Assembly: GCA_021845835.1 (NCBI GenBank)
Contig: JAJZVE010000230.1
Coordinates: forward strand, 1 to 7,205
Reading direction: 5' to 3'
Length of the DNA stretch: 7,205 nucleotides
DNA from: Pseudomonadota bacterium
Lineage (GTDB): Bacteria > Pseudomonadota > Alphaproteobacteria > Acetobacterales > Acetobacteraceae
The translations under genes were made by a program, and so were the position numbers. The notes below the pieces were generated by a model. It was not told the DNA's origin and did no database searches. It was given only the letters and a program-made list of their open reading frames with translations. Shown piece by piece: positions 1 to 7,205 of the stretch (position 1 is its first letter; every line of letters begins with the position of its first letter).

Positions 1-1205
<1,205 letters not shown>

Positions 1206-1206
1206 G

Positions 1207-1479
1207 TCAGCCTCGCGCGATCAGGGCGCGCGCGGCCGCGACGCCGTCAGGTGTCAGTTCCAGCCGCCAATGGCATTGCAACGCGCCTTCCGGCAGCCGG
1301 ATCGGCTCGCGGATCAGGCCGCGGCGCAACGCTTCGGCCACGGCGGCGTGGAATGACGCGGCATCGAGCGTTCCGTCCGCGAGCGCCTGGACCTGCTCGC
1401 ACGCCGCCTCGGCATTCGCGGCCGAGACCGCGTGGCGGAAGCCGATGCGCAGCAGGGCCGCGAGTGCCGCGCCGGTCAA
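1207..1479 (-). CDS. Unrecognised 90-aa protein encoded between carA and carB
   Basis: I do not recognise this gene. The best start is TTG at 1479-1477, which overlaps the carA TGA as TTGA (4-base overlap); no ATG or GTG lies nearby in frame. The stop at 1209-1207 is one base before the carB ATG. The 90 codons show strong G/C preference at third positions like the neighbouring genes, and the stop and start junctions are typical of a coupled operon gene, so I believe it is translated. The predicted protein is alanine-rich and helical (about residues 4-53). It ends with RRGLIREP (52-59), an HWRLELT stretch (70-76) and [10 protein letters not shown] (77-86). A helix, then GLI, then an LTPDG turn faintly resembles the wing of winged-helix proteins such as MarR or PadR, but it is too short and weak to assign. 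There is no signal peptide or membrane segment. A function tied to carbamoyl-phosphate synthetase is inferred only from position. Confidence 0.7.
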
Positions 1480-2843
1480 GCGGCACCATCCATCATCGCC
1501 ACGAACCGCGCGAACAGGTGCCGGCTGTCGGTCGGGCCGGGGCTGGCCTCCGGGTGGTACTGCACGCTGAAGGCCCGCTTGCCCGGACACGCGAGGCCCT
1601 CGTTGCTGCCGTCGAACAGGCTCCTGTGCGTCACCCGCACGCCTTCGGGCAGCGATGCCTCATCGACGGCGAAACCGTGATTCTGGCTGGTGATCTCGAC
1701 GCGGCCGGTGAGCAGGTCCTTGACCGGCTGGTTGGCGCCGCGATGCCCGCGCACCAGCTTGTAGGTCCGCCCGCCCAACGCGAGCGCCAGCAACTGGTGG
1801 CCGAGGCAGATGCCGAACAGCGGCTTGCCCGACGCCAGCACGCCGCGAATCGCCGGCACCGCGTAGTCGGCGGTCGCCGCCGGATCGCCCGGGCCGTTGG
1901 AGAGGAACACGCCGTCCGGGTGGTGGCGCAGGATGTCCTCGGCGGTCGCGGTCGCCGGTACCACGGTCACGCGGCAGCCGGCGGCAGCGAGGCAGCGCAG
2001 GATGTTGCGCTTGGCGCCGTAATCCACCGCGACCACGTGATGCCGCGGCGCGGTCTGCCGCCCATGCCCGTCCGGCCAGACCCACAGGGTTTCGTCCCAC
2101 GTGTAGCTCTGCGTGCAGGAGACGCGGCGGGCGAGGTCCATGCCCTCCAGCCCCGGCCAGTCGCGCGCGCGCGCGATCAGCGCCGGAATGTCGAAGCGCG
2201 CGTCGGCGGGGTAGGCGAGCACGCCGTTCGGTGCGCCGCCGTCGCGGATGCGCGCGGTCAGCGCCCGCGTGTCCACCCCGGCCAGTCCCGCCACCCCCTG
2301 CGCGCGCAGCCAGCCGTCCAATCCCTGCGCCGCGCGCCAGTTGGCGGGTTCCGTTACGTCCTGCTTCACCACGAGGCCGCTTGCGGCGATGGTGCCTGCC
2401 TCCAGATCCTCCGGATTGGCGCCGACATTGCCGATATGGGGGAAGGTGAAGGTGATGATCTGCCCGGCATAGGACGGATCGGTCAGCGTTTCCTGATAGC
2501 CGGTCATGCCGGTGTTGAAGCACACCTCGGCCGGCTTGCCGGCGCCGTGCGCGCCGAAGCCGCGGCCCCAGAACACCGCCCCGTCGGCGAGCACGAGGCA
2601 GGCATCGGCGCCTTCGGGCGGCAGGGTCGGGTCGGGCATGGCCGGTCTCGTCTCCTGCGACGGCGCGCCGGGAATGTCGGCGAGCGCCACGCCCAGCATC
2701 TGGATCAGCACCGGCCAGTGGCGCGCCGGGATGACGCCGTTCTGCCGCCATTTGCGCAGCGCCTCGGTGCCCACGCCCAGCCCGCGGGAAGCCGCGGCGG
2801 GGCCGCCGAGCCGGGCGATGATGGTGTCCACCTGGATGGCCAT
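1476..2843 (-). CDS. carA: Carbamoyl-phosphate synthetase small subunit with fused N-terminal helix-turn-helix domain
   Basis: CarA hydrolyses glutamine and passes ammonia to CarB. The protein is 455 residues, about 70 longer than E. coli CarA (382). Residues 1-56 are an extra Cro/YdaS-like helix-turn-helix: GGPAAASRGLGVGTEALRKW (13-32), then NGVIPARHWPVLI (35-47). A linker (57-68) leads to an internal Met69, where canonical CarA would begin (MPDPTLPPEGADACLVLADG). The CPSase small-chain N-domain follows (about 72-205; NTGMTGYQETLTDPSYAGQI). The class I glutamine amidotransferase is intact: FLSNGPGDP, nucleophile Cys346 in GICLGHQ, and His430 and Glu432 in QYHPE, with the same 84-residue Cys-His spacing as E. 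coli C269-H353. The ATG at 2843 is supported by a TAAGG ribosome binding site 7 bases upstream. I recall an NCBI family name 'carph-isopro' for a domain of this sort on CarA; this is unverified. The gene diverges from yqeY and is followed by a small ORF and carB. Confidence 0.96.
   Translation of the reverse strand: MAIQVDTIIARLGGPAAASRGLGVGTEALRKWRQNGVIPARHWPVLIQMLGVALADIPGAPSQETRPAMPDPTLPPEGADACLVLADGAVFWGRGFGAHGAGKPAEVCFNTGMTGYQETLTDPSYAGQIITFTFPHIGNVGANPEDLEAGTIAASGLVVKQDVTEPANWRAAQGLDGWLRAQGVAGLAGVDTRALTARIRDGGAPNGVLAYPADARFDIPALIARARDWPGLEGMDLARRVSCTQSYTWDETLWVWPDGHGRQTAPRHHVVAVDYGAKRNILRCLAAAGCRVTVVPATATAEDILRHHPDGVFLSNGPGDPAATADYAVPAIRGVLASGKPLFGICLGHQLLALALGGRTYKLVRGHRGANQPVKDLLTGRVEITSQNHGFAVDEASLPEGVRVTHRSLFDGSNEGLACPGKRAFSVQYHPEASPGPTDSRHLFARFVAMMDGAA
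2651..2656 (-). promoter_or_regulatory. Possible internal ribosome binding site for a short CarA form
   Basis: AGGAGA on the minus strand lies 11 bases before the in-frame Met69 codon of carA (ATG at 2639-2637). Translation from there would give a 387-residue CarA without the helix-turn-helix, close to the standard family length. The spacing is longer than usual, so this may be chance or a remnant of an ancestral start. Confidence 0.3.
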
Positions 2844-2850
2844 GCGACGA

Positions 2851-2855
2851 CCTTA
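2851..2855 (-). promoter_or_regulatory. carA ribosome binding site
   Basis: TAAGG on the minus strand, 7 bases upstream of the ATG at 2843, matches the start of the consensus TAAGGAGGT. It decides in favour of the long CarA that includes the helix-turn-helix domain. It directly abuts the TGGGAAA/TTTCCCA palindrome, so a protein bound there, or an RNA hairpin formed by it, could affect carA translation initiation. Confidence 0.65.
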
Positions 2856-2872
2856 TGGGAAATTTTTTCCCA
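2856..2872. promoter_or_regulatory. Perfect inverted repeat TGGGAAA-TTT-TTTCCCA, candidate operator
   Basis: Two 7-bp arms form a perfect inverted repeat around a 3-bp spacer in the carA/yqeY divergent intergenic region, 13 bp upstream of the carA ATG. The AT-rich core stands out against very GC-rich surroundings. The symmetry and size suit a dimeric helix-turn-helix repressor, and the adjacent CarA carries such a domain at its N-terminus, so autoregulation is the simplest hypothesis. In the carA transcript the same sequence could also form a short hairpin with an AAA loop. No regulator is proven. Confidence 0.6.
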
Positions 2873-2893
2873 AGGCAACGCCGGGCGGCCACA

Positions 2894-2910
2894 TGGGAAA
2901 TCGGTTACCG
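2894..2910. promoter_or_regulatory. Second, degenerate copy of the inverted repeat (TGGGAAA-TCG-GTTACCG)
   Basis: The left arm is identical to the first site. After the same 3-bp spacer, the right arm matches TTTCCCA at 4 of 7 positions. The centre lies 38 bp from the centre of the first palindrome and 65 bp upstream of the yqeY ATG. A strong site plus a weaker one in a divergent promoter region is a common repressor arrangement. The half-site repeat is visible; its role as an operator is inferred. Confidence 0.45.
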
Positions 2911-2953
2911 GGGGATGCAGCGCGGGCCGCCATGGAGTAGAGGATGGTTTTCC

Positions 2954-2958
2954 AGGAG
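2954..2958 (+). promoter_or_regulatory. yqeY ribosome binding site
   Basis: AGGAG lies 8 bases upstream of the ATG at 2967. This is the strongest Shine-Dalgarno match of the right-hand operon, which fits yqeY being its first gene; dnaG has no comparable site. Confidence 0.7.
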
Positions 2959-2966
2959 CGGCCGCG

Positions 2967-3425
2967 ATGTCCCTGCGCGAACAGTTCACCGAGCAGCTCA
3001 AGGCGGCCATGCGCGCGGGCGATGCGCCGCGCGTCTCGACGCTGCGCATGGTCCTGGCGAAGCTGAAGGACACCGACATCGCCGCGCGGCCGGGCGGCGT
3101 GCCGCAGGTGCCGGACGAGCAGATCGTGGCGATGCTGCGCGGCATGGCGAAGTCGCGCCGCGAGAGCGTCGATCTCTACCGGCAGGGCAGCCGCCCCGAC
3201 CTGGTCGCCAAGGAGGAGGCCGAGATCGCGGTGATCGAATCGTTCCTGCCGCAGCAGTTGGACGCGGCGGCGACCGAGCGGGCGGTGGCGGACGCGATCG
3301 CCGCGACCGGTGCCGCTGGCGTGAAGGACATGGGCCGCGTGATGGCGGCGCTGAAGGCGCAGCACGCGGCGACGCTGGACATGGCCCGCGTCGGCCCGCT
3401 GGTGCGGGCGAAGCTCGGCGGCTGA
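2967..3425 (+). CDS. GatB/YqeY domain-containing protein
   Basis: This 152-residue cytoplasmic protein is a full-length member of the YqeY family, which resembles the tail domain of the GatB subunit of Asp/Glu-tRNA amidotransferase. Its exact role is not settled; tRNA or RNA binding is the usual suggestion. Family hallmarks are visible: an N-terminal helical segment with LKAAM (11-15) and TLRM (25-28), a central KSRRESVDLY (62-71) followed by EEAEIAVIESFLPQQL (83-98), and a C-terminal DMGRVMAAL (121-129) in the region that matches the GatB tail. The start has a good AGGAG site 8 bases upstream. The stop TGA shares its final A with the dnaG ATG, so the two are translationally coupled. The order yqeY-dnaG-rpoD, divergent from carA, is to my knowledge common in alphaproteobacteria, with yqeY in the place of rpsU in the E. 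coli operon. The product name is secure; the molecular function is not. Confidence 0.95.
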   Translation: MSLREQFTEQLKAAMRAGDAPRVSTLRMVLAKLKDTDIAARPGGVPQVPDEQIVAMLRGMAKSRRESVDLYRQGSRPDLVAKEEAEIAVIESFLPQQLDAAATERAVADAIAATGAAGVKDMGRVMAALKAQHAATLDMARVGPLVRAKLGG

Positions 3426-5200
3426 TGGCGCTGCCATCCGGCTTCCTCGACGAACTCAGGGCGCGCACGCCGATCGCCACCGTGATCGGCCGGCGCGTCA
3501 GGCTGGCGCGCAGCGGCCGGCAATGGAAGGGCTGCTGCCCGTTCCACGGCGAAAAGACGCCGAGTTTCTACGTCTATGATGACCACTACCATTGCTTCGG
3601 CTGCGGCACGCACGGCGACGCGGTGAGCTTCGTCATGCAGTCGCAGGGCGCCAGCTTCATCGAGGCGGTGGAGCAGTTGGCCGCCGAGGCCGGGCTGGAG
3701 GTGCCGAAGCCGGCCCCCGACGCCGCCGAGGCGGAGCGGCGGCGGCTCGATCTGCATGCGGTGCTGGAGGCGGCGGCGGCGTCCTTCCAGCGCCGCCTGT
3801 TGCTGCCCGAAGGGGCGCGCGCGCTCGCCTATCTGCGTGACCGCGGGCTGACGGACGAAACCATCCGCCGCTTCGGCCTCGGCTGGTCCGGCGAGGGGCG
3901 CGGCGCGCTGACGGCCGAACTGGCGCGCCAGGACGTGCCGCCCGCCCTGCTGATCGAGGCCGGGCTGCTCACCGAGCCGGCCGAGGATCGGCCATCCCGG
4001 GAAATGTTCTTCAACCGGGTGATGTTCCCGATCCGCGACCGCCGCGGCCGGACGATCAGCTTTGGCGGCCGCACGCTCGGCGACGGCCAGCCGAAATACC
4101 TGAACGGTCCCGAGACCCGCGTGTTCTCCAAGCGCCGCACCCTCTACGGCCTGGACGCCGCGCGGGAGGCGGCGCGCAGCGGCGGCGCGGTGATCGCGGT
4201 CGAGGGCTACATGGACGTGCTGGCGCTGCACCAGGCCGGGTTCGGCGCTGCGGTGGCGCCGCTCGGCACCGCGCTCACCGAGGAGCAGTTGGCGGAATTG
4301 TGGCGGCTGTCGCCGATGCCGGTGCTGTGCTTCGACGGCGACGCCGCCGGTGCCCGCGCCGCCGCCCGCGCCGCCGAGCTGGCGCTGCCGCTGCTGGCGC
4401 CGGATCGCAGCCTGCGCCTCGCCGCCCTGCCCGCCGGCGAGGACCCGGACACGCTGGTCCGCCGCCGCGGCGCCCCGGCATTCGCGGCGGTGCTGAAGGC
4501 CGCGAGGCCACTCGCGGAGGCCCTTTACGACCTGCTGCGCGCCGGGATGGGCGAGGACACCCCGGAGCAGCGCGCCGCCCTGCGCGCCCGTCTGGAGGCG
4601 GCGGCGGCGCAGATTCGGGACAAGGGGCTGGCGGGCGAGTACCGCCGCGCGCTGCTGGACCGCTTCTTCGCCGCCCGCCGCCGCGGCGCAGCGCCCGGCC
4701 GGCCGCTCACGCCGCCGCGGCCGGTGCCGGACCCGGCGGCGGCCGATACGGAACGCTGCCGTGCCCTGTTCGCCATCCTGCTGCGCCATCCGCCGTTGCT
4801 GCACGACGTCGGGGAGGCGTTCGGCATGCTCGACCTGCCGGCCGAGTTCGATCGCCTGCGCCGGGAGATTCTGGCCTGGAGTGTGACCGCGCCTGCGCTT
4901 GACTCGGCCGCACTGATCGCCCAACTCCACTCCGCGGGTCTGGCGGCCAAGGCGGCAGATGTGCTCTCGGCGGCGCCCGATTGCGCCGCGCCGCACGCCC
5001 GACTGGCGGATGCTGCGGAGGGTTGGTGGCATTTCTTCGGATTGATGCATCGCAGCCGGCTGGAGCAGGAGGTTGCGGCGGCCAGCCGCGACTTCGAGCG
5101 ACGGGGAGACGAGCTTTCCGAGCGCCGGCTGACGGGGCTGGCAGCCGCGCTGGTTGCGCTGCGGCGGGGCGAACCGCGGTCGGACGCCGACGCCCCGTGA
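3425..5200 (+). CDS. dnaG: DNA primase
   Basis: DnaG synthesises the RNA primers for DNA replication, acting at the fork with the DnaB helicase. The product is 591 residues, close to E. coli DnaG (581). The N-terminal CHC2 zinc-binding domain (about 1-100) has ligands C38, H41, C57 and C60 in CCPFHGEKTPSF and HCFGCG. The RNA polymerase core (about 110-420) includes FFNRVMFPIRDRRGR and the TOPRIM catalytic acids E260 (VEGYMDVLALHQ), D304 and D306 (CFDGDAAGARAA), equivalent to E. coli E265, D309 and D311. A proline-rich linker near residues 420-438 leads to a helical C-terminal helicase-binding domain, with the alphaproteobacterial-type WWHFFGLMHRSRLE segment near 537-550. The ATG overlaps the yqeY stop by one base (TGATG) and lacks a strong ribosome binding site, implying translation coupled to yqeY. 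The stop is 68 bases before rpoD. It looks intact and fully functional. Confidence 0.98.
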   Translation: MALPSGFLDELRARTPIATVIGRRVRLARSGRQWKGCCPFHGEKTPSFYVYDDHYHCFGCGTHGDAVSFVMQSQGASFIEAVEQLAAEAGLEVPKPAPDAAEAERRRLDLHAVLEAAAASFQRRLLLPEGARALAYLRDRGLTDETIRRFGLGWSGEGRGALTAELARQDVPPALLIEAGLLTEPAEDRPSREMFFNRVMFPIRDRRGRTISFGGRTLGDGQPKYLNGPETRVFSKRRTLYGLDAAREAARSGGAVIAVEGYMDVLALHQAGFGAAVAPLGTALTEEQLAELWRLSPMPVLCFDGDAAGARAAARAAELALPLLAPDRSLRLAALPAGEDPDTLVRRRGAPAFAAVLKAARPLAEALYDLLRAGMGEDTPEQRAALRARLEAAAAQIRDKGLAGEYRRALLDRFFAARRRGAAPGRPLTPPRPVPDPAAADTERCRALFAILLRHPPLLHDVGEAFGMLDLPAEFDRLRREILAWSVTAPALDSAALIAQLHSAGLAAKAADVLSAAPDCAAPHARLADAAEGWWHFFGLMHRSRLEQEVAAASRDFERRGDELSERRLTGLAAALVALRRGEPRSDADAP

Positions 5201-5217
5201 CCACCGATCCGGCCGAC

Positions 5218-5235
5218 CGGCGGCTGCCTCCGCCG
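5218..5235 (+). other. Small GC-rich hairpin in the dnaG-rpoD spacer
   Basis: CGGCGG pairs perfectly with CCGCCG across a 6-base loop, 18 bases after the dnaG stop. A TTTT run follows 10 bases after the stem, which is too far and too short for a good intrinsic terminator. In E. coli the dnaG-rpoD junction is an RNA-processing point that allows different protein levels; a similar role here is only a suggestion. The rest of the 68-base spacer holds GGAG at 5254-5257, 11 bases upstream of rpoD, and nothing else I can name. Confidence 0.25.
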
Positions 5236-5268
5236 CACGGCACTGTTTTGCCTGGAGTGTCCTGACCG

Positions 5269-7205
<1,937 letters not shown>

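What the first reader, a model, noticed from the sequence alone, without database searches (positions are those of the whole stretch)
2636..2843. Helix-turn-helix DNA-binding domain fused to the front of CarA
Seen: carA encodes 68 extra residues before the point where ordinary CarA begins (Met69). They contain a compact helix-turn-helix-like unit (GGPAAASRGLGVGTEALRKW, then GVIPARHW) similar to Cro/YdaS-type domains. A good TAAGG ribosome binding site precedes the upstream ATG, so the fused form should be made. Known: metabolic enzymes that also regulate transcription exist (PutA with its ribbon-helix-helix; PepA and PyrH acting on E. coli carAB). Inference: CarA here is a 'trigger enzyme' whose DNA binding may respond to glutamine, CarB binding or pyrimidine/arginine state. 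A family name for such a domain may already exist (I recall 'carph-isopro'), so the domain may not be new even if its function is open.
Basis: partly seen in the sequence, partly recalled or inferred. Interest (0 to 1): 0.72.

Follow-up and report, generated by a model that had tools for sequence, protein, structure and literature searches.

The report
CarA enzyme likely represses its gene
In one family of bacteria (the acetic-acid bacteria and their kin) an enzyme needed to make arginine and pyrimidines carries a phage-repressor-like DNA-binding head, and paired DNA sites of the kind such heads bind lie in its own promoter, so the enzyme probably turns down its own gene.

Summary
Residues 5-56 of CarA (window 1476-2843, minus strand) form an HTH of the named NCBIfam family carph-isopro (61.5 bits, cut-off 38), predicted four-helical and most like phage Cro. 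Of 397 Acetobacteraceae genomes 374 carry the domain over cut-off; among the other 23, only two complete CarA genes turned up, both without it.

A perfect 17-bp palindrome (2856-2872) lies just upstream, with a weaker copy 38 bp away. Of 108 fused-carA upstreams not found through the operator, 92 hold GGGAA-N5-TTCCC (one mismatch allowed), against 0 of 66 unfused carA. In 64 of 107 loci the proximal site ends 9-18 nt before the ATG; 57 of those 64 have TTG at one fixed offset: the operator fills a -35/-10 spacer and the mRNA looks leaderless. The 'TAAGG RBS' is then the -10 box. Met69 is a probable second start: linker Mets have an SD-like sequence in 54 of 64.

Related Cro-like HTHs head pyruvate kinase, HisZ and CoaBC genes, each with its own palindrome type. 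Best reading: CarA represses its own promoter. DNA binding is untested; the signal is unknown.

The parts
1476..2843 (-). carA, long form, 455 aa, stop included
2676..2831 (-). carph-isopro HTH domain, residues 5-56
   Evidence: NF046037, 61.5 bits, cut-off 38; fold prediction
2778..2801 (-). first HTH helix, residues 15-22
   Evidence: DSSP on the AlphaFold2 model
2739..2768 (-). putative recognition helix, residues 26-35 (TEALRKWRQN)
   Evidence: DSSP on the AlphaFold2 model; E27 A28 R30 K31 W32 R33 invariant in 36 sequences
2604..2675 (-). linker, residues 57-80
   Evidence: residues 63-68 below pLDDT 50 in the full-length model
2637..2639 (-). Met69, probable internal start of ordinary short CarA
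   Evidence: linker Met with SD-like sequence in 54 of 64 loci
2652..2656 (-). AGGAG, SD-like, 12 nt before Met69
   Evidence: sequence; listed
1479..2603 (-). CarA proper, residues 81-455
   Evidence: TIGR01368 81-452, 438 bits
2856..2872 (.). proximal operator candidate, perfect arms: TGGGAAA-N3-TTTCCCA
2894..2910 (.). distal operator candidate, 3 mismatches to the symmetric pattern, 9 of 10 core bases read on the minus strand, 38 bp away
2850..2855 (-).
   Evidence: fixed geometry in 64 loci; not found by the promoter scanner
2873..2878 (-). TTGCCT, probable -35 box
   Evidence: TTG at this offset in 57 of 64 loci
3..1205 (-). carB, first 401 aa, runs off the window; likely downstream gene under the same control
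   Evidence: ORF; recognised by eye, not scanned
2967..3425 (+). YqeY-like gene, divergent from carA, sharing the intergenic region
   Evidence: PF09424, 144 bits

Best explanation
The long form of CarA is an enzyme that is also a repressor. Its N-terminal Cro-like HTH, acting as a dimer, binds two 17-bp palindromes (TGGGAA-N5-TTCCCA type) about 38-40 bp apart in the carA promoter. The proximal site fills the spacer between -35 and -10, so binding keeps RNA polymerase out and turns down carA and, by position, the downstream carB: negative autoregulation by the amount of HTH-CarA. In this window transcription probably starts at or beside the first ATG (leaderless mRNA), giving the long form, while an internal SD-driven start at Met69 gives ordinary short CarA. 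Shown here by computation: domain, predicted fold, conservation, operators, their near-restriction to carA, promoter geometry, SD-like sequence at Met69. Inferred: DNA binding, dimerisation, repression rather than activation, co-transcription with carB, two isoforms. A guess, at about 0.3: the repressing species is HTH-CarA not held by CarB, so that the promoter reads the CarA/CarB balance.
For: Domain and fold: (best structural matches are phage Cro proteins, one with its operator). Operators: in 108 distinct fused-carA upstreams not found through the operator, core score 8 of 10 or better at least once in 107 and twice in 98; stricter pattern 92 of 108 against 1.7 in shuffles and 0 of 66 unfused carA. 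Near carA only: 28 of 30 fetched pattern loci and 33 of 37 listed sites that could be placed. Geometry: TTG at one fixed offset in 57 of 64, A at the second -10 position in 58 of 64. Two complete CarA genes without the HTH also lack sites of 9 or more. Parallel cases: pyruvate kinase, HisZ and CoaBC with related HTHs and palindromes of other types. Second start: 54 of 64 linker Mets with an SD-like sequence, peak 9-16 nt upstream; 55 of 72 against 8 of 246 later ATGs in a wider count.
Against: No binding data. The promoter scanner finds no sigma-70 site in 2780-3010. The distal site in the window is imperfect. Foldseek gives no match at E 0.001 or better. Covariation of HTH residues with operator bases cannot be separated from descent (4-5 independent pairs). 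G212, which lacks the HTH, keeps two non-palindromic 8-of-10 matches, a chance-level score. Mic60-like proteins with the same domain show no excess of palindromes, so the domain does not always go with a visible self-operator. 43 of 107 loci do not have the leaderless geometry.
Confidence: 0.7

Rival explanations
1. Another repressor (of arginine, pyrimidine or nitrogen control) owns the palindromes; the HTH-like domain on CarA does something else, such as pairing CarA subunits.
For: Binding by CarA is not shown; the covariation test is inconclusive; the same domain on Mic60-like proteins has no clear palindrome.
Against: A regulator with other targets should have other sites, yet 28 of 30 fetched loci of the exact pattern are at fused carA; unfused carA lacks the sites, 0 of 66; the two complete CarA genes without the HTH lack them too; other enzymes with related HTHs have different palindromes at their own genes.
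Confidence: 0.17
2. HTH-CarA binds the palindromes but activates carA, or mainly controls the divergent YqeY-like gene.
For: The distal site lies further upstream, where an activator could sit; YqeY is divergent and shares the region.
Against: The proximal site fills the -35/-10 spacer in 57 of 64 leaderless-type loci, the usual place of a repressor. In some relatives the gene on the other side is not YqeY (seen by eye, not counted), while the sites stay.
Confidence: 0.1
3. The extension is not made: translation starts only at Met69 and the upstream frame is a relic.
For: Met69 has an SD-like sequence as in most relatives; Met1 in leaderless-type loci has one in only 3 of 52.
Against: 374 of 397 genomes keep the domain, with 11 invariant HTH residues in 36 sequences beside freely varying linkers; in loci with a leader, Met1 has an SD-like sequence in 26 of 38.
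Confidence: 0.03

Closest known systems
NCBIfam NF046037 'carph-isopro domain-containing protein'
   Same: Residues 5-56 are a member, 61.5 bits against a cut-off of 38. By its name the family was seen on a carbamoyl-phosphate enzyme before (my reading of the name; its description was not seen).
   Different: The family entry as shown gives no function, operator or second start; no held paper contains the name.
Phage Cro proteins (P22 Cro, N15 Cro, Xfaso 1 Cro)
   Same: Predicted fold, weak sequence similarity, palindromic sites in a promoter.
   Different: Fused to a metabolic enzyme; P22_Cro score is below the Pfam cut-off for CarA, though above it for two pyruvate kinase fusions.
E. coli carAB control by ArgR, PurR, RutR and the trigger enzymes PepA and PyrH (PMC6245113, passages)
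   Same: Enzymes with a gene-regulatory role act on a carAB promoter; ArgR binds two 18-bp imperfect palindromes there.
   Different: There other proteins do it; here the regulated enzyme itself bears the HTH.
PutA and BirA (recalled; BirA abstracts seen in the listing)
   Different: PutA has a ribbon-helix-helix and BirA another HTH (recalled); CarA has a Cro-like HTH, promoter-embedded paired operators and a probable second start that yields an HTH-free form.

Membership tests
NF046037 carph-isopro domain | Score over the curated cut-off (38 bits) | tested here: met
   57 and 61.5 bits
Pfam P22_Cro / YdaS_toxin | Score over the gathering cut-off (30.2 / 30) | tested here: not met
   20.1 and 15.1 bits at best
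Cro-like HTH DNA-binding proteins | Helical HTH fold | tested here: met
   Predicted, not solved; Foldseek ranks Cro proteins first, probability 0.99-1.00, E 0.035 and up
Cro-like HTH DNA-binding proteins | Palindromic operator overlapping a promoter | tested here: met
   Sequence evidence only:
Cro-like HTH DNA-binding proteins | Binds DNA as a dimer | not testable with these tools
   Half-site centres 11 bp apart would suit a dimer (inference)
Trigger enzyme | Active enzyme | tested here: inconclusive
   CarA family score 438 bits against 307 and the GICLGHQ nucleophile motif kept (motif recalled); activity not measured
Trigger enzyme | Second, gene-regulatory function | not testable with these tools
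   Predicted from HTH plus operators
PutA-type enzyme-repressor | Ribbon-helix-helix DNA-binding domain | tested here: not met
   Residues 1-60 modelled as helices without strands

The most novel reading that the evidence does not exclude
A phage-type control cassette (Cro-like HTH plus operators set in the promoter, often with a leaderless start) has been attached repeatedly in Alphaproteobacteria to the front of key metabolic enzymes - CarA, pyruvate kinase, HisZ, CoaBC, and perhaps ArgB, GlmU and PDH E1-alpha - turning each into the repressor of its own gene; CarA also makes an HTH-free form from an internal start, which sets the ratio of regulator to enzyme.
Probability: 0.5. Interest if true: 0.9.

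Novelty: new variant of a known kind. Interest (0 to 1): 0.82.

Why it matters
If true, it tells how a whole bacterial family controls the enzyme at the branch point of arginine and pyrimidine synthesis, and it names the DNA site, so the idea can be tested with one gel shift. It would also show a simple and repeatable route by which an enzyme becomes its own repressor. And it warns about annotation: a gene caller that picks Met69 hides the regulator, one that picks Met1 hides the short form. Non-pathogenic laboratory strains (Gluconobacter, Komagataeibacter) make it testable.

Tried and rejected
Rejected: 'TAAGG is the RBS' as the better reading (3 of 52 leaderless-type loci have SD-like sequence before Met1; -35/-10 geometry). 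Rejected: a broad regulon of the exact palindrome; degenerate sites elsewhere were not searched. Inconclusive: HTH-operator covariation. Mutual information ranks residues 36 and 34 (window numbering) first of 58 columns for the TGGGAA/CCGGAA difference, but only 4-5 supported independent pairs exist on the tree. Negative: Mic60-like fusions as a group have no palindrome excess (z 0.5, n 24), although one locus (L264) looked convincing to me by eye; ArgB n 3, z 2.0. The internal SD-like start is clear for CarA, suggestive for pyruvate kinase (13 of 15 against 46 of 217 later ATGs) and not seen for HisZ (3 of 9) or CoaBC (1 of 12). The promoter scanner found nothing. Some HTH-bearing loci fetched were not identified (L292, L299-L305).

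Literature: no held paper contains 'carph-isopro'. The searches listed no title or abstract that describes this design; one search listed 10 of 236 papers, and the library lacks most subscription journals. Passages were read in PMC5756330, PMC6978683 (only two reference-list hits) and PMC6245113; no paper was read whole.

Full report
1. Observation. carA is 1476-2843 on the minus strand, 455 aa. CarA proper starts near residue 81 (TIGR01368 81-452, 438 bits; PF00988 from 83). Residues 5-56 match NCBIfam NF046037 'carphisopro' at 61.5 bits (cut-off 38). Pfam P22_Cro and YdaS_toxin match below cut-off, and PHROG 8008, 'DNA binding protein', at 2.7e-6. AlphaFold2 on 36 aligned domains gives helices 5-11, 15-22, 26-35 and 40-49, mean pLDDT 83.6. 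Foldseek against the PDB has no match at E 0.001 or better; its top ranks are Xfaso 1 Cro, N15 Cro (with operator DNA) and P22 Cro, probability 0.99-1.00, E from 0.035. A profile search of PDB sequences gives Cro relatives at E 2e-4 to 1.2e-3. In the full-length model residues 63-68 of the linker are below pLDDT 50.

2. Conservation. The window's own genome is not held. In 397 genomes of the family of Acidocella aquatica (G003), that is Acetobacteraceae, 374 have the domain over cut-off and 380 at E 0.001. I confirmed fusion to CarA by script in 140 loci, some of them the same gene fetched twice, with 125 distinct upstreams; not all 374 were checked. The 23 genomes without an over-cut-off domain were searched with the CarA protein at 1e-60: 16 had no CarA, 5 had a CarA cut by a contig end, and 2 (G212 and G032; 1.7 and 1.9 Mb) had a complete CarA without the domain. 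In 385 genomes drawn from the class, 73 have the domain over cut-off. I fetched 49 of those loci (L216-L264). None of L245-L264 fitted my CarA pattern, and the readable ones of L216-L244 are of another type (L234 and L240 were not readable there). So the CarA fusion looks confined to Acetobacteraceae, on a partial sample.

3. The operators. The window holds TGGGAAATTTTTTCCCA at 2856-2872 with perfect arms and a second match with three mismatches at 2894-2910. Expected by chance in the whole window: 0.06; two or more in 1 of 200 shuffles. The same pair stands before fused carA across the family. In 108 distinct upstreams not found through the operator, a core score of 8 of 10 or better occurs at least once in 107 and twice in 98; 9 or better in 93 and 83. 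With all 125 upstreams, 124 have a site at core 8; five shuffled sets gave 9 to 23; unfused carA from other Alphaproteobacteria gave 6 of 66, as did its shuffles (6 to 8). The stricter pattern GGGAA-N5-TTCCC with one mismatch gives 92 of 108, shuffles 1.7, unfused 0 of 66. The start codons of the unfused genes were set by rule, which weakens that control somewhat. The spacing of the two sites is 38-40 bp in 74 of 98 pairs. The two complete CarA genes without the HTH have no site of 9 or more within 500 bp; G212 has two non-palindromic matches of 8, G032 nothing over 6.

4. The sites belong to carA. The exact pattern TGGGAA-N5-TTCCCA occurs in 75 of 120 genomes, mostly once or twice each; the same pattern read backwards occurs in 9 of 120. 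Of the 30 pattern loci returned, 25 lie at fused carA by script and 3 more by reading (L199, L200, L212); L198 and L214 lie elsewhere. Of 37 sites that I took from the capped list in 28 genomes with a known carA position, 33 lie within 400 bp of it.

5. Promoter design. In 64 of 107 loci the proximal site ends 9-18 nt before the ATG. Among these, TTG sits at one fixed offset upstream in 57, and A stands at the second position after the operator in 58: TTGNNN, 17-bp operator, TANNNT-like box, about 6 nt, ATG. The transcript would then start at or beside the ATG. SD-like sequence precedes Met1 in 3 of 52 such loci and in 26 of 38 others. In the window this reads TTGCCT, operator, TAAGGT, CGTCGC, ATG. 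The promoter scanner found nothing here, so the claim rests on conservation across the family. Leaderless mRNAs are known in Gluconobacter oxydans: 62 of 1344 mapped starts (PMC5756330, passages; that paper's main text does not name carA).

6. A second start. 72 of 90 loci have a Met in or beside the linker before CarA proper, and an SD-like tetramer precedes it in 55 of 72, against 8 of 246 later internal ATGs. With distinct loci and a tighter definition it is 54 of 64; the tetramers peak 9-16 nt before the ATG (64 hits), with one hit in the 8 nt next to it, and smaller clusters further off. In G212, which lacks the HTH, CarA starts at the equivalent Met with CAGGA before it. Two products, regulator-enzyme and enzyme, are therefore likely in most of the family.

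7. The wider pattern. Related Cro-like HTHs, mostly below the NF046037 cut-off, head other enzymes: HisZ (L256; L247, L248, L251), CoaBC (L254, L255, L259; L262), ArgB (L258) and GlmU (L263), PDH E1-alpha (L257), pyruvate kinase in Acetobacteraceae (L287 and L084, with P22_Cro over its Pfam cut-off), and Mic60-like proteins (5 of 9 proteins scanned). In the order with CoaBC fusions 85 of 101 genomes have a match, 23 over cut-off. In the family sample 14 of 120 genomes gave a match to the pyruvate kinase HTH inside an open frame of 547-594 aa. Each group has its own palindrome: pyruvate kinase CTTA-N7-TAAG, 16 of 19; HisZ TTCATA-N3-TATGAA, 17 of 17; CoaBC TGAA-N4-TTCA, 25 of 33; cross-hits are at most one per group. 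Those patterns were read off the same sequences, so the fairer test is a pattern-free palindrome score against shuffles: z 14.8 for CarA (n 108), 8.5 for HisZ (17), 6.4 for CoaBC (33), 5.2 for pyruvate kinase (19), 2.0 for ArgB (3), 0.5 for Mic60-like (24), 0.4 for unfused carA (66). Close kinship within the HisZ and CoaBC sets inflates their z.

8. Mechanism. The half-site centres are 11 bp apart, about one helical turn, as an HTH dimer would need (arithmetic and inference). An operator inside the -35/-10 spacer points to repression. The simplest loop is that HTH-CarA limits its own operon. Whether CarB, substrates or end products modulate it is open; I guess that HTH-CarA not held by CarB is the repressing form.

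9. Known or new. The domain family is named, and enzymes with a fused DNA-binding domain that repress their pathway genes are known in kind (PutA, BirA; recalled). On E. coli carAB other proteins do the work: ArgR, PurR, RutR, PepA, PyrH (PMC6245113, passages). No held paper contains 'carph-isopro', and the listings show no title or abstract on this design. I rate it a new variant of a known kind.

Noticed in passing
window 1207-1506 (-): Open frame between carA and carB, about 100 aa, ending 1 nt before the carB ATG; no Pfam match. It may be a small gene inside the operon.
   Followed up: partly
L084, L287-L291, L348-L361: Pyruvate kinase of some Acetobacteraceae bears a Cro-like HTH at its N-terminus, with CTTA-N7-TAAG palindromes upstream in 16 of 19.
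   Followed up: partly
L247-L253, L256, L293, L294, L306-L317 (HisZ); L254, L255, L259, L262, L318-L347 (CoaBC): HisZ and CoaBC fused to the same kind of HTH, each with its own upstream palindrome type.
   Followed up: partly
L257 (PDH E1-alpha), L263 (GlmU), L258 and L295-L298 (ArgB): Further enzymes with an HTH of this kind at the front; too few to test operators.
   Followed up: partly
L217, L224, L241, L245, L264 and look-alikes in L216-L244: The domain also heads Mic60/mitofilin-like proteins, where no group-wide palindrome is seen; its role there is open.
   Followed up: partly
genome G075: Eleven exact copies of TGGGAA-N5-TTCCCA in one genome, against at most three in the other 119 searched.
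   Followed up: no
L081, L103, L106-L108, L117, L137 and others: A subset has CCGGAA/TTCCGG-type half-sites and Ser or Gly instead of Gln or Arg at HTH residues 34 and 36; a possible change of specificity, not separable from descent.
   Followed up: partly
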